Source: Roseofilum capinflatum BLCC-M114 (GTDB lineage: Bacteria; Cyanobacteriota; Cyanobacteriia; Cyanobacteriales; Desertifilaceae). Taken from it: a stretch of 64,000 nt of DNA. The position numbers and the translations under genes were made by a program. The stretch lies in contig NZ_JAQOSO010000084.1 in NCBI RefSeq assembly GCF_030068505.1, positions 1-64,000 of the forward strand. The letters are read 5' to 3'. How positions within the stretch are numbered: the stretch's first letter is position 1; each line of letters begins with the position of its first letter. Shown piece after piece: positions 1 through 64,000 of the stretch. The notes under the pieces were generated by a model. It searched no databases, was not told the DNA's origin, and was given only the letters and a program-made list of their open reading frames with translations.

Positions 1-60
1 ATCAGTCAGTGAAGCGTCAAGAATCACCGCTCCTTTAGGACGGTGAGTATGTCAACAGTA
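1..60 (+). mobile_element. Possible 3' end of an IS200/IS605-type element
   Basis: An open frame enters from the window edge and ends at the TGA at 44-46, with last residues SVSEASRITAPLGR. A hairpin (CACCG at 25-29 plus TCC at 31-33, pairing with GGA at 38-40 plus CGGTG at 41-45) overlaps the stop codon and is followed by TATGTCAAC. A hairpin overlapping the tnpB stop, followed by a short cleavage-type sequence, is how IS200/IS605 right ends usually look. Only 46 nt of coding sequence is visible, so this is a resemblance and not an identification. Confidence 0.3.
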
Positions 61-125
61 ACTCTCTTCATGGTTTTAGATCGATTGAGCTAAAGTATAT
101 ATGAAGCAGTTAACTAAAGATCCGA

Positions 126-1445
126 GTGACATCACCATCTAAAATTGAAGCCGTCAGCGATCGGGCAGCTCACCAGACGAGCCACAGCGAAAACAATACC
201 AAAACGATTATTCTCGCGGGTGTGGTGGGAAATGTGATCGAATGGTATGACTTTGCCCTCTATGGCTATTTAGCTCCCGTCATTTCTCTGCTGTTTTTCC
301 CCCATAACAATGAACTGGTTTCCCTACTACAAACCTATGGTGTGTTTGCAGCCGGGTTTATCATGCGACCTCTGGGGGCAGGAATCTTCGGTTATATTGG
401 CGATCGCGTCAGTCGCCGCACCGAACTCTTTATTTCAGTCATCCTCATGGCCATTCCCACATTCCTGTTAGGTCTGTTGCCCACCTATAAACAGATTGGG
501 GTTGCTGCACCAATTATATTAATTTTACTCAGATTAGTTCAAGGATTATCCGTAGGCGGTGAATTCACTGGATCGGTCACCTATGTCGCTGAAACCGCCC
601 CTCAAACTCGGCGTGGCTTCACCACTAGCTTCGTCAATGTGGGGTCTACCATCGGATTATTATTAGGTTTAGGGATTGTTACCCTAATGACCCATCTCCT
701 CTCTGAGGCCGATCTGCACAATTGGGGCTGGCGCTTGCCGTTCTTATTTGGCGGTATATTGGGATTGACTGGACTCTACATTCGTACAAATCTCCCCGAT
801 TCAGAAGTCTTTGAGGAACACCAACAAGAAAGACAAGTTCCCTTACTCAAGGCCCTAAGACAATCCCTAGTCCCTATGGTACAAGCGATGTTTTATGCCG
901 GGGCCTATAGTGCTACCTATTACATTGTGATGGTCTATATCCCCACTTACTTGGATCGGTTCAGCGATATGCCCCGGAGCAGTGTTTTAGGCGTGAATGT
1001 GGTTGCCCTGGCTATTCAGATCGGGCTACTTCCCCTCTTCGGTTGGTTATCCGATAGTACCCTACGGCGTAAATCCTTGTTGTTGTTGACAACCCTGGGT
1101 CTGGGGTTATTGAGTTTTCCTGGATTTTGGCTGTTGTTGCAACCGAATAATTACGAGGTGTGGTTGGCTCAAATTCTATTAGCTATCTCAATTGTCCCCT
1201 TGTTAGCTACTTCCCCAGTAATGATGGTGGAATTGTTTCCCACAGAAACTCGCCTGACAGCCTATTCTCTCTCCTTCAACCTGGGCGCGAGTATTATGGG
1301 GGGAACGTCTCTGTTGGTGTGTACCTGGCTAATTAATATCAGTGGTAATGTTTACGCTCCTGCCCTTTATTTAGTGTTCAGCCTTGTCATTAGTGCGATC
1401 GCCTTGGGATTTATGAGCGATCGCAGCCGCGAACCCCTACGGTAG
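126..1445 (+). CDS. MFS transporter of the MHS (ProP-like) type
   Basis: Predicted inner-membrane secondary transporter of 439 residues with about 12 hydrophobic segments. The N-terminal signature GNVIEWYDFALYGYLAPVIS (about residues 35-54), the GYIGDRVSRR loop after TM2 (MFS motif A) and LVQGLSVGGEFTGSVTYVAE near residue 140 are typical of the metabolite:H+ symporter family that includes ProP, KgtP and citrate carriers. The substrate could be a compatible solute such as proline or betaine, or an organic acid; the sequence does not settle this. The start is a GTG at 126. The gene stands alone, followed by a 134-bp gap before rca. Confidence 0.85.
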   Translation: MTSPSKIEAVSDRAAHQTSHSENNTKTIILAGVVGNVIEWYDFALYGYLAPVISLLFFPHNNELVSLLQTYGVFAAGFIMRPLGAGIFGYIGDRVSRRTELFISVILMAIPTFLLGLLPTYKQIGVAAPIILILLRLVQGLSVGGEFTGSVTYVAETAPQTRRGFTTSFVNVGSTIGLLLGLGIVTLMTHLLSEADLHNWGWRLPFLFGGILGLTGLYIRTNLPDSEVFEEHQQERQVPLLKALRQSLVPMVQAMFYAGAYSATYYIVMVYIPTYLDRFSDMPRSSVLGVNVVALAIQIGLLPLFGWLSDSTLRRKSLLLLTTLGLGLLSFPGFWLLLQPNNYEVWLAQILLAISIVPLLATSPVMMVELFPTETRLTAYSLSFNLGASIMGGTSLLVCTWLINISGNVYAPALYLVFSLVISAIALGFMSDRSREPLR

Positions 1446-1579
1446 ACCAACTCGGTTTATATGCCACTCCCCGATCCTAGCGATCGCCATACCATTCGGT
1501 GAGCAACAGGGATCTAGTTTGATACAATACTTGAGTCAAGTTGCCCTATCGGAGATCGGGGCATAAAAAATCTATCCTA

Positions 1580-2782
1580 ATGAATTATTATATTGCCCCT
1601 CGATTTCTCAATAAAGTTGCCATCCATATTAGTAAAAATTTCCTCGACTTACCCCAAGTGCCCGTTCCTCTCATTCTAGGGATTCACGGACGCAAGGGAG
1701 AAGGAAAAACCTTTCAATGTGAATTAATCTTTCAGAAAATGGGCGTGGAAGTTGTCCATATGTCGGCTGGAGAATTAGAAAGTCCAGATGCAGGCGATCC
1801 ATCTCGGTTAATTCGATTGCGCTATCGGGAAGCAGCAGAACGGATTAAAGTCCGAGGAAAAATGACCGCATTAATGATTAATGATTTGGATGCGGGAGCC
1901 GGTCGTTTAGATGAGCGTACCCAATATACCGTCAATACCCAATTAGTGCATGGCACATTAATGAATATTGCCGATCGCCCCACAGATGTACAACTTCCAG
2001 GAAGCTACGACCCCACCCCCCTGCACCGCGTCCCCATTATTGTTACCGGAAACGACTTTTCCACCCTCTACGCTCCCCTGATTCGGGATGGACGGATGGA
2101 CAAATTTTATTGGGAACCCGATCGCCAAGATAAACTAAGCATTGTTAAGGGTATCTTTGCCCCGGATCGTCTTCCCCATGGCACGATTGAACCCTTAATA
2201 GATCGGTTTCCTGACCAATCCATTGATTTCTTCGCCGTACTGCGATCGCGCCTGTATGATGAACAAATTTTAAACCTGATCGAAACCGTCGGTTATGACC
2301 AAATTGGCAAGCGCTTGGTCAATAGTAAAGAAAAACTCCCCGAATTTCCCAGCCAAACTTGGAGTTTAGACCAACTGCTGCAAACAGCAGAACAATTGCA
2401 ACAACAACAGCACCATATTAACCGGCTGAAATTATCCCAAACCTACCAACCGAGTCCACCACCAACAACAGCACCCTCCCCCACAGTGGCGGAGAATTTA
2501 CCCCAAAAGTCCCCTCCTCTTCATCTCCCCTCAGAGATTACCCAACAAGTGCAACAGATTCTCGATGGAGGCTATAGTTTAGCCGTGGAAATGGCTGATT
2601 CTCGGAGATTTAGGACAGGATCGTGGCAAAATGGCGGGCCCATATCGGCTCAAAGTCTGCCAGAGGCGATCGCCCAACTGAGCCATATTTTAGCAGAGCA
2701 TCCCCAAGAGTACATCCGCTTAATTGCCATCGACCGTCAACGCAAACAGCGCATCCTAGAAACCCTGATTCAAAAACCTTGA
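1580..2782 (+). CDS. rca: Rubisco activase with C-terminal SSUL domain
   Basis: AAA+ ATPase that removes inhibitory sugar phosphates from form I Rubisco. The Walker A GRKGEGKT is near residue 40, Walker B-like ALMINDLDAG near residue 100, followed by the activase-type LVHGTLMNIADRPTDVQLPG. A Gln/Pro-rich linker (about 270-320) leads to a C-terminal domain of about 75 residues with GGYSLAVEMADSRRFRTGSW, the Rubisco small-subunit-like (SSUL) fold also found in CcmM. In cyanobacterial activases this domain docks the enzyme to Rubisco and carboxysomes. I chose the ATG at 1580 (MNYYIAPRFLNKVA, the family N-terminus) over an in-frame TTG at 1541 that would add 13 unrelated residues. No other Rubisco or carboxysome gene is nearby. 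Confidence 0.92.
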   Translation: MNYYIAPRFLNKVAIHISKNFLDLPQVPVPLILGIHGRKGEGKTFQCELIFQKMGVEVVHMSAGELESPDAGDPSRLIRLRYREAAERIKVRGKMTALMINDLDAGAGRLDERTQYTVNTQLVHGTLMNIADRPTDVQLPGSYDPTPLHRVPIIVTGNDFSTLYAPLIRDGRMDKFYWEPDRQDKLSIVKGIFAPDRLPHGTIEPLIDRFPDQSIDFFAVLRSRLYDEQILNLIETVGYDQIGKRLVNSKEKLPEFPSQTWSLDQLLQTAEQLQQQQHHINRLKLSQTYQPSPPPTTAPSPTVAENLPQKSPPLHLPSEITQQVQQILDGGYSLAVEMADSRRFRTGSWQNGGPISAQSLPEAIAQLSHILAEHPQEYIRLIAIDRQRKQRILETLIQKP

Positions 2783-2838
2783 AGGCTTAATCTCAAAAAA
2801 GTATCCCCAACTGCCGATTAAAGTGCTATCCTAGAGTG

Positions 2839-2936
2839 CAGACCCGGACTTATGCAATTACAACGCCCAAACCTTGTCAGGACCGGAAGGTAGCAGCAAT
2901 ACGGGATGCTTGTAATAGGCGTAAACTCCGGGTCGC
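2839..2936 (+). ncRNA. ffs: Signal recognition particle RNA (4.5S type)
   Basis: The segment has the conserved SRP domain IV core, ACCTTGTCAGG at 2871-2881 and CCGGAAGGTAGCAGCAA at 2883-2899 (GGAA-type tetraloop and the asymmetric loop that binds Ffh). The ends pair as GACCCGGA at 2841-2848 with TCCGGGTC at 2927-2934, and CGCC near 2864 can pair with GGCG near 2918, giving the single long hairpin of about 98 nt expected for small bacterial SRP RNA. The exact 5' and 3' ends are estimates. The RNA ends about 24 nt before the start codon of the next gene, so the two may share transcription. Confidence 0.93.
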
Positions 2937-2959
2937 CCCGTGTCAGAAGAGGTTGGAAG

Positions 2960-3343
2960 ATGCCAGGTTTAGGAGATTTCGTCAAGAAAGCATTCTATAT
3001 GGGAGTTGGGGTGGCATCCTATGCAGGGGAAAGGGCCGGAACGGCCATCTCTGATTTGCGTCCCCAGGCCCAGAAACTGGCGAACGAAATGGTAGAGCGG
3101 GGCGAAATCACGGCGGAAGAAGCTCGACGGATGGTCGAAGAAATCGTCAACCGCGCTCAACAGCAGGTTAATGAACAAGCTGAAGAAGCCAATGTAGAGG
3201 ATAAACCAAAAGAACCTCGCCGGATTGAGATTCTAGACGATGACGATCCCGATCTTTCCACAGATGAAGAAGTTCAAGTCAATCATTTACGAGATCAGGT
3301 GAATCAACTTAAAGAAGAACTGAAGCGACTCCAGCAAGATTAA
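2960..3343 (+). CDS. Phasin-like coiled-coil protein
   Basis: Small acidic helical protein of 127 residues. After a short amphipathic start (MPGLGDFVKKAFYMGVGVAS) comes a heptad-like helix with LANEMVERGEITAEEARRMV, the pattern seen in phasin-family and poly(3-hydroxyalkanoate) granule-associated proteins. An Asp-rich linker (ILDDDDPDLS) and a second coiled coil, VNHLRDQVNQLKEELKRLQ, end the protein. The ATG at 2960 is preceded by AGAGGTTGGAAG and is preferred over an upstream in-frame start at 2906 that would lie inside the SRP RNA. It abuts the next gene. A direct role in PHA granules is unproven; many cyanobacteria carry this protein as a phasin-like hypothetical. Confidence 0.7.
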   Translation: MPGLGDFVKKAFYMGVGVASYAGERAGTAISDLRPQAQKLANEMVERGEITAEEARRMVEEIVNRAQQQVNEQAEEANVEDKPKEPRRIEILDDDDPDLSTDEEVQVNHLRDQVNQLKEELKRLQQD

Positions 3344-3349
3344 GTGGTT

Positions 3350-3769
3350 ATGGAAGATTGGGAAAAAGACTGGCAGAATCTCTGTGAAAGCTTGACTGCT
3401 GGAGTTGAAGAATTATTTCGGGAAGTCGAGGAAGAGTTAGGAGAGTGGGTGGGTGAGCTGGCAGAACTCACGGTCGAGATTGCTGAAACTCTTGATGATT
3501 TGCTCTTTTCGGATTTAGATGCTTTTTTCAATGAATACATAGAACCCCTTGAGGACTCCAATCCAGATTCAAGGGAAGATGAGCCATTTTACCACCCCTT
3601 TGCCGATGTCGATCGCCCTTCAAGTCATCAACCTCAAACTTGTGTGGGATGTCGTCATTACCATGGGCAAGTTTATGGGGGGAATCTGTTGGTCTGTGGA
3701 ATGCATCCCTATGGGCCAGAAGATTCCTTTTGTCGCGACTGGGAAGGGATGGGGAATGGACAAAACTGA
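3350..3769 (+). CDS. Acidic protein with a C-terminal four-cysteine motif
   Basis: I do not recognise a named function. The N-terminal 70 residues are a strongly acidic amphipathic helix rich in Glu and Trp. The C-terminal third has four cysteines in the order CVGC, a gap of about 14, C in LVCGMHPYG, a gap of about 11, C in FCRDWE, which could bind zinc or an Fe-S centre. The ATG at 3350 or the GTG at 3344 could start it; the GTG directly abuts the TAA of the phasin-like gene, so the two are almost certainly co-transcribed and perhaps translationally coupled. Similar acidic Cys-motif proteins occur widely in cyanobacteria as hypotheticals. Confidence 0.65.
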   Translation: MEDWEKDWQNLCESLTAGVEELFREVEEELGEWVGELAELTVEIAETLDDLLFSDLDAFFNEYIEPLEDSNPDSREDEPFYHPFADVDRPSSHQPQTCVGCRHYHGQVYGGNLLVCGMHPYGPEDSFCRDWEGMGNGQN

Positions 3770-3835
3770 GAGTCAGGTGACCTTCAGGAGGTGAGGAGAT
3801 CGCTCGATCCCTTACGCTTGATCTGGACTATGGGG

Positions 3836-3864
3836 TTGATTTAATCAACAAGTTACGTTATACT
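3836..3864 (+). promoter_or_regulatory. Candidate sigma-70 type promoter for the sigma-factor leader
   Basis: TTGATT at 3836-3841 and TATACT at 3859-3864 are separated by exactly 17 nt, close to the TTGACA/TATAAT consensus. It lies 560 nt upstream of the sigma-factor start codon and downstream of the preceding gene's stop, so it would drive a long leader or a separate small RNA. Confidence 0.5.
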
Positions 3865-4426
3865 ACAAATGAAGTTTATCCAGGCTTGAGAGCGGTGACT
3901 GTGGGAGTTCAGGAACTCAAAGGGCAAAAATTTCGTCATCTCAATCAACTTGACCCATAGGCAAAGGTTCGGCAATCTCGATGATGAACCGAACTGACAC
4001 ATTCTGGAAAATATTCGATCCTAGATCTTAGAAAAGGAGATGAATTTTTGGAAGCCAAGCCAGCACAAATACTTAGTCTAATTTGCGTAAGACAATTAAA
4101 CTTCAAATTCACCTGAAAGGAGGAGGTATTTAACCCGAAGTTTAGTTTATTTTAGAGACAAAGTAAGTTAGACAAAACCCTGAAATCCCCCCCATCCTGG
4201 TAAAGATAAGTTGAAGTTAGGGCATGTCCCAACGGAACCAGGAGCAAAAAGGTGGGTGAACTGATTGCTCCAGTCCGAGTTGTCAAGATTTGGCAATCAA
4301 TCGGGAACCCTAGAAATAGATATCTCTAATACTAGATGTCCGGGAAACGTCTACGAAACCAAGTAGGCGATTTTTGGCTCTCAAGTTTTTCTGCATTCAC
4401 CCCGATCATCACGACTACCTAATCCT
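3865..4426 (+). other. Long gene-free leader upstream of the sigma-factor gene
   Basis: From 3770 to 4426 there is no convincing gene. Downstream of the candidate promoter the sequence holds short inverted repeats, such as GGTTC/GAACC around 3967-3992 and GGGCATGTCCC near 4220. It also has a perfect Shine-Dalgarno-like AAAGGAGGAGGT near 4118 with no start codon at a useful distance. A long structured 5' untranslated region or an unannotated small RNA would explain this. No known riboswitch family was recognised. Confidence 0.4.
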
Positions 4427-5410
4427 ATGCCTAAGACCATGACCAAGACGCAAACTAAGCCTCCGACCTATACGGCAGATATGGTAAGGACATACTTACA
4501 TGAAATCGGTCGTATTCCTCTGTTAACCCACGAGCAAGAGATTGTATTGGGTAAACAGGTTCAGCATATGATGCAGTTGATGGAAGTTAAAGAGGAGCAA
4601 GAAGCCGAACTCGATCGCCCCATTAGCGACCAGGAATGGGCAGATCGAGTGGAGTTAGATCCTCAAGAGTTGGATCGCATTGTCAAGCAAGGTCAAAGAG
4701 CCAAACAAAAAATGATTGAAGCGAACTTGCGTCTGGTGGTGGCGATCGCCAAAAAATACCAGAAACGAAATATGGAGTTTCTGGATTTAATCCAAGAAGG
4801 AACCCTGGGCCTAGAACGGGGAGTGGAAAAATTTGACCCCATGAGGGGTTATAAATTCTCAACTTATGCCTATTGGTGGATTCGCCAAGCCATTACGCGG
4901 GCGATCGCTCAACAGGGTCGCACGATTCGCCTGCCGATCCACATTACGGAGAAACTCAACAAAATCAAAAAAATACAACGAGAACTCTCCCAACAGCTTG
5001 GTCGCAGTGCAACTCCCACGGAAATTGGCAAAGCTTTAGACCTCAAACCCGCTCAAATCCGTGAATATCTCACCCTCTCCCGTCAACCGGTCTCCCTAGA
5101 CCTACGGGTAGGAGATAATCAAGATACGGAACTGCAAGAACTCTTGGAAGACGATGGCATTTCTCCAGAACACTATGCCACTCAAGAACTCCTGCGCCAA
5201 GATCTACACCATCTCATTGCTGACCTGACCCCTCAACAACAAGAGGTGTTGAACTTGCGCTTTGGACTCACCGATGGTCATGAGTTATCCCTGTCTCAAG
5301 TGGGTCAACGCATGAGTTTAAGTCGCGAACGAGTCCGCCAACTGGAAAGACAAGCCTTAACCTACTTACGTCGCCATCGGGGTTTGGTTCGTGAGTATTT
5401 GGCCAGCTAA
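4427..5410 (+). CDS. Group 2 RNA polymerase sigma factor (RpoD/SigA family)
   Basis: Sigma-70 family protein of 327 residues that directs core RNA polymerase to promoters. Region 1.2 (YTADMVRTYLHEIGRIPLLT) starts at about residue 15. Region 2 follows with NLRLVVAIAKKYQKRNMEFLDL and the -10 recognition helix FSTYAYWWIRQAITRAI. Region 3 is next, and region 4 ends with LSLSQVGQRMSLSRERVRQLERQALTYLRR, the helix-turn-helix that reads the -35 box. It lacks the long acidic N-terminus of the primary factor, so it fits the non-essential group 2 factors (SigB, SigC, SigD or SigE type) used in stress, light or nitrogen responses. Which subtype is not decidable here. The long leader suggests post-transcriptional control. 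Confidence 0.93.
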   Translation: MPKTMTKTQTKPPTYTADMVRTYLHEIGRIPLLTHEQEIVLGKQVQHMMQLMEVKEEQEAELDRPISDQEWADRVELDPQELDRIVKQGQRAKQKMIEANLRLVVAIAKKYQKRNMEFLDLIQEGTLGLERGVEKFDPMRGYKFSTYAYWWIRQAITRAIAQQGRTIRLPIHITEKLNKIKKIQRELSQQLGRSATPTEIGKALDLKPAQIREYLTLSRQPVSLDLRVGDNQDTELQELLEDDGISPEHYATQELLRQDLHHLIADLTPQQQEVLNLRFGLTDGHELSLSQVGQRMSLSRERVRQLERQALTYLRRHRGLVREYLAS

Positions 5411-5533
5411 GGAGAAGGGTTTAGTCCCCCCAGAAGCGCCCATTATGTAACCCCCAATCTATGGGTGCTTCTGAAATGTATGCACAACACGCTCATTGAT
5501 CGATCCATAAAATCATTCAAGGAGGAGACCAGG

Positions 5534-6076
5534 GTGTTTCAGTTTTTTTCATCTCAGATACAACGCTTGACTACAACGTTAGCTCACTCTTCATCGCTGC
5601 TAACGCCTCTGGCGATCGCCCTAGTGGTCTCCTTGGGAAATAGCACTCCCTCCCTGGCTCAAACGGCTTCGCGATCGGCTCAAACCGTTACTGAGTCTGA
5701 AAGGGTGGCCCACTTCCCAGATGGGATTTATTTTTATGGAGAATCACCTCAACGGGATCAACTCGGTCAAGGCTATATGGTTTTTGAAGCCCGTGAGCAA
5801 AACCTGTTAGGAGCCTTTTATCTGCCCCATTCATCTTTTGATTGTTTCTATGGACAGGTTACCTCTAACCAGTTAGCCATGACTGTGATTAATAGTTACG
5901 ATCGCACTGCCCATGCCTATCAAATGGGCTTGGAACCGGTGGCGATCGCCTCTAATGAGACTCTAGAGACTCAAGACCTCCAGTTTAAGCCCCAAGGCTT
6001 TCACCGCATTCCAGAACTGAGCGATTTAGAGCATGAAATTCTAGAAACTTGTCGCCAAGATCTGCAAGACCATTAG
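5534..6076 (+). CDS. Secreted protein of unknown function
   Basis: Not recognised. I start it at the GTG at 5534, which sits 8 nt after a strong AAGGAGG and gives a clean signal peptide: a hydrophobic core LLTPLAIALVVSLG and a cleavage site after SLA-Q near residue 43. An in-frame start at 5465 would add an unlikely 23-residue tail in front. The mature part, about 137 residues, has HFPDGIYFYGESPQRDQLGQGYMVFE and a single Cys pair candidate (FDCFYG and ETCRQ). It is probably periplasmic or exported. It follows the sigma-factor gene by about 120 bp on the same strand and is separated from the next, opposing gene by a hairpin. Confidence 0.6.
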   Translation: MFQFFSSQIQRLTTTLAHSSSLLTPLAIALVVSLGNSTPSLAQTASRSAQTVTESERVAHFPDGIYFYGESPQRDQLGQGYMVFEAREQNLLGAFYLPHSSFDCFYGQVTSNQLAMTVINSYDRTAHAYQMGLEPVAIASNETLETQDLQFKPQGFHRIPELSDLEHEILETCRQDLQDH

Positions 6077-6092
6077 ATTGGAGAAGAATTAG

Positions 6093-6121
6093 AGTCAACA
6101 ACGGGATCGTCATTGTTGGCT
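6093..6121. terminator. Candidate bidirectional terminator hairpin
   Basis: AGTCAACAA at 6093-6101 can pair with TTGTTGGCT at 6113-6121 (9 pairs, one of them G-U), followed by CAGTTT. It lies between two convergent genes. The T-run is short, so this is tentative. Confidence 0.35.
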
Positions 6122-6163
6122 CAGTTTACCACTTCAATTCAATCGTATTGACTATTGACTGCT

Positions 6164-7264
6164 TTATCCCTTGATCCACTTTCTGAGTTGACGATCGCAA
6201 AACACAAATAAACCCGTATATCCCCATAAGAGTATAGCCATACTTAGCATAAAAAACAATATTTTTGGATAAGTGGGTATACTAACATATTTATTAAGTT
6301 GACGAAAGATTACGAAAAATAAGGGTTGATGAATTAGGTATATTTGATACGAATATAGACCTAACAAAGAAAAGAAACTCAACAGCCAAACAACAGGTTT
6401 CATTTTTTTTCTTTTGTCCAACCATACCAACAGACTCCGAAGTGCAACAAAAAATAACGGAGTAAACAGCATGTCAAAACCGAGCATATAGCGAAAATCA
6501 AAGCCTAATTTTCCTAAGTAAATATAAACAATAAATCCCAGCAAAAAGACAAGTAAAGTCCACCAGTAATCTATCTTTCTAAATCCATCATGGTAGAAAT
6601 AGATAATCCCCCAATACAATCCCAAGCCAAATTGAAAAATATAACTTCCCAGAAAATCATTCTGCAATAAGTACCAATACAGATCTGAGCTTGTATCTGT
6701 ATTAAAACACAGCACTTTAGTTACCACCCCTAAAAATAGAGTTACAATCAGAAGTATTATCGGTTTACTCTGAGAAATGCGGAAAATAAGTGGCGTAACT
6801 AAGTAGGCTTGTAAAATAACCGTAAAAAACCAAAATCCAGGATTAATAGATTGGAAGGTATAACCTGCTAAACCCACTACACTTAGCAAAAAATCTGGAA
6901 AAATATATTTTTGAGGATAGGACAGAATAAAATATAAAATTAAACTAAAAACAACAGCCAATAAATAGGTGGGATAAAGGCGATTTAACCGCTTGATTAG
7001 CCACGATCTCCAGTCAAAATGAATCGTAGGAAGTAAATTTTTCCTGGCCATGACATAAGTAATATTAAATCCAGCCATGACAAAAAAGATATCAACAGCA
7101 GCAAAACCCACTTTAGCACCTAGTTTGTCAAGGGTGACGACTAAGGGGATACGCTCAGGATAATTCTGGAAAAAATGAAAAAGTAAAATACCGAAAATTG
7201 CTAGACCTTTAATTTGGTCAATCCAATTGATTCGCTGTCCTGTTTGATTAGGTTGATTAGCCAT
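6164..7264 (-). CDS. Acyltransferase 3 family membrane O-acyltransferase
   Basis: Integral membrane protein of 366 residues with about ten hydrophobic segments. It begins with WIDQIKGLAIFGILLFHFFQ, the acyltransferase 3 (OafA/NodX/YrhL) signature containing the conserved His. The next loop GAKVGFAAVDIFFVMAGFNI matches the family's 'GxxGVxlFFvlSGF' block. Such enzymes usually O-acetylate sugars of exported polysaccharides using cytoplasmic acetyl-CoA. It lacks the extra C-terminal SGNH domain found in some OafA proteins. It is the last gene of a minus-strand run, 23 nt after the deacetylase gene, so both probably modify the same polymer. Confidence 0.85.
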   Translation of the reverse strand: MANQPNQTGQRINWIDQIKGLAIFGILLFHFFQNYPERIPLVVTLDKLGAKVGFAAVDIFFVMAGFNITYVMARKNLLPTIHFDWRSWLIKRLNRLYPTYLLAVVFSLILYFILSYPQKYIFPDFLLSVVGLAGYTFQSINPGFWFFTVILQAYLVTPLIFRISQSKPIILLIVTLFLGVVTKVLCFNTDTSSDLYWYLLQNDFLGSYIFQFGLGLYWGIIYFYHDGFRKIDYWWTLLVFLLGFIVYIYLGKLGFDFRYMLGFDMLFTPLFFVALRSLLVWLDKRKKMKPVVWLLSFFSLLGLYSYQIYLIHQPLFFVIFRQLNKYVSIPTYPKILFFMLSMAILLWGYTGLFVFCDRQLRKWIKG

Positions 7265-7287
7265 AAGAATTCCATTAAAACTTAATG

Positions 7288-8187
7288 TTACAAAAAATCA
7301 GCAAAAATATTAAAAAACATCCTTCCTGTATAAGATTGAGGATTTTGAGTAAGTTCAGAAGAAAATTCTGCAATTTTTATTAAATCCTCTGGCGTATCTT
7401 TTTGAGTTACTCGAACTCTTGGTAGAGTATACGGATTTTGATTATAACCTAACTTAAAAATTTGGTGATTGTATAGATATCCTGATTGATAATATCTGGC
7501 TACAGAATTTTGGATCGAAGGATTGAAGTCATTATAAGCGTAAGCAATATGAGATACAGTCTTGGAATAATGGGAATTAGCTTGATCGTCAAGACAGGAT
7601 CTTAAAATGCTTTGACCTTTGGATAACTCTATGGTTAATTGATCGGGATCTAAGTGTGTTAATCTTCGATGTCTCCATCCATGAGATTGAATATCAAAAA
7701 AATCACTTTCTATTCCTTGTTTTAGTTCTTCGCAAGTTGCATACTTTTTTGATTTTTCATGAGTCATAAACCTTGAATTTACAAATAGAGTTACTGTTAA
7801 TTGCTTATGATATTTTTGAGAAAGTTTTCTGAGTAAAGGGAGGACTTGAGTATACATGCTTTTGTATCCATCATCAAATGAGATAAGAACTGCCTTTTTA
7901 CCGATATATTTTTGCGGAATTTTTTGTGACCGTTCTAAAAAATAGGCTTTAAGATCATCGGTAGATAAAAACCAATAATCATTTTTACACAGATATTCTA
8001 AGAATTTTTCTAACTTTTTATTTTCGTAATCTAACCCATAATTCGTGGAAGATTCGACAACATCATGAAATCCAAACAAGGAGATTTTTGTGGTCTCTAG
8101 ATTAAGCATAAGCCAGGGTTCTACACTTAAGGTGCTAGAGATCAAAAATATCAATATAATCACTAAATTAAAAAACCATCTAAGCAT
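7288..8187 (-). CDS. Polysaccharide deacetylase (NodB homology domain), membrane-anchored
   Basis: A signal anchor (FFNLVIILIFLISSTLSV) at the N-terminus places the catalytic domain outside the cytoplasmic membrane. The NodB-type motif 1 is present as VLISFDDGYKS and motif 2 as SHGWRHRRL, with the His pair that binds the metal. The usual motif 3 proline/glycine block is changed to HIAYAYND. The family removes N- or O-acetyl groups from amino-sugar polymers, as in PgaB, IcaB or chitooligosaccharide deacetylases. It sits 11 nt downstream of a GT4 gene and 23 nt upstream of an acyltransferase, which suggests tailoring of the polymer made by this cluster. Confidence 0.82.
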   Translation of the reverse strand: MLRWFFNLVIILIFLISSTLSVEPWLMLNLETTKISLFGFHDVVESSTNYGLDYENKKLEKFLEYLCKNDYWFLSTDDLKAYFLERSQKIPQKYIGKKAVLISFDDGYKSMYTQVLPLLRKLSQKYHKQLTVTLFVNSRFMTHEKSKKYATCEELKQGIESDFFDIQSHGWRHRRLTHLDPDQLTIELSKGQSILRSCLDDQANSHYSKTVSHIAYAYNDFNPSIQNSVARYYQSGYLYNHQIFKLGYNQNPYTLPRVRVTQKDTPEDLIKIAEFSSELTQNPQSYTGRMFFNIFADFL

Positions 8188-8198
8188 GGAAACTTATC

Positions 8199-9365
8199 TT
8201 AAAGAAATTGTTGGTAAACCTCGATCATTTGTTGGGCGATCGCCGGCCAGCTATAGTGAGTGTTTGCATATTCTGCGCCGGCTGCTCCCCGTTTCAGCCG
8301 TTCTTGGCGATCGCTCAGAGCCAATCGTAAACTACCAGTTAACGAATCGACATCGCAACCACACACCCATCCAGCCGCCGATTTTTGGATATCTTCCCAA
8401 ATATAAACCCCTGTGGAGATGACGACAGGGGTTCCGGAGGCGATCGCTTCAGCAACAGCAATGCCAAAATTCTCATAATAGGAAGGCAGCACGAACAGAT
8501 CCGCATCCCGCAACAGTGCTGCTTTTTCCTCTCCCCGGACAAACCCCGGAAACCGGGTACAAGAGGCTAAAGGCGAGGACTGGATCTCCTGTTTAATTTG
8601 CTCCACATAGGCAGTATTTTGTGGATTTCCGCCCGCTAAAACGAACTCAAAGTCAAATTTTTCATTCACCAGGGTTTCCAGGGCAGGCAGGAGCAAATCT
8701 AAGCCCTTTTTCGGGTCGATTCTGGACATATAGAGAATCAGGGGTTTATCTGGGGGGATGTTCAGGTTGGCTCTGGCTTTTCCCGGTTCAGGCAGTTGGG
8801 GCAGTTGTACGCCCAAGGGTACAATTACCCCTGGGGTATCGGTTCCGAAGCGATCGGAAATTTTCGCTTCAATACTACTGGTAAAATGAATCGCGGCTGC
8901 TCCAGCAATATTAGGCTTTTCCCAGAGCGCCGTATAGAGGCGTTTAAGCTGTCGTTTTTTGCGTAAATCTGCTGGGTCTAAAGTTCCCAAAGGACGCATC
9001 AGATAAGGCAGTTTTTTCCGTCGGGCAATAGTAGCTGCCGCCGAACTGACGGGAGAAAACAGGGCATGAATATGGGCAATATCATACTCTGAGGCATGTT
9101 CAGACAGCCAGTTTAATAAATCTAGGGAAAACTTGTAGCGTCGGAAGGGAGAGCAGCGAAAGTAACGAATGTGATAACCATTTTCTTCCACAGGGCGGTC
9201 TAGAGGCACATCTAAAGGCGCTTCTCCCGTATCGCCATTGGAATCTGTAGTTAGAATAGTTACTTCAATACCCGCATCACTCAAGGCCGCAGACAACCCT
9301 TTGACCATCTGACTGGGGCCACCATAGACCAGAGAAATCGAAGGAACAATTTGTAAAACGCGCAT
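8199..9365 (-). CDS. Glycosyltransferase family 4
   Basis: GT-B fold glycosyltransferase of 388 residues, cytoplasmic or membrane-associated. The N-terminal half has QIVPSISLVYGGPSQMVKGL and YDIAHIHALFSPVSS. The C-terminal half has the nucleotide-sugar site PLILYMSRIDPKKGLDLLL and the E-x7-E region ENFGIAVAEAIASGTPVVIS. Retaining transfer from an NDP-sugar to a lipid-linked acceptor is the family role; donor and acceptor are unknown. It is the fourth gene of the minus-strand polysaccharide cluster, with a 168-bp repeat-filled gap upstream and the deacetylase right behind it. Confidence 0.88.
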   Translation of the reverse strand: MRVLQIVPSISLVYGGPSQMVKGLSAALSDAGIEVTILTTDSNGDTGEAPLDVPLDRPVEENGYHIRYFRCSPFRRYKFSLDLLNWLSEHASEYDIAHIHALFSPVSSAAATIARRKKLPYLMRPLGTLDPADLRKKRQLKRLYTALWEKPNIAGAAAIHFTSSIEAKISDRFGTDTPGVIVPLGVQLPQLPEPGKARANLNIPPDKPLILYMSRIDPKKGLDLLLPALETLVNEKFDFEFVLAGGNPQNTAYVEQIKQEIQSSPLASCTRFPGFVRGEEKAALLRDADLFVLPSYYENFGIAVAEAIASGTPVVISTGVYIWEDIQKSAAGWVCGCDVDSLTGSLRLALSDRQERLKRGAAGAEYANTHYSWPAIAQQMIEVYQQFL

Positions 9366-9403
9366 TATAGTTAAGAGTATAGAAATTTATAGCATATGTA
9401 CAA

Positions 9404-9511
9404 AATCTCCCCTCATCCCCCAGCCCCTTCTCCCGCAGGCGCTGCCCTGAGCGAAGTCGAAGGGAGAAGGGGAGAGAAGTCCCTCTCCCTTGGGAGAGGG
9501 ATATAGGGAGA
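9404..9511. repeat. Dispersed GC-rich hairpin repeat
   Basis: Two nested or adjacent hairpins fill the gap between two GT4 genes: CCCCTTCTCCC at 9424-9434 pairs with GGGAGAAGGGG at 9462-9472, and CCCTCTCCC at 9481-9489 pairs with GGGAGAGGG at 9492-9500. The same kind of sequence recurs at 57701-57740. The first loop contains CCCTGAGCGAAGTCGAAGGG, a common bacterial intergenic repeat core. It could act as an mRNA processing or attenuation site within the operon. Confidence 0.7.
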
Positions 9512-9533
9512 GGGCAAGATATCCACTTAAAAT

Positions 9534-10703
9534 TTAGGCAAGCAACTGTTCATAAAACGATAATTGTTGTTTTGCCAAAGCCGTATTGGTATAGTGAAGC
9601 ATAGCCCGTTCGTAACCTTTTTGCGCTAAATCTTGCCGTAAGTCTTGATTTTCCATCATTTGACGCAAACAGTTTCGCAAACCATCTACATTCGCTTCTG
9701 GAAAAATTAATCCCGCTTCCTCAATCACATGGGGAATTTCTCCAGAATCCGAACCAATCACAGGCACTTTACAAGACATTGCTTCAATTAAAACATGGCC
9801 GAACTGTTCTTTCCAACCGGCCGCTGTTAGGGTTTTAAACTTATAGGTCGTCTCAGAGGGTAAAACCAAGACATCCATTAAATTAATATAGCGATAAACT
9901 TGATCGTGGGGGACACTTTCCACAAAAACAAGCCGGTCTCGTAAGCCAAATTCTGAAGCCTTGTTTAAAATCTCTTGCTTCAAATCACCGCGACCGAGCA
10001 ACACCCATTTCCAGGGATGTTCTGTAATTCCTTTTAAGGCTGTGAAGAGGGTTAAAAGTCCTTTTTCTTCCACAAACCGCCCCACAAAACCCACCACAAA
10101 TTCATCCGGCTTAATGCCCAATGATATTCTTAACTCTGGTTGCTCTTGGGGGGAAAATAATTGCTCATCTACCCCCAGTTGGGGCATGACTTTAATGGGC
10201 CCGTCATAGCCATGATCGCGCAGAACATCCGCTCCGTCTTGGTTTCCCGATATGATTCCGTGGGAATTTTTCAGATTAAAACCCTCTAACACAGAGATGG
10301 GAAACTTAACTTCATAGGGTAAGTTCCACCAGGTGAAAAATACATTTTTAGCTTTCAGGTTTAGTTGGTTATTGAGGGTGATTAATTCGGCATGACTGAA
10401 GGCTTTTGCGCCTTGTTCGGTCTGCAAGATATTGGGCTTGAATGTTTTTAGCAGTTGCACTAAATCTAGACCAAAGGTTAATAAGCCTTGGTTGTTTTGA
10501 CTAAAGTTAGATAAAGGCACAACCCGAAAATTGCCCTCATCCACGGGTTGAGTTTCAATGATTTTGTTTTGTACCCCTCCTGGTCGCCATCGTTTGGGGA
10601 CAACTACGGTTACTTCTATCCTGGGATCGAGTTGGGCCAGTTTTCTCAATTTCTCACGATTGAGATCGACGATATAGGTGTGGCTGGCGATTAAAATTTT
10701 CAT
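9534..10703 (-). CDS. Glycosyltransferase family 4
   Basis: GT-B type glycosyltransferase of 389 residues. The N-terminal Rossmann half begins MKILIASHTYIVDLNREKLR. The C-terminal half carries FVVGFVGRFVEEKGLLTLFT and WVLLGRGDLKQEI. The C-terminal signature GHVLIEAMSCKVPVIGSDSGEIPHV contains the Glu residues that contact the donor in family GT4. It follows the GT2 gene by 25 nt on the minus strand, so it is likely in one transcript with it and adds a sugar to the same repeat unit. Donor and linkage cannot be read from the sequence. Confidence 0.87.
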   Translation of the reverse strand: MKILIASHTYIVDLNREKLRKLAQLDPRIEVTVVVPKRWRPGGVQNKIIETQPVDEGNFRVVPLSNFSQNNQGLLTFGLDLVQLLKTFKPNILQTEQGAKAFSHAELITLNNQLNLKAKNVFFTWWNLPYEVKFPISVLEGFNLKNSHGIISGNQDGADVLRDHGYDGPIKVMPQLGVDEQLFSPQEQPELRISLGIKPDEFVVGFVGRFVEEKGLLTLFTALKGITEHPWKWVLLGRGDLKQEILNKASEFGLRDRLVFVESVPHDQVYRYINLMDVLVLPSETTYKFKTLTAAGWKEQFGHVLIEAMSCKVPVIGSDSGEIPHVIEEAGLIFPEANVDGLRNCLRQMMENQDLRQDLAQKGYERAMLHYTNTALAKQQLSFYEQLLA

Positions 10704-10728
10704 GATGATCTAGAGTCCAATAACACCA

Positions 10729-11721
10729 TTAAACCGATTGAGAGGTTGTCCATTTTTCGTCTTGCTGGCTATACATTTGCCCAGTTTTCCAGAGAGTTTT
10801 GAGTCGAGTTTGCCAAGCACTCAAGTAACCCATGGTGTAGAACCCTGCGCGACTGACAATTTTGATGGGGGAACCACTTTTATTGCAGGGAGGATGACCT
10901 AAAACATGGCAGTCAAATAACTTGCTAAAGAACCGGACTTGCTGACCGACGGTCAAATTTTTGAGTCCCATGAGAAAGTGGTTATGGTAGAAGGTAATCT
11001 GATATTCTAGCGATCGCGTCGAAATATCGTGACATCCTCCCGTTTCTTCCCCTAAATGCACCAAATTTGCCTCTGGATCGTACCAGATTTTGTATCCGGT
11101 CTGGCGCAAGCGCAAGCAAAAATCGGACTCTTCCCGCACCGCACTACCGCGAAATCGCTCATCAAATTCCAGTCCATATCTGGTAAAAATATCACGCCGA
11201 AAGGACATATTACACCCACGAGCAGAAATGACTTCCTGAGCTTTCGTGGTATGGACTAAATCAATGTGATACCAAGCGATGCCGGGGTCAAAGGCTTGGG
11301 GGGGTAAGTCCTCAATGGTGTAACCATCCTGAGACTCGCCCAACTTCATGCGGTCAAAAACGCGACCCGCTACAGCACCGACTTCCGGGCGATCGTAATT
11401 GCGAGCATGGGCCATCAAATACCCGTCCGGTAACACCACATCATCATCAATAAACAGCACCACATCCCCACTAGAGCGCCGTACTGCATAATTTCGCGCT
11501 CCAGGTAAACTCGCCCAACTGACTCGAAACAGCTTAATTTTACCTGAATTAGCCATCTCATCCAAGAACGCTTGCACTTCCGGTTTATGCTCGGCGGTTT
11601 GATCGACGACTATCAGCTCAAAATGGGGATAGTCCTGCTTAAGGACATCCTGGATACTATCCCGTAAGGGTTCCTCTCGCCCATAGGTAGGAATAATTAC
11701 AGAAAGAAAAGGTAAACTCAT
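10729..11721 (-). CDS. Glycosyltransferase family 2
   Basis: GT-A fold inverting glycosyltransferase of 330 residues. It opens with LSVIIPTYGREEPLRDSI, has the nucleotide site FELIVVDQTAE, and the metal-binding DXD-type motif VVLFIDDDVVLPDGYLMA near residue 95. A later block, CNMSFRRDIFTRYGLEFDERF with REESDFCLRLRQTGY, is the acceptor and catalytic-base region usual in bacterial GT2 enzymes. No transmembrane segment is evident. It lies between an HpsL-like membrane protein upstream and a GT4 gene downstream; a MITE-like repeat fills the gap upstream. Confidence 0.88.
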   Translation of the reverse strand: MSLPFLSVIIPTYGREEPLRDSIQDVLKQDYPHFELIVVDQTAEHKPEVQAFLDEMANSGKIKLFRVSWASLPGARNYAVRRSSGDVVLFIDDDVVLPDGYLMAHARNYDRPEVGAVAGRVFDRMKLGESQDGYTIEDLPPQAFDPGIAWYHIDLVHTTKAQEVISARGCNMSFRRDIFTRYGLEFDERFRGSAVREESDFCLRLRQTGYKIWYDPEANLVHLGEETGGCHDISTRSLEYQITFYHNHFLMGLKNLTVGQQVRFFSKLFDCHVLGHPPCNKSGSPIKIVSRAGFYTMGYLSAWQTRLKTLWKTGQMYSQQDEKWTTSQSV

Positions 11722-11738
11722 AGTTGGTTACTCTATAG

Positions 11739-11851
11739 TAGTGGATTGTTTCATCTAATTTGATGCATTAGATTTTGTTTGTAGTGAGCGCTAAAGCGCT
11801 AACACCGAACCGAGTTTTCTATTGCCTTATTTTAGTTGAAACAGTCCAGTA
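11739..11851. repeat. MITE-like element with imperfect terminal inverted repeats
   Basis: The ends 11739-11760 and 11830-11851 are inverted copies of each other with 17 of 22 positions matching (core TGTTTCA.CTAA). Inside is the small palindrome AGCGCTAAAGCGCT. One end is nearly identical to a sequence starting at 61501. The 113-bp size, lack of coding sequence and intergenic location fit a miniature element or a related dispersed repeat. Confidence 0.55.
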
Positions 11852-11859
11852 TAGGGATT

Positions 11860-13554
11860 CTATCTCCTCTTTTTACTCGATTTACGCCCATTTTTGCCAG
11901 ATTTAGCCGATTTAGATTTAGATTTCTTGCGTTTTTTCGGATCGGCTTGTGCTTCCAGCAGCGCTTCCAACTCTTCCTTTTTCTTCTGCTCCTCCTTATC
12001 AATGGCTGGCAACTTTAACGTAATGCCAGCAAACAACCAATAGTAGACGCACACCGGATCAGTGTCCAGGGGATACCAGTAAGTTTGGTAACTAATAATT
12101 AAAATAAATACCCAGAAGCAAGCGCCAAAGTTTCGTAAGCTTTTATCTTTCACCGAACGATAAGATTTAAACGTTTCCCAGGTGAGAACTGTAACCATCA
12201 ACAAAAACAACGTCAGCCCTGGCTTCCCAAGTTCAAATAGTATTTTTGGAAACCATGTTTCCACCAAAAAAGTCCTCCCAAATGCTCTAGCAGAGTTAGT
12301 TGCACGTCCTAATCCATTGCCAAACAAACCGGCTCTCTTGGCAGAACTTTCTGCTTGTTCAGCAATAAAATCGGCGGGGTTAGACGCACCGACTCGACCG
12401 ATTAAACTATCCCATCTTTCTTGCACAACATCGGGGAATGCTACAGCAGCACCTCCCAATAGCAAGGTCAATCCCAATGCAATGGGAATAAATCGTTTTA
12501 GGTTGGCAACTTGACCCGTCAGCACCAGTAAAATAATCGTTACTACTGGTACAAGCATTGTGGCAATTCGTTGCCCTGAAATTACAGAACAAACGAAGTT
12601 TAAACCCATGCCAACAAATCCAGCCATTTGCCAGGGAAGAGAAGGATCGCAAAAGGCAGTTGCAAAGGTAAAAAAGGCACTACAAATCATATACCAACCC
12701 CAGTGCCAAGGAGAGGGTAACGTACTTGGTAGGCGAATCTGATTTTGTGATGGACTGAAGGTTAAAGAACCTCCCACTAAACATTTGGCCTCAATATCCG
12801 CTTTAAATAAAGCATCTCCTATCGCACCGCGTGTTCCGTTGCATGTACCAGATGACAGCATTTGATATTGCATCAAACAGAGAACACAAGTAATAATTGC
12901 AAGAATTGTGGTTAAGCGCGTGATCCAGAGCAATTCTTTTTTTCCCCGAATCATATAAAACCCGCAGCTAATTAGGGGGATATATCCCATGAAAACTTTT
13001 AAACCTAAAATTCCTAATAAGATCGGTTTATCCCCTGGGTATATTCTTTCAGTTGTATTGATAGCAAGGATGACAAATATACAATAAGCTAATAAAGCGA
13101 ATATGAAAGGGACTAAAGCTTTGGGCACAAGGAAGGGTAAACGATATCGTTTTGTATATTGATAGATCCCCATTAATCCGGGAATGTAGAACGCATCTTT
13201 GGCTAAGTGAAGGAGAGCATTCCCTCCTCCGACCCAATAGACGACCGTGCCGCTGAAGGGCATATAAATATAAAATGCCCACAGAGCTTGAATGGGATAG
13301 TTTAAGGAAAATATGAGGACAGCAATACCAAATAATCCGGCCACAAAAAATGAGGGTTCACCCATAACTGCAAATCCAATTAAGCCGAAGACGGAACCGA
13401 TACCGATCGCCTGTCCGAGGACTCCATTGAACTTTTTGCGAGCATTGGCGGCTTCGCGTTTTTTGGCGGCTAGTTCTTCTTTTGTTGGCGGTGGTTTGAC
13501 TAGAGTTGCTGGATTAGGTGCTTTTCCTTTGGATTTGAGTTTAGTTTTGGCCAT
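11860..13554 (-). CDS. O-antigen ligase/polymerase-like membrane protein, HpsL-like
   Basis: Polytopic membrane protein of 564 residues with about 11-12 hydrophobic segments. It is flanked by a Lys/Ala-rich cytosolic N-terminus and a very basic Lys/Ser tail. The middle has GQRIATMLVPVVTIILLVLT and a periplasmic-loop-like stretch with FGNGLGRATNSARAFG, the layout of Wzy/WaaL polymerases and ligases. The lysine-rich ends resemble HpsL of the hormogonium polysaccharide system of filamentous cyanobacteria; I recall this similarity and could not check it. It is the first gene of the minus-strand cluster and probably polymerises or ligates the polymer whose glycosyltransferases follow. Confidence 0.65.
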   Translation of the reverse strand: MAKTKLKSKGKAPNPATLVKPPPTKEELAAKKREAANARKKFNGVLGQAIGIGSVFGLIGFAVMGEPSFFVAGLFGIAVLIFSLNYPIQALWAFYIYMPFSGTVVYWVGGGNALLHLAKDAFYIPGLMGIYQYTKRYRLPFLVPKALVPFIFALLAYCIFVILAINTTERIYPGDKPILLGILGLKVFMGYIPLISCGFYMIRGKKELLWITRLTTILAIITCVLCLMQYQMLSSGTCNGTRGAIGDALFKADIEAKCLVGGSLTFSPSQNQIRLPSTLPSPWHWGWYMICSAFFTFATAFCDPSLPWQMAGFVGMGLNFVCSVISGQRIATMLVPVVTIILLVLTGQVANLKRFIPIALGLTLLLGGAAVAFPDVVQERWDSLIGRVGASNPADFIAEQAESSAKRAGLFGNGLGRATNSARAFGRTFLVETWFPKILFELGKPGLTLFLLMVTVLTWETFKSYRSVKDKSLRNFGACFWVFILIISYQTYWYPLDTDPVCVYYWLFAGITLKLPAIDKEEQKKKEELEALLEAQADPKKRKKSKSKSAKSGKNGRKSSKKRR

Positions 13555-13693
13555 GAGGGAAGCGGAAACGACTCTGCGTTATTGGGTTTGGGAGATCAAT
13601 ACAATTGCACCCTTGCCTAAGATAGCTTAGAGATTGCGTCCGTTGCCGAGCAATGACAGAATACCTGTAGGCTGTTTTTTTATTGACTATTAT

Positions 13694-14032
13694 ATGCTAC
13701 TGAAGTCTACGACCCGCCATATCCGCATTTTTACGGCTGTTATTGAGAAGGAGGAACTGAATCCTTCTGAAAATATGCTGACTCTGGATGTCGATCCGGA
13801 TAATGAGTTGAATTGGACAGATTCGGCGCTGAAAGCGGTCTATGGGAAGTTTGAGGAGTTGGTGGCGGCTTATGAGGGCCAGGATTTGACGGAGTATAAT
13901 CTGCGTCGGATTGGCTCGGATTTGGAGCATTTTGTGCGATCGCTCCTTCAGAAAGGAGAACTGAGCTATAACCTGGAAAGCCGGGCAGTCAATTACAGCA
14001 TGGGCTTACCCCAAGTCGCCGTCGATCAATAA
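13694..14032 (+). CDS. ndhM: NAD(P)H-quinone oxidoreductase subunit M
   Basis: Peripheral subunit of the photosynthetic NDH-1 complex, specific to cyanobacteria and chloroplasts, needed for complex stability in cyclic electron flow and respiration. The sequence MLLKSTTRHIRIFTAVIEKE, the central NLRRIGSDLEHFVRSLLQKGE and the end NYSMGLPQV match the family closely and over full length (112 residues). The ATG at 13694 gives the family N-terminus; an upstream in-frame TTG at 13634 would add 20 unrelated residues. It is divergent from the HpsL-like gene and convergent with the zinc-ribbon gene. Confidence 0.95.
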   Translation: MLLKSTTRHIRIFTAVIEKEELNPSENMLTLDVDPDNELNWTDSALKAVYGKFEELVAAYEGQDLTEYNLRRIGSDLEHFVRSLLQKGELSYNLESRAVNYSMGLPQVAVDQ

Positions 14033-14042
14033 TCCTCCCCAC

Positions 14043-14327
14043 CTAAAATCCCTCAAACGGATTAGGCGGTTCAGGACGAGGACGATCGCCCCCTGCCAAC
14101 TCGGAAGGCGGTCGTTCATCGCTCCAACCCCACCAAGCTTGCCCACATTCACAGAGATAAAATTCTTGCCATTTGCGGCGATGGCCTTGGGTATAAACCG
14201 GCGATCGCCGATTTAACCAAACCCGCTCGGCTTCCCTAGAAGTCGCCGCACAACGAGGACAACAAAACTTAAACGCATGGGTCGCCTGCTCTGTCCAAGC
14301 CGGTGGATTTAAATCAAACGCTTCCAT
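14043..14327 (-). CDS. Small zinc-ribbon-like protein of unknown function
   Basis: A 94-residue protein with CCPRC near residue 22 and CECGQAWWGW near residue 59, spaced like a two-knuckle zinc ribbon, followed by a Pro-rich end. I know no specific function. The ATG at 14327 (MEAFDLNPPAW) is chosen over an in-frame TTG three codons upstream; a GGAG lies about 12 nt before it. It ends 10 nt from the end of ndhM on the opposite strand, so the two genes are convergent and nearly touch. Confidence 0.65.
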   Translation of the reverse strand: MEAFDLNPPAWTEQATHAFKFCCPRCAATSREAERVWLNRRSPVYTQGHRRKWQEFYLCECGQAWWGWSDERPPSELAGGDRPRPEPPNPFEGF

Positions 14328-14510
14328 AAACCTCAAATTCTCCCTAAACCAACGGAGTGCTTATATCCTAAGCTTAAACCCCTTAACCTCAATTTTTCAT
14401 CGATTATGGCCATTCTGGACTTGACATCGGTCTAATTCCAGAGTCTGATAATAGTCAAATTGGTGTGAACTCACCGGATTGGCTGGCTACTGTAAGGAAG
14501 CACTCTGCCC

Positions 14511-15920
14511 ATGAACCCCATCTTAAACCTAATCTCCGCCCTCGGAATCGTCGTCTTATGTCTGATCGCTTGGGTGGGTTCCGAAGACCGCAAAGTGGTT
14601 CCCTGGAAAACCATTATCTTTGGGATTAGTCTACAACTGATTATTGGACTGCTCGTTTTCGTCCTCCCTACCCGCGACCTCATTGCCCAACTCAATAATC
14701 TGCTCAATGCCCTCTTAGACGCTTCAGAAGCGGGTGCTCGCTTCCTATTTGGGGGGGATACGTCCGCCTTTGTGCCCGATCCCAACCGGGTGGTTGGCCC
14801 GGGGCCAGCCGGACGCTGGATTGCGCGGGCAGTCGGTCAACCCTATATCGCTATTCCCGGCGATAAACTTGGCTCCGATAACCTCAATCCGGGCTATATC
14901 TTCGCCTTTCGCTCTCTACCGCAAGTGGTCTTCTTTTCTGCTTTAGTGGCTCTGCTCTATCGATTGAATATTATTCAACCGATTGTGAAGGTGTTTGCCC
15001 AAATTTTCCAGAAAACCATGAAAATTAGCGGGGCAGAGTCTTTATCGGGAGCCGCTAATATTTTTGTGGGCATTGAATCGGCGATCGCCGTTAAACCCTT
15101 CCTTGCTAAAATGACCCGTAGCGAAATCTGTGCCATTCTCACCAGTTGCTTTGGCTCTATCGCTTCCTCTGTCCTCGGACTCTATGCCGGATTTTTGCGC
15201 CCCGTCTTTCCCTCCATTGCCGGTCATTTGGTCTCCGCTTCCATTATGACCATTCCCGCGTGTTTCGTAATTGCCAAAATCCTGGTTCCCGAAACCGGAA
15301 CACCGGAAACCCTGGGTAAAATTCCCGAAGAGCCAGAGCAAGACCCCGAAAAGCGTCCTAATCCCATGGACAGCCTGATTATGGGAGCCTTAGATGGGGT
15401 AAAAATGGCCGTCGGTATTGCCGCCGTCATTATCGCCATTTTGGGCTTAGTCGCCCTAATTAATATGGGATTTGATAGCCTATCCGGATTACCTGCACCA
15501 GTCGGTACTGTCTTTCAGGTGATCACTCTGCAAAATATTATGGGCTTCCTGTTCTTTCCCCTGACCATGCTCACAGGAGTTTCCCTAGATATTAACGAGA
15601 TTTGGCAAGCTTCGGTGATTATCGGTCGTCGGGTGTTTGAAACCAATGTGCCACCCTATATTAGTCTTGCTAATCTTAGCCGCACTGGAGCCATTAGCGA
15701 TCGCGCCATGCTCATCGTCAGCTATGTTCTCTGCGGCTTTACCCACTTTGCCTCCTATGGCATCTTTGTTGGCGGACTCTCTTCCCTGATTCCCGAACGG
15801 CGCTCCGAAGTCTCTTCCCTCGGCTTCAAAGCCTTATGGGCCGCTACTCTCGCCACCCTCATGACCGGTTGTATCGCCGGACTCTTTGACTTGGGTAATC
15901 CTGCGACATTAGGACGATAA
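14511..15920 (+). CDS. Concentrative nucleoside transporter (CNT/NupC family)
   Basis: Inner-membrane cation-coupled nucleoside importer of 469 residues with about ten hydrophobic segments. The N-terminal unit starts LGIVVLCLIAWVGSEDRK. The gate region has YIFAFRSLPQVVFFSALVA, and the core has GIESAIAVKPFLAKMTRSE followed by SIASSVLGLYAGF, which match the NupC-type motifs. The C-terminal part ends with TEXT-book CNT segments such as FETNVPPYISLANL and CGFTHFASYGIFVGGL. Length is slightly above NupC (about 400) because of an inserted loop near residues 85-125. It stands alone and is convergent with cytM. Confidence 0.88.
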   Translation: MNPILNLISALGIVVLCLIAWVGSEDRKVVPWKTIIFGISLQLIIGLLVFVLPTRDLIAQLNNLLNALLDASEAGARFLFGGDTSAFVPDPNRVVGPGPAGRWIARAVGQPYIAIPGDKLGSDNLNPGYIFAFRSLPQVVFFSALVALLYRLNIIQPIVKVFAQIFQKTMKISGAESLSGAANIFVGIESAIAVKPFLAKMTRSEICAILTSCFGSIASSVLGLYAGFLRPVFPSIAGHLVSASIMTIPACFVIAKILVPETGTPETLGKIPEEPEQDPEKRPNPMDSLIMGALDGVKMAVGIAAVIIAILGLVALINMGFDSLSGLPAPVGTVFQVITLQNIMGFLFFPLTMLTGVSLDINEIWQASVIIGRRVFETNVPPYISLANLSRTGAISDRAMLIVSYVLCGFTHFASYGIFVGGLSSLIPERRSEVSSLGFKALWAATLATLMTGCIAGLFDLGNPATLGR

Positions 15921-15948
15921 ACTGAGGTTTTTCCTCTTGCCTCACCTG

Positions 15949-16347
15949 CTACAGAGACTCCAAATAACTCAATAAATCCGCCATCACTTGGGGACTGGGC
16001 TGAAATTGGGGCATGGGGGGCGTTTTGCCACTGATCACTTGTTCGATTAAACGGCGCTTAGACTTATGCTCTGAAACTCCTTTCAAACTTGGCCCCACTC
16101 GGCCATTGGCTTCAAGTCCATGACATCCGGCACAATTCATTTGGAAAATAGCATGACCTTGAACGCGATCGCCTTCCAAAGCCAAGACTTCTTTTAAGTA
16201 AGGAGAAGGCCGATCGAAATACTGGATCGAAAAGCCAATTACGCCCACTGACACCAGCACCAGCACTACTATCCCCCAGAGGCGCTTACTCAAGAGGGGG
16301 TCACGGAAAGGATGATCCAATATTTTATCACTAAACTGCTTCACCAA
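15949..16347 (-). CDS. cytM: Membrane-anchored c-type cytochrome, cytochrome cM-like
   Basis: A 132-residue class I cytochrome c. One N-terminal membrane segment (GIVVLVLVSVGVIGFSIQYF) anchors the haem domain on the lumenal or periplasmic side. The haem site CAGCH is near residue 73, the sixth-ligand region is TPPMPQFQPSPQVM, and the protein ends LLSYLESL. The uncleaved anchor, short domain and TPPMP block match cyanobacterial cytochrome cM, a low-abundance protein linked to stress and to suppression of heterotrophy in the dark. A generic petJ-like c6 is less likely because c6 is soluble and has a cleaved signal peptide. Confidence 0.78.
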   Translation of the reverse strand: MVKQFSDKILDHPFRDPLLSKRLWGIVVLVLVSVGVIGFSIQYFDRPSPYLKEVLALEGDRVQGHAIFQMNCAGCHGLEANGRVGPSLKGVSEHKSKRRLIEQVISGKTPPMPQFQPSPQVMADLLSYLESL

Positions 16348-16553
16348 GGGGTTTATAACGATTAAATTGAAAACGATCGGAGCAGAACACTCAACAAACT
16401 TTGGAGAAATATGAAATTTAATAACATACTAATAACATAACTTAAAATTTCACAACTCTCCAAAACCAGCGTATAGAGACCCGATCTGGTCAAAGTGAAG
16501 AGAACACGCTAGGTTATATCTGTCTCCAACGCTGAACCAGCGCGATTTCGCTT

Positions 16554-18524
16554 ATGGAAGGATCTTTTGAAATCACCCTCTTGATTATCCTCACAGTCAT
16601 GTCCGGGATTAGTGCCCAGGTGCTGGCAGATTTTCTGCGCGTACCGGCGATCGTCTTCCTGTTGCCCTTTGGGATTTTGTTAGGGCCCGATGGTGTAGGA
16701 TTAATTGATCCTCAACTGCTCGGTATTGGTATTGAAGTGATTGTGGCCCTTTCGGTTGCCCTAATTTTGTTTGAAGGGGGACTGAATCTTGAACTTCGAG
16801 ATTTGGGTAAAGTTTCTGGAAGTTTGCGGAATCTGGTCACCATTGGCACTTTGATTACGTTGATTGGTGGGGGTATCTGTGCCCATTACTTGGCTGAATT
16901 CCCTTGGGGAATTGCCTTTTTATATGCTTCTTTGGTCGTGGTGACCGGGCCGACAGTCATTTCTCCCTTGCTCAAGCATGTGAAAGTGCAGCGGCCGATA
17001 GCAACCCTGTTGGAAGGAGAAGGGGTCTTAATCGATCCGGTAGGGGCGATCTTGGCGGTGGTGGTTTTGGATATTATCCTCAATGGGGATGCCGATCCAC
17101 TTTCTATTATCAGTGGGTTATTGCTGCGCCTAGGCATTGGTGGGGCGATCGGTGCTTTGGGGGGCTGGCTACTGGGTTGGTTTCTCAAGCGCAGTAAGTT
17201 TTTGTCTGAAGACTTAAAAAACTTAGTGGTTTTGGCCGGGTTGTTAGGACTGTTTGGCATTGCCCAAACCATTCGCTCCGAAGCCGGACTCATGGCCACC
17301 GTTGTCTCTGGGATTGTTCTCCGGGGGTCTTCCCTGCCAGAGGAGCGGTTATTACGGCGGTTTAAGGGCCAACTGACCATGTTGGCGGTTTCCGTCTTAT
17401 TTATTCTATTAGCTGCTGATTTATCGATCGCCAGTATCTTTGCTTTGGGTTGGGGCAGTGTCTGGACTGTCTTGATGCTCATGTTCGTCATTCGACCCCT
17501 GAATATTTGGGTCTGTACCTGGCCCAGTGACATGAATTGGCGACAAAAGTTATTTTTGGGTTGGATCGGCCCTAGAGGAATTGTTTCTGCCTCCGTTGCT
17601 TCCTTATTCTCAATTTTATTAACTCAACGGGGCATAAGCGGGGGAGATGCCATTAAAGCCTTGGTGTTTTTGACGATTATTATGACCGTCTTATGCCAAG
17701 GTCTAACGGCAGGATGGTTCGCCAGCTTGTTACAAATCACCTCAACGAAAGCCACGGGAGCCGTCATTGTCGGGATTAGTCCCTTGAGTCGGTTAATAGC
17801 TCGCTTGTTTGAGGAACAAGGGGAGTCTGTGGTTCTAATCGACACGAATACAGAAGCCTGCCGTCAAGCGGAAGCAGAAGGGTTGCGAGTGTTTGTTAGT
17901 AGTGCCCTGGATACGGCCGTTCTAGAGGAAGCGGGACTCGCTTCCATGGGGACATTTTTGGCCATGACCAATAATGGTGAAGTGAATTATGTCTTGGCTC
18001 AACGGGCGGTAGAAGAGTTCGATCCCCCTAGGGTGTATGCAGTGTTTCCCCGTGATTCCCAGGGACAGCAACATTCTAAGAGTCCCCAGAAGATTTCCCA
18101 GGCATTTATTCCCCACCTGCCGATTAAGATTTGGAATCAGTATGTAGACGAGGGGAAGGTGAAGTTGGGGGTAACGACGCTGAAAACGGAAGGGTTAGGG
18201 TTTCAACAGGCCCATTTACAAGCCCTGATCCGGGCTGGGGAGTTGGTTCCGATTTTGTTCTCTAGGGATGGCCGCTTGGAAGTGATGCCTGCGTCGGAAG
18301 AGTGGCGCAGTGGCGATCTGATTATTTATTTGCTCCACGATCCGAGACCCGCTCTGTTGAAGCGTTTGTCAGGCGCTTCTCAGGCCAAGCGGTTATCGGT
18401 GGAGCGCCTGCCGGAAGTGGAGGAAATCCCCCTGACTCAGGTGGAACCGGAAAAGATTTTAGATGCTGTCCCGGCTGAATCGAAAGCTAACCCGGTTTCA
18501 GAGGCAAAGGCGAAGGTGGGATAG
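16554..18524 (+). CDS. CPA1-type cation:proton antiporter with C-terminal RCK (TrkA-N) domain
   Basis: Membrane antiporter of 656 residues. Residues 1-385 form about 12 hydrophobic segments, with ALILFEGGLNLELRDL and the ion-site block LLEGEGVLIDPVGAILAVVV. From about residue 398 a cytosolic Rossmann domain begins (AVIVGISPLSRLIARLFEEQ) and continues with VVLIDTNTEACRQAEAEGL, the TrkA-N fold that binds NAD or nucleotides. A second small domain follows near 550-610. The family exchanges Na+ or K+ for H+ and helps pH and salt homeostasis; the RCK part suggests ligand gating. It is divergent from cytM with 206 bp between them. Confidence 0.87.
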   Translation: MEGSFEITLLIILTVMSGISAQVLADFLRVPAIVFLLPFGILLGPDGVGLIDPQLLGIGIEVIVALSVALILFEGGLNLELRDLGKVSGSLRNLVTIGTLITLIGGGICAHYLAEFPWGIAFLYASLVVVTGPTVISPLLKHVKVQRPIATLLEGEGVLIDPVGAILAVVVLDIILNGDADPLSIISGLLLRLGIGGAIGALGGWLLGWFLKRSKFLSEDLKNLVVLAGLLGLFGIAQTIRSEAGLMATVVSGIVLRGSSLPEERLLRRFKGQLTMLAVSVLFILLAADLSIASIFALGWGSVWTVLMLMFVIRPLNIWVCTWPSDMNWRQKLFLGWIGPRGIVSASVASLFSILLTQRGISGGDAIKALVFLTIIMTVLCQGLTAGWFASLLQITSTKATGAVIVGISPLSRLIARLFEEQGESVVLIDTNTEACRQAEAEGLRVFVSSALDTAVLEEAGLASMGTFLAMTNNGEVNYVLAQRAVEEFDPPRVYAVFPRDSQGQQHSKSPQKISQAFIPHLPIKIWNQYVDEGKVKLGVTTLKTEGLGFQQAHLQALIRAGELVPILFSRDGRLEVMPASEEWRSGDLIIYLLHDPRPALLKRLSGASQAKRLSVERLPEVEEIPLTQVEPEKILDAVPAESKANPVSEAKAKVG

Positions 18525-18735
18525 GGGAATAGGGAAAAATTACTGATTATCGATTACTGATTACCCATCACCGCCCTGGGCGCTGTAATGTCAAGAATCA
18601 TGACAGTTTTATCGATGAATTATTAAATATTTTTTCAGGAATATACCAGCTCTGAGAAGGTTAGGGTTCAATGGAGATAGTAAGGAATTTACACGAACAA
18701 AGGATTGGGCCCATTGCACGTAAGGACTTAAGGCT

Positions 18736-19020
18736 ATGAAACGACCTTCACAACTAACGCGGTTGATCTGGGATTTTTATCGTGAGAATCAACGAGAATT
18801 AAGGTGTTTGCTCCCTTTGTCTCGATGTCAGGTATTTAGGCGGTGGGGGGTGTTACATATTCGCTGTTTCAATCGAGAGATGGCGGATAAGCTCGCTAAG
18901 GTCTATGCGTTGATTCGTGAGCCGGTGATCCAATTGAGGTTAGCCCACACAATTAAAATTCAGGTGGATCAGCGATCGGTGGCGGTGGTTGATGTGCCCT
19001 CTGGAGAGTTAATTGCTTGA
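18736..19020 (+). CDS. Small basic protein of unknown function
   Basis: Not recognised. It has 94 residues, is rich in Arg and Leu, and lacks a signal peptide or membrane segment. The N-terminus SQLTRLIWDFYRENQRELRC may be a helix; the C-terminal half, LAHTIKIQVDQRSVAVVDV, looks like beta strands. An AAGG lies about 9 nt before the ATG and a terminator hairpin follows the stop codon, so it is probably a one-gene transcript. Base composition is like its neighbours. Confidence 0.55.
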   Translation: MKRPSQLTRLIWDFYRENQRELRCLLPLSRCQVFRRWGVLHIRCFNREMADKLAKVYALIREPVIQLRLAHTIKIQVDQRSVAVVDVPSGELIA

Positions 19021-19063
19021 TGGCTCCTAGGGTCTCGGTTGACCTGAAAATCCCGGAATAGAT

Positions 19064-19113
19064 AAAGATGAGAATTTTTGTTGGCGATCGCTAAAACAAA
19101 TTCTCATCTTTTG
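19064..19113 (+). terminator. Rho-independent terminator-like hairpin
   Basis: AAAGATGAGAA at 19064-19074 pairs perfectly with TTCTCATCTTT at 19101-19111, and more A-T pairs extend inward. The loop contains a HIP1 octamer. T residues follow. It lies 44 nt after the stop of the small basic protein gene and before the MBOAT gene. Confidence 0.65.
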
Positions 19114-19191
19114 ACTGTTGACAAAAATCACTGGATCTCATTACGTTAGATTAAACTCCGCCCATCCCTCCCCTTTACCGGCCTTCAGGGT

Positions 19192-20688
19192 ATGTTATTC
19201 ACGAGCTTTACTTTCTTCGTTTTTGTTCTGATTACCTTTATCCTTTATTACTTACCCCTTTTTAAGGGCATACAGGTTCCGATTCTCGTTATTTCTAGTT
19301 TTATCTTTTATGCCTGGAGTTCTCCAGCTCTGCTATTATTACTCATTATCTCGATTGGCATCAATGTTTTAACCAGCTTCAAAATTTGCCATACAGAGAA
19401 GCGACAAGTTAGGATTCTCTGGGCCGTTTTGGGAGTAGCCGCCAATTTAGGGGTGTTGGGATTATTTAAGTACGGTGCATTGCTCACCAACCTATTTACA
19501 ACCTTCTTGAATATTAATCCCACTCCAGAAGATGCCCTCATACAAACCCTTTTACATCTACCTCTCCCCATCGGCATCTCCTTCTACACCTTCCAAGGCA
19601 TTAGTTTAGTCGTCGATGTCCTGCGTCAGCAAGATGCTGAATGGGAAGTCAGAAAACAACAAGAGAAATATTTTGTCCATCTTACCCCTATTCGCTATTT
19701 ACTCAACACCTCCTTTTTTCTGTCCTTTTTCCCGCAACTGGTCGCTGGCCCCATTGTCAGAGCCAATGATTTTTATCCGCAAATTGCGAGAAAATATTTT
19801 CAGGATATCCCTTGGGAACTGGTTTTTCGGGCCCTGGTGTCTGGCTATTTCTTGAAAATGGTGATCGCCGATAACATAAAAGACTATACCTTCTGGATTA
19901 CCTATCCCTATTATCAAAGTCAAGGCACTCTGACGAACCTAGTCTTGTTATTTGGTTATTCCATGCAAATTTTTGCCGATTTTGCCGGATATTCCTTAAT
20001 CGCGATCGGTTTAGCGGCATCCTTTGGCTATACTCTACCCGAAAACTTCAATTTCCCCTATATTTCCCGCTCCATTGCCGAATTTTGGCGACGGTGGCAT
20101 ATTTCTTTATCGACCTGGTTAAAATATTATCTCTACATTCCCCTAGGAGGGAATCGGAAAGGTGAAATCCGAACCTATCTTAATTTAATGATTGTCATGA
20201 CTCTGGGGGGATTATGGCATGGAGCGGCTTGGAGTTATGCAGTATGGGGGATGTTTCATGGTATGGGGTTAGCGGTAGAGCGATTATTGGGATGGGATCG
20301 TGTATCTCAATCTAGCGATCGCGATAGAATCCAATGGAAGCCATTCTTGACCGATACTATCCGAGTCTTAGCGGTATTTACGTTTGTTTCTTTCGGCTGG
20401 CTTTTATTTAAGCTTCCTGAGTTTAGTCAAGCGGTTGACTTCATGGTAACCCTGGCTAGAAATACTCAGGTGAAACCTGCTCTAATTCGCATTATTCCAG
20501 TCTTGCTCTTCTCTCTCCCTGTCTTACTGTATCATTTGCCTCATTTTCCCAATCTGCAAAGCAAAGGGGCGGAACTTCTTGGATCTGGAACCGGAAAAAA
20601 ATTACAGGTCTTAAGTTTTGGATTGATGCTGGCATTGATAATTCTGAATAAAGGAAGTTCTAATGCGTTTATCTATTTTCAATTCTAA
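19192..20688 (+). CDS. MBOAT family O-acyltransferase (AlgI-like)
   Basis: Membrane-bound O-acyltransferase of 498 residues with about 11 hydrophobic segments. It shows the AlgI/DltB-type blocks: PIGISFYTFQGISLVVDVLR near 127, FFPQLVAGPIVR near 180, EFWRRWHISLSTWLKYYLYI near 298, and GGLWHGAAWSYAVWG near 339, with the likely catalytic His343 and the second conserved His303. In AlgI-type systems the protein passes acetyl groups across the membrane to a periplasmic SGNH-fold partner that O-acetylates an exported polysaccharide. The next gene overlaps it by 26 bp and encodes such a partner. The polymer acetylated here is unknown. Confidence 0.88.
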   Translation: MLFTSFTFFVFVLITFILYYLPLFKGIQVPILVISSFIFYAWSSPALLLLLIISIGINVLTSFKICHTEKRQVRILWAVLGVAANLGVLGLFKYGALLTNLFTTFLNINPTPEDALIQTLLHLPLPIGISFYTFQGISLVVDVLRQQDAEWEVRKQQEKYFVHLTPIRYLLNTSFFLSFFPQLVAGPIVRANDFYPQIARKYFQDIPWELVFRALVSGYFLKMVIADNIKDYTFWITYPYYQSQGTLTNLVLLFGYSMQIFADFAGYSLIAIGLAASFGYTLPENFNFPYISRSIAEFWRRWHISLSTWLKYYLYIPLGGNRKGEIRTYLNLMIVMTLGGLWHGAAWSYAVWGMFHGMGLAVERLLGWDRVSQSSDRDRIQWKPFLTDTIRVLAVFTFVSFGWLLFKLPEFSQAVDFMVTLARNTQVKPALIRIIPVLLFSLPVLLYHLPHFPNLQSKGAELLGSGTGKKLQVLSFGLMLALIILNKGSSNAFIYFQF

Positions 20689-21565
20689 AGTCAGAAAAAT
20701 AAATTTTGTCGGGCAATGTTTACTCTTATGCTTTACAGTGATGATTGGGTATCAAGTTTTGATTTTTTCAGGTTTGATTAGTCCCAGTGAAGGGATTCAT
20801 CAAGCTCAGTCTAATTTCATTAAAGCAGAAGAATATGTTTATACTCCCATGAGTCATGCTCAAATGGTTTTGGTCGGAAGTTCGCTAACGGCTAATCTCG
20901 ATCCCAAAATGATTGGTTCTGATGTTTTTAATTTGGCGATGCGGGGAGGTTGCACGCAAACAGGTCTAGAAATTGTAAGGAAAAAATCATCAAAACCTAA
21001 AATCATATTGGTTGAAGTGAATGAGACGATTCAACGGGAACTGGATGTATATTTGATTGATTCTTTGTACAATCCTTTTTTATATTTTATGCGCTCTCAT
21101 TTTCCTATGTTTAAGCAAGAGTATAGACCGGTTAGTGTGTTGGTGGATAGTTTGAGGAAGTGGTCACAAGGGAATCAAGAATCTGGCACTGCGCCAGATT
21201 CTCCGTTGAGGTTACAGGAAATAGAAAGAGTGAAGAAACAATTCAGTAATCCTCTATCTGATGAGACAAAAGCATTGATTATTGAACAAGCTCAGGTGAT
21301 CAAAAATCAATTATTGGCCATCAGTAGTCAGGAGTCGCGCATTGTTTTATTTAATGTTCCGGGAGAACCGGGTTTAGAAACAACGGTCAAAAAACAGGAA
21401 ATCGAAGAGCTAATAGAAACTCTTTTTCCGAGCGATCGCTTTGAATGGTTACCGAATCCCCAGAGGGAGTGGAAAACGAGCGATGGGGTGCATCTAACTC
21501 AGGGTGATGCTCAAGAGTATGCGGTTTATTTGAGAGAACAATTACTCGATCCGATTTCGGGTTAA
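20663..21565 (+). CDS. SGNH-like periplasmic partner of the MBOAT protein
   Basis: A 300-residue protein with one N-terminal membrane segment (VGQCLLLCFTVMIGYQVLIF), probably facing the periplasm. MVLVGSSLTANL near residue 69 resembles SGNH block I with Ser73 or Ser74 as nucleophile. DGVHLT near residue 274 resembles block V, DxxH, supplying Asp274 and His277. This is the layout of AlgX/AlgJ- or DltD-like acetyl-transfer partners. It starts inside the MBOAT gene (26-bp overlap, with AAAGGAAG before the ATG), so the two are translationally linked. Family assignment rests on these two motifs and the gene context. Confidence 0.7.
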   Translation: MRLSIFNSKVRKINFVGQCLLLCFTVMIGYQVLIFSGLISPSEGIHQAQSNFIKAEEYVYTPMSHAQMVLVGSSLTANLDPKMIGSDVFNLAMRGGCTQTGLEIVRKKSSKPKIILVEVNETIQRELDVYLIDSLYNPFLYFMRSHFPMFKQEYRPVSVLVDSLRKWSQGNQESGTAPDSPLRLQEIERVKKQFSNPLSDETKALIIEQAQVIKNQLLAISSQESRIVLFNVPGEPGLETTVKKQEIEELIETLFPSDRFEWLPNPQREWKTSDGVHLTQGDAQEYAVYLREQLLDPISG

Positions 21566-21585
21566 ACCTTCAGCTCAATGGATTT

Positions 21586-24500
21586 ATGAAGAAAAGGTTA
21601 GTACAGTTCTTGGGACTATTTTGTATAGGCTGGATTACGTTAAGCTGTATGGGCGATCTTGGCTATACCTCAGCACCGGATGGGGGGTTTTCTTGTAGAA
21701 CGCTCCAGGTTACCAGTTATCCAGCACTGACTGAAGTTCCGGAAAATGGCGATCGCGCTCAAGTCTACCTGAATGGGGTATGGGATTTTCAACCGGCGAT
21801 CGCCTCTACCACCACTCCCCCCCAAAGCAATTGGGGCAAAATTCGTGTTCCTGGGGACTGGAGACGGGAAAACGCCCAATCAGTCCCCGGTGTCCTTTCC
21901 CGTGGTACTGGCGACCCTTGGAAGGGCTTTAACGGAGAAACGTTAGCCCAGGCTTGGTATCAAAAACAGGTAAATATTCCGTCTGGGTGGGAAGGACGTA
22001 GAATTCTCCTCAGTTTGGAGCGGGTTAGCACGGATGCCAGTTTGTATATTAATAACCGACCTTGTGGTGAAGTGAATTGGCCTTATGGGGCTGTAGATAT
22101 TACTTCAATGGTTAATCCGGGAGCAGAGAATAATCTCAGTCTTTTGGTTCGTGCCATTCCCGATCGCGATGATAAAGCGGTAATTATGGGGCCGAATGAA
22201 ATTTACACCACTGAAGCTAAATTAGACTCTCGCGGTTTGATTGGCGAAGTGCGATTATTAAGTATTCCCCAAGGTGCATTGATTAGCGATGTCTTTGTAC
22301 AACCTTCCACCCGCAAACAACAAATACAAGTTGATGTTGAACTCACAGATGTTAGACAAGCGGGTTCAGTGGAAATTACAGCAAAAATGCTGGATGAACA
22401 GGGTCAAGTGGAACGGGAATTTACAGCAACAAAACCCGTTAAAGCACAGTCAGTTCAAACTCTAAACTTAGTCTGGGATTGGCAAAATCCTCGATTGTGG
22501 GATGTGGAGCAGCCGAATTTATATACGCTCCGATTGCAAGTGAAAGGAGAGGGGATTGAGGATACCTACGATCAATCCTTTGGTTTTCGAGAATTTTGGA
22601 TTGAAGGCAAACAATTCTACTTAAACGGCACAGAAATTCGTCTGCGTCCTATTTACCATAAGGATAATTGGCAAGGTTGGGCGGTGGGTATTCCTGAAGC
22701 GATCGATCGCATGATTGAGGGGTATCAGTGGGCTGGATTCAATATTGCCGAACTTTGGCCCTGGAATCATGATGAACGGGGACGATGGCATTTTCGCGAG
22801 CTGTTGAGCGAACGGGCGGATTTAAAGGGATTTCCTATCATTGCACCGGCTCTAGATATGACTCCTTTGGGGTGGTCAAAGCAGTGGAAAAAGGAAGAAA
22901 AACGCAAAGATTGGGAAGAGAGAATGGAGCGGGAATTACGTCGTTATCGCAATCATCCGTCTATTCTCTTTTGGGCAACGAGTCCTAATTTTTTGGGTCA
23001 TGGTGACGATCAAAATCCGCGTCGAGTTGGGATCAAGAATGTTGTGGGAACTTTGGGTTCACGAGAGAGCGATCGCCGTTGGCAAGAAAGAAGACTCATG
23101 GTTGAAGCGGCAGTGGAAAAGATTAAGCACTCCGATCCGACTCGACCGGTGATGGTTCATCAAGGAGCATCGGTGGGAGATATTTATGCTCTCAATTCTT
23201 ATTTGAATTTGATGCCTCTACAGGAACGGGAAGAGTGGCTTTCCCATTGGAGCAAACAGGGAGAGATGCCCTATTTAGTGGTTGAGTTTGGTACGCCGAT
23301 ATTTACGACGATGATGCGAAGTCGCGATGGTGTAGCGAAGGCGATGCATTCAGAACCTTGGATGACGGAGTTTAGCGCGATTTATTTGGGTAGTAAGGCT
23401 TATGAGTTAGAAACGTCAGCTTACCGAGACAAGATTCGCCAGCAGTTTATTGCAGACCAAGACTATCAAAACTGGCATCATCAGCCGGAATTGGATTTTG
23501 CACCGGCTTTTCAGGAATTACAGCAATTATTTAGTCGGAATACTTGGCGCAGTTGGCGAACGTTTGGCATCACGGGGGGGATGATTCCTTGGCAAGATGG
23601 CCATGGCTGGGAAATTTCTGAAAAGGGTCGAGAGTGGGTGACTAGAGATGCTTTTCAGAAAGGCGATCGAGGGCCCTATTTGGAGAGTATTCCCAAGTAT
23701 TTTGGGGAGTATTTTCAGCCGGATAGTTATCGAATTTATCCGGGTGGAAAAGCGATTTTAGATAATAATGGGGCAACTCTGGCTTGGATTGCTGGAGGCG
23801 ATGGGGCGTTTACGGCTAAAGACCATAGCTATCGGGTGGGAGAAGGTCTACAGAAACAAATTGTGCTGGTTAATGACGATCGCCAAATGCAACCGTTTAA
23901 GTTGAATTGGGAGGTGGTGGTTGAAGGGGAAACAGTGGCAAAAGGCGATCGCGCAGGAACTCTCGATCCAGCAACCACTCGTTTTTTCCCGGTGGAAGTG
24001 GCTTTATCGGATACAGAAATGATTCGCCCAAATGTAAGCTGGCCTTTACAGGGAGAAATCCGTCTCAAGGCGGAAATCGGCGATCGCAAAAATCAACAAG
24101 AAGACTCTTTTCAATTCCGAATTTTTGAGGGTTTAAAGCCAAATCATTCTCAAGTGGCGCTTTCTCTCTACGATCCAGTGGGAAAAACTACCCGAATTCT
24201 GGAGCAATTGGGGTATGATATCGTTCCCTGGGATGGACAACAAACAGCGCGATTAGTGGTAATTGGGCGCGAGGTGCTATCCCAAGACTATGAACTGCCA
24301 GGGGATTTAGCCGATTTTGTGCGTCAGGGGGGGCGAGTGATGATTTGTAGTCAACATCCGGATTGGCTCAGAGATCGGTTAGGGTGGCGAGTGGCTCCCC
24401 ATATCAGTCGCCGCGTGTTTCCTGTTCATCCCAATCATCGGGCAATTGAGGGATTGGATGCAGAAGATTTACTCGATTGGCGCGGTAATAGTACGTTAAT

Positions 24501-25476
24501 TGAAGCCTATCCCAATACTCTCCAGGAGGCAGGGAAATTGAGTCCTAAAGGTTATCCTTGGTACGGTTGGCATTGGGGTAATCAAGGAGGTGTGAGTAGC
24601 GCTGCGATTGAGAAGTTTCACTATGGCTCGTGGCGACCCATTCTAGAGGCTGAGTTCGATCTGGCTTATACGCCTCTGATGGAGTTGGAGTACGGTCAAG
24701 GGCGTTTAATTTGGAATCAGTTGGATTGGGAAGACCATGTGCCTTTAGATGCTGCGGCAACTCGTTTGACAGAGGCAATTCTGGATTATGGGGTGACGGA
24801 GCCTTTGAGACCCAAGGTTAAGAATGTGGTGTTTTTGGGGAGCGATCGCCAGGCTGCCCAATTAGATGATTTAGGCTTACTCTATCAGAGGGTCGATCGA
24901 TTTTCTCCCTCTGCCGATTTGGTCATCCTAGGAGAAGGAATCACCGTTCAGGAAGAAGCTCTCAGAGATTATCTAAATCGGGGGGGTAGGCTGTTGGTTT
25001 TACCCCGAAAAGAGGGGGAACTGTTAGGGGTGAAAGTCGCACAGGTTAAGGATTTTCCGGGTTCTTTGAACGTGCCCCAATGGCCAGAAACTCAAGGATT
25101 AAGTGCTTCCGATTTGCGATCGCGCTCCGGTTATGATACCTGGTTAATTCAATCGGGTGGGGAAATGGCTGCCGATGGCTTATTGAGCCGCTTACAAGTG
25201 GGTAATGGGGTGGCTCTTTTTTGTCAAATTGATCCAGAGTGGTTACTGGCAGATAGTCAAACTTATTTGCGGTTTACTCGCTGGCGACAGACCAGGGCAA
25301 TTTCAGAGATTCTGGCTAATTTGGGAGCTACATTTAAGTCAGACGAAACCCTCTTTGAATCGATTCAACCCCAAAAACGATTCGGTTTCTGGACTTCACC
25401 TCACCCAGTTTACCATTCCGATTACCGCATGGACTTTGAGTTAGGCGACGATCCCTATCGCTATTATCGCTGGTAA
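21586..25476 (+). CDS. Large GH2-like glycoside hydrolase lipoprotein with atypical acid/base position
   Basis: A 1296-residue protein. The lipobox LSC gives a lipidated Cys21, so it is probably anchored outside the cytoplasm. Residues 55-230 look like a GH2 jelly-roll sugar-binding domain (VYLNGVWDFQP, SLYINNRPCGEVNWPYGAVD). An Ig-like domain follows, and from about 330 a TIM-barrel segment with FGFREFWIEGKQFYLNG. Near residue 460, RNHPSILFWATSPNFLGHG aligns with the usual acid/base block ending W-x-x-x-N-E, but Asn468 stands where Glu is expected. The second catalytic region PYLVVEFGTPIF keeps a Glu at 567. After 880 comes a long C-terminal part with a glutamine-amidotransferase-like stretch (LADFVRQGGRVMIC). 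It follows the SGNH gene by 20 bp, so it may trim or bind the acetylated polymer. Confidence 0.72.
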   Translation: MKKRLVQFLGLFCIGWITLSCMGDLGYTSAPDGGFSCRTLQVTSYPALTEVPENGDRAQVYLNGVWDFQPAIASTTTPPQSNWGKIRVPGDWRRENAQSVPGVLSRGTGDPWKGFNGETLAQAWYQKQVNIPSGWEGRRILLSLERVSTDASLYINNRPCGEVNWPYGAVDITSMVNPGAENNLSLLVRAIPDRDDKAVIMGPNEIYTTEAKLDSRGLIGEVRLLSIPQGALISDVFVQPSTRKQQIQVDVELTDVRQAGSVEITAKMLDEQGQVEREFTATKPVKAQSVQTLNLVWDWQNPRLWDVEQPNLYTLRLQVKGEGIEDTYDQSFGFREFWIEGKQFYLNGTEIRLRPIYHKDNWQGWAVGIPEAIDRMIEGYQWAGFNIAELWPWNHDERGRWHFRELLSERADLKGFPIIAPALDMTPLGWSKQWKKEEKRKDWEERMERELRRYRNHPSILFWATSPNFLGHGDDQNPRRVGIKNVVGTLGSRESDRRWQERRLMVEAAVEKIKHSDPTRPVMVHQGASVGDIYALNSYLNLMPLQEREEWLSHWSKQGEMPYLVVEFGTPIFTTMMRSRDGVAKAMHSEPWMTEFSAIYLGSKAYELETSAYRDKIRQQFIADQDYQNWHHQPELDFAPAFQELQQLFSRNTWRSWRTFGITGGMIPWQDGHGWEISEKGREWVTRDAFQKGDRGPYLESIPKYFGEYFQPDSYRIYPGGKAILDNNGATLAWIAGGDGAFTAKDHSYRVGEGLQKQIVLVNDDRQMQPFKLNWEVVVEGETVAKGDRAGTLDPATTRFFPVEVALSDTEMIRPNVSWPLQGEIRLKAEIGDRKNQQEDSFQFRIFEGLKPNHSQVALSLYDPVGKTTRILEQLGYDIVPWDGQQTARLVVIGREVLSQDYELPGDLADFVRQGGRVMICSQHPDWLRDRLGWRVAPHISRRVFPVHPNHRAIEGLDAEDLLDWRGNSTLIEAYPNTLQEAGKLSPKGYPWYGWHWGNQGGVSSAAIEKFHYGSWRPILEAEFDLAYTPLMELEYGQGRLIWNQLDWEDHVPLDAAATRLTEAILDYGVTEPLRPKVKNVVFLGSDRQAAQLDDLGLLYQRVDRFSPSADLVILGEGITVQEEALRDYLNRGGRLLVLPRKEGELLGVKVAQVKDFPGSLNVPQWPETQGLSASDLRSRSGYDTWLIQSGGEMAADGLLSRLQVGNGVALFCQIDPEWLLADSQTYLRFTRWRQTRAISEILANLGATFKSDETLFESIQPQKRFGFWTSPHPVYHSDYRMDFELGDDPYRYYRW

Positions 25477-25498
25477 TTTGCTTATGGGTGAGCTTGAG

Positions 25499-26533
25499 CT
25501 ACAGTATTTTTTTCAATAGAGCGGGATAAAATTGTGCGGGTGTTAAGCGCTCAAAGAGCGATCGCAACTGTCGCTGTAGATCGCGAAATTCAGAATCCGA
25601 GAATCGATTATGCCATTCCCAGAGGCGATCGGGCAATTCAGGCAAACGAGTTGAGGGCACTCTGACAATTACATCATCCCACGCAATTTCATCCTCTAAA
25701 GGCAACACACAATCCGTATCAATCAAAATCGGTATTTTACCTAAAGAAAGTGCTTCATAAAATCGCCAACTATAGTTATCTGTCCCACGAGAGCATAGAG
25801 CATAAGCATTATTTTGTAAGTTTTGCAAAAACTGCTTACGTCGTTGTCCTTGTTCTTTTGGCCCCATTCCCACCTGACCGCGCCCCATAAAATCCGTTTT
25901 AATTCGAGCATCTTTTTCTAGGATTTGCATCGTATCTACTCGTAGGGGATAACAACAAGTGGCTCGAATACCACGAGTAGTCCCACAAAAGAAATTAGCC
26001 GCCATTTTCCGAGTTAATGTTTTGGGCATCATTCTCCAAATTGCCAGCCCTATTTTTCCTCCTTCTCGACCACAAAAACTAACCGTAGGATACTCTTCTT
26101 TTTCTGACGGTTCCCAGTTGTCAATCCCTAGCTCTGCGAGTAAATCAAAACCTTCAGAATTCAGAAATGCAGGACTAATAATTCCCCCCGATTCCTGAAA
26201 CGAACCATACCAAGAGAAACGGATGATATAGTCTAACCAAGCAGGTTTTCGTCGCTCATTACTAATATCAAAACCGATGGCAGGCAATTTTAGTTTAGAG
26301 ACTATTTCTCCAATTTCTGCAATCTTTTCAGCAGAATAAAATGAAACATTAGACGGTAATATAAAGCCATCTGCTTCCGAAGTTTCCACAATTTCTAAAG
26401 TTTCTTGAATGACTTGATTGAAATGTGGTGAATAGTTTCCTCGCCATGCTTTCAAAATAGGACATCCATCAGGAAATTGTTCTTCCCGTGCCAATTCAAT
26501 GCCTAGAGTCGTTAATCTTAGTTTATCTTTCAT
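25499..26533 (-). CDS. Exostosin-like glycosyltransferase (GT47-like)
   Basis: A 344-residue protein whose C-terminal half matches exostosin-type glycosyltransferases: YALCSRGTDNYSWRFYEALS followed by LGKIPILIDTDCVLPLEDEI, the region that binds the donor sugar nucleotide. The N-terminal half is less typical. Such proteins are found in bacterial capsule and EPS clusters; the sugar moved is unknown. It is the last gene of a six-gene minus-strand run (32688 to 25499), 15 nt after a GT4 gene, and is convergent with the GH2-like gene with only 22 bp between the stop codons. Confidence 0.75.
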   Translation of the reverse strand: MKDKLRLTTLGIELAREEQFPDGCPILKAWRGNYSPHFNQVIQETLEIVETSEADGFILPSNVSFYSAEKIAEIGEIVSKLKLPAIGFDISNERRKPAWLDYIIRFSWYGSFQESGGIISPAFLNSEGFDLLAELGIDNWEPSEKEEYPTVSFCGREGGKIGLAIWRMMPKTLTRKMAANFFCGTTRGIRATCCYPLRVDTMQILEKDARIKTDFMGRGQVGMGPKEQGQRRKQFLQNLQNNAYALCSRGTDNYSWRFYEALSLGKIPILIDTDCVLPLEDEIAWDDVIVRVPSTRLPELPDRLWEWHNRFSDSEFRDLQRQLRSLFERLTPAQFYPALLKKIL

Positions 26534-26548
26534 AAATCACTCTAATTC

Positions 26549-27796
26549 TTAACTCAAGATATCCTTAAAAACATCAATATAACGGTTCGCTTGCCGCTCG
26601 AAAGTCCATTCAACTGCCGCTTTAGCACGAGCGGCTTGTCGCAATTTTGGGTATTGTTCTGGATTATCCAGTACCCAGGTGATTCCCATGGCTAAATCTT
26701 CAATTTCATAAGGCTGTGCGAGATAGCCTGTTTTCTGATGTTCGACAATATCTTTTAATCCAGTTGCCGCAAATGCTACTACTGGAGTACCACAAGCAAG
26801 AGATTCAGAAGCGGTTTGCCCAAATGCTTCCTGAAGTGAGGGCACAATCATCACATCCGCCGCAGCATAGGCCGTTACCAAAGAAGTATCATCATGTAAA
26901 CGGCCGAGATAGTGGCATTTAAAGCCAACATCAACCGGTTGTTCGGGTCGGGATGCCCCAAAAATCACCAGTTCTATCCGGTCTTTCCAACCCGACTGAC
27001 TGAGGCGTTGTAGAGCAGGTTGAAGTAAATGGAATCCTTTACGGCGATCGCTATTCGGATACAATGCCCCAAATAGCACCAGTTGCTTGTCTTGAGGTAA
27101 ATTCAGCAATTGTCGTGCCATTTCTCGATCAATCGGTTTATAGATTTGCGTATCTAAACCATGGGGAATGACTTCAATTCGTCGATCTCTGAGTAGCGAG
27201 CTTGATTTCGCACAATCAGCTAACCACGTTGAAGGACTGATAATTGTCAAATTCAGACTCTTCCAGGCTTGCGCTTTACGCTTCCACACCCGCTGCGATA
27301 CATCAACAGGGTTAAGGCTATGTAGAATAGGGCATTTTCCGCAGGATTCCATGTAGCGATCGCATTCTGGAGTATAATGACATCCTCCCGTAAAGGGCCA
27401 CATATCATGGAGCGTCCACACTAACGGCCGGCGGAATTTCGCTAAACTTTCAATCTGGACAAAACCATTGCAAATCCAGTGTAAGTTAATCACATCAGCT
27501 TTGAGCTGCTCAACTCTAGATGGGATCTTATCCATAACCCACTGTAGTGAAAAATCAGTGCGATCGCGATCGGGATACCTCTTTAACGGCAATTTATCTA
27601 AGTGTTCGCTCAGTTTTAATTTGGATATTAGTTTACTCAGAGTGCTAGGATCTACAGTCACAGTGCGATCGTCATGAGTTTTGTGTTGCACCAACATTTG
27701 AGAATCTATATCAGAATCTCGTAATCCCCGATGCAACCGATAGGCCGCACGACCAGCTCCCCCACCATCTGAATTAGCTAAATGCAGAACTCTCAC
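26549..27796 (-). CDS. Glycosyltransferase family 4 with cysteine-rich insert
   Basis: GT-B enzyme of 415 residues. MRVLHLANSDGGGAGRAAYR starts the acceptor-side domain. The stretch LHDMWPFTGGCHYTPECDRY, continuing to a CGKCP motif, holds four cysteines and is typical of a GT4 subgroup found in colanic-acid-like and other EPS clusters. The donor half has FGALYPNSDRRKGFHLLQPA and EAFGQTASESLACGTPVVAF. It probably adds one sugar to the lipid-linked repeat unit. It is flanked by a GT2-like gene 15 nt upstream and the exostosin-like gene downstream. Confidence 0.86.
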   Translation of the reverse strand: MRVLHLANSDGGGAGRAAYRLHRGLRDSDIDSQMLVQHKTHDDRTVTVDPSTLSKLISKLKLSEHLDKLPLKRYPDRDRTDFSLQWVMDKIPSRVEQLKADVINLHWICNGFVQIESLAKFRRPLVWTLHDMWPFTGGCHYTPECDRYMESCGKCPILHSLNPVDVSQRVWKRKAQAWKSLNLTIISPSTWLADCAKSSSLLRDRRIEVIPHGLDTQIYKPIDREMARQLLNLPQDKQLVLFGALYPNSDRRKGFHLLQPALQRLSQSGWKDRIELVIFGASRPEQPVDVGFKCHYLGRLHDDTSLVTAYAAADVMIVPSLQEAFGQTASESLACGTPVVAFAATGLKDIVEHQKTGYLAQPYEIEDLAMGITWVLDNPEQYPKLRQAARAKAAVEWTFERQANRYIDVFKDILS

Positions 27797-27811
27797 AAAA
27801 ACTTATCCTGT

Positions 27812-28735
27812 CTATCTTTTCAGTAGTTTCTTTAGTCTAGTCCTTACCTGTAATTTCCTCCTTAACCTAGTCCACAAATTATGATTCTGCCCCTTAGCAT
27901 ACCCTCGAAAAACCTTTTTTTTGTAAATACTTTCTTTGATTTCATTGGGGTAGGTTCTAACACGGAAACCTTTTGGGGGACGAGCAACCGGTAGATTCTT
28001 TTGCTTACAATGAATGCCACTTCCATCAAAACCAATATTGTCCACCAAAGAGTAAACAGGAAACAACGTTAAGCCTTCCTGCATAAAAACACTCAAGTAC
28101 CATACAATTGCCCAAGAATCAACTTTTCCATTCATGAATCCCTCCAGCAGACTAAAATAATAATACGATCCATCTAAATCAAACTTATATCTAAGTTTCC
28201 TATTGTTCTTTAATTCAGGATAACCCGATAAATTTGGATCAAAATAATTCCATGCTCGTTCCCAAGTCGCCCATCCCCATGAAGTTATATAAGGCAAAAA
28301 AATACTATCCGTTTCCGGCTTAAAATTAGCCGGAAACATATGGCCTCCAATTTGCATAACTTGCTTCTCATTTTCGTAAAGATTCAATCCTGTATTCATA
28401 TATTCTAAAAAGCAAGGATGAAGCAACAAATCATCTTCTAAAACAATAACCTTACCAGACTCTTGGCAAAGATTCGTCACTCCAGAAATAATTGAACGAG
28501 CTAACCCCATGTTCTTCTCTTGTTCAATGATTTCCACCTCACCACACCAAAGTTGGCTCTTGGCAACCTCTCTAACTTTCAATACGCTTTCCATATCTTC
28601 AGCACACTTAGCACCATCACAAAACACATAAAGCTTACTATCCTTAGCCAAATCACACTTAGATAAAGAAGAAAGAGCTTTCAGGGTATGCTCTGGTCGT
28701 TTATAAGCAAAGAAGGCAATTGGTGCTAAATCCAT
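27812..28735 (-). CDS. Glycosyltransferase, GT2-like (GT-A fold)
   Basis: A 307-residue protein with IAFFAYKRPEHTLKALSSLS at the N-terminus, YVFCDGAK as the nucleotide contact, and KVIVLEDDLLLHPCFLEYMN, where the acidic triplet serves as the metal-binding DXD-like motif. SWGWATWERAW near residue 155 is usual in this GT2-like/GNT-I-like subgroup in LPS and EPS clusters. The protein is probably cytoplasmic. It lies between the unassigned 395-residue protein gene and a GT4 gene, with gaps under 20 nt, so it is part of the operon. The sugar is unknown. Confidence 0.78.
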   Translation of the reverse strand: MDLAPIAFFAYKRPEHTLKALSSLSKCDLAKDSKLYVFCDGAKCAEDMESVLKVREVAKSQLWCGEVEIIEQEKNMGLARSIISGVTNLCQESGKVIVLEDDLLLHPCFLEYMNTGLNLYENEKQVMQIGGHMFPANFKPETDSIFLPYITSWGWATWERAWNYFDPNLSGYPELKNNRKLRYKFDLDGSYYYFSLLEGFMNGKVDSWAIVWYLSVFMQEGLTLFPVYSLVDNIGFDGSGIHCKQKNLPVARPPKGFRVRTYPNEIKESIYKKKVFRGYAKGQNHNLWTRLRRKLQVRTRLKKLLKR

Positions 28736-28754
28736 ATCTAACTATTCCCAAAGT

Positions 28755-29942
28755 TTAATTTTTCATTGCTGTTTTAAATTTAGCAAACTTTTTAATCATA
28801 CTCACAGCAATACTTGATATATCTATTAAATTAGTATTGAAAGGAATATAACGGTACTTAAAAGCAGCTAGTCGGGGATCTTTCTCCTGATACAGAATAT
28901 CTTGAGCAAAGTTATTCCATCTTGACTTATGCATCAAATCAAGAGTCATTCCCGCATGACCAGATGGAAGGAGCATATTTGAGCCATGTATACCAATCAC
29001 TAGACAACTATCCGCATAGACTTTACAAACTTTTCTCTCCGTTTCCTCAGTATAGTTCTCAACTCTTAAATCTTCAATCCATTGAGGAAATTTAGTTTTT
29101 TTTCCCAATCCAGCTATCGTCACTTGAGCATCAGGAATAGCTTTTTTGATTAACCATAATAACCTACGGACTTTCCAATTTTGAATCCTTACCAACCAAG
29201 GTATAACTTTAAATTTTCTACAAACTACATACAGAAATTCACCAACCCATGGTCTATCTTCACGCCAAACAAAAGTAATTCTAGTTTTGTCATCTGACCA
29301 ATCATACTTATCTATTTTTGTGAACTTTTCTATATCAAACTGGCTGGGATGAGAATGAGCTTTACTGACATAGATTTCATCAAATCTTTCACATTCTTGT
29401 TCTACAAAATCATGAAATTGCGTATAATAACATTGTCCATTCTTCAATGATATATTAACCGTCCAAATTTCCGCAACCCCTTCTGGAACCATCCATCGAA
29501 GATACTGAGGAACAATAACAACTAATCCAAGATCTGTAGCTTCATCCAAGTGCCTTTGAGCATTTAGAAGTTTCAATAAGCTATGACCATACAAAAAATC
29601 AATACAATTTAAAACAATTACTTTTCTACAAGAATCGAAAACTTCTTTCTTTATTTCAAGTGAACTATTATCAGGATTTTGTAAAGAGTAAAGCAAAGGC
29701 ATTCCCAGAAAACTCTTTGCAGCTTCATTTCCCCAAATTTTACCATCTATAACATCAATCGTATAAGGATTGGTCTGTGCATGGCCAACTTTCAACTCTT
29801 CAACAATTTCTCGATTCCTATGTAAACAATAACCTTTAACGCACACATGAGTACCTTGCCATAAGATCTCTTTTGGAGTCAATTGCTCTCCACTATAAGG
29901 TGAAATTAGCTTATGATCAATATAAGGTTTAATCTGTATCAC
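28755..29942 (-). CDS. Unassigned protein of the EPS operon, possible glycosyltransferase
   Basis: I do not recognise a clear family for this 395-residue protein. It lacks membrane segments. A C-terminal stretch, CLVIGIHGSNMLLPSGHAGM, resembles the 'GxHGAxL' block of GT61-type and other GT-B transferases, and the middle has RITFVWREDRPWVGEFLYVV. It starts at a GTG that overlaps the stop of the flippase gene (GTGA, 29939-29942) with a GGAG upstream, so it is translationally coupled to the flippase. Its position among glycosyltransferases suggests a sugar-transfer or tailoring role, which is inference. Confidence 0.6.
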   Translation of the reverse strand: MIQIKPYIDHKLISPYSGEQLTPKEILWQGTHVCVKGYCLHRNREIVEELKVGHAQTNPYTIDVIDGKIWGNEAAKSFLGMPLLYSLQNPDNSSLEIKKEVFDSCRKVIVLNCIDFLYGHSLLKLLNAQRHLDEATDLGLVVIVPQYLRWMVPEGVAEIWTVNISLKNGQCYYTQFHDFVEQECERFDEIYVSKAHSHPSQFDIEKFTKIDKYDWSDDKTRITFVWREDRPWVGEFLYVVCRKFKVIPWLVRIQNWKVRRLLWLIKKAIPDAQVTIAGLGKKTKFPQWIEDLRVENYTEETERKVCKVYADSCLVIGIHGSNMLLPSGHAGMTLDLMHKSRWNNFAQDILYQEKDPRLAAFKYRYIPFNTNLIDISSIAVSMIKKFAKFKTAMKN

Positions 29943-31279
29943 TTCAGTAACTCCTTAAATCTATTTATTACGCCAACTGGATTCAATACATTTAAAATAA
30001 AAATTTGGATTTGATATAGATCTTTAATCAAAAAATTGATTAGTATAGTTACAAAAAAGTAAGTGGCTAGAGTAGCAATTGTTGCACCTGTAGCTCCCAT
30101 TATTGGAATCAGATAAAGATTCAGAGCTATATTAATCAATGCACCTGATAGGCTAAAGTATAGAGAATATTTTTGTTTATTTTCTATCAGCAAATAAGAA
30201 CTTCTTGCTACACCAAAATTGCTGCCAAACTGTGCCCAGACGTAGATAGAAAGAATGGGAATACTAGGAGCATAGGATTCTCCATATAACCAATTAATAA
30301 TCCAGGGAGACAACAAAGAGGTGGGAATGGCAACAGCCAACCATAAGCATAACATTAAATCAAAATAATTTTGATATTTTTTAAGATATTCTTCAGGATC
30401 ACGCTTTCTCAGAGAGGTTAGTTTTGGCAGAACAGAGCTATTAATTGTCATGGGAAGAAAATCAAACATTTCGGAGAGTTTAACCGCTACTGAATAAAAT
30501 CCAAGCTCTGAAGTATCTTCTAGTAAAGATCCGAGCATAACTTGATCGATTTTAGAATATATATATATAGTGATCCCCGCAAAAAAGATTGGCCAGCTAT
30601 CTGTCAGTAGAAGTTTAGCCCGATTTAATCGTATTTTCCATAAATTTATTTTATTTCCTTTTATTTGATAAATTATCATCAAGGCAATAGAACTGAAAAC
30701 AATTTCTGCAAGACTTACTATGGCAAAAGCAATTACTGTGGCTTGAGCTTGAATCAATAAAATTTTTACCAAAGAAATCCCCAGATAAACTATTCTCTTG
30801 GCAATGACAATATACTTGGCTTGAACTTGAGATTGAAACCAAAATTCAATTACTTGAGATGATTTGAAGACACTTCCAATGGATAAAATCACAATTAGTA
30901 TATTACTAATGATATTATCTGGCTTAATAGCAAAACTCAGACTTGTTGCTAAGATAATAACTAGCAAGCCAGTTAATAACTTTAGAGTAAAACTTGTGCC
31001 GATAATTTCATCCTTGTCTTCTGAATTTCTCGCTAGATCGCGGACTACAATTCCGTCTAGTCCTAAACTAATCAGAGGGTTAAACAAAGAAACAAAGGCG
31101 ATGGCATAACTAAGCAACCCAAACTGATTCGGTCCAAGATAACGAGCAACCCATACTCCTACAATGAGTCCCAAGCCCATCTGCAAAATTTTATCAAAAA
31201 AGAGCCATGAAATATTATTCAATACTTGGCGCATACCCAAGTTTCTACTCTTATAAATTTGTTTTATTTTGTTAAGCAT
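29939..31279 (-). CDS. Wzx-type oligosaccharide flippase
   Basis: Polytopic inner-membrane protein of 446 residues with about 12 hydrophobic segments. It belongs by sequence pattern to the MOP/polysaccharide-transport superfamily: NNISWLFFDKILQMGLGLIV with GVWVARYLGPNQFGLLSYAI at the start, and VMLGSLLEDTSELGFYSVAV in the middle. Wzx proteins move undecaprenyl-linked repeat units to the outer face of the membrane. Wzy lies 29 nt upstream in the same transcript and the unassigned protein gene overlaps its end, which supports the role. Confidence 0.88.
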   Translation of the reverse strand: MLNKIKQIYKSRNLGMRQVLNNISWLFFDKILQMGLGLIVGVWVARYLGPNQFGLLSYAIAFVSLFNPLISLGLDGIVVRDLARNSEDKDEIIGTSFTLKLLTGLLVIILATSLSFAIKPDNIISNILIVILSIGSVFKSSQVIEFWFQSQVQAKYIVIAKRIVYLGISLVKILLIQAQATVIAFAIVSLAEIVFSSIALMIIYQIKGNKINLWKIRLNRAKLLLTDSWPIFFAGITIYIYSKIDQVMLGSLLEDTSELGFYSVAVKLSEMFDFLPMTINSSVLPKLTSLRKRDPEEYLKKYQNYFDLMLCLWLAVAIPTSLLSPWIINWLYGESYAPSIPILSIYVWAQFGSNFGVARSSYLLIENKQKYSLYFSLSGALINIALNLYLIPIMGATGATIATLATYFFVTILINFLIKDLYQIQIFILNVLNPVGVINRFKELLK

Positions 31280-31308
31280 ATTAATATTGAATCAAAAATA
31301 GAGTTAGT

Positions 31309-32688
31309 TTAATTTTTGTGTTTTTTTTGAATTTTCACCAGTTTTGTGTTTATAGTGTCTATGCATAGTCTTACAGTTATCATAACATAAGCAGACCAAA
31401 CATGATTATTGCCTGCCAGAGTGCTTTCAGTAATATTATTCAAAACAATATACATAATGAAAATAATTGGCACTCCAGACAATTCAATTTTCTCTTCAAT
31501 GAGATAATATACCGCATTGAGTATATTATTGATGAATGAAAATATAAATAGAGTTAATCCAATAAGTCCAAAGGCTAAAAATATATCTATAAAACCATTA
31601 TGAGCATTGGGTGGAGACCAACCATTTTCTGTCATAATAACATAACCCGGACTATCATCTCCTCTCCAATTCTGCCAAAATCCACCAAACCCATATCCTA
31701 ACCAGGGACTTTTGTAAATTTCCTCAAGAATGAGAGGCCAAATAATTGTACGTCCTGTTAGAGTCATGTCTTTTTCAAGAGATGTAAAAATTGCTTCTAA
31801 ATTTTCTATCACTATGAGTCCGACGCAAATATTGAGTGCCATCATCACTACAATACAAGTAAGCGCCCACCTAAAATTGAGTTTTTTTACAAAGTTAAGA
31901 CTTAGTAAAATTGCGATAATAATGATCGTTGAAATTAAAGCTCCTGCCGATCTTCCAGTCCTCACCAAAAAAAAGGAAATCACTGTAAATAACAATGCTA
32001 AATAACGGCTCTTTGCTTCTTTATTTCCTTGAGAATACTCCAAAAACCATAGAGCAGTACAGATACTTAAAATTCCTCCTAAAGCGTTTTTAGATAGGGT
32101 GATTCCTGTCCAGTCACCTGAACCTGGAGGTTGTTTAACATAGCTAAATAGACCAATAAAAAGATAGCTAAATCTTAGTATCTTTGACAGCTCAATCCAA
32201 TTATATTGACTAGCAATATAAATACTCAAAAAAGTTGTAATGAAGAGTGCCAATCCAAATTCAAGGGTAGGTCGAGGTGCTAAAGACCAGGCACTTGATA
32301 GAGGCGGGAGGAAAATATATAATAAAAATGTCGGATTTTTTTTAAATATAATTGATGACATCTGAATTATGTTTTTACTAAAAAAAAATAATTTACTCCA
32401 TAAAACAATAAAAACGAGTGGATAAAAAAACAAAGGAAGAAAATTTAACACTTGTTTAGAAGGTTGCTTGGCGATATTTATTGGGTGCAAATAATTCAAA
32501 GGAGGCTGGGTTAATACAGGGCTTAATATAACAAAAATGTAAGCAAATAAATAATTAAAAAAACTTCCTATTTTTTGATTTTTTGATGACAAATGAAAAA
32601 ATAACAAGGTGGATAAAAATCCAAGGCAAGCTAAAAGTAACAAAAGAATTGGATTCCCTAGTAATAGTTCTCGAATCATTCTTGCCAT
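31309..32688 (-). CDS. Wzy/O-antigen ligase-type polysaccharide polymerase
   Basis: Membrane protein of 459 residues with about 11 hydrophobic segments. The large periplasmic loop has LTGRTIIWPLILEEIYKSPW followed by LGYGFGGFW, then PPNAHNGFIDIFLAFGLIG, the conserved Arg and His blocks of the Wzy_C / O-antigen ligase fold. It probably polymerises repeat units flipped by the Wzx encoded 29 nt downstream. A WaaL-type ligase is the alternative, but the nearby Wza and Wzc genes favour polymerase. It is the first gene of the minus-strand run and is divergent from wza, with a 187-bp AT-rich control region between them. Confidence 0.82.
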   Translation of the reverse strand: MARMIRELLLGNPILLLLLACLGFLSTLLFFHLSSKNQKIGSFFNYLFAYIFVILSPVLTQPPLNYLHPINIAKQPSKQVLNFLPLFFYPLVFIVLWSKLFFFSKNIIQMSSIIFKKNPTFLLYIFLPPLSSAWSLAPRPTLEFGLALFITTFLSIYIASQYNWIELSKILRFSYLFIGLFSYVKQPPGSGDWTGITLSKNALGGILSICTALWFLEYSQGNKEAKSRYLALLFTVISFFLVRTGRSAGALISTIIIIAILLSLNFVKKLNFRWALTCIVVMMALNICVGLIVIENLEAIFTSLEKDMTLTGRTIIWPLILEEIYKSPWLGYGFGGFWQNWRGDDSPGYVIMTENGWSPPNAHNGFIDIFLAFGLIGLTLFIFSFINNILNAVYYLIEEKIELSGVPIIFIMYIVLNNITESTLAGNNHVWSAYVMITVRLCIDTINTKLVKIQKKHKN

Positions 32689-32762
32689 AACTTCACATAC
32701 CCTTATTTTTTACTTTTCTTTTTAATTTATTAATAAAAAAGTATAGACAACACATTGTAAGG

Positions 32763-32793
32763 TTGATACCATATCATAAGTCGGTTGTATATA
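32763..32793 (+). promoter_or_regulatory. Weak candidate promoter for the Wza/Wzc genes
   Basis: TTGATA at 32763-32768 is followed after 19 nt by TATATA at 32788-32793, preceded by TG. A perfect TATAAT lies at 32799-32804 without a good -35 box. The region is the only intergenic space between the divergent EPS transcripts, so at least one promoter should be here. The exact assignment is uncertain. Confidence 0.3.
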
Positions 32794-32875
32794 AATCCTA
32801 TAATTTTACCGATAAATGCTCTGTTCAAATTCAAATTATAGTAACCTTTGTTAAAAGAATATACCTGGAGTAGTT

Positions 32876-34369
32876 ATGTTCATTTTACTTTATAATTTTC
32901 AATTCTTAATTTTTTGTGGATACATTGTCTTCGCGCTCTTTTTGGATATACGGTTGGCTTCAGCACAGTTCCATGCTGATGATTCACAAAATAGCGCTCG
33001 TTCAATATCAGTATCTCCATTTACTTCAATTCCTAGGGAATATTACTTAGGGGCTGGAGATACTATTAATGTAGATATTTTAGGGGTTCCTGAACTCAGT
33101 GGAAGATATGATATTCTCTCAGATGGTTCCATTAGCCTCCCTTTGATTGGTCGCATTGTAATTGAAGGTTTTACCATCCCAGAAGCAATCACTGAAATCA
33201 CGGTACGCTATCGTCTGGTCATGAAGAATCCCGTAATTTCTCTGAGGGTTGCCTTTCCTCGTCCCATTAATGTTGGTGTAATAGGAGAAGTGAATCGTCC
33301 AGGGACTTATACTATCCGCTTAACACCTGGAGTAGGGGCCAACCCTTCTGCTCAATATCCTACAGTCAGTCAAGCCATTAAACTGGCTGAAGGTATAACT
33401 CAAGCAGCGAATTTACGCGAGATCGAAGTTCATAGATATCATAGATCTGGCCAAATTGAAAAGATAAGCTTAAACTTATGGGATTTTTTACATAAGGGTA
33501 AACTGAATCAAGACATAATCTTACAAGATGGAGATACTATTATCATACCAACTCTCACAGAAGTTGATTTGGTTGAAGCGAGATCTCTGGCTTTAACCAG
33601 TTTTTCTCCAGCGACAGATGTACCCCGTAGTATTGCTGTCATAGGAGAAGTGAATCGTCCAGGGCCTTATGTTTTGGTTGGAGGAAATACAACTACCCAA
33701 CTGCGAACATTAGGTTTGCCAACGGTAACACGAGCAATTCAGTTAGCAGGGGGAATTAAGCCTAAAGCCAATATCCGTGAAATTAAAATTCGTCGATTGA
33801 CCCGTTCGGGGACTGAGCAATATATTACAGTTAATCTTTGGGCCCTCTTGGATGAAGGTGATTTGAAGCAAGATACTATTTTGCAAGATGGTGATACAGT
33901 AATTGTACCTACTGCTACTGAACTCCGTTCATCAGAGGCGATCGCATTGGGTAATGTTAATTTTGCCCCTGAGACAATTCAAGTTTATGTGGTTGGAGAA
34001 GTTAGAGGGGAAAGAGCAAGTCGCATTGAAGTGCCTCCAGATACTACATTAAATCAGGCCTTGTTAGCATTTGGCAGTTTTGGATATGACAATGTGAGAG
34101 TAAGAAGAGGTTCTGTTAAGCTTCTTCGACTGAATCCCAATGGAACCGTATCAAGTCGCTCGATAGTAGTTAATTTAAACCAAGGTCTGAATGAAGAAAC
34201 CAACCCTCAACTGAGAAATAACGATATCATAGTAGTGGATCGTAATTTACTAACCAAAATTTCAGATGGTTTACAGTTATTAGTGAGACCTGTTGCACAA
34301 GGTTCATCCGTCTTGAACTTTATTGGACTCTTAGATAACTTATTTAATATCATTAACCAGGAGAATTAG
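32876..34369 (+). CDS. Wza-like polysaccharide export protein (SLBB)
   Basis: Outer-membrane/periplasmic export protein of 497 residues. A hydrophobic leader (FLIFCGYIVFALFLDIRLAS) comes first. The poly_export domain starts YYLGAGDTINVDILGVPELS and continues with SDGSISLPLIGRIVIEGFT. Two similar SLBB units follow, marked by VIGEVNRPGTYTIRL near 138 and VIGEVNRPGPYVLVG near 259; each ends with LQDGDTIIIPT or LQDGDTVIVPT. A third weaker unit begins VYVVGEVRGERASR. It probably forms the channel for the Wzy-made polymer. A GGAG lies 7 nt before the ATG. It is followed by the Wzc-like kinase gene after 61 bp. Confidence 0.88.
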   Translation: MFILLYNFQFLIFCGYIVFALFLDIRLASAQFHADDSQNSARSISVSPFTSIPREYYLGAGDTINVDILGVPELSGRYDILSDGSISLPLIGRIVIEGFTIPEAITEITVRYRLVMKNPVISLRVAFPRPINVGVIGEVNRPGTYTIRLTPGVGANPSAQYPTVSQAIKLAEGITQAANLREIEVHRYHRSGQIEKISLNLWDFLHKGKLNQDIILQDGDTIIIPTLTEVDLVEARSLALTSFSPATDVPRSIAVIGEVNRPGPYVLVGGNTTTQLRTLGLPTVTRAIQLAGGIKPKANIREIKIRRLTRSGTEQYITVNLWALLDEGDLKQDTILQDGDTVIVPTATELRSSEAIALGNVNFAPETIQVYVVGEVRGERASRIEVPPDTTLNQALLAFGSFGYDNVRVRRGSVKLLRLNPNGTVSSRSIVVNLNQGLNEETNPQLRNNDIIVVDRNLLTKISDGLQLLVRPVAQGSSVLNFIGLLDNLFNIINQEN

Positions 34370-34430
34370 CTAAATTATTAGCTATTTAGAATTTATCATA
34401 CATCTGCTTAAACTATAACTAGGTAGTGCC

Positions 34431-36719
34431 ATGGACATTGAACAGCAATTTCATAATCGTCCCTCTCAACAAAATGGTCAATCCATTGAAAGTGCTTTGA
34501 AAGCTGGCTTAGATCAAAGCCAGGATGTTAATGAAGAAGAATTTGATGCCACCTGGCTATTTGCTGTTTTGCGTCGTCGAGTGTTAACTATGGCAGGAGT
34601 CGCATTTGCTTTGTCTGTTCTAGCTGGTGGCATGATTGTGTCTAAATCTCGCAACATTACACTTGAATATCAAGGATCATTTCGACTATTGGTAGAGCCC
34701 CCAACTGCTCAAGAAGTTCTAGCTCGGCAGTTTATTTTAGCACAAGGTAGTAATCCAGATGTTCAACGAGCTAGTGTTCAGAGCCATTTTTTAGATTATG
34801 AAACTCAATTACGGGTGCTACGGAGTCCTTTGATTCTTGAACCAATTGTTGAGGATCTGAAACAAAAGTATCCAGATATGAACTACTATAAATTAACGAG
34901 TAAATTAACTCTTGAACAAAGTAAATATTTGGTTGACGGAAAGCAACAAGGTACTAAAATAATTGTTGTTTCTTACAAAGACAAAAATATTGAGAAAATA
35001 CAATATGTACTAGATAACATTGCACAATCATTTGTGAACTATAGTCTTCAACAACGTCTAAATAGCTTACAAAATTCTTTAAAGTTTATTGATGAACAGA
35101 TTCCTAATCTTCAACAACGAGTAGATGCCCTACAAGATAAAATGCAAGAAGTAAGAGGGGAATCTAATTTTATTAATCCTTCAAAGAATGCTAACACTCT
35201 AGAAATTTTAGCTATTAAAATTGAAGAACAACGGGTGGCAATAGAGACACAGCTTGCTCAAACTTACGCTTTATATAAAGCTAGTGAAAAACAATTGTTG
35301 GAAGGTAATCCTATATCTGTCTTAGCTCAAGATACAAATATAAACGAAAGACTACTCCATCGAATTGCAGAAAATGATGCTAATTTAGCAGAAGCCTTGT
35401 CCCACTTTCGTGACGATAGTGCGCCAGTAGCAATCCTAAAAAGTCAAAAACAAGAGTTGTTAAATGAAGCTCAAAGAATTGTTGAAGGAAGAATTTTACC
35501 CAAAATAGTAATAGATATTGAAAAACTGGAAGGTCAACGTCAAGAGCTGTTACTTGCAGAGCAAGAACTCAATCAAAAAATAAAGGATTTTGCTTTGAAT
35601 ACACGACGTTATAATGATATTGAGCGGGAACTAGAAATTGCAACTGACGTTCTGAAAGAATTTCTTTCTAAGCGTAAAGCTTTGGAAATTGATGCAGCAG
35701 AACAGCAAGCTCCTTGGGAAATCATTCATCCTCCAGCGATTAATCTAAATGCTAGTGGACAACCTCGTTCAGTGACTGAGACAAAAACCAAGAGAGAGTT
35801 AGCTTTGGCTGTGGTATTAAGTTCATTAATGGGGGTTGCTGTTGGTTTTTTGATTGAAGTGCTTCATACGGTGTTTCATAGTCCGGATGAGGTCAAGAAT
35901 AGTACGAAATCACCTCTATTAAGTTCGATTCCATTTGTTAAGTCTCTTAACAAATCGAGTAAAAAAAGAATTAAAATTTTAAGTAAAGTCCAAGATTTAA
36001 ATGGGTTTACTGAATGGGTACAACCGGAGTATAGTGCATCATTCTTAGAGGCTTTCCGGTCTTTGTATACTAATATCAATTTATTAAATTCAAAGAAGCG
36101 GCCTATTCATTCATTAGTGATTAGTTCTGCTACTGTAGGAGAAGGAAAATCGACGATCGCTCTACAGTTAGCTCAAACCGCAGCAGCTATTGGAAAAAGA
36201 GTCTTGCTGGTAGATGCTGATTTGCGCCACCCTCAGCTTCATGTCTATCTTGGCTTAGATAACCAGCGAGGGCTGAGTGATAGTGTAACTAATTACTTAA
36301 GTTTGAATGAAGTGATTCAACAGTCGGTTTTAGAAGAAAATTTATTTTTCTTGAGTGCAGGACAGTTTACGCCCGATCCCATTAAGCTCCTTTCTTCTCA
36401 GAAAATGCAATATTTAATGGGGCAGTTTCAAGGCTTTTTCGATCTAGTTATCTACGATACTCCTCCCTTGGTGGGTTTGGCGGATGCCCATATTGTTGCC
36501 GCTCATGCTGATGGATTAGTTTTGGTGGTTGGTTTAGAAAAAACTGACCGTTCAATGGTCAATCAGGCAGTGGATGAACTGGGGATTTCTGGAGCAACTG
36601 TATTAGGTGTGGTTACTAATCAACTCAAAAAAGGAGGGAGTTCTAAGAGCAGTCATGTTAAGAGGGGCTACGTTTCCCCTAGAATGGGCTTAGTCTCTGA
36701 GAGCCATGAGGTCAAATAA
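34431..36719 (+). CDS. Wzc-like BY-kinase / polysaccharide co-polymerase
   Basis: Inner-membrane protein of 762 residues that controls chain length and export. A Wzz domain begins near residue 45, with a first membrane segment RVLTMAGVAFALSVLAGGMI, a long periplasmic coiled coil (about 200-430), and a second membrane segment AVVLSSLMGVAVGFLIEVLH. The cytosolic kinase has Walker A VGEGKSTIALQLAQTAA, Walker A' VLLVDADLRHPQ and Walker B LVIYDTPPLVGLAD. The C-terminal tail is Ser/Lys-rich with one Tyr (HVKRGYVSP), so the usual Tyr cluster is missing or reduced. It follows Wza directly and ends at a strong bidirectional terminator. Confidence 0.9.
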   Translation: MDIEQQFHNRPSQQNGQSIESALKAGLDQSQDVNEEEFDATWLFAVLRRRVLTMAGVAFALSVLAGGMIVSKSRNITLEYQGSFRLLVEPPTAQEVLARQFILAQGSNPDVQRASVQSHFLDYETQLRVLRSPLILEPIVEDLKQKYPDMNYYKLTSKLTLEQSKYLVDGKQQGTKIIVVSYKDKNIEKIQYVLDNIAQSFVNYSLQQRLNSLQNSLKFIDEQIPNLQQRVDALQDKMQEVRGESNFINPSKNANTLEILAIKIEEQRVAIETQLAQTYALYKASEKQLLEGNPISVLAQDTNINERLLHRIAENDANLAEALSHFRDDSAPVAILKSQKQELLNEAQRIVEGRILPKIVIDIEKLEGQRQELLLAEQELNQKIKDFALNTRRYNDIERELEIATDVLKEFLSKRKALEIDAAEQQAPWEIIHPPAINLNASGQPRSVTETKTKRELALAVVLSSLMGVAVGFLIEVLHTVFHSPDEVKNSTKSPLLSSIPFVKSLNKSSKKRIKILSKVQDLNGFTEWVQPEYSASFLEAFRSLYTNINLLNSKKRPIHSLVISSATVGEGKSTIALQLAQTAAAIGKRVLLVDADLRHPQLHVYLGLDNQRGLSDSVTNYLSLNEVIQQSVLEENLFFLSAGQFTPDPIKLLSSQKMQYLMGQFQGFFDLVIYDTPPLVGLADAHIVAAHADGLVLVVGLEKTDRSMVNQAVDELGISGATVLGVVTNQLKKGGSSKSSHVKRGYVSPRMGLVSESHEVK

Positions 36720-36731
36720 ATCTCCTAAAAC

Positions 36732-36767
36732 AACAGTTCCGATGAATGACTCATCGGAACTGTTTTG
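36732..36767. terminator. Strong bidirectional terminator
   Basis: AACAGTTCCGATGA at 36732-36745 pairs perfectly with TCATCGGAACTGTT at 36751-36764 across a 5-nt loop. A-rich sequence precedes it and TTTT follows, so it can terminate both the Wzc transcript and the convergent PEP-CTERM gene. Confidence 0.85.
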
Positions 36768-36805
36768 ACTTAGATTAAGTTATCGGCTCTATAACCGATG
36801 CAAAC

Positions 36806-37594
36806 CTATGCATTGCGGCGACGGGTAACCAATCCACCTACAGCACCGAGTGCTAATAAACCAAGGATAGAAGAGGGTTCAGGAACATCGACAAGGTTTC
36901 TAGCGTTACCTTCACCGATATCAACTACGAACAGGACATCATTGAAGTCATTATCAGCCCAGTTACCGTTGATATCTTCCCATCCCATGATAATGTAGCG
37001 TTTATCTAGAACATAGGAGACTACCTGTTGCAGGCCTTCCCCAGTGGCACGACTTGTAGGATTCAAGCTACTATCAGTGTAGTAAGTTGCATCGTAACCG
37101 AGATAATTGCATGTCGTTTGGTTATCCCGGCAATAGCCATCAGCTCTAAGGGCAAAGTCTAGGTTACTTCCGGCAGTAACAGTTCCTAAGCTAACCCAAT
37201 CTCCTAAGTCCAGAGCATCACCCCCCCAGTTCCCCACTGCTTCGGCTGAGGAAATGTCGTCAAAAACCAGTCCTTCTCTGTTGGTGGTGCCTGTCGCTTC
37301 ATAGGATAGTTGGTTTCTGAATAGCGCACCTTCGTTGATGAAGTGTACTGTTACTTCATGGTCATACTTCAAGAACAGGTCACTTGGATTGAATTCGTGA
37401 AGATCTGCTCCCTCTAATTTCACTCTTTCTTCTTGGAAAAACTCTGCAAATTGCTCGTAGAAGCCAGTGGTGTCACTGTTGATGGTGGGTGCTGGGCCGC
37501 TGAAGGTGAATGCGGAAGCGGCTGTGGTTAGGGAAAAGAGTCCTGCAACTGTGGTTGCTGTTCCGAGTGCGATCGCCTTAACTGTGCTGTTCAT
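36806..37594 (-). CDS. PEP-CTERM protein with DUF4114 domain
   Basis: Exported protein of 262 residues. The signal peptide is AIALGTATTVAGLFSLTTAA with a cleavage site after ASA. The core block YIIMGWEDINGNWADNDFND is the signature of DUF4114, a domain often found in secreted, possibly metal-binding surface proteins. The C-terminus VPEPSSILGLLALGAVGG followed by RRR is a PEP-CTERM sorting signal, recognised by an exosortase that is not in this window. PEP-CTERM proteins are known to occur with EPS loci, and here it lies between the Wzc kinase gene and another EPS gene group. Its exact function is unknown. Confidence 0.85.
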   Translation of the reverse strand: MNSTVKAIALGTATTVAGLFSLTTAASAFTFSGPAPTINSDTTGFYEQFAEFFQEERVKLEGADLHEFNPSDLFLKYDHEVTVHFINEGALFRNQLSYEATGTTNREGLVFDDISSAEAVGNWGGDALDLGDWVSLGTVTAGSNLDFALRADGYCRDNQTTCNYLGYDATYYTDSSLNPTSRATGEGLQQVVSYVLDKRYIIMGWEDINGNWADNDFNDVLFVVDIGEGNARNLVDVPEPSSILGLLALGAVGGLVTRRRNA

Positions 37595-37830
37595 GTCTGC
37601 TCTCCTGTCCTAGAACTGTTTTGTTTGTCTATATCCCTAATTTACGGCTTTCCAGAAGTTTTGACATTGGAAGATCTACTAAATTATTTCTTGAATATTC
37701 GGCGAAGCGGAGGAAATACGGAGGTGAGAGTTCAGGAGATTCCCGGAGTTAGCTTTATGAAGATAGGATAAAGCTCCTGGGGTGTCCAAAGCGCTAAGAG
37801 TCTGATTCTCTTGACTAAGATAGCTAGAAG

Positions 37831-38817
37831 TCAGGATTGGCCGACGATCGCCCGCACTCTATAGATGGGGCGGTCTTGAGATTCATGGTAGACTCGCATC
37901 AGTAATTCTCCCAGCAGGCCAAAACAAAAGAGCTGTATTCCAGTCAGAAGCAGGACAACCCCCAAAATGAGTAGGGGACGGCCGCCGATATCTTCGCCAA
38001 AACCAAACTTCAAGATAGTCAGATAAATCCCCAACAGAAATCCCAGAAACATGGACAGCAAGCCCATAGAGCCGAAGATATGCATCGGCCGGGTGAGGAA
38101 TTTCTTCATAAACCAAACCGTGAGCAAATCCATTAGCACTCGGAAGGTGCGTCCCAGACCATACTTACTCTTACCATACTGTCGAGAATAATGGCGTACT
38201 GGTATTTCAGTAATTCTGGCTCCTTCAATAAAAGCTAGAGCGGGTAAAAAGCGGTGGAGTTCCCCATAAAGGTTCATATCTGCTACCAGTTCAGCACGAT
38301 AGGCTTTCAGGGAGCAACCATAGTCATGGAGTTTTACCCCAGTGACTCTGCCGATGATCCAGTTAGCAATTTTGGAGGGTAAGAGCCGAGTTATAGCATG
38401 ATCTTGGCGATTTTTCCGCCAACCACTGACGAGATCGTAGCCTTGTTCGAGGGTTTCTAAGAGTAGGGGAATATCGGCTGGGTCATTTTGGAGATCGGCA
38501 TCAAGGGTAATGACAACATGACCTTGGGCATATTTGAATCCAGCGGCCATGGCTGGAGTTTGGCCATAATTGCGGCGTAAGATTAGGCCTTTGAGATGGG
38601 GCGTTTTCTGGGCGAGTTGGGTTAGGAGTTCTGTGGAGCCATCGGTTGAGCCATCATCAACACAGATCAGTTCGTAGGTATATTGGGTGGATGTGAGGCT
38701 TTTGGCGATCGCCTCGACCAGTAAAGGCAAGCTTTCAACTTCATTGTAAATCGGAACCACAACAGAAATATCCGGTTTAGGGACATCAAGGACTTCAGGC
38801 AGTTGGCAGGCGTTCAT
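37831..38817 (-). CDS. Polyprenyl-phosphate glycosyltransferase, GT2 (DPM/GtrB-like)
   Basis: GT-A domain followed by two C-terminal membrane segments. ISVVVPIYNEVESLPLLVEA starts the domain; ELICVDDGSTDGS, VVITLDADLQNDP (metal-binding DXD) and VSGWRKNRQD follow, with GKSKYGLGRTFRVLMDLLTV before the first membrane helix. GtrB- and DPM-type enzymes load a sugar onto undecaprenyl phosphate for use outside the membrane. The ATG at 38817 gives MNACQLPEVLDVPKPDISV; an in-frame TTG at 38898 overlapping the upstream stop would add 27 residues and cannot be excluded. It is downstream of and probably co-transcribed with the LPG-synthase-like gene. Confidence 0.86.
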   Translation of the reverse strand: MNACQLPEVLDVPKPDISVVVPIYNEVESLPLLVEAIAKSLTSTQYTYELICVDDGSTDGSTELLTQLAQKTPHLKGLILRRNYGQTPAMAAGFKYAQGHVVITLDADLQNDPADIPLLLETLEQGYDLVSGWRKNRQDHAITRLLPSKIANWIIGRVTGVKLHDYGCSLKAYRAELVADMNLYGELHRFLPALAFIEGARITEIPVRHYSRQYGKSKYGLGRTFRVLMDLLTVWFMKKFLTRPMHIFGSMGLLSMFLGFLLGIYLTILKFGFGEDIGGRPLLILGVVLLLTGIQLFCFGLLGELLMRVYHESQDRPIYRVRAIVGQS

Positions 38818-38894
38818 CGATTTAGCGATTTCTTCAGGGAGCTTAGGGCAGTTCAAGGACAATAGCACTAAAATGACCCGAATAGAGACCTGAT

Positions 38895-39839
38895 TCAATC
38901 AACTTTGAGGAAATGACCCGAATTCAAGGATTGATAAAGCCAGGCAAGTAGAGCGCCGATCGCCTCGGCTAATACACTAATCACCCGATATAAAGCCACT
39001 CCACTGAGGATAATAGCCGATGGATAGACTCCATCCAAGAGGGCGATCGCCGTGGCTTCAAAGACTCCCAGACCTCCGGGTGCGCCCGGAATAACTAAGC
39101 CGAGTAACCAGGCAAAGCTAAAAGCACTTAAGAGTTGGGGCACTTGAGCCATTTCTATGGCAGATAATGCTCTTAGAGCAAACAAAAATCCCAGTCCGCG
39201 AATCAACAGAAATCCCATTTCACCGAGTAGGGGTTTTAAGGGATAGCGTTTTAACTGCGCTGAGGGTTGATCCTTGTCTGCTAGTTCCCTTTTTATTTTC
39301 TTTTTCGAGAGAAAAGTGAGGATGGGGTTTAAGATGCGGGGGTGAACCCCTATCAAGACAGTGGCTAAAATGACCCCTTGCAGTAGTCCTCGACTTTGGG
39401 GACTTGCACCTGCGGCTAATATCAAGGCGGATGCTGCCATTAGGAGGGGTTCCATGAGGGTGCTGAGGATGGCGATCGCCCCTGGAACCCCCACACTTTG
39501 AGCGGCTCGAATGCGACCATAAAAATGCCAGACATTACCGGGCAAATATTTACCAATATTGGTGATCAGATAGGTTTGAATGCTCCAAACGGCTTTAACT
39601 CGTTGGTTAAACTCAGCTAAAATCCAGCCCCAGATCCAACCTGACCAAATATGAGCGATAATTGTAATCAGGAGGGCGATCGTCAAAGACATCCATCCCC
39701 AACCACTGACGCGGACGGCCAGCACCTCCTGCCAATGGTCTTTGAATACCTTGACCAGGAAAAACAATGCCACCCCAACAATAAACCATCGTAGGTAAGG
39801 TTTTAAGCTGAAGAGTAGACCCTGAGCGAAACTTTTCAC
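38895..39839 (-). CDS. Lysylphosphatidylglycerol synthase TM-domain (AglD/UPF0104-like) protein
   Basis: Integral membrane protein of about 314 residues with about eight hydrophobic segments. NIGKYLPGNVWHFYGRIRAA near residue 85 and the C-terminal block LVIPGAPGGLGVFEATAIAL match the family of MprF-type membrane domains, which often sit next to DPM-like glycosyltransferases and are thought to help move or handle lipid-linked substrates. The GTG at 39839, 5 nt after an AGGG, is a better start than the TTG at 39860 that extends it by seven residues. The GT2 gene follows directly, which supports a shared lipid-carrier role. Confidence 0.8.
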   Translation of the reverse strand: MKSFAQGLLFSLKPYLRWFIVGVALFFLVKVFKDHWQEVLAVRVSGWGWMSLTIALLITIIAHIWSGWIWGWILAEFNQRVKAVWSIQTYLITNIGKYLPGNVWHFYGRIRAAQSVGVPGAIAILSTLMEPLLMAASALILAAGASPQSRGLLQGVILATVLIGVHPRILNPILTFLSKKKIKRELADKDQPSAQLKRYPLKPLLGEMGFLLIRGLGFLFALRALSAIEMAQVPQLLSAFSFAWLLGLVIPGAPGGLGVFEATAIALLDGVYPSAIILSGVALYRVISVLAEAIGALLAWLYQSLNSGHFLKVD

Positions 39840-39863
39840 AAATACCCTAAATTGCTTCAAAGA

Positions 39864-40817
39864 TTAAAATGATGAGACCAAATTTTTCAATTTTTTCCTC
39901 ATCTTATTTTTATATTTTATTGTCGTACTGTAGTAATCTTCCAAAGACAACCAAAAATCAGCTTTTTTACCTGAATAACCCCGATCTATTGCTGCAAACT
40001 GACGACGGAAAAACGTCATGGGATCGGCATAAGTCTTTTGAGTCGATAATAACGGTTTAGGCCCTGCCCAGTGAATCACAAATCCATCTTGGTTCTGAAC
40101 CCTAGGCCCGTTTTCTGTAATGCAAAATCGTTTTTTCAAATCTTGGATATCCCAGTCTGGAGCAATAACTTGCATATTTTCCTGTCCAACACGGATTTTT
40201 CCCCGATCCCCAGCACGGAAAATCATTAAATTCAAAAAACTCATCTCACCGCCAAAGGAAAACACATCAGGGTTTGCTTCTACAAAATCCAACATATTGA
40301 TATACTCTTGCAGGGAAAAAGTATTGCGTTTAGCAAAAAAAGTACCCGTACAAAAATAATCCGCACGATGTTTTTGCCAATCAAAATCTGGGAAATGCTT
40401 TTCTAAGTTACTGACATGAAAGAAATATTTTTCAATCGCCGCATCTGAATTGATTTCTAGGGGCTTATCCACAATCATATCGAAATCATCAAAATTAACA
40501 TATTTGAGAATATTCCCCCAAACTATCGTATCGGCATCGACAAAAAGAAATCGTTCCCAAGGGCTTTCCCAAAACGAAACCATTTTCGTGATACCCCAAC
40601 CAAAACTCCGTTTTCTCAGGATATCCTGTTTAACTGTTTGTTGATTAATAACGTGAACGCCATAGTGGTTTTGCAAAGACTTAACAGATAAATCACCATC
40701 TACGATTAAACAGATTGGAATATCACCAAGAAAATATCGAATTGAGGCACAACAACCCTTAACTAAAAAATAATCCTGATCGCAACAAGCAATGATAATA
40801 CCAAAATCATCTATCAT
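39864..40817 (-). CDS. GT8-like glycosyltransferase
   Basis: A 317-residue protein with the GT-A core of family GT8-like enzymes: IIIACCDQDYFLVKGCCASI at the start, RFLFVDADTIVWGN (DXD metal site) near residue 95, DYFCTGTFFAKRN and the late HWAGPKP block. The ATG at 40817 has an AGAGGAA about 10 nt upstream and is preferred over an in-frame upstream codon at 40862 that adds 15 residues. It probably adds a hexose or related sugar in the EPS pathway. It is 24 bp upstream of the LPG-synthase-like gene on the minus strand. Confidence 0.78.
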   Translation of the reverse strand: MIDDFGIIIACCDQDYFLVKGCCASIRYFLGDIPICLIVDGDLSVKSLQNHYGVHVINQQTVKQDILRKRSFGWGITKMVSFWESPWERFLFVDADTIVWGNILKYVNFDDFDMIVDKPLEINSDAAIEKYFFHVSNLEKHFPDFDWQKHRADYFCTGTFFAKRNTFSLQEYINMLDFVEANPDVFSFGGEMSFLNLMIFRAGDRGKIRVGQENMQVIAPDWDIQDLKKRFCITENGPRVQNQDGFVIHWAGPKPLLSTQKTYADPMTFFRRQFAAIDRGYSGKKADFWLSLEDYYSTTIKYKNKMRKKLKNLVSSF

Positions 40818-40883
40818 CGATATTATTCCTCTGAATATAAATGCTATGAGATGAGATTTCAAAAATAAGCATCACGATCGACA

Positions 40884-41612
40884 TCACACCTCTAAATAAT
40901 TAGCTAATCCAGAGTTCTGTTTTAAGACACACTCATACACCCAATCAGAGTGTAGACGAGTAAAATCCTCTCGTGACAATTCATAATTATTGTCACGGGC
41001 GATCACTCGTGGATCGTGATATGTTTTTTTCTTGACTTCTTCTTTAGAAACTCGATCTTTAATCTGATTCAATTTTTCTTTATCTAAAGATTTTCCAAAA
41101 TGATCCGTAACTTTAGAAAATTCATCTTCAATACTTGCTTTTAATCTTTCATAGCGAAGAATTGTTTTCTTTTCACTGACTGTCTCATCAATCAGCCATT
41201 TACCCAAATGCTTTCCATACAGATTAGACCAATATTCTATTTTTTCTTTGTCATTTGTATTTTCTTGATAAAAATTCAACTGTGAATAAATTGTAGGCAC
41301 GGGATCTCGGTACAGATAGATAACATTTTTACGATAGACATCTAGATCGAGATCATGGGTATGATAACTCATGAAATCTTGGCTATCTTTATAATAAAAT
41401 GCTCTGACTAGAGAAGGGCGCTCAAAATATAACTCCATCATCAAGCGCATCCAATGGCTACCTGTTCTAGGAAAACTAACGAAAAAAGGAAACTCTGGAT
41501 CGCTAACAAATTTCTCTATTAACTTTTCGTCCCTAACTCGTCTCGATAAATCTTGATAAGAACTAGGATCGGTAATCAGAGTTTTTATTAACTGCATTGC
41601 CCGACTTATCAT
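40884..41612 (-). CDS. Sulfotransferase domain protein
   Basis: A 242-residue cytosolic P-loop enzyme. FFVSFPRTGSHWMRLMMELY near residue 42 is the 5'-phosphosulfate-binding loop, and VIYLYRDPVPTIYSQLNFY near residue 95 the 3'-phosphate-binding motif with its Arg and Ser. It would transfer sulfate from PAPS to a sugar hydroxyl. Several cyanobacteria make sulfated polysaccharides, and the setting among EPS glycosyltransferases points to that substrate; a direct demonstration is absent. It is divergent from the GT2 gene at 41792 with about 180 bp between them. Confidence 0.84.
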   Translation of the reverse strand: MISRAMQLIKTLITDPSSYQDLSRRVRDEKLIEKFVSDPEFPFFVSFPRTGSHWMRLMMELYFERPSLVRAFYYKDSQDFMSYHTHDLDLDVYRKNVIYLYRDPVPTIYSQLNFYQENTNDKEKIEYWSNLYGKHLGKWLIDETVSEKKTILRYERLKASIEDEFSKVTDHFGKSLDKEKLNQIKDRVSKEEVKKKTYHDPRVIARDNNYELSREDFTRLHSDWVYECVLKQNSGLANYLEV

Positions 41613-41791
41613 GATAATTTACTCCTGATTTTGATTAACTATACAAGGCAATAAAAAATAAGTTTTTTATTACTGAATAGTCTATAATTACAGTCCCAAA
41701 AAACAATATTGGTTTTCTATACAGAATTGAGTAGACTCCCCTTATAATAGTGCTAATAGATGTGACATGGCAAGCTACTGATCAAAATGTT

Positions 41792-42673
41792 ATGAATTGT
41801 AAAACTATTGCTGTCTTACTGACTTGCCACAATCGGAAAGACAAAACCTTACAGAGCCTACACTCGCTTTTGAGCCAAGATTTATCCTCTGATTTTTCTC
41901 TAGTCGTCTATTTAGTAGACGATGGGAGTACAGATGGCACGTCAGAGGCGATCGCCCAAACTTATCCTCAAGTGAAGATCCTGCAAGGGGATGGTAACCT
42001 GTTTTGGAACGGCGGAATGCGGAAAGCCTTTGCAGCCGCTCTAGGTGTGGGCCATGATTATTATCTATGGCTCAATGATGATACAATCCTGTACCCCCAT
42101 AGTCTTAGCACACTTTTGAACACTCATCAGCAACTAAGCGATCGCCAACAACCTCGCTCTATCATTGCCGGCTCAACCCAAGATCCAGATACTCAAGAAT
42201 GGACTTATGGAGGCTATCGGCAACTGGGATGGTGGTATCCTCCCTTTAAGTGTTCTCCCGTTAAACCGACGGATACACCCCAAGCCTGTGATCTCGTCTG
42301 TGGTAACATTACGCTTATCCCTCAAGAAGTTACTACCGTTGTTGGCAACCTAGATCCAGCTCTAACTCATTATGCCGGAGATTGGGACTACAGTTTGCGG
42401 GCCAAACAAAAGGACTGTAGCATTTGGATTACTTCTGGGTATTTAGGAAGTTGCGCCAGAAATCCTAAACCGAATCCAGAAAACACTCCGGTTCTCAAGA
42501 AAGCATTAAAAAATATTGAGCAACCCAAAGGTTTATCCTTAGAAAGTGTTACCCTACAACCGTGGGAAGAGTGGAAACTTCTGATGCAACGGCATGGAGG
42601 AATTCTCTGGCCCATTTTTTGGATACTTCCCTATCGAAAACTCTTTTTGTCAGTGCTATTTAAACAAAATTAG
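41792..42673 (+). CDS. Glycosyltransferase family 2
   Basis: A 293-residue GT-A enzyme starting KTIAVLLTCHNRKDKTLQSL, then VYLVDDGSTDGTSEAIA, NLFWNGGMRKAF and LWLNDDTILYPHSLSTLL (DXD-type metal site). The order resembles rhamnosyltransferase-like GT2 enzymes, but the sugar is not certain. The ATG at 41792 precedes MNCKTIAV; an in-frame GTG at 41750 would add 14 residues. A TATAAT at 41743-41748 lies upstream and may be a -10 box, though then the GTG start would be too close to use. It begins a plus-strand run of EPS genes ending at 47050. Confidence 0.84.
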   Translation: MNCKTIAVLLTCHNRKDKTLQSLHSLLSQDLSSDFSLVVYLVDDGSTDGTSEAIAQTYPQVKILQGDGNLFWNGGMRKAFAAALGVGHDYYLWLNDDTILYPHSLSTLLNTHQQLSDRQQPRSIIAGSTQDPDTQEWTYGGYRQLGWWYPPFKCSPVKPTDTPQACDLVCGNITLIPQEVTTVVGNLDPALTHYAGDWDYSLRAKQKDCSIWITSGYLGSCARNPKPNPENTPVLKKALKNIEQPKGLSLESVTLQPWEEWKLLMQRHGGILWPIFWILPYRKLFLSVLFKQN

Positions 42674-42748
42674 GCTGCTGGCAAAGAAAATCGCGAAATC
42701 ATTAAATAGCAGTAAAAATAAATATCAAATCAATGGAGCGTCTTCAGA

Positions 42749-43897
42749 ATGGAGAATACTCGGATTGCATGGCTAGTTCCCGCAGTTAGGAGAGGAGCCT
42801 ATTGGCAACCTGTATTAAGTCACTTTACTAAAATTTATCCCCACACCAAATTTTATACAGGTCAAACCTGGCCCGGATTTAACCCAGAAGCACCAGGTGC
42901 AAACGTAATTACAGTCATCGGCAAGTATCGATTTCAGGAAACTCAAACCATTGAATCAGGTTATAACCGAGGAATAATCATTGTTTCTCCGACGGTAATC
43001 TTGCCCTTGCTCAAATTCAAACCTAATGTAGTATTTGCCAGTAGCTTTTCGATTTGGACAGTATTAGCAATTCTTTTCAAATCCATCGGAAAATGGAAAT
43101 TAATCCTTATCTATGATGGTAGCTCATCTAATGTAGACTTTCGCGACGATCCTTTACGACTAAAAGTTCGTAAATGTATTATTAAGTTTGTTGATCGCGT
43201 AATTGCTAACTCTCGTCAGGGAAAAGACTATTTAGTTGAATTTGTAGGAGTACCTCTAGAAAAAATCATCAATCGTCCCTACTTGGTTCCAGATACCCAA
43301 ACGCTCTTAGAACAACAAGCTACGATTGAACCCGCATCAGTAGAACTCAAAAGACCGATTTTCTTATGTGTAGGTCTACTTGTCCCCCGTAAAGGAGTCA
43401 AAAAGTTATTACAAGCTTGCAGTGTTTTGCAAAAAAAAGGTTATTCTAACTATAGCTTAGTCTTAGTGGGGGATGGGGAACAGCGAGAGGAATTAGAATC
43501 CTTTGTCAAAGAAAATCACTTGGAAGAACAAGTTACTTGGACAGGCTGGTTAAAATATGGTGAACTTGGCCCCTATTTTCGATCGGCAGATGTTTTTATT
43601 TTTCCAACATTAGAAGATATTTGGGGTGTGGTTCTCTTAGAAGCAATGGCCTTTGGCAAAGCAATTATTGCTTCAAAATGGGCGGGTTCATCTGAAATGG
43701 TTATAGAAGGAGAAAATGGCTATGTTATCGATCCCTATGAACCGGAAAAATTTGCTGAAGCCATGATGAGACTAATTGATGATCCAGAGTTGATCCAAAA
43801 GATGGGAGAAAAATCCCAGGAATTAATGGCCGAGCATAATGCAGAAAAAGCAGGCTTGTTTTTAGCCAGTCAAGTAGAGAAAGTGCTGGGAAAATAA
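42749..43897 (+). CDS. Glycosyltransferase family 4
   Basis: GT-B enzyme of 382 residues. The N-terminal domain has IAWLVPAVRRGAYWQPVLSH; the donor domain has PIFLCVGLLVPRKGVKKLLQ, LVLVGDGEQREELESFV and the catalytic-site block LEDIWGVVLLEAMAFGKAI. It likely adds a sugar to the repeat unit. It follows the GT2 gene by 75 bp and precedes another GT4 gene by 22 bp on the same strand. Codon use is somewhat more AT-rich than in its downstream neighbours, which may point to separate histories of the cluster's parts. Confidence 0.86.
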   Translation: MENTRIAWLVPAVRRGAYWQPVLSHFTKIYPHTKFYTGQTWPGFNPEAPGANVITVIGKYRFQETQTIESGYNRGIIIVSPTVILPLLKFKPNVVFASSFSIWTVLAILFKSIGKWKLILIYDGSSSNVDFRDDPLRLKVRKCIIKFVDRVIANSRQGKDYLVEFVGVPLEKIINRPYLVPDTQTLLEQQATIEPASVELKRPIFLCVGLLVPRKGVKKLLQACSVLQKKGYSNYSLVLVGDGEQREELESFVKENHLEEQVTWTGWLKYGELGPYFRSADVFIFPTLEDIWGVVLLEAMAFGKAIIASKWAGSSEMVIEGENGYVIDPYEPEKFAEAMMRLIDDPELIQKMGEKSQELMAEHNAEKAGLFLASQVEKVLGK

Positions 43898-43919
43898 AAT
43901 CAAACTTAGAGATAAAGCT

Positions 43920-45164
43920 ATGAAAATTCTCTTATCAGCATTTGCTTGCGAACCCGGACAAGGCTCCGAAGAAGGAGTCGGTTGGAATGCGGCAGTTGAG
44001 TCTGCCAAACACGATCAAGTGTGGGTAATTACCCGAAAGTTTTGCCAACCTTCCATTGAAGCCGAATTAGAGCGTAATCCCATTCCTAATTTACAGTTTT
44101 GCTATGTGGAACCCTTCGACTGGAAAGAAAATTTTAAGGGCAGACAAGGGGGGCTGCAACTCCATTATTATCTGTGGCAACTTTTAGCTTATCAAGAAGC
44201 TCGCCGATTGCATGAGGAAGTGCAGTTAGATGTGGTGCGCCATGTGACTTATGTTAAGTTTTGGTCGCCGAGTTTAGTCTGTCTATTACCTGTGCCCTTT
44301 ATTTGGGGCCCCATAGGGGGCGGAGAAGCAGCTCCTAAACCGTTTTGGCGCGATTTTAGCTTGAAAGCCAAATTATATGAAACGGCGCGGGATATTGCCC
44401 AAAAAATCGGGGAAAGAGACCCGTTTACGCGGCTGACAGCGAAACGGAGTGCGATCGCCCTCGTCACTACGGAAGATACGGCCCAACGAGTCAAAAATAT
44501 GCCCGTTTCCCAGATAGAACTCTATTCAGAAGCCGGTCTTTCCCAAGCCGAAATGACCCGGTTAGCCTCCCTAGGACAACCGCCGACCTCTCCCATCCGC
44601 TTTATCAGTTTAGGGCGCTTATTACACTGGAAAGGGTATCATTTATCTGTCCGTGCCTTTGCCCAGGCCAATTTACCCGATGCCGAATATTGGCTGTTGG
44701 GAGATGGGCCAGACCGGGAAAAACTGGAGGCCTTAGCCGAGAGTTTGGGAATAGGAAACCGGGTCAAGTTCTGGGGCAAACGTCCCCGCGATGAAAGCCT
44801 AGAAAAACTAGGACAATCCCATGTTCTGGTGCATCCGAGTTTACATGATTCTGGGGGATGGACTTGTCTGGAAGGCATGGCTGCGGGTCGGCCGATTATC
44901 TGTTTAGCTCTGGGAGGGCCGAATACTCAGGTTACGGCGGAAACCGGCATTAAAGTACCAGCCCTGAATCCGGATCAAGCCGTCACTGGGATAGCTGAGG
45001 CCATGAAACAATTGGCCCAAAACCCCGAACTCAGAGAAAAATTAGGACAAGCTGGACAAAAACGGGTGCGTGAAGTCTACGATTGGGAGATTAAGGGGCA
45101 ATTTTTTGCCCAACTCTATAGAAGGGTTGCTAAACAAGAATCACCGTTATTGAATTCAAATTAA
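43920..45164 (+). CDS. Glycosyltransferase family 4
   Basis: GT-B enzyme of 414 residues starting [20 protein letters not shown], the opening of a GT4 subgroup common in cyanobacterial EPS clusters. [18 protein letters not shown] lies near residue 125. The donor half has [38 protein letters not shown] and [20 protein letters not shown]. The sugar is unknown. It is 22 bp after another GT4 gene and 2 bp before the epimerase gene, so all are probably one operon. Confidence 0.87.
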
Positions 45165-45166
45165 TC

Positions 45167-46243
45167 ATGAGTATTGCGATTATCACTGGTTCTGCGGGTT
45201 TAATTGGCTCCGAAGCCTCCAAATTCTTTGCCGGAAAGGGCTTAGAAATTGTTGGAATTGACAACGATATGCGCCGAGTGTTTTTTGGGGATGATGCCTC
45301 GACGACGTGGAACCGCCAGAGATTAGAGAGTGCTTTGGGCAAACAATACAAGCATTTAGAACTGGATATTCGAGATCAAGAGGCGATCGCCAAACTCTTC
45401 CAAGACTACAGTAAAGATATCGCCCTCATCGTCCATACCGCCGCCCAACCCTCCCACGACTGGGCCGCCCGTGACCCCCACATGGACTTCACCGTTAACG
45501 CCAACGGAACCCTGAACCTCCTGCAAGCAACCCGCGACTTTGCCCCCGAAGCGCCTTTTATCTTCACCTCCACCAACAAGGTTTATGGGGACACTCCCAA
45601 CCGTCTGCCCCTCATCGAACAAGAAACCCGATGGGAAATTGACCCCGAACATACCTATAACACCGGCATTCGGGAAGATATGTCCATTGACCAAACCACC
45701 CATAGTTTATTCGGCGCGTCTAAAGTTGCTGCGGATGTGCTGGTGCAAGAATATGGTCGCTATTTCCAGATCCCAACCGCCTGTTTTCGCGGCGGATGTC
45801 TCACCGGGCCGAACCATTCCGGAACGCAACTGCACGGGTTTCTCGCCTACCTAATGAAATGCACCGTCACCGGCAAACCCTATACCGTCTTTGGCTACAA
45901 GGGCAAACAAGTGCGGGACAATATCCACAGCGCCGACTTAATCAATGCCTTCGATGCCTTCTTCCAAGCGCCGCGAGTCGCCGAAGTTTACAATACGGGA
46001 GGCGGGCGCTATAGCAATTGCTCCATGCTCGAAGCGATTAAAATTTGTCAGGAAATTGCGGGCAAGGAGTTAAATTCAACGTATTCTGAAACCAACCGCA
46101 TTGGCGATCATATTTGGTGGATTAGTGATAATGCCAAGTTTGCCAACCATTATCCCAACTGGAAACACCAGTATGATGTGCCCCAAATCTTGCGGGAAAT
46201 TTACGAATTTAATCAAGAGCGTTGGGAAAAGGAGACGATTTAA
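45167..46243 (+). CDS. NAD-dependent epimerase/dehydratase, CDP-paratose 2-epimerase-like
   Basis: Extended SDR enzyme of 358 residues that would convert a nucleotide sugar. The Rossmann motif [18 protein letters not shown] binds NAD at the N-terminus. [19 protein letters not shown] carries the Thr/Ser of the active site, and [20 protein letters not shown] the Lys. The usual catalytic Tyr four residues before the Lys is Phe (Phe182, Lys186). The overall pattern resembles CDP-paratose 2-epimerase-like proteins; CDP-tyvelose production is not implied. It supplies a sugar donor for the cluster. The GT26 gene follows with no gap. Confidence 0.78.
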
Positions 46244-47050
46244 ATGATTGATGCTGGAAAGCGGAATATCCTGGGAGTTCTCGTTAATGCGATCGATTAT
46301 GAAGGAGCAGTTGCCCGGATTATTGAAGCCGCCAAAGAAAAAAAAGGGCTATCGGTTTCTGCCCTTGCTGTTCATGGGGTAATGACGGGCGTTCTGGATA
46401 ATACCCACCGCTTCCGGCTCAATCATATGGATTTAATTTGTCCCGATGGGCAACCCGTGCGTTGGGCGCTGAATTTTCTTCATAAAGCGGGATTATCTGA
46501 CCGGGTATACGGCCCCAATTTAACCTTGAGGGTCTGCGAGCGAGCGGCTCAGGAGGGGCTGCCCATTTACCTGTACGGGTCTCGACAAGAGGTTTTAGAT
46601 GCTTTTTCTCGAAATTTGTGCGATCGCTACCCTCAGCTCAAAATCGCCGGATCTCAGCCCTCCCGCTTCCGGCAAACCAGCGCCGAAGAACAACAAGAAA
46701 TTAGCCAAACCATCAAAGACAGTGGAGCAGCCATTACCCTAGTCGGTTTAGGCTGTCCTCGCCAAGAAGTCTGGGCCTATGAATACCGCGATCGCCTTTC
46801 CATGCCCCTTTTAGCCGTCGGTGCAGCCTTCGACTTCCATGCCGGACTCCTGCCCCAAGCCCCCCCGACCCTGCAAGCCGTAGGCCTAGAATGGTTCTAT
46901 CGCCTCATTCAAGAACCCAAACGACTCTGGAAACGCTATGTTTTTCTCAATCCCTATTATGTGTGGCTCTTAAGCTTGCAAATTTTGGGCTTGCGTAAAT
47001 TCGATCCAGATAGTGCCACTCCGCCAGAAAACGAACTCCGATATGGTTAA
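46244..47050 (+). CDS. WecG/TagA/CpsF family glycosyltransferase (GT26)
   Basis: A 268-residue member of GT26 with RNILGVLVNAIDYEGAVARI, the substrate-binding block DLICPDGQPVRWALNFL containing the conserved Asp, VYGPNLTLRVCERA, and TLVGLGCPRQEVWAYEYRDR. The family adds ManNAc-type or hexose residues to a lipid-linked first sugar on the membrane's inner face. It would fit the second step of repeat-unit assembly after the sugar-phosphate transferase encoded next door on the other strand. Its start ATG abuts the stop of the epimerase gene. Confidence 0.9.
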   Translation: MIDAGKRNILGVLVNAIDYEGAVARIIEAAKEKKGLSVSALAVHGVMTGVLDNTHRFRLNHMDLICPDGQPVRWALNFLHKAGLSDRVYGPNLTLRVCERAAQEGLPIYLYGSRQEVLDAFSRNLCDRYPQLKIAGSQPSRFRQTSAEEQQEISQTIKDSGAAITLVGLGCPRQEVWAYEYRDRLSMPLLAVGAAFDFHAGLLPQAPPTLQAVGLEWFYRLIQEPKRLWKRYVFLNPYYVWLLSLQILGLRKFDPDSATPPENELRYG

Positions 47051-48544
47051 TTAATACGCCCCTTTACGCCCTAAAACCACCTGCACCGTTTTCAATAAAA
47101 TCTCAAAATCCAGAGCCAACGACCAGTTATTAATGTAAGACATATCCAACTTAAACGCATCTTCAAAGTTTTTAATATCCGATCGCCCCGAAACTTGCCA
47201 AAGCCCCGTAATTCCCGGCAGAACATTGTGGCGCATAAAGTGGTGTTCAGCAAATCCTTCCACATCTCGCAAAGGCAAAGGGCGAGGGCCAACTAGGCTC
47301 ATTTCCCCAATCAAAACATTCACAATTTGGGGCAATTCATCCAAGCTATAGCGGCGTAAAAATTTACCGACTCTGGTAATTCGCGGGTCATCTTTCATTT
47401 TGAACAGAACTCCCCCTTTAATTTCATTTTTAGCTTCGAGTTCCTTCATCAACTGATCAGCATTGATGACCATGGTGCGGTATTTCCAGACCTTAAAGTG
47501 TCTCCCCTTGAGTCCCATGCGCGTTTGCTTAAAGAAGATCGGCCCTGGGGAATCGATTTTGATGGCGATCGCCAGAGCAATGAAGAGAGGACTCCCTAAG
47601 AGTAAAATCAGCAACGATACCAAGACATCAAACGTCCGCTTCATCCAAAAATCACTGCCCAATAAACCCGGAGGCTGAAACTGAATACTGGGCATTCCGC
47701 CAATCATCTCAATTTTGGGATTATGATGGGGAACTTCTAGACCAATGGGCAAAATTCTTAGAGCAATTCCGGCATTTTTTAAACTCCAGTAAAGGGGCAT
47801 AATATTGCCGACGACATTCCAGGAACAGAAAAACACCTCCCCCACACCCAGAGATTGAATTTCTTCAAGAACGTGAGACCATTGATTGGTATTGCTTTGT
47901 AGAGATAGATCCAGTTGTCCCGCGATCGTAAACTCTTTGTTGCTATCGAGTTTTAGGGCAATTTTAGCAATTAGGGTATCTTTGGAATTACCGATCAGAA
48001 AAATCCGACGAGGCACTCGACCCTGGCGACGAAGATTGGTAATCATGGCTTCGGCAATTAACCGTGCTGTGCCAACATATAAAATCACAAATAACCAGGA
48101 TAGGAAGAACATCGACCGAGAAATAATCAGACCCGGTTGATAGATAAAGGCAATGACGATTAAGACCCCTTGAGCAAAGGTAATACTTCTAAGTAAATGA
48201 CCAAACTGACGACGACTACCGCGATCGCCATATAATCCTCCTGTGGCAATCATCCCTAGGGTAATCCATAAGATTGGAAATAGAAATCCGGGTTGCTCTG
48301 GAGTATGGGCTAATAAATGAAAGGAGGGAACATGATCTAACCACTCGACTTGTTCTACAATCACCTTCGCACTCTTCCAAGCCAAGGAAATCATGACCGT
48401 ATCTAAGCACAGAAAAGCTAGAATTCTCAGCCAAGCAGCGATTATACCTCGTCGCAGACCCACAATCGTGGGAACCCGCAAATCAACATGACCCTGGGCT
48501 GATTGATGGGTTTTGTAAGGAGTTTGGGGCAGATTATCTGACAT
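47051..48544 (-). CDS. Polyisoprenyl-phosphate sugar-phosphate transferase (WbaP/EpsE-like)
   Basis: Likely initiating enzyme of EPS synthesis, 497 residues. Five N-terminal membrane segments and a CoA-binding-3-like nucleotide domain (RVPRRIFLIGNSKDTLIAKI) come first. The bacterial sugar transferase domain follows: FKVWKYRTMVINADQLMKEL, RYSLDELPQIVNVLIGEMSL, LVGPRPLPLRDVEGF and LPGITGLWQVSGRSDI. It moves a sugar-phosphate from a UDP-sugar onto undecaprenyl phosphate. The stop codons of this gene and of the GT26 gene touch inside the palindrome TTAATTAA at 47047-47054. The upstream region is 240 bp long and carries HIP1 sites but no clear promoter. Confidence 0.9.
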   Translation of the reverse strand: MSDNLPQTPYKTHQSAQGHVDLRVPTIVGLRRGIIAAWLRILAFLCLDTVMISLAWKSAKVIVEQVEWLDHVPSFHLLAHTPEQPGFLFPILWITLGMIATGGLYGDRGSRRQFGHLLRSITFAQGVLIVIAFIYQPGLIISRSMFFLSWLFVILYVGTARLIAEAMITNLRRQGRVPRRIFLIGNSKDTLIAKIALKLDSNKEFTIAGQLDLSLQSNTNQWSHVLEEIQSLGVGEVFFCSWNVVGNIMPLYWSLKNAGIALRILPIGLEVPHHNPKIEMIGGMPSIQFQPPGLLGSDFWMKRTFDVLVSLLILLLGSPLFIALAIAIKIDSPGPIFFKQTRMGLKGRHFKVWKYRTMVINADQLMKELEAKNEIKGGVLFKMKDDPRITRVGKFLRRYSLDELPQIVNVLIGEMSLVGPRPLPLRDVEGFAEHHFMRHNVLPGITGLWQVSGRSDIKNFEDAFKLDMSYINNWSLALDFEILLKTVQVVLGRKGAY

Positions 48545-48786
48545 AGTTTAACCTTGGCTGCCGCGATCGCAGATGGAATCTTGAGTTTCAACTGAATGAT
48601 ATCCGGAAGTAGCTTTAATTTTACCATTCTCAAGATCGGTTGTCCAAAGGTTAACTCTCCCCTTCCAATCTTTGGGGTTTTATGGGTATTTTTTATTTGT
48701 CTCGAATATAATCTCTAGGAGGCGATCCCTAAGAAATAGCCGCGATCGCCTGTTGAGGGGTCACTTAAACACCCATTTTTACCGAT

Positions 48787-49296
48787 TTAACGGCAAATCT
48801 GTAATTGTGAATATCGGCTATTTTGACACAATTGCTGAAAAGCTTGCGTGATTTGAGGATACTGCATAGGGTTTTTCCCATACATCATAGTCATTTGACG
48901 AAACTCTTCTGGGGACAAATCATGCTCTTCTAAAACCGTTTGTGATTGACTACAAAAATTTTGTAAATAGCTAATCATCGTTGGAGGAATTCCCGCCGTA
49001 TTACTCACCGTTCCTGCCTCTAGGTTACAATCAAAAACAGGTCTATTTCCTGTTGAGACCAGTGCTTGAGTATTCTGCAAAGCCGTTTCACGAGCCAATT
49101 CAATCTCCAAAACCGACTGCACAAAGTTAGACATTTGTACAGGAGAATTAAATTGAGCTTGTGCAGTGTTGGCTCCAGTCAATCCTCCACATACCGATAA
49201 TAGAGTGGCGAGCAACGTCCGGCAGATCCATTGACGATGAAATCCGAATCGACCAGAAGACCGAAGTAGCAATTGAAAATTAAAGGAATCATTCAT
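48787..49296 (-). CDS. Secreted protein, possibly DUF4168-like
   Basis: A 169-residue protein. A hydrophobic segment (ICRTLLATLLSVCGGLTG) with a cleavage-like AQA-Q gives a signal peptide of about 48 residues, rather long. The mature part is helical with SNFVQSVLEIELARETALQN and LSPEEFRQMTMMYGKNPMQY, a layout I associate with DUF4168-type periplasmic proteins, but the match is not certain. Four cysteines may form disulfides. The ATG at 49296 (MNDSFNFQ) is chosen over an in-frame TTG at 49326. Confidence 0.6.
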   Translation of the reverse strand: MNDSFNFQLLLRSSGRFGFHRQWICRTLLATLLSVCGGLTGANTAQAQFNSPVQMSNFVQSVLEIELARETALQNTQALVSTGNRPVFDCNLEAGTVSNTAGIPPTMISYLQNFCSQSQTVLEEHDLSPEEFRQMTMMYGKNPMQYPQITQAFQQLCQNSRYSQLQICR

Positions 49297-49444
49297 GATG
49301 GCGCTTTCAAAACACAAGACTATCAACTCTTTTGAATTCTTTTAGGAGGGTGAAGTTCCAGCTCTCCCCCAGATGGCTGGGTATCCTCTATAGCGCTGGG
49401 GGCTGGTCACCAGATTAAGTCTTAGATTAAGTCTTAATTGTACG

Positions 49445-50428
49445 TTAAGACTTCCGATAGAGCTGACACATCTGGATAACGTGAGTCTGGAGTATTTCCC
49501 GTTCCGGTTTTCCTTGCTTGAGTCCCCACTCCAGGGAGAGCAAGAGGGGTAGAGTCTGCTGTAATGAGGTCAAAGGGAGCGATCGCACCTCTTTTTTGAG
49601 AAAATAGACCCGTTTAGGATTATTGACCTCAGCAGCTTGGGCAATTTGGCGATCATCCCGTTCCCCACTCTCAACCATCAATTTAACCCAGAACCACGTC
49701 CGAAACTGCCCTACCAAGGTAGCCACCACCCTTAACGCGGGTTCATTCCTCTGGAGTAAACCCTCAATCAAACTTAAACTCCGATCCACCTCACCTTTAG
49801 CGATCGCCTGGGCCAATTCTAAACTCGTTTGCGTATTCGAGACCACCAACCGCTCCACATCCTGGTGACTCAACACACCCCCATCAGCATGATACAGTGC
49901 CAACTTCTGCAACTCATTCACCAATCGACGAGTATCATTACCCACCGACTGACTCAAAACTTCCGCCCCTCCCTGAGTTAATTTTACCCCCTCTTGACTC
50001 GCCATCTCCTGAACCCGTTGCAACAGCAAATCCGTCTTCCAGGGCGCAATTAAGGCAAATTCGCGAAATTCAGCGTACTTTTGCATTAACTTGGTCACTT
50101 TCAACCGTTGATCCGGTTTTCCCGCTACAGTCAATAAGAGTACGGAAGATTCTAGCAAAACCGGTAGAGTCCGCTCTAACTCAGCCAATAGACTCCCAGA
50201 AGCCTGTTGAAACAGCCCCGTATTCACCAACCACACCAACCGATTTCCAGCCCCAAACGGCGGAGTCATCGCTTGGTTCAACGCTTCCATCACACTATCC
50301 GACTGATCCGGTAAGACCTCAGTATAATTAAACGACATCCAACTCGGATCGAGCAAGCGATCGCGCAACCGCTTAACCGCCTGCTCCATCGCAAACTCAT
50401 CATCCCCCCAATACACATAAATCGGCAT
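49445..50428 (-). CDS. holA: DNA polymerase III delta subunit
   Basis: Clamp-loader subunit that opens the beta sliding clamp. The 327-residue protein starts PIYVYWGDDEFAMEQAVKRL and has RLVWLVNTGLFQQASG, APWKTDLLLQRVQEMASQEG and the domain II/III block DTRRLVNELQKLALYHADGG. Length and order match HolA. It lacks a P-loop, as delta subunits do. Its start codon lies 11 bp from that of the divergent TRAP binding-protein gene, so each promoter must lie inside the other gene or both must be expressed from further away. Confidence 0.92.
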   Translation of the reverse strand: MPIYVYWGDDEFAMEQAVKRLRDRLLDPSWMSFNYTEVLPDQSDSVMEALNQAMTPPFGAGNRLVWLVNTGLFQQASGSLLAELERTLPVLLESSVLLLTVAGKPDQRLKVTKLMQKYAEFREFALIAPWKTDLLLQRVQEMASQEGVKLTQGGAEVLSQSVGNDTRRLVNELQKLALYHADGGVLSHQDVERLVVSNTQTSLELAQAIAKGEVDRSLSLIEGLLQRNEPALRVVATLVGQFRTWFWVKLMVESGERDDRQIAQAAEVNNPKRVYFLKKEVRSLPLTSLQQTLPLLLSLEWGLKQGKPEREILQTHVIQMCQLYRKS

Positions 50429-50439
50429 TAACCCAAACC

Positions 50440-51561
50440 ATGAAACGTCGAAACCTACTCAACAAAATTGCCCTAGGCGCAGCCAGCACCTATACTATCA
50501 CCGCCTGTCAATCCCCCAACCCTCCTGAACCCACTCCTGAACCCACCCCCAGCCAACCCCTCATCCGTTGGCGCATGGCCACCAGTTGGCCCAAATCCCT
50601 AGATATCATCTTTGGAGCCGCCGAAATCCTCTGTCGGCGAGTCGAACAAATGACCGAAGGACGCTTCAGCATTACCCCCTATCCCGCCAATGAAATTATT
50701 TCTCCCCTACAAATTCTTGATGGTGTCATTGCAGGAACCGTAGAATGTGGCCATACCAATCTTCTCTTTTCCTTCGATCGCAATCCTGCCCTAGGACTTA
50801 TTTCGGGCCTGCCCTTTGGCATGAACCTTCAACAGCATAATGCCTGGTTTTATTATGGAGGAGGACTAGAGGCCATGGAGAAAATCTATCAAGGCTTTGG
50901 CGTGAATGCCTTTCCCGCAGGCAATACTGGCCTACAAATGGGAGGATGGTTTAATCGCAAAATTAATACTGTTGATGACCTCAAGGGTTTAAAAATGCGA
51001 ATTCCCGGTTTAGGCGGTAAAATCCTGGAACGACTCGGCTGTGAAGTCCAAGTTTTACCCGGAGATGAAATTTTTCCCGCCTTGGAACAAGGCAAAATAG
51101 ATGCTGCCGAGTGGATTGGGCCCTATGATGATGAAAAACTAGGACTGAACCGCATTGCCCCTTACTACTACTATCCCGGTTGGTGGGAACCCTCATCTAT
51201 TCTGATTGCCTTAGTTAATCGTACCCAATGGGAGCAGCTCCCCAAATCCTATCAAGAAATTTTTCGGTCGGCTGCTCGTGAAGCCTATTTTTTAACCATC
51301 AGTCGATATGATGCTGCCAACGGAGAAGCCCTAGAACGAATGGTTTTAAGTGGCACTGAATTACTGCCCTATAGCCAAGACATTTTAGAGGATGCTTACC
51401 CAGTTGCTTTAGAACTTTATCAAGAGTATGCCTCAGATAGTGAAGACTTTGCTAGAATTTATCAACAATGGAAACAATTTCAATCTTCAATTTCCAACTG
51501 GTATACAACCAATCAACTGACCTATTCCAGCTTTCGATCAGGTATCGATCCAATCAATTAA
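50440..51561 (+). CDS. TRAP-type solute-binding lipoprotein (DctP/TakP-like)
   Basis: Periplasmic binding protein of 373 residues. A basic N-terminus with an Arg pair, then ITACQ, gives a lipobox Cys near residue 23, followed by a Pro/Glu-rich linker. IRWRMATSWPKSLDIIFGAA begins the ligand-binding fold. The TRAP signature is seen in NTVDDLKGLKMRIPGLGGKI with its conserved Arg, and VLPGDEIFPALEQGKIDAAE with EWIGPYDDEKLGL. TakP-like proteins bind keto acids or other organic acids. The membrane components DctQ and DctM are not in this window. A sensor kinase gene follows after 70 bp. Confidence 0.85.
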   Translation: MKRRNLLNKIALGAASTYTITACQSPNPPEPTPEPTPSQPLIRWRMATSWPKSLDIIFGAAEILCRRVEQMTEGRFSITPYPANEIISPLQILDGVIAGTVECGHTNLLFSFDRNPALGLISGLPFGMNLQQHNAWFYYGGGLEAMEKIYQGFGVNAFPAGNTGLQMGGWFNRKINTVDDLKGLKMRIPGLGGKILERLGCEVQVLPGDEIFPALEQGKIDAAEWIGPYDDEKLGLNRIAPYYYYPGWWEPSSILIALVNRTQWEQLPKSYQEIFRSAAREAYFLTISRYDAANGEALERMVLSGTELLPYSQDILEDAYPVALELYQEYASDSEDFARIYQQWKQFQSSISNWYTTNQLTYSSFRSGIDPIN

Positions 51562-51630
51562 ATATTCTGTCCCTAAACTTTATCCGTTCATAACTCTTAA
51601 GTGCAGCACTTTACTTACAGTTAACCCATT

Positions 51631-53880
51631 ATGTTTGATAAAATCACTAGGCATTTTCAAAGATCGATTCCTAAGATCGGGAAAATCATAAAAATAAAAC
51701 CACTCACTATTAAAGACAAACTTAACGTTGCTTTTGGTGGATTGATCGGAGCTACCTTTGTGATTATGGGCGTAAATTATTGGAGCAGTGTACAAGCGAC
51801 CTTAAATATTAATCGTACTCAAGAATTACGAATGCCGATCGCTCTTTCATCTTCCGAAGCACAAAGTAACTTGTTAAAAATGCTCTCCAATGTACGGGGA
51901 TATTTAGTGACCGGAGATTCAAAATTTCGAGATCAATATCAAGAATCTCGACATGCCTTTGAAAAGAATTTAGCAGAAATGGAAATTTTATTTCAACAGT
52001 GGCAAGTCCCGATACAACTGGAACAGCTAGAAAATTTACGCAGATTTTATGAGATTTGGTCAGAATTACCGCCCTATTTATTTGATTTAAAAGACGATCG
52101 ATTACAGAGTGAACCGGCCTTTCGTCTGTGGCAAGAAGAAGGAGAAATTATTACGCTTCAAGTCTTGGGCAACATCGATCAAATGATTCAGGAACAAGAT
52201 CAAAAGTTTTTATCACCCACCAATCTAGAATTACTCCAAGAAATGGTGGATTTAAAAATAAATTTTTCTTTGTTAATTGCTGATGTTAGCAATTATATCA
52301 CAACTCGCCAAGATGAATATCGATTTGATTACACCGGGCATTATCGTAAGAGTAAAGACAGCTTAGATTTTCTTCAGTCACGCTCTGATTTTCTCAGTGA
52401 AAGTCAACAAATATCGCTCAGAGAGGTTTTGGCTAAAGTATCTACCATAGAAGGAACTATAGAAGAATCTTTTGCAATTATGAAGGGCGATCGCTATCGA
52501 GAAGATCTTTATGTCTATCAGAGTAAGGCAGAGCCGATCGCTCAAGAAATGTTGATCATTTTAAATTATATTGCTCAAACTCAAAAAGGACAATTTACAT
52601 CAGAATTGAAATCTGGAGTTTCTAGCCTAAATTCCTCACAACTACAAACCCTAATTGGCTCCATTTTTATCCTTATTTTAGGAATATTGATGACCATTAT
52701 ATTACGAAGAAAAATCTCCGATCCCATTCATAAATTAACCGAGGCAACTAGTGCTGTTCGAGCCGGCAACCTTGATGTAAAAGCATCGGTTTATTCTGGA
52801 GATGAAATTGGTATTTTAGCCAAAACATTTAATGAGATGACAAATTCTTTGAAAACTTCACTTAACACCTTAGAGAAATACAATAAAAACCTAGAATTAA
52901 TTGTAGAAGAGAGGACAGAAGAATTGCAATCTAAAAACAAAGAATTACAAACCACACTGTATAATCTCCAAGAGACTCAATCCCATTTAATTCAAGCTGA
53001 AAAAATGTCAAGTTTAGGGCAAATGATTGCCGGTATTGCCCATGAAATCAATAACCCAGTCAGTTTTATTCAATGTAACCTTTCTCCCTTGACGGCTTAT
53101 TGTCAAGATTTACTTGAATTAATCAAAGATTGTCAAGAAAATTATCCAGACGATCTGCAACTTGCAGAAAAAATCGAGGATATTGACCTGGAGTATATTG
53201 AGGAAGATTTGCCAAAATTGGTAGAATCTATGAATATGGGAACCCATCGTATTCATGAAATCATTTTATCCTTGAAGAATTTTTCTAGAATCGATCAGGC
53301 GAACTTGAAAGAAGCCGATATTCATGAAGGAATTGAAAGCACATTATTGATTTTACAGCATCGATTGAAATCAGCTAGAAATAACGGGAGAACGATTCAA
53401 CTGCAAAAAGAATATGGGGATTTGCCCTTGGTGGAATGTTATCCAGGGGAACTCAATCAAGTGTTTATGAATATTTTAGCGAATGGTATTGAGGTTTTAG
53501 AATCTGAAATTTCAGATGCTATGGTAGACTCCAGTCCGATCCATTTAGAAGTGGAAGAGGGGGTTTTAACAATTCATACAGAATATCGTTCTTCAGCAGA
53601 CACAATTGTCATTCAAATTCGAGATAATGGGCCGGGTATGGAGTTGCAAACTACAGAAAAAATATTCGATCCTTTTTTTACGACTAAACCTGTGGGCAAA
53701 GGAACGGGTTTAGGGCTATCCATTAGTTATAAAATTATTGTTGAACACCATAAAGGGATGTTAAAATGTTATTCAGAACCCGGTCAAGGAGCCATGTTTG
53801 AAATTGAAATTCCTGTTCATCAGAGCTTGACATCATCCCCAAATGAAAATCAGAAATTAGGTGCAGGGAGTTTAGCTTGA
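51631..53880 (+). CDS. Membrane sensor histidine kinase
   Basis: A 749-residue kinase. The first membrane segment is near residues 35-55 ([17 protein letters not shown]). A periplasmic helical sensor region of about 285 residues ends at the second segment, [21 protein letters not shown] ([20 protein letters not shown]) and a coiled coil follow. The phosphoacceptor block is [19 protein letters not shown], and the ATPase domain has [15 protein letters not shown] (N box), IRDNGPGM (G1) and [20 protein letters not shown] (F and G2 boxes). No response regulator is encoded next to it. Its neighbour, a TRAP-type binding protein gene, suggests ligand sensing, which is inferred. Confidence 0.9.
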
Positions 53881-53917
53881 ACGGGGAATGGGTGATTAAT
53901 GTTTAAAAGTGGAATTT

Positions 53918-56317
53918 ATGGTTGATTTTCTCTCAAGCACAACTTCTGAAACGCCGATTTCCGATCCATTAGAAAGCGCCTTAAATTCGATTCGCCACCA
54001 GTTGCGGGAAGGGCAAAGACAGATGGCTGGTTGGCAAGGGGGAGAATTGGCGGTTTCGGCGGTTCCGGGATCGGGTAAATCTACGGGGATGGCGGGTGCG
54101 GCGGCGATCGCCATTGCTCAAAATCGTCTCCATACCCGTCATCAACTGGTAGTCGTGACGTTTACCCGTTCTGCGGCTGCGAGTCTAAAGGGCAAAATTC
54201 GCCGCCATCTGCAAACCTTGGGCTTACCCTCCACTGGCTTTGTGGTGCATACGCTCCATGGGTTGGCTCTGCAAATTGCCACGCGCCACCCAGAGTTATC
54301 TACCCTCAGTTTAGACGCGCTTACCCTGATTTCTCCTAACCGATCGCACCAACTCCTGCGCCAAAGTGTGGAAAATTGGGCTAATAGCCATCCCCGACTC
54401 TACCAAAGGCTATTAGAAGGCAACCAGTCCGACGGCGAAGAAACGGAACGCCTGCGTCGTCAAGGGGTGCTGCGAACTGAAGTTTTACCCTACTTAGCCT
54501 ATACTGCAATTCATGAAGCCAAAAGCTCTGGTTTATTGCCCTCAGATCTCTTGGAGCTGGCACAAATTCAGGAGAGTCAAACCTCTGGAGAGGATTACCC
54601 GATTTTACGCATTGCGGCGGGACTTTATGAAACCTATCAGCAGCAACTGCGATCGCGCTCTTTAATCGATTATGATGACATGATTCTGGGAGCCTTGCGG
54701 GTTCTGCAAGATGTGGGCGCAAGACGGTTATGGCAAAATCAGGTCTTTGCCGTGTTTGAAGATGAAGCCCAAGACTCCAGTCCCCTACAAGCGAAACTGC
54801 TAGAAATTTTAGCCCAAGAGGATAGTGATTCCATCGGCGCGGGTTCTGTAGGGATGGGTTTGAAACCCGCCCCTACCAGGGAAAATGGGGATAAACCCAC
54901 CATCAACCTGATGCGAGTGGGCGATCCCAACCAAGCCATTAACTCCACTTTTACCCCAGCCGACCCCATTTATTTTCGCCAATTTTGCGATCGCCTACAA
55001 ACCCAAAACCAACTCATCGCCCTCGACTGTGCCGGGCGCTCTAGTCCCATTATCCTCCGCGCTGCTAACTTCATGCTGCAATGGGTTAACCGGCATATTG
55101 ACAACCAAAATCAACCCGCCCCCTTACCCTTCAGCGAACAACTGATTAAACCCGTACCTCCCGAAGACCCCCAACCGGACGCAAACCCAGCCCCCGAAGG
55201 CAAAGGTTTAGAACTCTACAGTCCCCGCGATGTCTTCCAAGCGGTAGAATGGATTGGCGATCGCATTCATACCCTATTTACCCAAGACCCCTATCGCAGC
55301 GCCGCCGTCCTCGTCCGTACCAACGATCAAGGACGGTTTGTCGCCCACCAACTGCGGGAGAAATACGGAACCGAAATTAACCTCTTTGAAGTCGCCGAAA
55401 GCGATCGCCACTCCCACGTCCCCGCCGAAATACTCAACCTGCTCAACTTCCTCGAACGTCCCCATTCCCCCGACGCACTCAAAGCCGCCCTCACCGTCCT
55501 CGTCAACCGTCGCCTCATTCCCCCCCAAGACCTCAACGCCCTAGCCAGCTTACCCGAAGTCTTCCTCTATCCCGGCCCCCTCGACTCTCCCGGAGATGAC
55601 ACCAGTAAAAGCGCCCGCCGCTACTGTCGCGCCCTGCTTCGGGCAAGAATAGACTTACCCCTTTACCAACTCATTCCCTTTCTTGGTCTCACCCTACGCT
55701 ATAGCCAAAACGAACTCGCCACCGCCGATAAATTAGCAGAACGAGTCACCCAGCAAACCCTAGGCGACTCGTCCCTGTCGGCTCTGTTGAGAGTTCTAAC
55801 TGAAATTGTCCAATCAGAACGATTTGAGCCAGTTGAAGTAGATACCGCCGATGATTCCCCTTATATGCGGCCCAATCAGCTTACCATCATCACCATGCAT
55901 AAAGCCAAAGGATTAGATTGGGATTATGTCTTTTTACCGTTTCTACACAAAAACATGATTCCTGGCAGTTTCTGGACTCCGCCCCAAACCCGGTTTTTAG
56001 GAGAATTTAGTTTAGCCGAAGTCGCTCGCGCCCAAATTCGGGCCCATTTACACGGAGATCCCATTCCAGAGGGACATCAAGCTTGGATCGAGGCCGAACA
56101 GCTCAAAACCGCCGAAGAATATCGCCTACTCTATGTGGCCATGACTCGCGCCAAACGGCTCTTATGGATGTCTGCGGCGAACAAATCCCCCTTTACTTGG
56201 AGCAAATTTAACGTCAATCGCCAAATGAGTCTCCAAGCTCAACCCGTTTGTCCAGTCTTCCCCGCCTTAAAGCGTCAATTTCCTGAATCTGGGATGCCAA
56301 TTAAAATTGATCCCTAA
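53918..56317 (+). CDS. UvrD/Rep-type DNA helicase with a repeat-derived insert
   Basis: Superfamily 1 helicase of about 799 residues. Walker A is AVPGSGKSTGMAGAAAI near residue 48. LIDYDDMILGALRVL and VFEDEAQDSSPLQ (motif II, DExx variant DEAQ) follow, then VGDPNQAINSTF (motif III), MHKAKGLDWDYVFLPF (motif V) and LLYVAMTRAKRLLW (motif VI). Between motifs II and III, at about residues 307-331, a Gly/Pro-rich stretch (GAGSVGMGLKPAPTREN) interrupts the fold and coincides with an inverted repeat in the DNA at 54848-54876. The ATG at 53918 with GTGGA upstream is chosen over a GTG at 53909. Probably acts in DNA repair. Confidence 0.88.
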   Translation: MVDFLSSTTSETPISDPLESALNSIRHQLREGQRQMAGWQGGELAVSAVPGSGKSTGMAGAAAIAIAQNRLHTRHQLVVVTFTRSAAASLKGKIRRHLQTLGLPSTGFVVHTLHGLALQIATRHPELSTLSLDALTLISPNRSHQLLRQSVENWANSHPRLYQRLLEGNQSDGEETERLRRQGVLRTEVLPYLAYTAIHEAKSSGLLPSDLLELAQIQESQTSGEDYPILRIAAGLYETYQQQLRSRSLIDYDDMILGALRVLQDVGARRLWQNQVFAVFEDEAQDSSPLQAKLLEILAQEDSDSIGAGSVGMGLKPAPTRENGDKPTINLMRVGDPNQAINSTFTPADPIYFRQFCDRLQTQNQLIALDCAGRSSPIILRAANFMLQWVNRHIDNQNQPAPLPFSEQLIKPVPPEDPQPDANPAPEGKGLELYSPRDVFQAVEWIGDRIHTLFTQDPYRSAAVLVRTNDQGRFVAHQLREKYGTEINLFEVAESDRHSHVPAEILNLLNFLERPHSPDALKAALTVLVNRRLIPPQDLNALASLPEVFLYPGPLDSPGDDTSKSARRYCRALLRARIDLPLYQLIPFLGLTLRYSQNELATADKLAERVTQQTLGDSSLSALLRVLTEIVQSERFEPVEVDTADDSPYMRPNQLTIITMHKAKGLDWDYVFLPFLHKNMIPGSFWTPPQTRFLGEFSLAEVARAQIRAHLHGDPIPEGHQAWIEAEQLKTAEEYRLLYVAMTRAKRLLWMSAANKSPFTWSKFNVNRQMSLQAQPVCPVFPALKRQFPESGMPIKIDP
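54848..54876. repeat. Palindromic repeat inside the helicase coding sequence
   Basis: A 29-nt inverted repeat with 14-nt arms, 12 of 14 positions pairing, around a single G. It keeps the reading frame. The outer part TCTGTAGGG and CCCTAC is shared with the perfect palindrome at 61297-61324, so the two belong to one dispersed family. Confidence 0.6.
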
Positions 56318-56404
56318 ACGTCAGAATTGCTCAGATTTAGATGGGGTATGCTTCCAAGCTCAAGGGGTGACCAGGATACTCGATGGTATAGAGTGTTAGG
56401 GTTT

Positions 56405-56427
56405 GAGGCGATCGCTGCGATCGCCTC
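56405..56427. terminator. HIP1-based hairpin, possible terminator
   Basis: GAGGCGATCGC at 56405-56415 and GCGATCGCCTC at 56417-56427 pair perfectly. It lies 88 nt after the helicase stop and is followed by TTGTT. A terminator role is plausible but the T-run is poor, and it may only be a stacked HIP1 repeat. Confidence 0.3.
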
Positions 56428-56521
56428 TTGTTGGCCCACTTTGAGTCAAATCTGATTCTAATTTGGTTCAGTGTCTATAATCCACAAGAGGTGACCAGTC
56501 TATCTTCGCTCAGAATTCGGG

Positions 56522-56623
56522 ATACAGCGCTTCGCGCTAGGGAATAGGGAATAGGGAATAGGGTTGTGGTACATGGCTTTGAGCCTTTAAAGCTGTACAC
56601 CATAACAGCGCAAAGCGCTGTAT
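56522..56623. repeat. MITE-like element with 17-bp terminal inverted repeats
   Basis: ATACAGCGCTTCGCGCT at 56522-56538 and its inverted copy at 56607-56623 differ at one position. Inside are three tandem GGGAATA heptamers and a second inverted repeat (TGTACATGGCTTT against AAAGCTGTACA). One end recurs at 62678-62717. Confidence 0.65.
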
Positions 56624-56771
56624 GAAGATTTATTAAGATATAGCAACAATGGCTACAACTTAGAAAATACAGGAGACTATGCCCATTATCCCCAGGTCTT
56701 GCACTGTGATGCACAAGTCATGCAATCCCCATCTACTAGCCGTGATTGTCTTTCCATAACCATAAAAGATC

Positions 56772-56939
56772 ATGGCATTATTTACAAAAACACCTAAAAA
56801 ACGCCGTCCTATTGGTTTGTGTGAAGGTGAATTTATTGTACCTGATGATTTTAATGATCCCCTCCCTGAAGAAATAGATACTTCGTTTTCTGGTCTTTTC
56901 CGTGCTAGTCCTAACAAGAGCAAATCTGCTACAATTTGA
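56772..56939 (+). CDS. Short DUF2281-like antitoxin candidate
   Basis: A 55-residue open frame too short for usual gene finders. The central stretch RPIGLCEGEFIVPDDFNDPL resembles the conserved C-terminal motif of DUF2281-type antitoxins (GLI..SDDFD.PL), which pair with PIN or similar toxins. The N-terminal helix typical of that family is missing; a stop codon lies three codons before the ATG, so this may be a truncated remnant. It precedes the MNT gene by 32 bp on the same strand. No good ribosome binding site is seen. Confidence 0.4.
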   Translation: MALFTKTPKKRRPIGLCEGEFIVPDDFNDPLPEEIDTSFSGLFRASPNKSKSATI

Positions 56940-56971
56940 TCAACTGACCAAATCGATTCAGGTAATTCACC

Positions 56972-57259
56972 ATGAACTTACAACAATTAAAGCAATACCG
57001 CTCTAATATTATCAAATTAGCTGAACAATATCACTCTACTAATATTAGAGTGTTTGGTTCAGTTGCTAAAGGTGAAAACACCGAAAATAGTGACATTGAT
57101 TTTTTGATTGATCCCAATCCAGAACAAGATTTATTTGATGTCATTCGCTTGCGAAGGGCATTACAAGAACTGCTGAACTGTGATGTTGATATTGTGCATA
57201 GCACAGCCTTACATCATACTATTAAACAGGAAGTTTTATCATCCGCAATTCCCCTATGA
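56972..57259 (+). CDS. mntA: Minimal nucleotidyltransferase antitoxin (MntA-like)
   Basis: A 95-residue protein with the nucleotidyltransferase core GSVAKGENTENSDIDFLI near residue 29; Asp41 and Asp43 bind metal, and CDVDIVHS supplies a third acidic position. In type VII toxin-antitoxin systems such MNT proteins AMPylate the HEPN toxin encoded next to them. The next gene encodes a HEPN protein and overlaps this one by 4 bp (ATGA at 57256-57259), the classic layout of the pair. Confidence 0.88.
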   Translation: MNLQQLKQYRSNIIKLAEQYHSTNIRVFGSVAKGENTENSDIDFLIDPNPEQDLFDVIRLRRALQELLNCDVDIVHSTALHHTIKQEVLSSAIPL

Positions 57260-57621
57260 ATAAACAAAAATCTCCTCTATTTTTTCTTTATCACATTAAA
57301 GAATCTATTGAAGCGATCGCCATTCATATTCAGCACGGAAAAGAAAGTTTTTTAACCAATCGAACAGTAAAAATGGCTGTACTTCGTGAACTAGAAATTA
57401 TTGGTGAAGCAGCCAATAAACTCCCTGATGAATTAAAAAATCAGTATCCTTCAGTACCTTGGCGGGATATTACAGACTTTAGAAATATTCTCGCTCATCA
57501 TTATTGGGCAATTGATTTAGAAACCGTCTGGAATATTATCCATAATCCTGATAAATTACCTGACTTAAAAACTCAAGTAGAAACTTGTATTCACGAGTTA
57601 GAAAATCGAATTTCTGAATAG
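57256..57621 (+). CDS. hepT: HEPN-domain toxin (HepT-like, DUF86)
   Basis: A 121-residue helical protein. The HEPN ribonuclease motif R-x4-H-x-Y is present as RNILAHHY (Arg76, His81, Tyr83); Tyr83 is the position that MntA-type partners AMPylate in studied systems. MAVLRELEIIGEAANKLPDE in the first half is typical of DUF86 proteins. The 4-bp overlap with the MNT gene implies coupled translation and fixed stoichiometry. HepT toxins cut RNA or tRNA when not neutralised; whether this pair is active is unknown. Confidence 0.88.
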   Translation: MNKQKSPLFFLYHIKESIEAIAIHIQHGKESFLTNRTVKMAVLRELEIIGEAANKLPDELKNQYPSVPWRDITDFRNILAHHYWAIDLETVWNIIHNPDKLPDLKTQVETCIHELENRISE

Positions 57622-57700
57622 CTACTGTTTTGACTTGAAGGAAAGATACTTATTCGATCTTGTAGTTAGTAGTATAGCCTTTCTCTATTACATGAGATAT

Positions 57701-57740
57701 CGCCCTCTCCCCCAACCCCCTCTCCCACGGGAGAGGGGGC
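57701..57740. repeat. Dispersed GC-rich hairpin repeat
   Basis: CCCCCTCTCCC at 57716-57726 pairs perfectly with GGGAGAGGGGG at 57729-57739. It is related to the hairpins at 9424-9500 and lies between the convergent HepT and peptidase genes, where it may also serve as a terminator. Confidence 0.65.
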
Positions 57741-57780
57741 TAAAATTGTTTCGCCCAGCCATGTCTAATCCTTAAACCAA

Positions 57781-59703
57781 TCAATTCATAATCTCAATTT
57801 CACCCCCCTTGTCAGCCACCTCATAGCCAAAGACGCGGGAATAAAAGTAAAATTCGCCATCAAGAGCGCGTTTAATGTTTTCGGCTTTGCGGAAGCCATG
57901 TTGCTCTCCTTCAAAGGAAACGTAGGCAACGGGTAAACCCTTTTCTTTTAAGGCGTTGACCATCATTTCTGCTTGATTGGGGGGGACGATTTTATCTTCG
58001 AGTCCTTGGAAGAAGGCGACGGGACAGGAGAGTTGTTGGGTAAAATGGATGGGCGATCGCTCAACATAAATATCCTTACGTTCTGGATACGGCCCAATCA
58101 ACCCATCTAAATAGCGTGATTCAAACTTATGGGTATCCGTGGCTAGAGCTTCTAAATCGCTGACTCCATAGTAACTCGCGCCCGCCTTAAAGGTGTCTCG
58201 GAACGTCAGAGCGCACAGGGTGGTATATCCTCCCGCGCTTCCCCCAGAGATGGCTAACCGATTTTCATCTACTTTACCCTGCTCGGCCAGATACTTGGCT
58301 CCATTGGCGCAATCATCCACATCCACAATACCCCAAGCGTCATTTAACCGTTGGCGATACTCCCGACCATATCCGGTGCTTCCCCCATAGTTGACATCGA
58401 GGATAGCAAACCCGCGACTTGTCCAATATTGCAGCTTAAGATTAAATCTACTCGAAGTGGAAGCCGTCGGCCCTCCGTGACTTTTCACCAATAAGGGGGG
58501 TTTTTCGCCCTCTGGTGCTTGGTAGTCTTTGTTTTGGGGTGGATAATAGAACCCATAAGCGGTTAAGCCGTTTTCTGTGGGGAAGGAAATGGACTCTGGA
58601 ACGGAGAGATAACCGCGATCGATTTCAAGCTGGCTAGACTTATAGATAATCTCTAGATTGTCGCCCGATATATCCAGTTGAATTAAGGCACTCGGTTGGG
58701 TTGCTGATGCTGCTGAGAGGATAATCTGATTTCCGCGAACTTGGGGAGCAGATAAACTCGTGTAGGGAGTGGGAATAACGGTGAGGGTTTTGCTTTGGGT
58801 GTTGAGTTTGGCGAGGGTATCGTTGCCCTTTTCCGAATAGATACAGATGATGGTTTCGGCATCCGCAAAGGTGTAGGTACTCATGCCAAAGACCCATTGG
58901 GGAAGCCCAAATTCAGCGTTTTTGGGGAAGAGGGGGTCTATAGAGCTACCTTTCCAGCGATAGAGATTCCACCAGTTCGTGCGATCGCTCACAAAATACA
59001 GTACCCCATCCGGTGACCATTGGGGTTGAAAGATCGATTCCGTCGTACTTCCCGCCACTAAAGTCGCTGTGCCTAATGTACCATCCTCATTCACCGGCGC
59101 AACCCATAGCTCAGTCCCGTCCCAAGGCATATTGGGATGATTCCAGCAGATCCAGCAGAGTTGGGAACCATCCGGACTTAAACGAGGACAAGCGTAAAAA
59201 TCATAGCCTTCGGTCAGAGTAGTGGGGTTACCCGTTTCTAGGTCAATGCTAACGATGCGGTTAACCGGTTCTCCTTCCCCGCTATGGTCTTCTTGCACGC
59301 TTACGAGACAGTTGCGGCGCGAGTCTAAACGGAAATCAGCATAACGGTGTGGACTTTCCCCCGTCAAGGGTTGGGGGTCTTCACCCACCGGTTGCCGATA
59401 GAGCCGTTGATCGGAAAAATTCACAAAATAGACCCCTCGTTCGTCTATTAAATAGGAACCTCCACCATATTCATGAACCCTAGTCCGCACATTGTAGGAA
59501 GCGGGGGTAATATCCTGGGTTTGTCCGTCTGAAGTGCGTTGGACAATGACACTGCGTCCCCCTTCACTCGGACGACCTTCTGACCAGTAGAGGGTATCTC
59601 CATCAATTCTAGGGCCACCGAGGGCGATCGCACCTGCCACAATTAAGTCTGAGGTAATGGGAGATGTCCAAGATCCATAGGGACTCATTTGAGGTTCAGT
59701 CAT
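57781..59703 (-). CDS. S9 family peptidase (prolyl oligopeptidase-like)
   Basis: A 640-residue serine peptidase. The N-terminal half looks like a seven-bladed beta-propeller with WD40-like repeats (DFYACPRLSPDGSQLCWICW, IFQPQWSPDGVLYFVSDRT). The C-terminal alpha/beta-hydrolase domain has LAISGGSAGGYTTLCAL with the nucleophile Ser489, GLEDKIVPPNQAEMM with Asp570, and FEGEQHGFRKAENI with His602, the catalytic triad. No signal peptide, so probably cytoplasmic. Acylaminoacyl-peptidase or dipeptidyl-peptidase activity is likely; the exact specificity is not clear. Confidence 0.9.
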   Translation of the reverse strand: MTEPQMSPYGSWTSPITSDLIVAGAIALGGPRIDGDTLYWSEGRPSEGGRSVIVQRTSDGQTQDITPASYNVRTRVHEYGGGSYLIDERGVYFVNFSDQRLYRQPVGEDPQPLTGESPHRYADFRLDSRRNCLVSVQEDHSGEGEPVNRIVSIDLETGNPTTLTEGYDFYACPRLSPDGSQLCWICWNHPNMPWDGTELWVAPVNEDGTLGTATLVAGSTTESIFQPQWSPDGVLYFVSDRTNWWNLYRWKGSSIDPLFPKNAEFGLPQWVFGMSTYTFADAETIICIYSEKGNDTLAKLNTQSKTLTVIPTPYTSLSAPQVRGNQIILSAASATQPSALIQLDISGDNLEIIYKSSQLEIDRGYLSVPESISFPTENGLTAYGFYYPPQNKDYQAPEGEKPPLLVKSHGGPTASTSSRFNLKLQYWTSRGFAILDVNYGGSTGYGREYRQRLNDAWGIVDVDDCANGAKYLAEQGKVDENRLAISGGSAGGYTTLCALTFRDTFKAGASYYGVSDLEALATDTHKFESRYLDGLIGPYPERKDIYVERSPIHFTQQLSCPVAFFQGLEDKIVPPNQAEMMVNALKEKGLPVAYVSFEGEQHGFRKAENIKRALDGEFYFYSRVFGYEVADKGGEIEIMN

Positions 59704-59939
59704 AGGTCAAAATGGGAATAGGGTCTGCACAGTTTATGGTAATCGGGAATGAGCAAATGGGAAATCCTCATCTTAGAACTCATATCCAATCCTTTACCAT
59801 AAAATGGAGGTAAAATTGGAAATAGTAGCCCTCTCGATACTGTATTCGCCTCCCATAGAGCCAACTGACCCCAAGCCAGACCCATTTTCAATTTTTTCGG
59901 CTCTCACCGACATCAAAATTTTTAATTGATATAACCCTG

Positions 59940-60515
59940 ATGAACTCAGAACCCATTACCTTAAACCTCAAAACGGTTCACTTAAGCGACGAGCAATTCT
60001 ATCAACTCTGCCACGTGAACGAACAGTATCAACTCGAAGAAACCGCCAAAGGAGAACTGCTTATTATGTCCCCAGTTGGTGCTATTAGTGGCAATCGAGA
60101 ATCCGACTTAAACGCAGATGTCGTAATTTGGAATCGTCAAACTCGACTCGGAAAAGTCTTTAGTTCTTCAACCATTTTTGTCTTACCCAATGGTGGCAAA
60201 CGTTCTCCCGATGTTGCCTGGATAGCCAACGATCGCTGGAATAGTCTCGCACCAGAAGACCAAGAAAAATTTGCCCCAATATGTCCTGATTTCGTTATAG
60301 AATTGCGCTCTCGTACCGACTCCTTAGAGCAACTACAAGCCAAAATGCAAGAATACCTAGATGCAGGCTTACAGCTCGGTTGGCTCATCGACCCCCAAAA
60401 CCAGCAAGTCCAAATCTACCGCCAAAACCAACCGATAGAAACCGTTCAATTACCCAGTCTCCTCTCAGGAGAAACCGTCTTACCCGGATTCACCCTTGAA
60501 TTAGACCCATTCTGA
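59940..60515 (+). CDS. Uma2 family (DUF820) putative restriction-endonuclease-fold protein
   Basis: A 191-residue member of a family heavily expanded in cyanobacteria. It shows the PD-(D/E)xK-like pattern: an Asp in KRSPDVAWIANDRW and FVIELRSRTDSLEQLQAKMQ, followed by EYLDAGLQLGWLIDPQ. The fold is that of restriction endonucleases, but biological roles of Uma2 proteins are largely unknown; many sit near mobile DNA. It stands alone, and a terminator hairpin follows about 170 nt after its stop. Confidence 0.85.
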   Translation: MNSEPITLNLKTVHLSDEQFYQLCHVNEQYQLEETAKGELLIMSPVGAISGNRESDLNADVVIWNRQTRLGKVFSSSTIFVLPNGGKRSPDVAWIANDRWNSLAPEDQEKFAPICPDFVIELRSRTDSLEQLQAKMQEYLDAGLQLGWLIDPQNQQVQIYRQNQPIETVQLPSLLSGETVLPGFTLELDPF

Positions 60516-60847
60516 ACTCTATATCGAAGGTGCGGAGATTGCGATCGCCATTTAGCAGAGAACCGAACTTAGGATCTTGATTTTTTTCGCTAACCTAAGA
60601 GCAAGCACCAGTGAAAACGGAGTAACCAAAGGGTTGTTTCATGCCTCTATGAGGGTTATGCCATTTTCTAGAATTCTCTTGATGTTTCAACCGGTTCCTA
60701 AACTTAGGAATCGGTTTTTTCTTGTTATTCATTAGGCAGTTCGGAGACTTGCATCAACCGAGGGAGAAAAACCGAACCTGACATTCAGAGAAAGTTTGTT
60801 AGATTGAATTCATCAAACAAAGATAACTCTTTTAGGAGGTTAACACT
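60516..60847 (+). other. Intergenic region with terminator and hsp20 leader
   Basis: No gene seen. It holds the terminator at 60689-60720 and, in the last 20 nt, a strong AGGAGGT at 60834-60840 placed 7 nt before the Hsp20 start codon. A full CIRCE element (TTAGCACTC-N9-GAGTGCTAA) is absent, so HrcA control is not indicated by sequence. A partial inverted repeat (AGTTTGTT near 60790 against AAACAAAG near 60815) lies upstream of the AGGAGGT. Confidence 0.5.
60689..60720 (+). terminator. Rho-independent terminator
   Basis: AACCGGTTCCTAA at 60689-60701 pairs with TTAGGAATCGGTT at 60704-60716 (one mismatch) and runs into TTTTTT at 60715-60720. It ends transcripts from the Uma2 gene before the Hsp20 gene. 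Confidence 0.75.
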
Positions 60848-61285
60848 ATGCCTTTAGTTCGTTGGGAACCCTTCCGAGAAATCGATACCCTGCAACGCCA
60901 AATGAATCGCTTGTTTGAGGATTTAGCACCTAAAGAAGCGCTCTATAATCAAGGTGCTTTCCTGCCGGCGGCTGAACTGCATGAAACCCCTGAAGCGTTT
61001 AAGATTAAATTAGAAGTTCCGGGAATGAAACCCGAAGATCTCGATATTCAAGTAACGGCTGAAGCGGTTTCTATTTCTGGCGAACGGCGCAGCGAAAGCA
61101 CCACGGAAGAGAAAGGGGTAACTCGCTCTGAGTTTCGCTATGGTCAGTTTCAACGAGTGATTCCTTTACCGAACCGCATTCAAAATAATAATGTGGAAGC
61201 GGAATATAAGGATGGTATTTTGCACTTGACTTTACCAAAGGTTGAGGAAGAACAACACAAGGTCGTTAAAGTTAAAGTGGGTTAA
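60848..61285 (+). CDS. Small heat-shock protein (Hsp20/alpha-crystallin)
   Basis: A 145-residue chaperone that holds unfolding proteins under heat or other stress. The N-terminus VRWEPFREIDTLQRQMNRLF is typical of class A bacterial/cyanobacterial Hsp20. The alpha-crystallin domain starts near ELHETPEAFKIKLEVPGMKP and ends with EYKDGILHLTLPKVEEEQ, which holds the conserved A-x-x-x-n-G-v-L-like signature. A C-terminal V-x-V motif (VVKVKVG) could be the oligomerisation anchor. Strong AGGAGGT upstream. A perfect palindrome just downstream may terminate the transcript. Confidence 0.93.
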   Translation: MPLVRWEPFREIDTLQRQMNRLFEDLAPKEALYNQGAFLPAAELHETPEAFKIKLEVPGMKPEDLDIQVTAEAVSISGERRSESTTEEKGVTRSEFRYGQFQRVIPLPNRIQNNNVEAEYKDGILHLTLPKVEEEQHKVVKVKVG

Positions 61286-61296
61286 GGTTAGGATCT

Positions 61297-61324
61297 GTAG
61301 GGGCGAAAAATTTTTCGCCCCTAC
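61297..61324. repeat. Perfect 28-bp palindrome
   Basis: GTAGGGGCGAAAAA at 61297-61310 is followed directly by its exact inverted copy TTTTTCGCCCCTAC at 61311-61324. It starts 12 nt after the Hsp20 stop and may end transcription. Its outer sequence is shared with the palindrome in the helicase gene (54848-54876). Confidence 0.75.
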
Positions 61325-61379
61325 TATATCCTTGGTTGTTAGCCTAGCTTGGGGTGCGTTACGCTTCGCTAACGCACCC

Positions 61380-61502
61380 TACTGCCGTGACACAGCTAAA
61401 AATGTGTATTAGCGTAGGGTGGGTTAGGCGGCTAAAACCTAGACTCTGACAGCAATCTATCAATCCGCCGTAACCCACCATTTTAGGGTTGTCACGGCAC
61501 TA
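61380..61502. repeat. MITE-like nested inverted repeat
   Basis: TACTGCCGTGACA at 61380-61392 and the inverted copy at 61490-61502 match at 12 of 13 positions. A second inverted pair lies inside (GGTGGGTTAGGCGG against CCGCCGTAACCCACC). The element has no coding sequence. Confidence 0.6.
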
Positions 61503-61586
61503 CTGGATTGTTTCAGCTAATTTGGTGCTTTAGGAGTGCGTTAGCGTAGCGTGTCCGAAGGACAAACATCTTGCTCGCTTGTTATA

Positions 61587-62546
61587 CTATTGGTTTAAAA
61601 CGGCGATAATTTTCTCGTGCAGCACGCCGTTACTCACCACAACGCCCCGATTATTGACCATTTTCTGCCCATCGGCAAAATTGAGAGGTTTTCCATACAT
61701 ATCGCTCACCTTGCCTCCGGCTTCTTCGACAATAATTGCACCGGCAGCATGATCCCAAATATTTTCCCGATAATCAGGATATTTAGGAGAGGGTAAGCGC
61801 AGGTAGAGGGCGGCTTTTCCGGAGGCGACGATGCCATATTTGGCTTGGGAGTCTACGCGCACTGATTCCGCCGTAATGCCGACGGCTTGAGCCATGGCGT
61901 TTTGCCGAGATTGGTCGCCATGGGCGGCTTCTACGCTTTCGACAAAGCGCAAGTTGTCTTTATCGTCGGGACTGACGACATGGATGGGTTGCAGTTCTCC
62001 TCCCGCTAAGGGTCTCATTTGCGCTCCTTCTCCGCGCACGGCAATGTAGAGCATACCGGGTTCTGCCCCTTCGACGGGCATGGCGGGACAGGCTAAAACG
62101 CCGACTTTGATATCCCCGTCTTCAATGAGCGCTAGAGCGACGGCATACTGATCTTGACGCAAAAAGCCTTTTGTGCCGTCAATGGGGTCTAGCGTCCAAT
62201 ATCGGGGGGATACGGAGCCATTTCCATGGTCGATCCAGTCGGTTACTTGGTCGGCGGTGGCATCGGGGATGATGTTTTGCACATAACCGAGCATTTTGTT
62301 GAGGGTGTCGGCCATTTCTGGTTTGCGTAGCTCGGTTGCGTCTTCTTCGCCGACGATGGGATCGTTGGGAAAGATTTCGCCGAGTGCTTTGCAAATAATG
62401 GCTTGGGAGCCGTAATCTGCGACGGTTACGGGGCTTTTATCTTGTTTTTCGATCGCCTCTGGAATGTCTTGGCGTACCTGCTGACAGAGTTTTGCGGCTA
62501 AGATGGCCGCTTCCATGGCTACCTGTTTTTCGCGATCGTAGGACAT
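61587..62546 (-). CDS. 3'(2'),5'-bisphosphate nucleotidase (inositol-phosphatase family)
   Basis: A 319-residue member of the HAL2/CysQ-like branch. SPVTVADYGSQAIICKALGE near residue 40 is the first metal-binding block, IVGEEDATEL follows, then YWTLDPIDGTKGFLRQDQYA (the DPIDGTKGF signature) and NIWDHAAGAIIVEEAGG near the C-terminus. The enzyme hydrolyses PAP, the by-product of sulfotransferases and sulfate reduction. The ATG at 62546 (MSYDREKQVAME) has AAGG upstream; an in-frame start at 62618 would add 24 residues that do not look like the family. The sulfotransferase at 40.9 kb is a possible user, but sulfate assimilation alone also needs it. Confidence 0.88.
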   Translation of the reverse strand: MSYDREKQVAMEAAILAAKLCQQVRQDIPEAIEKQDKSPVTVADYGSQAIICKALGEIFPNDPIVGEEDATELRKPEMADTLNKMLGYVQNIIPDATADQVTDWIDHGNGSVSPRYWTLDPIDGTKGFLRQDQYAVALALIEDGDIKVGVLACPAMPVEGAEPGMLYIAVRGEGAQMRPLAGGELQPIHVVSPDDKDNLRFVESVEAAHGDQSRQNAMAQAVGITAESVRVDSQAKYGIVASGKAALYLRLPSPKYPDYRENIWDHAAGAIIVEEAGGKVSDMYGKPLNFADGQKMVNNRGVVVSNGVLHEKIIAVLNQ

Positions 62547-62677
62547 AGTTGCCTTAAATAAGTGGTTATTTCTCGAAGATGTCGTTTCTATCTTGGCAAG
62601 AGGATGGGCTGCTGTCACTACATCCAGGGGGCGATCGCGGTTATTCTTTCTCCTGAGTATAACCGGTAGGGGCTTGT

Positions 62678-62717
62678 ATACAGCGCCGAAGCGCGGTAAT
62701 AGGTAACAGGTAATGGG
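62678..62717. repeat. Partial copy of the 56522 repeat
   Basis: ATACAGCGCCGAAGCGCG followed by GGTAATA- and GGTAACA-like heptamers recapitulates the left end of the 56522-56623 element (ATACAGCGCTTCGCGCT then GGGAATA heptamers). It lies between the miaB stop and the bisphosphate nucleotidase. Confidence 0.5.
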
Positions 62718-62732
62718 TCTGTCTGCTATATC

Positions 62733-64000
62733 TTATTGATCGCCAGTTCCCACGGCTATCCTCTGCTCTCCAGTTAAGCTAAAGGCACGAGTTTCGGTGA
62801 TTTTCACCTGTACCAATTGACCTTTGAGTTGCTCAATATCTCCGGTAAAGAAGGTTAAGCGGTTGCCGTCCGTGCGTCCCATAACTTGGGTATTATCCTT
62901 GGGATTTTGGTCTTCGACTAAGACGGTTTCCATGCGGCCGAGATAGCGCTGCGATCGCTCTTGTGCTTTAATGGCGACTAAATGATTCAGCCTCTGGAGG
63001 CGATCGCTCTTCACTTCTTCACTTAACTGATTCTCCCATACCGCCGCTTCTGTCCCCGGTCGTGGGGAATAGGCCGCCGTATTGAGCTGGTCAAAGCCAA
63101 TATCCTCGACCAACTCTAGGGTATGCTCAAACTGTTCCTCTGTTTCTCCAGGGAATCCCACAATCGCATCCGCACTAATTGACGCATCCGGCATATAATT
63201 CCGAATCTTATCAATAATGCGCCGATAGCGCTCATGGGTATAGCCGCGCCGCATGGCCTTAAGAACCTCATTATCCCCAGACTGAAAGGGAATGTGAAAA
63301 TGCTTACAGACCTTCGGCAACTCAGCACAAGCGCGAATTAACCGCTCCGTGAAATAGCGGGGGTGACTCGTAGCAAACCGAAGCCGCTCTATCCCTTCCA
63401 CATCATGGACAAAATAGAGCAAATCCGTAAACGTATTTTCCCGTCGTCCTTGGGGCGTGATTCCGGGTAAATCCCGACCATAAGCGTCAATATTTTGGCC
63501 TAACAGCGTCACCTCCTTATATCCCTGTTGGCCCAACTGTTCCATTTCTTCCCGAATAGCCTGGGGAGTGCGAGATTGTTCCACCCCTCTGACTCCCGGA
63601 ACCACACAATAGGAACAGCGCTCATTGCAGCCATAAATCACATTCACCCAAGCCGTAATCCGGCTATCGCGCCGGGGTTTGGTGATATCCTCCATGATGT
63701 GAACCGGTTCGGTGGCTACCACCTGGTTTCCTTCTAGGACTTGTTCCAACAAATCCCCTAAGCGGTTAGCATGTTGGGGCCCCATGACTAAATCGAGTTC
63801 CGGAACCCGACGCAAGAGCGCTTCCCCTTCCTGTTGAGCCACACATCCAGCCACAATCAGGGTTAAATTCGGGTTGTCTTGTTTGCGTTTGGCTTGTCTG
63901 CCTAGATAAGAATAGACTTTTTGCTCCGCGTTATCACGAATGGTACAGGTATTGTAGAGAATTAAATCCGCTTGATACGGGTCTTCTACGGATTCAAAGC
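62733..64000 (-). CDS. miaB: tRNA-2-methylthio-N6-dimethylallyladenosine synthase, 5' truncated by the window
   Basis: Radical SAM methylthiotransferase acting on i6A37 of tRNAs. The frame stays open to the window edge: upstream of an internal Met at 63854 it reads [20 protein letters not shown] and then [10 protein letters not shown], so the real start lies beyond 64000. The N-terminal domain cysteines are in NTC and GCVAQQ; the radical SAM motif is [15 protein letters not shown], followed by [18 protein letters not shown] domain forms the C-terminus ([20 protein letters not shown]). About 420 codons are visible. Confidence 0.93.

Follow-up and report, generated by a model that had tools for sequence, protein, structure and literature searches.

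The helicase gene and the palindrome in its loop

The stretch of DNA analysed here, referred to as the window, comprises 64,000 nt of the genome of Roseofilum capinflatum BLCC-M114 and harbors an open reading frame (ORF) for a helicase of 802 amino acids. Domain searches with this ORF returned PF00580 (UvrD-helicase, 5.5e-31) and PF13361 (UvrD_C, 2.5e-25), the protein sequence matches the structures of Rep, PcrA and UvrD, and the predicted fold likewise corresponds to UvrD, PcrA and Rep. With both UvrD domains and the fold present, the host protein is a UvrD/Rep helicase. The conserved sequences DEAQDS and VGDPNQ, which we take to be helicase motifs II and III, enclose the segment of interest. 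The window genome is designated G000, R. halophilum G003 and R. acuticapitatum G005, and three other Roseofilum genomes are designated G001, G002 and G004. The features are as follows.

53909..56317, + strand: UvrD/Rep-like helicase ORF, 802 aa (domain, structure-sequence and fold matches)
54761..54778, + strand: DEAQDS, residues 285-290, upstream flank of the insert (conserved across orthologue alignments)
54833..54847, + strand: apparent extra left-arm unit of 15 nt, decayed, ATCGGCGCGGGTTCT, encoding IGAGS (by eye)
54848..54876, + strand: in-frame 29-nt double-foot REP read as VGMGLKPAPT (R. halophilum has the exact form at the corresponding site, L135)
54917..54934, + strand: VGDPNQ, residues 337-342, downstream flank of the insert (conserved across orthologue alignments)
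61297..61324, no strand assigned: perfect 28-nt intergenic palindrome GTAGGGGCGAAAAATTTTTCGCCCCTAC, sister subfamily (sequence, repeat search and genome pattern count)

The original prediction, made from the letters alone, had placed a 29-nt inverted repeat in frame between motifs II and III, and this was confirmed. Positions 54848-54876 (GTAGGGATGGGTTTGAAACCCGCCCCTAC) form an imperfect palindrome with 12 of 14 Watson-Crick pairs, and encode VGMGLKPAPT, residues 314-323 of the helicase. The DNA folds at -7.7 kcal/mol with a z of -4.35, so that the hairpin is real, if weakened. As a bare palindrome the element is only modestly unusual and becomes convincing only through its relatives: palindromes with at least 12 of 14 pairs and loops of 0-4 were found in 14 overlapping placements in the window, whereas 20 dinucleotide shuffles gave 1.6 on average, and an inverted-repeat search of the window with default seed listed none at 54848-54876. 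The peptide first attributed to the repeat was somewhat longer; VGMGLKPAPT does lie within the 29 nt, but the additional GAGS falls outside, in the apparent left-arm unit. By eye, 54833-54847 agrees at 11 of 15 positions with GTAGGGGCGGGTTCT, a unit which recurs ahead of intact copies in G003 and has similar counterparts in G002, and is apparently a second left-arm unit of 15 nt in a decayed state.

In the predicted structure (28-sequence alignment, mean pLDDT 82), a helix ends at residue 301 and a strand starts at 334, and residues 307-327 in between show a pLDDT below 50. The insert segment is thus predicted to be a disordered loop, which fits a tolerated loop.

The outer ends of the insert had also been matched to the perfect palindrome at 61297. 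Both elements indeed share the outer GTAGGG and CGCCCCTAC; their cores differ, however, so that a single common repeat was rejected and the intergenic palindrome was assigned to a sister subfamily. It is located 3′ of a small ORF at 60848-61285, presumably small heat-shock-like, and the region 61297-61500 contains, by eye, further inverted-repeat-like sequence beside the perfect palindrome.

The helicase site in Roseofilum and beyond

The orthologue alignment comprised 118 rows besides the window protein, 12 from Roseofilum and 106 from elsewhere, with some genomes represented twice. Absence of the insert from orthologues had been named as a check on insertion, and the segment is indeed absent from the 104 of 106 non-Roseofilum rows that cover the site (L132 does not cover it and L126 does so only partly) as well as from the congener G004. 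Row L105, from outside the genus, contains a chance VGAG with the segment still absent. Across all rows, the stretch under comparison is a median of 12 residues long; in the window protein it is 32.

Within the genus, the insert is common to five of the six genomes examined and is therefore not a fresh insertion. R. halophilum harbors a perfect 29-mer at the site. In G001, the same arms enclose a 36-nt core (the 62-nt form), and the copy ends in CCTAAC, with the last pair lost. This core has a mean identity of 20.6 of 36 positions to 18 family members versus 10.3 for shuffled sequence, with none of 500 shuffles reaching 20.6, which places the G001 insert in the 62-nt family. The G005 copy has an eroded left arm, and in G002 a contig closes on 15-nt left-arm units and another one opens with the right arm. 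The alignment shows no segment in G004, and since this empty site has diverged, the number of nucleotides inserted into the helicase gene cannot be read exactly. The R. halophilum helicase has a second REP near residue 400, located in a linker and followed by five KPAP units (L116 1-100 and the end of L135); contigs C130 and C154 break at this REP, and no counterpart was found at this place in G000, G001, G002, G004 or G005.

We consider it very probable that the segment is an intragenic GTAG double-foot REP, gained in the Roseofilum lineage, kept in the helicase loop and then changed in place. On this view, a short mobile palindrome, bounded by GTAG and CTAC, would have integrated within the Roseofilum lineage into the loop that separates motifs II and III. 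It may have been retained because the loop is disordered and because the element adds whole codons in a reading frame free of stops. Later change in place would have produced the apparent extra 15-nt (five-codon) arm unit and the lost base pairs in the window, and the perfect 29-mer, the 62-nt form or the eroded copy in the other species. The proposal that a repeat had inserted into the gene and been tolerated as a loop is thereby supported, by absence from the orthologues, by the genomic copies described below and by the low pLDDT.

A hypervariable loop grown by slippage or local duplication, with its likeness to a repeat being secondary, is highly improbable as an explanation of the whole insert. 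Such growth would be in line with the other long, often repeat-like peptides in the same loop of other cyanobacteria (L032, L033, L037, L065, L072, L095, L113 and L114), with the G034 loop peptide, whose sequence has at least 49 matches in the G034 genome, and with the tandem arrangement of 15-nt arm units in several Roseofilum copies. The exact 29-mer of R. halophilum and the 62-nt member of G001, however, are not derivable from the empty loop by slippage, and reversed control patterns gave 0 matches. A first arrival by slippage is already contradicted by these two copies, and slippage is likely for the later arm units. The L113 loop insert, sought as a genomic repeat in its own genome, occurs there in a single copy. 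From the peptides in other cyanobacteria, of which these two were tested, it is as if the helicase loop were a common landing place.

Another explanation is that the palindrome is kept for a hairpin in the helicase mRNA, acting on pausing, stability or co-translational folding, rather than being a tolerated mobile repeat. Stem-loops of the family fold far better than shuffled sequences, and the site is filled in five of the six Roseofilum genomes. Against this stand the decay of the stem from -15.7 kcal/mol in the R. halophilum copy to -7.7 kcal/mol in the window, the eroded left arm in G005, the missing segment in G004 and the presence of the same element in unrelated genes, which together make selection for the hairpin very unlikely.

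Repeat copies, reading frames and RAYT genes

Many further copies of the palindrome in the genome had been proposed as a second check, and they were found. The sister pattern GTAGGGGC...GCCCCTAC gave 58 matches in the window genome, and the insert's own subfamily, at no more than three mismatches, five copies including the insert; the reversed control gave 0 in both cases. In a search of 38 genomes, the exact short pattern had 30 forward matches in G003 (28 contexts), one in G005 and one with a longer spacer in G034, and none in G000, G001, G002 or G004. The 28 exact contexts represent 27 sites, as L200 and the second copy in L135 are one site, represented on two contig ends that overlap. In a sample of 386 genomes of the phylum, which excluded G003, the exact 29-mer occurs in two, G005 and G204. 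The family is therefore dispersed and multicopy, with 28 exact contexts in R. halophilum and, in the window genome, 58 sister matches and only five near the insert's subfamily. The 62-nt form shares its arms with the short 29-nt form (reversed control 0).

The ORF context of the copies was scored mechanically from stretches of at least 40 aa open on both sides, independently of annotation, and some scored ORFs are antisense readings since the element is open on both strands. On this basis, 14 of the 28 R. halophilum contexts lie inside ORFs. Among these 14, L151, located upstream of FtsH, may lie ahead of the actual start codon, and the second L135 copy was scored on the minus strand, yet the plus-strand helicase reads through it. 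The hosts include PBP1C, two CobN-type proteins, WD40 proteins, an eCIS-core protein, an alpha-2-macroglobulin and a RAYT. Among the sister palindromes of the window genome, only 8 of 49 lie in ORFs (p = 0.003 versus 14/28), where 49 is the number of distinct copies among the 58 matches and three of the eight look like duplicates of one protein. The 38 distinct long cores among the fetched loci divide by length: 21 of 25 cores with a 61-nt match are in ORFs, versus 0 of 11 with 62 nt (Fisher p = 2.3e-6) and 1 of 2 with 60 nt. After collapsing same-site copies by eye, 17/21 versus 0/7 remained (p = 2.8e-4).

The readings are uniform enough to raise the question of a selected functional module, a binding or linker peptide VGAG...KPAPT that spread between proteins. 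All 21 in-ORF copies of the 61-nt class read (V/L)GAG...(E/K)PAP, and 12 of 13 usable short copies of R. halophilum read VGAG...KPAPT (p = 0.003 versus an even split between two open frames). The long cores, however, show no excess of change at third codon positions, neither in a first test of 11 of the 21 in-ORF long copies (0.554, 0.464 and 0.455) nor in 23 readings, four of them antisense to copies already counted (0.52, 0.475 and 0.485), so that no purifying selection on the peptide is visible. In addition, the peptide is eroded or missing in relatives. Conservation of the peptide for function was rejected on the missing third-position signal, and a selected module is correspondingly very unlikely. 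A tolerated REP insertion is the preferred reading, with an inserted peptide that is probably near neutral; the insert looks tolerated and not adaptive. The idea that such events add new peptide segments to proteins thus holds as far as tolerated insertion is concerned, but selection on the added peptide was not seen.

Double-foot REPs of subclass 2.4 tnpAREP transposases, which are bounded by GT[AG]G and C[TC]AC, are abundant in Cyanobacteria (PMC6006769). The Roseofilum element corresponds to this type, having GTAG at one end, CTAC at the other and a single stem. In R. halophilum, a Y1_Tnp gene (RAYT) contains an in-frame REP that separates NHIH from the tyrosine motif; a variant palindrome lies upstream, and tandem left-arm units follow downstream to the contig end. 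Its motifs NHIH, WQ and YIVENP, together with the in-frame REP lying between HuH and Y, fit subclass 2.4, the tyrosine motif differing in one residue from the published signature YIxNNP (PMC6006769). The homologue in the window genome (G000:C2:6860-7561, L242) is 48% identical to it, has the motifs NHMH, WQ and YICTNP with no REP inside, and is bracketed by GTAGGGGCGAACGGCCGTTCGCCCCTAC in two identical copies, at distances of 29 and 89 nt from the aligned region; these copies belong to the sister subfamily and not to that of the insert. The homologue is absent from the family-search matches and was found only by protein search, although its score of 28.6 bits exceeds the cut-off of 23; comparison with solved structures gave no match. 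Four Y1_Tnp genes from the family search in G000 (L163, L176, L203 and L204) were rejected as partners, as no GTAGGG[any][C/T/A] or reverse match accompanies them.

The protein search with the R. halophilum RAYT detected homologues in 6 of 11 genomes and none at E ≤ 0.001 in G001 and G002, both of which have the helicase insert. RAYT genes beside matching REPs are accordingly known from G003 (the insert's subfamily) and G000 (the sister subfamily), but not from G001 and G002. RAYTs next to palindromes and a REP in frame within one of them agree with the published subclass 2.4 tnpAREP genes and double-foot REPs (PMC6006769). Cutting and joining of single strands at GTAG hairpins by RAYTs may drive both the spread of the repeat and the exchange of its cores.

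As a separate observation, tandem repeats precede the REPs at four loci of R. halophilum (L149, L191, L193 and L195). The units, of about 20 nt, combine the left arm with a few adjoining bases of host sequence and are not the same at the different sites.

Long and short forms at matched sites

Eight sites in seven proteins carry a long form (mostly 21 aa) in one species and a short form of 10 aa in another. PBP1C has the short form in G003 and the long form at the same place in G001. A BchH/CobN-type protein has the short form in G003 and the long form in G002 and G004, as was also seen at the DNA level, the repeat being absent from G000, G001 and G005; a second CobN-type protein is short in G003 and long in the window genome. 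Two sites in a WD40 protein are short in G003 and long in G005. In the eCIS-core protein of R. halophilum (L196, G003:C139:2700-5700), an uninterrupted run of eleven VGAG units ends with a short REP; at this place, just one long REP is present in both the window genome and G005. A PKS has the short form in the window genome and a 60-nt form, with the left arm read as RGG, in G004. The helicase, long in G001, is the eighth site. Nine of the 14 in-ORF copies of G003 were compared in this way, and seven have a long form in a relative; the first site in the second CobN-type protein is ambiguous, and the second helicase site has no repeat in the relatives. Comparisons at the same site were confined to protein families that recurred among the fetched loci, and so do not represent a random sample.

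In the BchH/CobN-type protein, the long form is present in the outgroup G004 and in G002 and therefore looks older. At the helicase site, a two-gene tree nests G001 with its long form among species with short forms, so that long before short is not the most parsimonious order there. The short form uniformly has TTT[C/G]AAA at its centre, which is not what a simple deletion from long forms with TTC...GAA arms would leave, and we favour the view that short forms arose by replacement with a copied short element. Taken from sequence comparison, these patterns suggest that repeat cores change in place with the frame kept. It is conceivable, though we hold this only tentatively, that Roseofilum REPs form a coding-adapted population, with frame-keeping lengths in ORFs, a sister length class between genes, in-place exchange of cores between 62-nt and 29-nt forms at coding sites already occupied, a shift of R. 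halophilum to the short form and arms growing by 15-nt (five-codon) units. If RAYTs cut and rejoin the hairpins, this would be a system of site-for-site replacement that rewrites loops in many proteins while leaving frames unbroken.

Intragenic REPs as such are already published, including those in UvrD-type helicases and in cyanobacterial RAYT genes. Di Nocera, De Gregorio and Rocco (2013; PMC3733652) described GTAG-tagged REPs with copies inside ORFs, listed UvrD/REP helicase and other repair genes among the REP-decorated proteins, and included families from Anabaena, Nostoc and Cyanothece in the Cyanobacteria. The Roseofilum element resembles these as a short GTAG-tagged palindrome inside ORFs, a UvrD-type helicase included, but differs in that its GTAG pairs with CTAC in the folds, whereas their tag is unpaired at one end; this comparison is with the families as described and not with their tabulated sequences. 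For double-foot REPs, an origin by central deletion of an inverted dimer has been proposed, and in-frame REP insertion in RAYT genes as well as tolerance in loops have been reported (PMC6006769). The Roseofilum repeat shares the GTAG/CTAC ends and a RAYT gene with an in-frame copy, and extends the account given there in being traced across unrelated host genes and in long and short forms at matched orthologue places. Rickettsia palindromic elements are likewise palindromes fused in frame within conserved protein genes, the insert in gmk being described as neutral in effect; they differ in their length of 105-146 bp and in occurring in other bacteria, and the review passages on them (PMC2229807) make no link to a RAYT.

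The window's puzzling helicase peptide is explained as tolerated mobile DNA. REPINs are paired REPs between genes. They form repeat populations that are linked to RAYTs (PMC3116915, PMC8049555), as are the Roseofilum REPs, whose copies of interest lie in ORFs. Within the literature searched, which was covered partially and with supplementary tables aside, no description of the Roseofilum family was found by sequence or peptides, among work on Roseofilum repeats or among work on REPINs and gene conversion. The less expected part is that related species have long and short versions of a REP at the same spots in several genes. Change of intragenic REPs after insertion has been poorly seen so far, although such REPs have been catalogued. 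The six Roseofilum genomes provide a natural series at matched places, comprising empty, long, short, arm-expanded and eroded states, which makes in-place replacement of RAYT-linked repeats and the absorption of repeated in-frame insertions by proteins testable.

Elsewhere in the window, at 56972-57621, two adjacent small ORFs resemble, as judged by eye from their translations, a nucleotidyltransferase and HEPN (MNT/HEPN) pair.
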